From Bartonella birtlesii IBS 325 (lineage in GTDB: Bacteria; Pseudomonadota; Alphaproteobacteria; Rhizobiales; Rhizobiaceae): DNA of 15,163 nucleotides. The position numbers and the translations under genes were made by a program. Positions 1-15,163 of the stretch are shown piece by piece. The stretch is taken from the NCBI RefSeq assembly GCF_000273375.1, contig NZ_CM001557.1, positions 249,876-265,038 on the forward strand, written 5' to 3'. The stretch's first letter is position 1, and every line of letters starts with the position of its first letter. The notes below the pieces were generated by a model, which worked only from the letters and a program-made list of their open reading frames with translations, had not been told where the DNA came from and did not search any database.

Positions 1-6
1 CAATAG

Positions 7-195
7 GGGGCATCCTACCTCTAAATAGGATGCCCCAACCAATGGGATGCATCTCAACCTTCAAACAAGATGCACCCCGCCCCTCAAGGTGTATCCAATC
101 CTCATAAGATACACCCAAATCTCAATAGGGGGCATCCCACCTCTAAATAGGATGCCCAACCATTAGGCTGCATCCAAACCCTCAAGATGCATCCC
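7..195. repeat. Array of five imperfect hairpins, about 40-bp period
   Basis: Five inverted repeats follow one another. Their arms are at 7-17/26-36 (11 bp, perfect), 44-54/68-78 (one mismatch), 88-95/108-115 (perfect), 130-137/150-157 (perfect) and 166-174/186-194 (one mismatch). Arms are variants of GGATGCATC and GGGGCATCC, and each loop contains a CCTC-rich core. The first and fourth hairpins are also near-identical direct repeats (1-53 and 123-174). A minus-strand reading frame runs through 102-302, but its protein is only a translation of the repeats, so I do not call it a gene. The array may continue to the left of the window. Confidence 0.8.
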
Positions 196-303
196 AATCT
201 CATGATCATGCATTGAATCTTTACAAAATGCACTTTGCCCTTTATAGGACGCGTTTTGCCCTTATGAAGATCCCATGAATGGAGTCTTTTCGCCATGGAC
301 AAA

Positions 304-329
304 ACAAGAAACCGTTGGCGGTTTTTTGT
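304..329 (+). terminator. Putative intrinsic terminator
   Basis: AAACCG at 309-314 pairs with CGGTTT at 319-324 around a TTGG loop, and T residues follow. The stem is short (6 bp). It would end a + strand transcript arriving from the hairpin array. Confidence 0.5.
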
Positions 330-549
330 TATCCATCCTATGAATATATGTCTTGAAATCTTTAAACCCTCTTTTATAAATCAATTCTCAAAGAACCAAT
401 TGAGGCAAAATAAAAGCAAATTTTGTCAATTTCTAGGCAAATTTTAATCTTTTTTATGAAAATTGCATTTTTACTATAGTGCTTTAAAGTGAATCTATAT
501 ATGATACATTCCGATATTTATTTATATAAATAAATATAGGAGAAAAACT

Positions 550-876
550 ATGAATATCAGATATTTTTTCATAGCGAGTGCAATCACAAGTGGTTTAGCT
601 CTCGCAATTCAGGAATCTGATCGTATAGTCAATAAACAACCCTCTCCTATTGTAACGCCTTATACTGTTGAAAAAACTGATTTACAAGTTCTTGAACCAG
701 TAAATGGCACATTGGATATATTGGATATACTAGGAACACAAACTAACGGTGGAGCCCACCAAAGAGAAATGGACGATTTATACCAGCAAGGCAAAAACTT
801 ATTATATGCACTGGTTAATTTTGTGTATTCTCTGATCATGTTTTGCATAGAAACATTTTTGACCAGAAGTCATTGA
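550..876 (+). CDS. Small exported or membrane-anchored protein, unknown function
   Basis: This is a 108-residue protein I do not recognise. Residues 1-19 look like a signal peptide: NIR, then a hydrophobic core, ending ...GLALA before IQES. The middle (20-80) is polar, with a short repeat-like LDILDILG at about 55-62. Residues 84-105 form a second hydrophobic segment before a basic end (TRSH). The protein is therefore either anchored at its C-terminus or spans the membrane twice. The ATG at 550 follows an AGGAG ribosome binding site ending at 543. The gene stands alone: a terminator hairpin lies 83 bases after the stop, and upstream DNA is AT-rich with no promoter I can fix confidently. A clear start, signal peptide and terminator make it a credible real gene. 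Confidence 0.75.
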   Translation: MNIRYFFIASAITSGLALAIQESDRIVNKQPSPIVTPYTVEKTDLQVLEPVNGTLDILDILGTQTNGGAHQREMDDLYQQGKNLLYALVNFVYSLIMFCIETFLTRSH

Positions 877-959
877 TGAAATAGCAAAGCGTTTTAAAAA
901 ACAGCCCAAACCCTTAAAGAAAAGCTTAAATATTGTAATAAATTACAACAATAAATATT

Positions 960-994
960 AATAAAGGCCTCATCTTTTCTGAGGCCTTTATTTT
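960..994 (+). terminator. Strong intrinsic terminator of the small exported protein gene
   Basis: A 13-bp perfect stem (960-972 with 980-992, core AAGGCCTCA/TGAGGCCTT) encloses a 7-base loop and ends in a T run. The flanking A and T tracts mean it could also work for minus-strand transcripts arriving from the right. Confidence 0.85.
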
Positions 995-1500
995 ACTGTT
1001 CTTTTTATCATCAATACTCTTCAGCTTTTATTCTTGATTGCCTTTTCCTCGCCAAATGGCAAAATCTTCTCTGAAAATCTGTCATAAGTTTGTCTCATGG
1101 TTTGACCTATCAACCACTTCACATGGCTTTATGCAATACGACAAAGCTGCTCCACAAGCATAACAAAAGGACAAGATATTTGATTGAATAAGTTTTACGC
1201 TGAATATTTTCCAATTTTTCTTTTTTATATTTAAACTGATGCAAAAAGCACTACGCACTCTAAATGCCATTTATATTGCGCATGAAGATATTTTCCGTTC
1301 CCAAAGAGAGTTTTACCATCCCTCGAAAGGATGATTCGTTTTCAAAAGAAACTCTGTAGAGGTAAGAAAACCAGAAATTTTGCATCATTCCTTTTTCTTC
1401 AAGCTCTTTAAGACAAGTAATTTTTCTCTTTAATTTTATGATGCGTCTTTATTTTTAAATTTTTGATTGCCCAACAGAGTCCTCCATTTTCCTAACAATG
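995..1500. other. Stretch without a supported gene
   Basis: I see no coding sequence I can defend. Short open frames on both strands lack a ribosome binding site and resemble neither each other nor the membrane protein family to the right. No RNA gene or mobile element ends are visible. Confidence 0.5.
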
Positions 1501-1565
1501 GAGTATGCCAGGGGAGTATGCCAGGGGAGTATGCCAGGGGAGTATGCCAGGGGAGTATGCCAGGG
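1501..1565. repeat. Minisatellite, five copies of a 13-bp unit
   Basis: GAGTATGCCAGGG is repeated five times head to tail with no mismatch, then a degenerate AGATACGCC. Thirteen is not a multiple of three and no long frame crosses it, so it is not a coding repeat. Perfect identity suggests recent expansion by slippage. Confidence 0.95.
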
Positions 1566-1573
1566 AGATACGC

Positions 1574-1705
1574 CTAATCAATATTTATATCCGTAAATGC
1601 GAATTTACCATCTTTGATATAAACAATATCGGGATGATATTTTCTCCCTTTAGTTTCAAACATGATTGATTCATCACTCACCACAGAGAGGCTTACTCTC
1701 TTCAT
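1574..1705 (-). CDS. Possible 43-residue ORF or gene fragment
   Basis: The frame runs from ATG at 1705 to TAG at 1574. It encodes a polar protein starting MKRVSLSVVSDES and ending FAFTDINID. Its composition (mixed charge, alternating hydrophobics near the end) looks more like real protein than most short frames nearby. The ribosome binding site is poor, with only A-rich sequence upstream, so it may be the tail of a lost larger gene. Its stop lies nine bases from the 13-bp minisatellite. I do not recognise a family. Confidence 0.25.
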   Translation of the reverse strand: MKRVSLSVVSDESIMFETKGRKYHPDIVYIKDGKFAFTDINID

Positions 1706-1944
1706 TCTTGTTCTTTTTTCTCAATAAATTTTCCATGAAAAGCGCATTTTTCATGGCACAAATTCGGATCTCTGACTCTCAAATGTCGATCATTCTTTAT
1801 TTTTCATGGATAATTTCTCAGCCACCCATTCAAATACAGCGGAACTCAATTTCTCTGTCATTGAACAAAAAAGCCAAGATCACAAGAGTGAAAACCATAA
1901 AAAAAGGACATGATAGAGATAATAGCACTTGGGTTCTAGAGCGC

Positions 1945-2190
1945 TTACATCCTAACAGATCTCTCTTTCAACTCCGATACTTGTTCTAAAGACTGCATTT
2001 TTTTCAATTTACGCTCTCGGATACTGCGGAATACCCAAAGGATAGGCAAAGGTGCAAAAAGGCAGACCCAAATCAAAACCGGTAACAGAAAAATCACGTG
2101 CCCCATACTCTCTTATTTCCCCTGCTCTACCAACTCTTTCAAAGGCTTTGCAAAAGCCGAAAATTTTGAAGCTATCACAATAAAAAACAT
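1945..2190 (-). pseudogene. Decayed C-module membrane protein
   Basis: Read on the minus strand from ATG 2190, the frame gives 25 residues, an in-frame TAA at 2113-2115, then 55 more residues to the TAA at 1945. The second part has the C-module ending: a helix with FLLPVLIWVCLFAPLPILW, then a basic R-rich stretch (IRERKLKKM) and an acidic coil. This matches FLLPVV...RRLKLKIEKLEE in the intact gene at 3589-3969. The N-terminal FKEAM.FS.KDY part is not recognisable. It is the leftmost identifiable remnant of the array. Confidence 0.55.
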
Positions 2191-2603
2191 ATGCAATACG
2201 GTAAGAAAATTTTACCACAGCAATTTATCACTCTGCCATGATAACATCTTTAATTTCTTGCCTTACTTTAATTTCTTATCTTGAAAACCAAGCATTTTTT
2301 CTCAAATGCCCAATTCCTTTCCTTCATATTCCCCCCCTTATTGTTTATTTTGCTCTAAAGTTCCCTTTGATTGCATGAAATCCCCACTTTATCTCCATAA
2401 ACTTGCATTCACCATCCTCTATAAAAAAATATCATAGCGATAATTTTTCCTATCAACCTCACACATCACCTCCTCTTCACAGACAATGAAGTCCTATTTC
2501 TTTAGTTGTTGTTTTTTATTTCAACGAATTTTTGATAGGAAACCCTCTTGCTCTTGTACACCAATGGATCAACAGCTTTTAAAATATTGCAGCTTCTAAA
2601 ATA
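2191..2603. other. Non-coding, partly duplicated stretch
   Basis: No intact gene. The part at about 2330-2560 resembles 3980-4210, for example CCCCTTATTGTTTATTTTGC against CCCTTTATTATTCATTTTGC. In both places this stretch lies between a D-type pseudogene and a C-type gene, which supports an old block duplication. Confidence 0.45.
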
Positions 2604-3006
2604 TTAATGGCCAATCCCTTTATCTTCTGAAAACAAATCCACTGCAATCTGTTCAGATAAATCATCATTTAATTGCTGAGTCTTCGCCACTTTTTGCACA
2701 ACAGCATATTCAAGGTGAATTTTTCACCAGATAAATTGTTGCAATATCAAAATTTTTGATGTTTGCCCCTTTAATATTGACATCAAAGTGTTTTACTAAA
2801 AGCCAATGGGCTTTTCTTCTGGAAAGCTCTTTCTAATAAGACGGTAAACCTTCCACCTCACCACGCCAAGCAAGAACTAAAAAGAGGCAGCAAAACATTA
2901 AGAAACCAACCAAGCCTATCGCACTTACAAAAAAGAACCTATCTCTTTTCCAAGATGACAAAGCTGAATGAAGAATGAAGCCTTTTCGAAGATCGACAGC
3001 TTCCAT
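2604..3006 (-). pseudogene. D-type membrane protein, broken (copy 1)
   Basis: From ATG 3006 the frame encodes 57 residues: a polar start MEAVDLRKGF, a basic WKRDR, and one strong membrane helix (about residues 25-47). It meets a TAG at 2833-2835. The same frame then continues for 40 residues, including VNIKGANIKNFDIATIYLV, to a TGA at 2710-2712. A one-base shift opens 35 further coding-like residues (EYAVVQKVAKTQQLNDD... to GIGH) ending at TAA 2604. The parts make a plausible protein of about 132 residues, with one cytoplasmic-side helix and a soluble C-terminal domain. I cannot name the family. A second decayed copy at 4225-4593 shares the start, the helix and the GANI segment, so this was a real gene. 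Confidence 0.6.
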
Positions 3007-3355
3007 AACCTATTTTAAAATACCATTAAGCACCCGCTTTAAGCATCCCACATACATCTGTGATCCAAAAATCCAGTCTTTATGATTTCACAATACATAT
3101 GCAAACTCGGAAAATTTTTCACATGATAAGGATTAAGAGTCTCATAAACCGCAACAGAATGCTACTTGTGACCGCAAATCTATAATCAAAGCGAGAGAAA
3201 ATTGCCGAATAAGACAAGAAATTACACTTCGCGCTTTGGGAAACAATGGAGCATCAAATCATCACCTTTTTTCATCAATTTTCACATTCCACCCCAGAAC
3301 CTTAACGCTGTTGCATTTTCCATAGTGAAAATTTCATCATCATCGCCATAAAGTC
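3007..3355. other. Stretch without a supported gene, downstream of an A-type gene
   Basis: At the equivalent position after other A-type genes lies a decayed C module, but here I cannot see the FKEAM/KDY or LEE signatures in any frame. It may be too far decayed. No RNA gene or repeat is visible. Confidence 0.4.
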
Positions 3356-3592
3356 TTATGGCTGCTTTTGTGCACATCTTTGCTGCTGCATTGCTTGTTC
3401 TCGGCGCAGCTGCTGAAGTCCTATATCATTTTCTTGCAGCACCCATTCTAGCTCTTTTTCCACTTGGAAATACATTTTTATCCGTTTCAAGACAGAATAA
3501 TAAAAAGCCAAAACAAACAGAATAACGAATATAAAAATAATTGACGAAAACAGAAGCACATAAATGATTGGCACCATAAAATAATTGTTCAT
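3356..3592 (-). CDS. A-type small membrane protein, unknown function
   Basis: This 78-residue protein has one hydrophobic segment (about residues 5-31), then YYSVLKRIKMYFQVEKELEW. That is the A-module signature: paired tyrosines, a KR pair, an aromatic, and a coil start. The last 35 residues are Gln- and Arg-rich (QQLRREQAMQQQR) and likely form a coiled coil. The basic side after the helix predicts a cytoplasmic tail. Its ATG overlaps the stop of the upstream C gene in a 4-base ATGA arrangement, and its GGGGGAAA binding site lies inside that gene's last codons, so the two are probably translationally coupled. It differs from the other A genes in having a longer tail. The family is unrecognised. 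Confidence 0.65.
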   Translation of the reverse strand: MNNYFMVPIIYVLLFSSIIFIFVILFVLAFYYSVLKRIKMYFQVEKELEWVLQENDIGLQQLRREQAMQQQRCAQKQP

Positions 3593-3969
3593 TTTTCCCC
3601 CTCACACTCTTGAGAGAGCGCATTTCGCAAATGGTTGATCTTTTCTCCTATAAAAATTGCTTCTTCTAATTTCTCGATCTTCAGTTTCAATCGACGTGTT
3701 AAGATGATACGAAGCATAAACACCACCGGAAGCAAAAAAAGTGCATAGATCATTATGACCTTTATCATCATAAAAATCATAAAAATAATCACATGCGTAA
3801 TACTATACCCCCCTGTCTGCAACGATTCCTCAAATCTTAGTATTCTAAAAATCCTGTCGCACAAAACAATGAAGACAGCAATGAGGAAGCAAACTTTATA
3901 ATTTTTCTCTGAAAGAAATGCTTTCTGAAATGAAAAAGATCGTGCCCTTTTATACGTCTCTTGCTCCAA
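3589..3969 (-). CDS. C-type two-helix membrane protein, unknown function
   Basis: This 126-residue protein begins with a TTG codon behind a GGGGGAAA binding site. SFSFQKAFLSEKNYKVCF at about residues 11-28 is the C-module entry motif, close to FKEAM.FS.KDY in its paralogues. The first helix is about 25-43, then a loop with many Met and Ile residues runs into a second helix (about 62-90, ending YALFLLPVVFMLRIIL). A basic stretch TRRLKLKIEKLEEA starts the coiled tail. It lacks the long polar N-terminus of the other C genes. It is the first gene of a C-A pair with the gene at 3356-3592. The function is unknown. Membership of the family is clear from order and motif spacing, while the TTG start is less certain. 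Confidence 0.65.
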   Translation of the reverse strand: MEQETYKRARSFSFQKAFLSEKNYKVCFLIAVFIVLCDRIFRILRFEESLQTGGYSITHVIIFMIFMMIKVIMIYALFLLPVVFMLRIILTRRLKLKIEKLEEAIFIGEKINHLRNALSQECEGEK

Positions 3970-4224
3970 TGCCTAATTTCCCCCTTTATTATTCATTTTG
4001 CTTCAAATTACCTCTTGTTCCATTTTGGATAAAGCAGCTTGTATTTTGATAAAATTCCACTTCGCTTCTTCTCTGAAGAAAAAACGCCATCATATCTTTT
4101 TTTATCGTGCCTTAAACATCGCCATCACTGACAAAAAACTCTTTATCCTCATTCTTATCTCATCTGCTCAAGTGATTTTTGATGAGAAGCCCTTTTTCTA
4201 TTACACATCTCTGCCTTTTTAAAC

Positions 4225-4593
4225 TATAAAATGCTAAGAACCATTTACAGAGATCATTTCGCAACAATCTATTCAAGCAAAGTAAAGTTGCATTGTTTTG
4301 CTCCTTCTTAGATCAACGCCATGACACATTCACATGACACATTCACATGACACATTCAAACGCCATGACACATTCACATGACACATTCAAGAGAGATTAT
4401 TGATCTTCACATTGAAGAGATGAATATCAAAGATATTGGCACCAAAAATATTTACAACGAAGATTTTTGCATTGAAAATGCTTTCTTTCGACATATCCTT
4501 TGCTGAAAGATTGCAAATCAACATCACCAAGCCAAGCCAAACTAAACCAAGCAAAAGCAAAACCCTAAGCGAGAACTGCTAGCTTGACTCCAT
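4225..4593 (-). pseudogene. D-type membrane protein, broken (copy 2)
   Basis: From ATG 4593 the frame reads MESS, a TAG at 4579-4581, then a Leu-rich helix (RVLLLLGLVWLGLVMLI). Next comes a segment with VVNIFGANIFDI that parallels VNIKGANIKNFDI in copy 1, to a TGA at 4387-4389. Beyond this a 13-bp repeat (4320-4389) interrupts it. Sequence at 4225-4275 still resembles the 3' end of copy 1 at nucleotide level (AGATTG followed by T-rich, GAT-containing sequence). The charged stretch before the helix in copy 1 is missing. The position, between a decayed C half and a C gene, matches that of copy 1. Confidence 0.45.
4320..4389. repeat. Minisatellite, five copies of a 13-bp unit in two blocks
   Basis: CATGACACATTCA occurs exactly at 4320-4332, 4333-4345 and 4346-4358. 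Then AACGC follows, then exact copies at 4364-4376 and 4377-4389. AACGC also precedes the first copy (4315-4319), so the larger unit AACGC plus repeats has itself been duplicated. It sits inside the D-type pseudogene and would break its frame. Confidence 0.95.
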
Positions 4594-4776
4594 CCCATTC
4601 CCACATGTGATGCAAAAAATCATTTGCAAAACACACGAACAAACTTGGAAAAGAAATATAAAGGAGAACAATTCCCCCTTGAGGAAAAACCAAAACGAAA
4701 GCTATGGAAAAAACGCAAGCAAAATACCCTATTCCCCTCCTATCACACCTCCTATGGTGTGGGTGGTTTTGCTTGG

Positions 4777-5075
4777 CTAGATTTCTTCTTCAAGTTCCTA
4801 AATGATTTTTTGCAACTTACGCGTCACACTGCCACAAAAAAGAACACTACCAACAATCCACGCGAGTGGCTTTACAAGAAAAAAGAAAGGAAATTTTGTC
4901 TCTATATAATACGATATAATATAATATCGAAAAAAGACGGGTGGAAATGCCATCACAACCATGGAGATAAAGAAGATTCTTTTATAATCCTCCCTTGATT
5001 AAGCCCATGAATTCTTTCAAAGAAAGAGAAACGACTTTCTTCTCAAACACTGCATTCTGCTTTCTTTTATTTTTC
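4777..5075 (-). pseudogene. Decayed C half of a B-type gene
   Basis: Directly after the A-type gene ending at 5076, a shifted minus-strand frame reads KRKQNAVFEKKVVSLSLKEF. This aligns with KQKQNAAVDAKIRLLSFKES of the intact B gene at 5260-5817. Another shift gives EDYKRIFFISMVVMAF (the KDY motif and first helix). The frame continues through a Tyr-rich loop to a second helix with SVLFCGSVTRKLQKII, a stop, then ELEEEI and a stop at 4777. The module order and ends are those of the family. A + strand open frame of 124 residues over 4624-4998 is its antisense shadow. With the A gene it makes up one broken B gene. Confidence 0.65.
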
Positions 5076-5270
5076 TTATTTTGCACACCGCCCTAGCGCT
5101 ACATCACGCTCTTGCTGCACTTTTTTCAATTCTCTTTCAACTTTACAATACAGCCTGGCACGTTTGATAAACATATAATAAAGGATCAAAATTGGCACAT
5201 TAATTAACAAGGTCAAAATCATCCACAACAGTGTAGATAAAGCTGTAAATGCTATAAAACTACCGCTCAT
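5076..5270 (-). CDS. A-type small membrane protein, probably a B-gene stub
   Basis: This 64-residue protein has a hydrophobic segment at residues 4-33, then YYMFIKRARLYCKVERELKK, the clearest form of the A-module signature, and a short charged tail ending GRCAK. It is the one-to-one partner of the gene at 7571-7792 (MSGSFIAFTALS against MTSSFVAFLTLS). Its ATG lies 11 bases inside the end of the upstream B gene, whose last codons (GGKDER) supply the GGGGGAAAA binding site. The stop is followed in another frame by a decayed C module, so this is probably the surviving first half of a former B protein. Whether the stub is functional is unknown. Confidence 0.65.
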   Translation of the reverse strand: MSGSFIAFTALSTLLWMILTLLINVPILILYYMFIKRARLYCKVERELKKVQQERDVALGRCAK

Positions 5271-5817
5271 CTTTTCCCCCTATAGTATCCTGCATAGCGA
5301 GTGCTTTATCTCGTTGCACAATTGCTTCTTCCAATTGTTGGAGTGTTTTTCTCAATTTTCTACTCAATTTGACAAACAACACCGCAATAATAGGGCTCAA
5401 TATTATAACACAGCACCATGCGATCCCCAACAGCAGCATTATAAAGGAGCTTACATCATTCTCCCACCATTTCCATTTTGCTAAATTGAGGAAACTTTGT
5501 AAAACCACATAGAAAAAACAGAGGAAAAATATAATTTTAAACTCTTTTGGCCAAAACAGCATAGATTCTTTAAAAGAGAGCAGACGAATTTTTGCATCAA
5601 CTGCTGCATTCTGTTTCTGCTTTCCCCTCTTATCACTGCGTAAATGCTGCAATGCATCCTTTTCTTGCGTTAAGCTCTTTCGCAATTCTTGAGATACTTT
5701 ACAGTGCACTCTTAAATATTTGATCAAAAAGTAAGGAACCCTGACGACAATCATAAACATAAACATGCCTATGATGCTCAGCCCTAACAAACCTAAATAT
5801 TTCATAAAAATAGCCAC
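5260..5817 (-). CDS. B-type (A+C) three-helix membrane protein, unknown function
   Basis: This 185-residue protein starts with GTG, seven bases after AGGGG. Residues 5-32 form the first helix, followed by IKYLRVHCKVSQELRK (A signature). A charged, probably coiled linker (45-75) contains KQKQNAA. SFKESMLFWPKEFKIIFF (81-98) opens the C module, with helix two about 94-110. A Trp-rich loop follows (KWKWWEND), then helix three at about 124-149. KLSRKLRKTLQQLEEA and a charged tail end the protein. It is the paralogue of the gene at 7782-8303: both have LFWPKE, a W..DVS.FI loop and a similar C-terminal stretch. An A gene overlaps its end by 11 bases. The predicted topology puts the linker and tail in the cytoplasm. 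No known family is recognised. Confidence 0.75.
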   Translation of the reverse strand: MAIFMKYLGLLGLSIIGMFMFMIVVRVPYFLIKYLRVHCKVSQELRKSLTQEKDALQHLRSDKRGKQKQNAAVDAKIRLLSFKESMLFWPKEFKIIFFLCFFYVVLQSFLNLAKWKWWENDVSSFIMLLLGIAWCCVIILSPIIAVLFVKLSRKLRKTLQQLEEAIVQRDKALAMQDTIGGKDER

Positions 5818-5864
5818 TTTTTTTCCCCTATCTTATCGCGTGAAGATATTGATTTGCTTTTTCT

Positions 5865-6422
5865 TCAAGCAAATTTTTCCAATTTCTTTACGGTTTTTCT
5901 CACTCCATAATAGAGTATAGCGTGAAATATTAAAACCACCGGTAAAAGGCAGACAATATATTCCCAGCTCTGAATCCACAGTTGAAAGACAAAATCAATA
6001 ATTTTATAAAGAACAGGAAAATTCATTGAAAAATTCCAAAATAAAATTCCAACTCTTGAGTTAAGAGCCCCAAAAATCATTAAGAGCACATAAGGGAGCA
6101 ACATGATCAAAGCAACACAAAAGATTACTATAGAATCTCTTCTTGATAAAGCTAGAGATTCTTGAAAGGCAACAGAACTTAACTTTGTTCTAAGAGCTGA
6201 GTTTTGCGCACTGTTGTGTTTCTCATAACCGCCCAATTTTTGTCGTGAAACCTTTTTGAGTTTTCCAAACATGCCAAACAACAAGCCTGCACGCTTAACA
6301 AAAGAATAATAAACGTTAAAAACTGTCATAACAGTAAAAATTAAAATCATCAGAAATGCTAAGAAAACCATCGCACTTCCCACTATTGCCGACAGTATAC
6401 CCAATATTAAAAAAAGAGTCAC
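5865..6422 (-). CDS. B-type (A+C) membrane protein, unknown function
   Basis: This is a 185-residue protein with a GTG start behind AGGGGGCGAAA. Residues 3-38 are strongly hydrophobic, ending VYYSFVKRAGLLFG (A signature). A basic linker (54-80) carries KLKKVSRQK and QNSALR. VAFQESLALSRRDSIVIF at about 84-101 is a divergent C-module entry in which the KDY is replaced by RRDS. Helix two (100-118), a long loop, and helix three (152-170, ending LLPVVLIFHAILYY) follow, then VRKTVKKLEKFA at the very end. It is shorter at the C-terminus than the other B protein in this unit. Its paralogue at 8344-8900 is frameshifted. It lies 14 bases after the C gene and 47 before the next B gene, in one probable transcript. 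Confidence 0.75.
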   Translation of the reverse strand: MTLFLILGILSAIVGSAMVFLAFLMILIFTVMTVFNVYYSFVKRAGLLFGMFGKLKKVSRQKLGGYEKHNSAQNSALRTKLSSVAFQESLALSRRDSIVIFCVALIMLLPYVLLMIFGALNSRVGILFWNFSMNFPVLYKIIDFVFQLWIQSWEYIVCLLPVVLIFHAILYYGVRKTVKKLEKFA

Positions 6423-6436
6423 TTTCGCCCCCTATT

Positions 6437-6958
6437 TTATTCTGCTAAATGATTGTTATCTTGCAAATGCGGTGATCTTTCCCATTGCTGGATCATTTCT
6501 TTTAACTCACGCCTAAACACGGCGCAAAAGAGAAAAAAGAACGGGAAAAAAATAAAAAAATAAGAAAAGATAAAGAACGGTAAAAAACACATAAGAGCCA
6601 CAACGCTATTCCATCCAGCAGCAGCTATCAGTTCTCTAACATACTCTTGTATCATAGCACTCGTTGCAAAAACCTGCTTTCCAACAGTTTTCTGAGCGAG
6701 CGCTTGAAAAATTTTCTCAGTAAGTTCTCCAATTTGTTGCTTAGATGTATGAAAATATTCAAAAGGATTTATATAGGCTACAGCAATACCGAACACCAAT
6801 AAGATAAGAGCCATACAACAGATAACGACATAATCTTTTGCTGAAAAAGTCATCGCTTTTTTAAAGAAAAAAAGCTTCGATGCTTTATCAAATGCCCCTC
6901 GCGATGCAACAGCCGCTCCACTTTGGACAGGCCCGTGTTGTGGTTTATCTGTGGTCAT
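6437..6958 (-). CDS. C-type two-helix membrane protein, unknown function
   Basis: I place the start at ATG 6958, giving 173 residues, rather than the longer frame to 7042. A G-rich binding site (TTGGGGGGTTGGT) precedes this ATG, and the paralogues at 9427 and 11354 begin alike (MTTDKPQ, MTIENPQ, MTSDQQP). Residues 1-28 are polar and contain GAFDKASK, shared exactly with the 9427 gene. FFKKAMTFSAKDYVVICC at about 31-48 is the entry motif. Helix one is about 44-62. A loop of some 55 residues follows (with TEKIFQALAQKTVGK). A very aromatic second helix (about 118-147, FFIFFPFFFLF) leads into RRELKEMIQQWE. First gene of the block C-B-B-A. The function is unknown. Confidence 0.75.
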   Translation of the reverse strand: MTTDKPQHGPVQSGAAVASRGAFDKASKLFFFKKAMTFSAKDYVVICCMALILLVFGIAVAYINPFEYFHTSKQQIGELTEKIFQALAQKTVGKQVFATSAMIQEYVRELIAAAGWNSVVALMCFLPFFIFSYFFIFFPFFFLFCAVFRRELKEMIQQWERSPHLQDNNHLAE

Positions 6959-7048
6959 ACCAACCCCCCAACTTCTAAAATGTTTTACAGCACATAAATC
7001 AATGCAAAGAGGCCCTTTAAAACTTTTTTTACAATTATGCAAGCATTA

Positions 7049-7246
7049 TCATGCTCTGTCACATATTTTTATTTCTTTTCTCTGTAAAGAGACATATTTG
7101 CACCTTTGCGCATAGCACAAAAAACAGTATAAAAAATTGGCAGAGTCAATCACAATCCCGCGAAGCTCTACAATAAAAATCATAGGAAAGATATGCCATC
7201 CCTTTGCCCCATTCTGGGCATTATATTCTACATCGATAATTTTCAA
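7049..7246 (-). CDS. Possible divergent A-type membrane protein
   Basis: This 65-residue frame starts at TTG 7246, behind AGGGGTTTTCGAGA, which resembles the family's binding sites. After a polar start, a hydrophobic stretch (about residues 18-45) leads to LYCFLCYAQRCKYVSLQRKE. That loosely follows the A signature (tyrosine pair, basic pair, aromatic, coil). It lies 90 bases upstream of the C gene starting at 6958. The matching region in the other block (about 9490-9700) is clearly homologous DNA but has stops. The gene is either a real but fading A-type gene or a remnant that happens to be open. The TTG start and weak motif make me cautious. Confidence 0.35.
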   Translation of the reverse strand: MKIIDVEYNAQNGAKGWHIFPMIFIVELRGIVIDSANFLYCFLCYAQRCKYVSLQRKEIKICDRA

Positions 7247-7329
7247 TCTCGAAAACCCCTATGCCACCATTTTTATCAACCGCACTTTCTCCTCTGCTTA
7301 ATATACTTCTTTTTTCAATGCGAAATACT

Positions 7330-7560
7330 TATTACAACTCCCCCACCGCAATGCTGACCTGCAGCAAAATAACCGGAAAACAAGAGAAGAGCGCCGCCCA
7401 AAATTTACACCCACCACTCTCACACAGAGCCAGGAACTCTTATCCCCAACAAAGGTTTAGAGAAAATGATGAGCAAATAAAGCCACCATAACCATAAAAA
7501 GAGAAAATATTCTTGATAATTTTTTTGGCTAAAAACCAAACTTTTTTAAATAAAAAAACT
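7330..7560 (-). pseudogene. Decayed C half of a B-type gene
   Basis: Past the stop of the A gene at 7571, the minus strand reads FLFKKVWFLAKKIIKNIFSF, matching the entry motif and first helix of the C module (FKEAM.FS.KDY..IF). A Gly/Ser-rich run to a TAA follows, then WAALFSCFPVILLQVSI, which matches the second helix. The same decayed sequence is found at 10250-10480 with clear nucleotide identity over about 200 bases. A 76-residue + strand frame (7261-7491) is only its antisense and is not called. Confidence 0.55.
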
Positions 7561-7580
7561 AAGCCTCCTCTCACAGAGGA
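7553..7580 (-). terminator. Weak hairpin with T run at the end of an A-type gene
   Basis: On the minus strand TCCTCT and AGAGGA (75-80 and 66-71 of the 7500s) pair around a 3-base loop, followed by GGCTTAGTTTTTTT. The stem overlaps the stop codon at 7571. It is short, but it could end the right-hand block's transcript. Confidence 0.35.
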
Positions 7581-7792
7581 AGTTGATCTTGCTTCTCAGT
7601 TTTCGCAACGCTCTTCACCGTTGCCTGACGTACTTGCAGCAATTTTTTGTGTTGTTTATTGACTTTGCAATAGAGCCTAGCACGCTTAATAAACAGGTAA
7701 TAAATAATAAAAACTGGCACAATAACTAAAAAGCCAGCTATTGTTGAAGACAAAAAAGAGAGAGTTAAGAAGGCCACAAAGCTACTGGTCAT
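7571..7792 (-). CDS. A-type small membrane protein, probably a B-gene stub
   Basis: This 73-residue protein has a hydrophobic segment at residues 5-32, then YYLFIKRARLYCKVNKQHKK, nearly identical to the A signature of its partner at 5076-5270. A basic tail follows (KSVAKTEKQDQLPL). The ATG lies 11 bases inside the end of the upstream B gene, whose GRGEKDDQ-type ending provides AGGGGAGAAAA as binding site, the same arrangement as in the other block. The tail ends at a hairpin, and a decayed C module follows. The short form is therefore probably secondary, but its frame and start are intact, so it may still be made. Confidence 0.65.
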   Translation of the reverse strand: MTSSFVAFLTLSFLSSTIAGFLVIVPVFIIYYLFIKRARLYCKVNKQHKKLLQVRQATVKSVAKTEKQDQLPL

Positions 7793-8303
7793 CTTTTTCT
7801 CCCCTCACATCCTGTATAGGCAGAGCTTTATTTTGTTGCGGCATTTCTTCTTCCAGTTGCTGGATCATTTTTTTCAACATGCTCGTCAATTTTATGCAGA
7901 GCAGCCCAATGATTGGTGCGAAAAAAAGCAAACAGACCGATGTAAAATTAAACAACACAGTTATAAAAGCGCTCACATCACTTTTCCAGCCTACCAACTT
8001 TAGTGTAGAAAATACAGCATATAAAAGAGCAAGGATGAAAGAGATGAAAAAGATTCTTTTACATTCTTTTGGCCACAGAAACAGAGACTCCCACCACAAA
8101 AGAGAAGGAGCATTTTGCCCCATAACCTGCCGCTCACGAGAAAGAAAGGAAGAGGTCGCACTATTTTTTAATTCCTTCAGCACAGCAAAATATAATCTTG
8201 CCCGCTTGATAAAAAAGTAATGAAGACCAACGATAGTCATACAGAATAGAGCGGCCAGCATGAAGCGTCCTAGCAGACTACAATATTTTATTAAAAAAAG
8301 CAC
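7782..8303 (-). CDS. B-type (A+C) three-helix membrane protein, unknown function
   Basis: I choose GTG 8303 (173 residues) over a longer frame to 8330. AGGGGAAAA lies just before it, and the paralogue at 5865-6422 starts alike (GTG then CTTTTTTTAATA). Helix one is about 2-30. HYFFIKRARLYFAVLKELKN is the A signature, and a short linker ends MGQNAPS. LLWWESLFLWPKECKRIFFI (68-87) opens the C module, with the usual Lys-Glu instead of Lys-Asp-Tyr shared with its partner at 5260-5817. Helix two is about 83-100, helix three about 115-138, then KLTSMLKKMIQQLEEE and a charged end. An A gene overlaps its stop by 11 bases. Gene order and motif details make it the direct counterpart of the 5260-5817 gene. 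Confidence 0.75.
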   Translation of the reverse strand: MLFLIKYCSLLGRFMLAALFCMTIVGLHYFFIKRARLYFAVLKELKNSATSSFLSRERQVMGQNAPSLLWWESLFLWPKECKRIFFISFILALLYAVFSTLKLVGWKSDVSAFITVLFNFTSVCLLFFAPIIGLLCIKLTSMLKKMIQQLEEEMPQQNKALPIQDVRGEKDDQ

Positions 8304-8343
8304 TTTTCCCCTCTCACATTCTAAAACCAATTACGTTACCGTT

Positions 8344-8900
8344 TTAAGTGAAATTTTCCACTATCTTCACCATCTTTTTCACTCTCAAATGCAATTTAGC
8401 ATGGAACAGCAAAAATAGAGGGGAAAAAAACGCTACACATCCCCAAATAATATAGAGAAAAAAACCATTCACTATAAAAAAGTAAACGACCAAGAGCCAC
8501 TTTGCATCAATTGTTGCATACTGGCTTTATTTTTTGCCACCTCTGCCGTCATGACAAAAAATGAAACGATGAAGGGCATAACGAGTACAAAAAATACTAT
8601 AAAAGAGAATTTAAAGACTCTTTTATAATCTTTTTTTGAAAACATCAGAGCTCCTTTAAACGAAGCGAGATAAGCTTGCCTATCAAAAACTGGCTCCTCT
8701 TCTCCCCTCTTATGAGACAACACTTTGTCTACTTTGATGATTTCTAGTTTTTCATGCGTTTCAAAAAGCACTATTTGACGCTTAAAAGCAGAGTAATAAA
8801 CCATAACAATTGCTAAAATAGCAAAAAAACTTATCATGCTATAGACCACCATCATTGAGACAATAGTCAATTGTGCAGTCACCATTGCCAAAAAAGTCAC
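8344..8900 (-). pseudogene. B-type gene with a one-base frameshift
   Basis: From GTG 8900 (GGAGAGAAAA upstream) an open frame of 142 residues holds helix one, YYSAFKRQIVLFETHEKLE (A signature), a linker, and SFKGALMFSKKDYKRVFKF (C entry). After helix two it ends early at 8472. A neighbouring frame then carries on without a gap: VVYFFIVNGFFLYIIW, a helix FFSPLFLLF, KLHLRVKKMVKIVENFT and a stop at 8344, the expected ending. The full span is 557 bases, one short of the 558 of its partner at 5865-6422, which has the same ending (VRKTVKKLEKFA). A single-base deletion near 8500 explains it. The truncated 142-residue form might still be made. Confidence 0.7.
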
Positions 8901-8941
8901 TTTTCTCTCCTTCTCATATTCTATAAAGTCATCAGATCATA

Positions 8942-9427
8942 CTATTCTAGTGACTTTTCTCCTTGCTGAATCATGTCTTTTAATGCACCATGCAATATGA
9001 AATGAAAGACAAAAATGATTGGGAAAAGGATTTGAAAAGTTCCAAAAATCATTTGCGGAATAAGACATATAAAAGCCCAAACGCTCTCCCACGAAGCTGT
9101 ATTCCATAATTCTCTCTTATATATTTCATCCCATGCAATTTGTCCTAAGAACAAGCCTTTAAGATTTTCCAGGAACGTCCCATGAAAATTTTTATGGAGC
9201 ATTTCCATCAGCTGTTCTTCAGACAATCCATGAAAGAATTTCATAAAATTGCTATATACCACCACCACCACGATGCAAGAAATGCAAAAAACAATGACAT
9301 AATCTTTTATTGAGAAAATCATCGCTTCTTTAAAGGCAAAAAACTTCGATGCTTTATCAAATGCACCCTGCGACACAATGCCCACCCTATTCTGGATAGC
9401 TCCCTGTTGTGGGTTTTCTATGGTCAT
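8942..9427 (-). CDS. C-type two-helix membrane protein, unknown function
   Basis: I start at ATG 9427 (161 residues), preceded by TTTGGGGGTGCC, rather than at the open frame's limit of 9454. The paralogue at 6958 has the same start context. The polar N-terminus contains GAFDKASK, identical to that paralogue. AFKEAMIFSIKDYVIVFC (31-48) is the textbook form of the entry motif. Helix one is about 44-61. A loop of about 55 residues contains two Met/Leu-rich amphipathic stretches, and helix two is about 114-147 (FQILFPIIFVFHFIL). The end is KDMIQQGEKSLE. First gene of the right-hand C-B-B-A block. The next gene starts 41 bases on, so an operon is likely. Confidence 0.75.
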   Translation of the reverse strand: MTIENPQQGAIQNRVGIVSQGAFDKASKFFAFKEAMIFSIKDYVIVFCISCIVVVVVYSNFMKFFHGLSEEQLMEMLHKNFHGTFLENLKGLFLGQIAWDEIYKRELWNTASWESVWAFICLIPQMIFGTFQILFPIIFVFHFILHGALKDMIQQGEKSLE

Positions 9428-9489
9428 GGCACCCCCAAATTCTTTAACTACCAAACTTCTTAACTATTTGACAACATTCATCAATATGA

Positions 9490-9700
9490 GACGTTTCTTT
9501 AAAACTTTTTGAACGATTGCGCAAGTTCTCTGACATTTTTATCATGGTTCTTTTTTACTTCTTTTCTCTGTGAAGAAAGCCCCCTCGCACCTTTGCAACA
9601 ACACAAAACGCAAATTGGCAAAGTCAATCAAAGACCCACAAACCTCTACCACAAAAACCAGAGAAAAATGCGCTACTTTTTTCTCTCCATTCTATAAACT
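9490..9700 (-). pseudogene. Remnant matching the possible A-type gene at 7049-7246
   Basis: DNA here is clearly homologous to 7040-7246: for example TTAAAACTTTTT, TTCTTTTCTCTGT, GCACCTTTGC and GGCA(A/G)AGTCAATCA occur in the same order with similar spacing. The protein frame has stops, and only SQRKEVK-like and hydrophobic pieces remain. It marks the right edge of the duplicated block. A + strand frame here is not a gene. Confidence 0.45.
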
Positions 9701-9799
9701 GCCCTCTACCCTGATAATTCTCTATCTTAATCTTTTGTTATAGTGCCCAAAATTTGCCAGAGACTAAATGCTTCTTACAACTTGCCCACAAAATGCGCA

Positions 9800-10114
9800 C
9801 CCCTTAAGAAAATTGCTATAAAGAGCACCATTACCCCCTGCAAAAAGCACCGCCATAAAGAAATATATATCGCATAAGGCTACCGATATTAGAGCAAAGC
9901 CACGGTTCTTGCTTCATAGACGAGCAAAGCGCTCTATCCTATTCTTTAAGCCTTCTCTTTTCTCTCTCCATTCTTTTCCCCGTTCTTTCCCCCTACAATT
10001 TTTTCCGTGCAATTTTTTCCCCCACAAATGTTTTTCATAATGCAAGACAAGCAAACTCATGCCCCACACTTCATAGTCATGAACAGAGAATAAAATATCC
10101 TCTCTGCTTTTCAT
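9800..10114 (-). pseudogene. Decayed C-type gene
   Basis: From ATG 10114 the minus strand gives REDILFSVHDYEVWGMSLLV, which fits the C-module entry (FS.KDY) and the beginning of a helix. It then becomes a repetitive basic sequence (KERGKEWREKREG). A different frame at about 9860-9800 gives a helix-like GVMVLFIAIFLRGAHFVGKL in the position of helix two. The match is weak, and it rests mainly on the SVHDYEV motif and position. Confidence 0.35.
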
Positions 10115-10249
10115 ACAAAATCAAAACGCCTATGAGAAATATGAAACAACGCTTCACCTTTCCTATATCCCTATGTTATCGTTTTTTTTCAACGACCGCG
10201 CCTTTTTCTTCAATTGCGCAATGATAAATGATTATTGCAATTAACAATT

Positions 10250-10620
10250 AAAGAACCCACTACAATGCTGCCCTGCCGCAAAATAACCGGAAAATAATAG
10301 AAGGGCACAGCCAGGAACTCATAGCGACCACTCTCACACAGCGCCAGGAATTCTTACTCACAACAGCGGTTTAAAGAAAATGGTAAGCCAATAAAGCCAT
10401 CACAACCGTAAAAAGAACAAATATTCTTGATAATTTTCTTACAAAAAATCAAAACTTTTTCACACGAGAAAGCTGTACCCCGCCTCAGGCAGGAAATTCA
10501 TCTTGTTGCCTTTGTTTTTGCACCCCGCGCCAGCGCCACTTTTATATCCGCACCTATATCTACCCCTATATCTGCCCCTATATCCGTACCGTACATTTGC
10601 TCTAGCGCCACAACCTATCC
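10250..10620 (-). pseudogene. Decayed 3' part of a B-type gene after the A gene at 10746
   Basis: At 10480-10255 the minus strand matches the decayed C half at 7560-7340 at nucleotide level over most of its length (for example ATTCTTGATAATTTT and CACTCTCACACAG are shared). It keeps CKKIIKNICSFYG of the entry motif. Just upstream, one frame reads ALEQMYG, a GADI-type tetrapeptide repeat, and VALARGAKTKATR to a TGA. This resembles the tail ERDVALGRCAK of the A gene at 5076-5270. Together with 10746-10904 this was probably one B gene. Confidence 0.5.
10542..10589. repeat. Four copies of a 12-bp repeat
   Basis: TTATATCCGCAC, CTATATCTACCC, CTATATCTGCCC and CTATATCCGTAC lie head to tail. On the minus strand, in the frame of the decayed A tail, they encode G-x-D-I four times (GTDI, GADI, GVDI, GADI). 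The copies differ from each other, mostly at the third and second codon bases, so the expansion is not very recent. Confidence 0.85.
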
Positions 10621-10745
10621 TTTAAAAACGCATCTTTTAAAAGAAGGAATTTTTAACAAAAAAGCAGCAATAATTTTTGCGAAATTTTGCCTTTTGCTGC
10701 TTTTTCTTCTCACAATTTTATAAGAATCCCATTGCTATTCTCTTT

Positions 10746-10904
10746 TTAACGCCTCTCGTTGAGTTCCTTGTCCATTTTGAGATATACTCTAATACGTTTA
10801 ACAAAAAAGTAATAAATTCCTATAATAAGCATGCTGTTTAATACAGCAATGATGATAAGACCGACAAGCGCCAAAAGACCGAATAATTTTGTAATAAGAA
10901 ACAT
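10746..10904 (-). CDS. A-type small membrane protein (52 residues)
   Basis: The start is ATG 10904, directly after AGGGGGAAGAA, the family's binding site. Residues 3-30 are hydrophobic. Residues 31-48 read YYFFVKRIRVYLKMDKEL, an excellent A signature. The protein stops after NERR, making it the shortest A gene. It starts nine bases after the C gene 10914-11354 ends, so the two probably form a coupled pair like 3589-3969 with 3356-3592. The DNA beyond the stop holds a decayed tail and C module, so this too looks like a B-gene stub. It is short, but the motif, start and spacing support it well. Confidence 0.65.
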   Translation of the reverse strand: MFLITKLFGLLALVGLIIIAVLNSMLIIGIYYFFVKRIRVYLKMDKELNERR

Positions 10905-10913
10905 TTCTTCCCC

Positions 10914-11354
10914 CTATTTTGTTTGCGCAGTACCTGATTTGTTTTGCTGTTGAGATGCTTTTTTTTCTAATTTTCCAAGCATTTTTTTCAATCTACGATC
11001 CAATATGTAATGTAAAATCAACACGACAGGTAAAAAGATAACCAATACTCCCCAGAGGAAAATTGGCAGAACAAGAATATAGTCAAAAAAGCCATTTGTC
11101 TCACCGAAAATTCCACCAGCAAATAATCCTAAGAAAAACCCTGGCAGATAGTGGATACGAAAAACCCCTAAAATCAACATAACAAGAGCGATGCAGAAGA
11201 TTATTCTATAATCTTTCATTGTAAGCATCATAGCTTCTTTAAAAGAAAAAAGCTGAGATCCTTTTGCAAAAGTTGACTGTGGGGCAGACTTTGCATTTGC
11301 CTGCTTTTGAAAAAACTCTGATTGTGGTTCATTAGGTTGTTGATCGCTTGTCAT
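10914..11354 (-). CDS. C-type two-helix membrane protein, unknown function
   Basis: I start at ATG 11354 (146 residues), preceded by TGGGGAATGTCAGA. The open frame runs to 11459, but the shorter start matches the MT.(D/E).P beginnings of the 6958 and 9427 genes. The first 33 residues are polar and Gln-rich. LFSFKEAMMLTMKDYRIIFC (35-54) is the entry motif. Helix one is about 50-66, a short Gly-rich loop follows (residues 67-90, much shorter than in the other C genes), and helix two is about 93-117 (IFLPVVLILHYIL). DRRLKKMLGKLEKKASQQQ forms a basic coiled tail. Most upstream gene of the whole minus-strand array, so a promoter may lie in 11355-11700. I could not identify one confidently. Confidence 0.75.
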   Translation of the reverse strand: MTSDQQPNEPQSEFFQKQANAKSAPQSTFAKGSQLFSFKEAMMLTMKDYRIIFCIALVMLILGVFRIHYLPGFFLGLFAGGIFGETNGFFDYILVLPIFLWGVLVIFLPVVLILHYILDRRLKKMLGKLEKKASQQQNKSGTAQTK

Positions 11355-12682
11355 TCTGACATTCCCCATTTTCTCATTTTTGCACGAGCCCCCTGAAGCA
11401 TATGCCCCATGAAACATCTGCTTAAGATGCGCCCTGCCGTTCCCCTCATGCATCAACATGTATCACGCACTAATATGCATGAAGAAACGCTTAAACACCA
11501 TTCTAGAGCACCCATTGCAAAACCAAAAAACCATATAAAGAACACTACAGCTTTTCTATTTTGATGAACGCACAATTACCAAGGCATCTTATCGCTTTAA
11601 CTGGAAACGTCTATAGCAGTCTCAAGACAAATTTTCAATCCCCCTTCTAAAAAAAACTATCTGCTTCAAAATGGCATACACAATCCTGCCACCAACCGTT
11701 TTTGAAGAAAAAATAATGTCTTTCAAAGAACAAAAGCAAAAGGAAATGCAAACAACCCAAACAAGCAGCATGATAGCCGGTACTCTCATCAAACGGGCAA
11801 AACACTCTTAGTTAAGAAGATCAATTTTGAGAAAACAGCAAAAATGGAATAGAGCAAAAATTTTTTATACTCTATAAAGGATGAACATAAAAGCAAAAAC
11901 AGGGGAAAAGAAAATAAAACAACGCGATAATGTTATCACAGCTTTTGTTATTCATAGTTTATTATCAACATATTATCAATATTTATTTGAAAATATCAGT
12001 CATATTATGATATTATTAAGAGGGAATAAATTTTATTTTTCGCAGATCTGTTCTGTTCAATAGATAAAAAATTTCCTCTAAAAAGGATAAAAATATATTT
12101 AACAACATTCTATGTATCAGGCATTCTTGTTTTGCGCCCACCGCTGCTACATCTTTGTTCTGCTCCCACATCTGGCACAAGAGTTTCCAAAGCAAAAGCG
12201 AAAAGAGAGCAGAGTTTTAAATTTTTGCCAAACCTTCTCAAACAGGGAGACAAAGAAAACACTTCATAAAAACACAAAACAACATTTCCCATAAAAAGCA
12301 TTCCCTCTCATGCTTTTTTGTTTAAAGCCCCTTCTATAAGGGATAGCCCAAAAAGTCAGGGAAAAACCATAAAGAGCATTGTGGTTTTTCATTCACATTT
12401 CAAATTTCTTTTCAACTTTTAGCACAGATTGAAAAGCCTGTAACGAGCAAATAATCGCTATAAACGATCGTCAACGACTTACCACTCAAGGGCATTTTCA
12501 CTTTTAAAATATTACTCTTAACCTGAGAAAAAAAGTAAACAAAGACAATTTTAATGCTTGTTTTTATCAGCAACCATTTTCTATCGCCCATAGCGTTTAC
12601 CCCATAGCATCTATTTCAAGAGTTTTTTGTAGCACTTTTCTTCTTCAAACAGATAGTTTTTTCAATTCAAACGGTAAAGTTC
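11355..12682. other. 1.3-kb stretch without a convincing gene
   Basis: This is the divergent intergenic region between the minus-strand array and the + strand gene at 12683, so promoters for both should lie here. A 60-residue + strand frame at 11881-12063 has a weak AAAGG site one base from its ATG and no recognisable features, and I do not call it. Frames at 12110-12301 are short on both strands. An 8-bp stem with flanking A and T tracts (12362-12369 with 12382-12389) could be a weak bidirectional terminator. Confidence 0.45.
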
Positions 12683-13234
12683 ATGAAAATACATAAAAAA
12701 TGCAACAGACTGAAAACAACAAAAAAAGGAGCAGAACAAAATGGCGACATTTCCCACACCCAAAAACCGTGTACCTCTCCTTCTCAACACAGCATTGAAA
12801 TGCGGGCAAAACATTTTGGTTTGACGATAGAAGAAGCTAAAAATCCACTTGCCAGTTCCTATATTGGACGCCTTTGTTTGCTTGGCTATAAACAGAACGC
12901 ATTGGGCATCAGCAAAGAGCAATATGAAACGGCACAACGCTATCTACAAATCAGAAACGATTATTTATGTGCCAAAGGTTTGCCCCATGGCTATTATGAT
13001 GATTTTACGCACACACCGGATGAAAAAGCACAAAAGCAATGGGTTCAAAGAACAACGCAGCACTATGAAGATATGCAAAAAGTTATCAAAAAAGCACAAC
13101 AGCAGCATAGCCAACATAACTTTTATGCCGCACTACAATATCTTGTGGTAGATGATCAACCGCTCTCCTACCTTGTCTGCCCATTACGTATTATTCTGAA
13201 TGCTCTTCATCAACATTTTACAAACCAAACGTAA
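12683..13234 (+). CDS. Phage-like hypothetical protein, possibly frameshifted near its start
   Basis: The open frame encodes up to 183 residues, with no membrane helix or signal peptide. From about residue 37 it looks well conserved in style: SIEMRAKHFGLTIEEAKNPL, then YIGRLCLLGYKQNALGISKEQYETAQRYLQIRND. Its RA..FG, a P-L-A run, a GRL segment and IS.EQYE.(A/G)..Y recall short uncharacterised proteins carried near terminase genes in alphaproteobacterial prophages. This is from memory and not a named family. The C-terminal half is Gln/His-rich and helical. The N-terminus is doubtful: the ATG at 12683 has no good binding site, while AAAGGAG lies well placed before ATG 12741, which is in another frame (MATFPTPKNR). 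A frameshift between 12741 and 12790 is plausible; ATG 12800 is an in-frame alternative. Confidence 0.6.
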   Translation: MKIHKKCNRLKTTKKGAEQNGDISHTQKPCTSPSQHSIEMRAKHFGLTIEEAKNPLASSYIGRLCLLGYKQNALGISKEQYETAQRYLQIRNDYLCAKGLPHGYYDDFTHTPDEKAQKQWVQRTTQHYEDMQKVIKKAQQQHSQHNFYAALQYLVVDDQPLSYLVCPLRIILNALHQHFTNQT

Positions 13235-13940
13235 AAAATAAACTGTTCTCCACAATAAAACTCCACCAACCAACCGCACCAGCATCCCCCTATTTCAAAC
13301 AAACCAGTTGGATAGTTTCTTCCAAACAGAAAAAAATATTTTTGTTCTACGCCAAAACCCTCCAATTAAAGCAGAAAATTGTACCGTTTACGCAACAGAT
13401 TGGCTAAAACAAAAACACCAAATCACGCTTTTTTTGTTGACAGGATATGAAAAATCCTCTTTAATAGTGGGTGCGGCGAGTGTTTTTTTGTGTCTAAATT
13501 TCAGTTACCTTTTCTCGATATGGGCAAGATGTTTTTTGCACATCAGCATATCTTTTCAGACATAACATATTTTTCAGCAAATTTGGCAAAAGGCATAATA
13601 AAATATAGGCGAAGACTATAAGGGAAAAACGCTTAGCAAAACAATTTTCATGCCGGCAGAATAAATGAGTATAAAAATTTGTTGTTATCGATACAGCACA
13701 ACAATGTGATGCAGCAAAAAGAGTGTCCAAACTTTTCCTCAAGATAAAGTTACACATGCAGACAAATTTTTCACTTTTTATCAATTTTATATAGAAAGCG
13801 CTGCAATTTTTGACCTCTCAAAACTGAGATCCTCACGGAGCAAACCTTCTTATAAAAAGAGCTAAGATTTCAAAATTGTTCCCATTGCTCTCACTTAAAA
13901 GATCAGCAAAAAACCAATATCAACACGGGAGTTTAATATT
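13235..13940. other. Stretch without a supported gene
   Basis: An 85-residue + strand frame (13308-13565) and a 96-residue minus frame (13494-13784) overlap here. Neither has a good ribosome binding site or a motif I recognise. The last 100 bases should hold the former promoter of the yopJ-like pseudogene; a GGGAG site is at 13928-13932. Confidence 0.45.
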
Positions 13941-14915
13941 ATGAAACCACCAAATCAAAAAAACGCTGATCCTCGTTCATCAACAATGCAAGAAGATGAG
14001 AGCACTGATAAAGCATTCGCCTTGCAACCATACTTGCAATCATACTTGCAATCATACTTGCAACCATACTTGCAACCATACTTGCAACCCAGTCATGAAA
14101 TCCACTCAATCATGGAAAATTGTGAGATATTACTGCCAACTTAGAGCGTGATATTGCCGATAGCAGCTGAATTAAAGCTGATTATGTAAAGACAAATCTT
14201 CAACTGATGCCAGCTCTTGTAGAGAAAGCAAATCAAAAATATCCAAACATGAATCTTAAAGGCACAACGCCATCTCATGATTTCACCCTACTCATAAAAG
14301 AGGATATTGCCAATAAAGTTCAATCTTCCACATTTATCATTAACATGAAAAGAGAGGGACATCCATTTTGCCGCCATTAACCACCAAACCATTGCTCATT
14401 AAACATGTCTGATATTTTTTGAACCTACAACATTCAATAATATGAAACCAGCAATGCTAGCATTAAAAATGCAAAAGGTTGTTTCATTTCATCAATTGCC
14501 TCATTTTCACTTTCCCATGGCAGAAATGGATATTCAGCACAACTTTTCTGAATATGGTCTATTTAATGGTCTATTTAATTGAGCACTTGCCAAACAGCTC
14601 CATACCAAAGCAGATCACCGAACAAGAATGCACAAGGATAATATAACAGTCTCTCATGCGAACCAGAAGCGCCTTTATCTGCTGAAAAATTGGCCCGGTA
14701 TCTGCCAGCGAATTTTTATAAACACACAAAGGAGAAAATGGCATGAAGCATATACCAACCATACCCAAAAGCTGAGCATCACATCGTCAACAAAAAAGGC
14801 GAAACTCTCATGAAGAGATTTGAGAAAGACGGGAGTGACAGCAGAAGAAAAGCCTCTCTCTGTTTCACAACATTGCAAAAGGGTCCCTGAATATAAATCT
14901 GTCCCGATATTATAA
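13941..14915 (+). pseudogene. yopJ: YopJ-family acetyltransferase effector, pseudogene
   Basis: YopJ proteins are secreted effectors that acetylate host kinases using a His-Glu-Cys catalytic triad. Reading three frames here reconstructs the family along its length: NLERDIADSS then a stop where YopJ has Trp; VKTNLQLMPALVEKANQKYP; SSTFIINMKREG; a frameshift at the catalytic His (G-H-HFAAI if one base at about 14370 is removed); LIFFEPTTFNNMKPAMLAL with the catalytic Glu at 14421; QLPHFHFPMAEMDIQ; and FSEYGLF, where Tyr (14553-14555) stands in the place of the catalytic Cys in SECGIF. ALAKQLHTKADH, HKDNIT, LARYLPANFYKHTKEK, IVNKKGETLMKRFEKD and PLSVSQHCKRVPEYKS follow, ending at TAA 14915. The ATG at 13941 has a GGGAG site. 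There are at least two in-frame stops and several frameshifts, so it is certainly dead. The alignment is from memory of YopJ. Confidence 0.85.
14021..14090 (+). repeat. 12-bp repeat encoding PYLQ/SYLQ in the yopJ-like N-terminus
   Basis: CTTGCAACCATA and CTTGCAATCATA alternate through five full copies, then a partial sixth (CTTGCAACCC). The unit is in frame with the start at 13941 and gives the tetrapeptides PYLQ and SYLQ. It lies in the N-terminal region where secretion signals of such effectors are expected, upstream of the catalytic domain. Confidence 0.9.
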
Positions 14916-14925
14916 AGGAATTTTC

Positions 14926-15163
14926 TTATATTTTTACCAATATGCATAAGAAATGCAGTTTAAGTTCATGACGAATGGCAAATTCACTTAATTTCGATTT
15001 GTAAACGGCAAACCATGCAAAAGCGCCTATAAAAGCAAAATATGATGCTTTTGCAAAAACAACAGCGACCATAAGCACCCCATAACCCTCTTGCCCCAAA
15101 ACCACCTGCAACGAGCAACCATAGCCCCTATCACCACCACTCGCTAAGGGAGCAGCCCACAAG
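14926..15163 (-). other. Weak open frame running off the window
   Basis: A minus-strand frame of 78 residues ends at 14926 and reaches the right edge. It has a hydrophobic stretch (about residues 30-53, VVFAKASYFAFIGAFAWFAV) and a basic end. The part nearest the edge is Gly-rich, and there is no good binding site before the internal ATG. It could be the end of a real membrane protein gene whose beginning lies outside, or chance. I do not recognise it. Confidence 0.2.

Follow-up and report, generated by a model that had tools for sequence, protein, structure and literature searches.

In the window, which is the whole 15,163-nt stretch of the Bartonella birtlesii IBS 325 genome analysed here, we identified an array of minus-strand genes built from two modules, A and C, in which C precedes A in conserved operons located by the origin of run-off replication (ROR). 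Relatives carry fusions of A to DUF6990, a domain that elsewhere lies in a CdiA-toxin neighbourhood, and the array genes evolve fast under constraint. Reading function from this anatomy, we tentatively propose that the array may be a Bartonella-specific, membrane-anchored locus of the polyimmunity type, spread by the gene transfer agent. Because DUF6990 is linked to toxin-immunity genes, the locus may serve as a transferable shield against competing bacteria.

Modules and genes of the window

Profiles seeded with window genes recovered both modules, and shuffled frames used as a control gave zero matches; the two shared modules that a first-pass annotation had described, alone or fused, can thus be aligned. 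That annotation had counted at least nine intact or nearly intact minus-strand genes plus remnants at 1945-11354. The profiles found 11 intact A/C genes, one broken gene and remnants, and the array is indeed there, with a slightly larger span of approximately 1577-11459 (Table 1). In the profile search, strong A matches were located at 3377-3586, 5082-5264, 5611-5820, 6204-6395, 7580-7786, 8115-8306, 8691-8882 and 10749-10898, strong C matches at 3637-3954, 5302-5598, 5868-6191, 6452-6889, 7824-8120, 8945-9358 and 10938-11267, and C pieces at 8347-8523, 8475-8684, 4801-4998 and 1957-2112. The ORF at 9914-10114 was not counted because it has no profile match at E<1. The three DUF6990 remnants of Table 1, the longest weak and collinear and the shortest weak, had been overlooked previously.

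Table 1. Features of the window (D, DUF6990 profile; identities are to the window gene named)
Feature	Position	Strand	Evidence and remarks
Left-border gene, 108 aa	550..876	+	Recurrent in 20 loci; clustering of ORFs around arrays
DUF6990 tail remnant	1577..1803	-	D, E 4.1e-10 and 1.1e-4
C remnant, last half	1948..2112	-	C profile E 2.7e-17 at 1957-2112
Decayed DUF6990 part of former A-DUF6990 gene	2363..3362	-	Seven weak collinear D matches (best E 4.3e-4; four of seven above E 0.1) at model positions 7-47 and 190-298; middle not found
A gene, 78 aa	3356..3592	-	A profile E 4e-21; overlaps end of C gene 3589..3969; probably one-time anchor of a DUF6990 protein, with D remnants downstream
C gene, 126 aa	3589..3969	-	C profile E 1.3e-26
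Weak DUF6990 remnant	4158..4223	-	D, E 0.0029; possibly end of a decayed unit with C remnant 4801..4998
C remnant, decayed unit	4801..4998	-	C profile E 1.3e-4
Operon copy 1, gene 4 (A3), 64 aa	5076..5270	-	A profile E 4.3e-24; start overlaps end of A2C3
Operon copy 1, gene 3 (A2C3), 185 aa	5260..5817	-	Profiles; AlphaFold2 model helical, pLDDT 65.6
Operon copy 1, gene 2 (A1C2), 185 aa	5865..6422	-	Profiles; C2 and A1 tree groups
Operon copy 1, gene 1 (C1), 201 aa	6437..7042	-	C profile E 1.7e-29; C1 tree group; long inter-helix stretch
Operon copy 2, gene 4 (A3), 73 aa	7571..7792	-	Profiles; 50% identity to 5076-5270; start overlaps end of A2C3
Operon copy 2, gene 3 (A2C3), 182 aa	7782..8330	-	Profiles; 36% identity to 5260-5817; nearest tree rows C3 and A2
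Operon copy 2, gene 2 (A1C2), broken	8347..8900	-	A and C profiles match pieces; frame interrupted between 8472-8900 and 8347-8526; 28% identity over 93 columns to 5865-6422
Operon copy 2, gene 1 (C1), 170 aa	8942..9454	-	C profile E 2.2e-31; 40% identity to 6437-7042
A gene, 52 aa	10746..10904	-	A profile E 1.7e-17; 9 bases past C gene 10914..11459
C gene, 181 aa	10914..11459	-	C profile E 6.2e-33
Right-border phage-type gene, 183 aa	12683..13234	+	Recurrent in 21 loci; phrog_15385 E 1.3e-59; clustering

Operon architecture across relatives

In 31 genomes, 175 cases were read, and in 171 of them a gene starting with A followed one that ends with C (shuffled mean 106, maximum 121), and 70% of 150 C-to-A junctions had the start within 20 bases. 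A four-gene operon, C1-A1C2-A2C3-A3, is present twice in the window, in addition to C-A pairs and two or three decayed C-A-DUF6990 units. Of 41 locus-strands, 22 contained the corresponding order, with 26 occurrences in all (shuffled mean 0.87, maximum 4). Operon positions are orthologous between species, and position accounts for both the A and the C trees; the C tree required 11 label changes by operon position versus 91.8 when shuffled and 126 by locus of origin. The earlier picture of a plain tandem array consequently gives way to one of conserved operons with position-specific paralogues. The number of paralogues in the array varies between genomes, as expected of a polyimmunity locus.

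Fusions occur in both orders, A+C and C+A, the latter in 24 frames, all from relatives. Together with gene order and close starts, they bear out the earlier proposal of an A and C partnership in so far as the two belong together. On our reading, the equivalence that had been drawn between A+C and the separate pair does not hold: the fused form of the pair is C+A, and A+C joins the A of one unit to the C of the next. Median dN/dS was 0.28-0.56 for the array genes, well below 1 in every class, versus 0.10-0.13 for two flanking genes.

DUF6990 and the CdiA toxin context

Off the array, we sampled four DUF6990 loci out of many more listed, and in three of them (L064, L065 and L066) a four-domain DUF6990 gene lies directly after an FHA/CdiA C-terminal or toxin-end frame, which is the position of a CdiI gene. 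The PT-VENN pre-toxin domain is present in two of the three toxin frames (L064 and L065), and two of these loci also carry SUKH immunity genes; we propose DUF6990 as a CdiI family. The A-DUF6990 fusion was found in 20 frames of relatives, all 20 directly after a C-ending frame (shuffled mean 12.3, maximum 17), and these proteins terminate in a segment similar to a CdiA nuclease toxin. Among 19,087 frames, a profile of this tail alone matched all three toxin ends, with E values of 4.7e-4, 4.8e-3 and 0.23, the last being at noise level.

In the A/C loci read, the A and C genes themselves do not lie downstream of a CdiA toxin end. A scan of these loci for complete toxins, which covered FHA/CdiA-like frames, found none of that type, and the 30 ROR-side spans contained no frame longer than 372 residues other than those carrying A, C or DUF6990. 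Neither module matched an immunity superfamily in the Pfam, NCBIfam, PHROG and PADLOC scans, and the immunity-type context concerns only the DUF6990 part. One FHA/CdiA query found matches in 24 of 71 genomes, every one of which also has C. C is present in 42 genomes altogether, and the window genome, which has no intact DUF6990, belongs to the 18 of these that lack a match to this query. The co-occurrence (24 of 24 within 42 of 71, hypergeometric 7e-8) was rejected as proof, the genomes not being phylogenetically independent.

Family, fold and topology searches

No match above the curated cut-offs was obtained for nine A/C proteins in Pfam or for eight in NCBIfam; eight gave weak PHROG matches (best E 0.005), and none of seven proteins, including five A/C proteins from the window, matched the PADLOC anti-phage models. 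Of the four short A genes, these scans covered one as a separate query, the other three being those that start at 5076, 7571 and 10746. PDB sequences gave no match below E 0.1. Two AlphaFold2 models were helical, with moderate confidence (pLDDT 65.6 and 66.3, pTM 0.37 and 0.34), and Foldseek returned nothing for them at E<=0.001; therefore, no fold is claimed. For the tested proteins, the previous statement that no named family has this design agrees with these searches. Its extension to known domains is correct for the intact window genes and fails for the relatives, where A is fused to DUF6990 (PF22499), a family to which A and C themselves do not belong.

Several candidate identities were rejected. 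A PspB-like match in NCBIfam (E 0.006) is far under the cut-off and spans one helix plus the tail; the eight A/C proteins scanned for holins and spanins gave a single Rz-like spanin match (E 0.053); and one A2C3 query, used for viral origin, found nothing among phage records, plasmids and viral contigs. By their description in the consulted part of the source (PMC11466379), vblA and vbmA encode lipoproteins and an oxidoreductase-like protein and were taken as different genes. No match to the A/C family was established for the "Membrane proteins" of the 2009 islands BgGI 3 and BgGI 6.

Simple hydropathy predicts one helix in A, two in C and three in AC, with net basic stretches after A. In the C+A fusions, basic stretches flank an odd helix on both sides, at odds with a single simple topology. 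The A profile drifts onto C, and A might be homologous to the final C helix; the profile-profile comparison gave a probability of 43%.

Distribution and genomic setting

In the data searched, A/C homologues were restricted to Bartonella, one part of the outcome that the first-pass annotation had set as support for novelty, and the source-named ones are nearly all labelled hypothetical. C was found in one part of the genus. In the window's genome, a distance of 5-15 kb separates the array from the ROR helicase, and the array is within a phage-derived region adjoining this gene; the corresponding stretch is 2-3 kb in most array-free relatives. The ROR region is a DNA-copying origin that feeds the Bartonella gene transfer agent, and the consulted parts of the papers describing it do not describe the A/C genes (PMC2697382, PMC3610622).

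Discussion

We propose that the unit is the C-A pair, in which C would be a two-helix inner-membrane protein and A its one-helix partner, with a basic helical tail predicted to lie, most likely, in the cytoplasm; the two may form a complex, and three staggered pairs would build the four-gene operon. In some of the relatives' units, the A tail carries DUF6990 and a truncated toxin-like core, and A would anchor this immunity or decoy domain at the membrane, the entry site of contact-delivered toxins, where it could neutralise them. Location by the origin might lead the gene transfer agent to spread the locus preferentially.

Polyimmunity loci have been described as a class (Zhang et al. 2012, PMC3482391), and, as far as the consulted part of that source goes, the array resembles them in its tandem diverged paralogues, its varying set of genes, its connection with a domain of the immunity type and the absence of an FHA/CdiA toxin gene. 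It differs in that A and C are membrane proteins outside known immunity families, in fixed operons rather than interchangeable single genes. By description in the part consulted (PMC11630599), the membrane CdiI proteins of CDI ionophore toxins are likewise short, hydrophobic and fast-diverging, although A and C form pairs or operons instead of single genes and have no adjoining CdiA gene in the loci read. Against the immunity reading also stand the window genome, devoid of an FHA/CdiA match by one query and of intact DUF6990, and the origin of every DUF6990 link in relatives. Moreover, fixed position-specific paralogues resemble a multi-subunit complex more than interchangeable immunity genes. 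It is conceivable, if somewhat doubtful, that C-A is a new modular inner-membrane platform with a fixed three-pair operon and an A arm for exchangeable cytoplasmic cargo, which would be either a short helix or an immunity domain with a toxin-core decoy.

The family's confinement to one part of the genus, the variable stretch between the C helices and the concentration of host-interaction loci in the ROR neighbourhood, reported in the consulted parts of PMC3610622 and PMC6899734, would suit envelope or host-interaction factors diversifying by gene transfer, like other origin-side Bartonella secretion-system loci. The predicted membrane helices with basic tails and the fusion to an immunity-type domain render this unlikely. 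An inner-membrane exclusion apparatus formed by the C-A proteins, acting as a block or filter against DNA arriving from phages or the gene transfer agent and coupled to the particles by its origin-side position, would agree with the phage-derived setting, the phage-type border gene and the rapid evolution under constraint. We regard it as quite unlikely, since one A2C3 query had no phage match, the PHROG matches were weak, PADLOC gave none, the ROR helicase query matched 57 of 71 genomes, some of them without C, versus 42 of 71 for C, and DUF6990 and the toxin-like tail would be left unexplained.

Being small, with one to three helices and basic tails, the proteins also recall the products of holin/antiholin-like lysis genes, which would release gene-transfer particles together with the phage lysozyme encoded past the right border. 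This is improbable: the lysozyme gene is on the opposite strand and approximately 4 kb away, lysis cassettes do not look like a conserved operon of several genes that includes a DUF6990 fusion, some genomes have the ROR helicase without C, and in the largely decayed locus of one relative (G070) the stretch read retains only a single full-length frame of each module. The same decay, with the remnants and the broken gene of the window, would fit a selfish or neutral expansion maintained solely because the genes are often amplified and transferred at the origin. This explanation appears the most improbable, given the dN/dS of every class and the retention of operon order and position-specific paralogues across 22 genomes.

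Since the donor cell dies, the existence of gene transfer agents is difficult to explain, and one puzzle is what genes close to the site where transfer peaks make up for this loss. Bartonella studies, in the parts consulted, point to host-interaction genes as the payoff (PMC3610622, PMC6899734). The array bears on this puzzle by its closeness to the ROR helicase, its faster evolution than two neighbouring genes and its toxin-associated domain in relatives. If it is truly an immunity locus, the agent would spread, among other things, protection between kin.

Modules, units and operon order

Based on two module profiles seeded from genes of the window, A and C matches were located on minus-strand frames between window positions 1948 and 11462. 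The first-pass annotation had proposed that the A and C modules align among these genes, and the profiles bore this out, since they recovered both modules and gave zero matches on shuffled frames. Its count of at least nine intact or nearly intact genes was conservative: eleven are intact, one is interrupted (8347-8900), and remnants are also present. Short tandem repeats of 12-13 bases, with about 5-6 copies each, occur at 1500-1565, 4320-4389 and 14021-14089.

Ordered frames were obtained from 41 locus-strands, with A or C frames in 36 loci of 31 genomes (counted by handles). When frames with DUF6990 (PF22499) alone were skipped, a gene ending in C preceded a gene starting with A in 171 of 175 cases (500 shuffles: mean 106, maximum 121). 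With partial modules scored as present, the string C/AC/AC/A, where the slash marks a gene boundary, occurred 26 times on 22 locus-strands, each from another genome (2000 shuffles: mean 0.87, maximum 4). Additionally, a start codon lies within 20 bases of the stop in 70% of 150 C-to-A junctions, the nearest start being taken, which favours small gaps. Together, the order, the string excess and the close junctions point to C followed by A as the elementary unit. Read in this way, an AC gene links two neighbouring units (the A of the first with the C of the second), and a CA gene (24 frames, in relatives) joins both modules of one unit; the fusion that would reproduce a C-A pair is thus CA and not the A+C form named in the first-pass annotation. 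Matching genes of the two operon copies in the window share 36-50% identity, and the broken gene 28% over 93 columns.

In FastTree trees with few columns and many open forks, operon position required 11 changes among 141 C modules (shuffled, 91.8; locus of origin, 126) and 13 among 144 A modules (shuffled, 93.9; locus of origin, 128). Each position thus largely represents a separate lineage shared between species, an argument for fixed roles. The array genes are under constraint yet fast-evolving: median dN/dS was 0.33 for A, 0.41 for C, 0.56 for AC, 0.42 for CA and 0.28 for A-DUF6990, against 0.13 and 0.10 for the flanking 183-aa and lysozyme genes, a contrast to be read with the caveat that median dS was higher in both flanking genes. 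The pairs were reciprocal best matches of at least 60% identity, with at most 150 tried per class, and are non-independent.

Coordinates of array remnants, operon copies and DUF6990 features (window positions unless a locus fetched from a relative, L, is named)
Feature	Position	Strand	Basis or context
Remnant of array gene	1948-2112	minus	module profiles
Remnant of array gene	4801-4998	minus	module profiles
Operon copy C1/A1C2/A2C3/A3	5076-7042	minus	
Operon copy C1/A1C2/A2C3/A3	7571-9454	minus	
DUF6990 remnant	1577-1803		clear profile match
DUF6990 remnant	4158-4223		weak profile match
Four-DUF6990 protein	L064:2367-4997		directly behind FHA/CdiA toxin end
Four-DUF6990 protein	L065:2692-5235		directly behind FHA/CdiA toxin end
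Four-DUF6990 protein	L066:2061-4637		directly behind FHA/CdiA toxin end

DUF6990 and the proposed function of the array

In relatives, 20 frames join A to DUF6990; an A-DUF6990 frame of 597 residues (L049:10508-12298) has its anchor separated from the domain by a long EQPVGALRDA-like repeat. Downstream of the window's A gene at 3356-3592, a DUF6990 profile built from relatives' sequences gave seven collinear matches. Four of these exceed E 0.1, and none covers the domain's middle part. From the DUF6990 remnants, two or three window units were probably once C/A-DUF6990 pairs.

Off-array DUF6990 frames have 848-878 residues, with four copies each in the three scanned. DUF6990 directly follows an FHA/CdiA (contact-dependent toxin) C-terminal or toxin-end frame in three of the four off-array loci fetched. 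The L064 and L065 frames contain the PT-VENN pre-toxin domain, SUKH immunity genes lie near the four-DUF6990 gene in L065 and L066, and the 118-residue frame upstream of DUF6990 in L066 had zero Pfam matches. In the fourth locus, L076, what precedes the DUF6990 gene is a SUKH gene together with a frame that holds additional copies of DUF6990. DUF6990 is therefore a candidate CdiI and polyimmunity-protein family. It was detected in 2 of 398 genomes drawn from the phylum, both outside the genus, and no mention of it by name was found in the literature searched.

A profile of the last 75 A-DUF6990 residues, run against 19,087 frames, matched the three toxin ends of L064, L065 and L066 (E 4.7e-4, 4.8e-3 and 0.23, the last at noise level), the remaining matches being mostly DUF6990 pieces in arrays. 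The matched part has a core that we take to be a PD...(D/E)xK-like motif, for which Pfam gave, in one frame, a sub-threshold match to the restriction endonuclease RE_TdeIII (E 0.003). Because A-DUF6990 terminates right behind this core, its tail has the look of a shortened toxin fragment and not of a nuclease.

The best-supported reading of the locus is a membrane-anchored, polyimmunity-type one. Its direct support is confined to the DUF6990 fusion; for A and C genes without DUF6990, we infer an immunity role from their regular pairing. Against immunity count the decay of the window's DUF6990 copies, the lack of a match to the FHA query in 18 C-bearing genomes, that of the window included, and the lack of an FHA frame within the A/C loci read. 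The fixed operon also fits a complex better than a set of immunity genes that can replace one another. Rival explanations are the exclusion of DNA or phage, host interaction, lysis and neutral expansion.

Distribution and location beside the ROR

Matches were limited to Bartonella, both for A1 in the order-wide sample and among protein relatives with a source name. A first search matched 19 of 61 genomes, all of this genus. In a sample of 397 genomes from the order, an A1 search matched a single one, that of the window, which occupies positions 249,876-265,038 of a single-contig genome of 1.83 Mb. Protein searches gave 6, 39 and 50 relatives; every row with a source name was Bartonella, and all were named hypothetical or uncharacterised except for one UniRef label, 'ABC transmembrane type-1'. 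The A/C family was not recognised in the literature searched, most subscription papers lying outside that search; islands labelled 'Membrane proteins' in a 2009 paper (PMC2697382) may or may not contain it.

Within the genus, a threshold of E<=1e-5 places C in 42 of 71 genomes, including two with a single weak match. It occurs in 41 of the 42 genomes whose neighbouring dsbB has at least 72% identity (the exception is genome G061) and in 1 of 29 below that value (G025, weak). Single C/A pairs also stand away from the ROR, the run-off replication origin that feeds the gene transfer agent: five genomes (L089, L090, L091, L092 and L093, at about 7-9 kb) share a conserved site next to a gpmA-like gene, where the pair follows a gene for an exported-looking coiled-coil protein of ~200 residues, and one further pair stands beside recA/alaS-like genes, these names being assigned by eye.

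To the left of the window lie a YqaJ exonuclease, a DUF1376 gene and a Toprim/DnaB-like helicase that ends ~5 kb from the array, a set of the kind described, in passages of two papers, as the ROR region (PMC3610622; PMC2697382). In relatives, the DUF1376 gene directly before the ROR helicase at L030:6693-8006 carries a run of TDKASIGAQ-like repeats; the array beside the helicase in L067 (genome G070) is mostly decayed, with one A and one C frame left at full length; and L039:9741-14111 holds, on the plus strand within the array span, three similar frames of ~315-324 residues, LENLPASLEQLN-like. Counting genomes with both genes on one contig, and none split between contigs or spanning the record start, the helicase-dsbB distance was 2.1-17.1 kb without C (median 2.5; 15 genomes, 10 of them at 2.1-3.1 kb) and 14.5-103 kb with C (median 27.8; 22 genomes); the weakly C-positive G025 (2.4 kb) was placed in neither group. 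According to passages of the 2009 paper, the run-off replication peak of B. grahamii lies at or near such a helicase, and the neighbouring region is mostly non-coding and variable in size (PMC2697382). Since transfer frequency varies with distance from the ROR, as stated in part of a review (PMC6899734), the array genes should rank among the most transferred genes.
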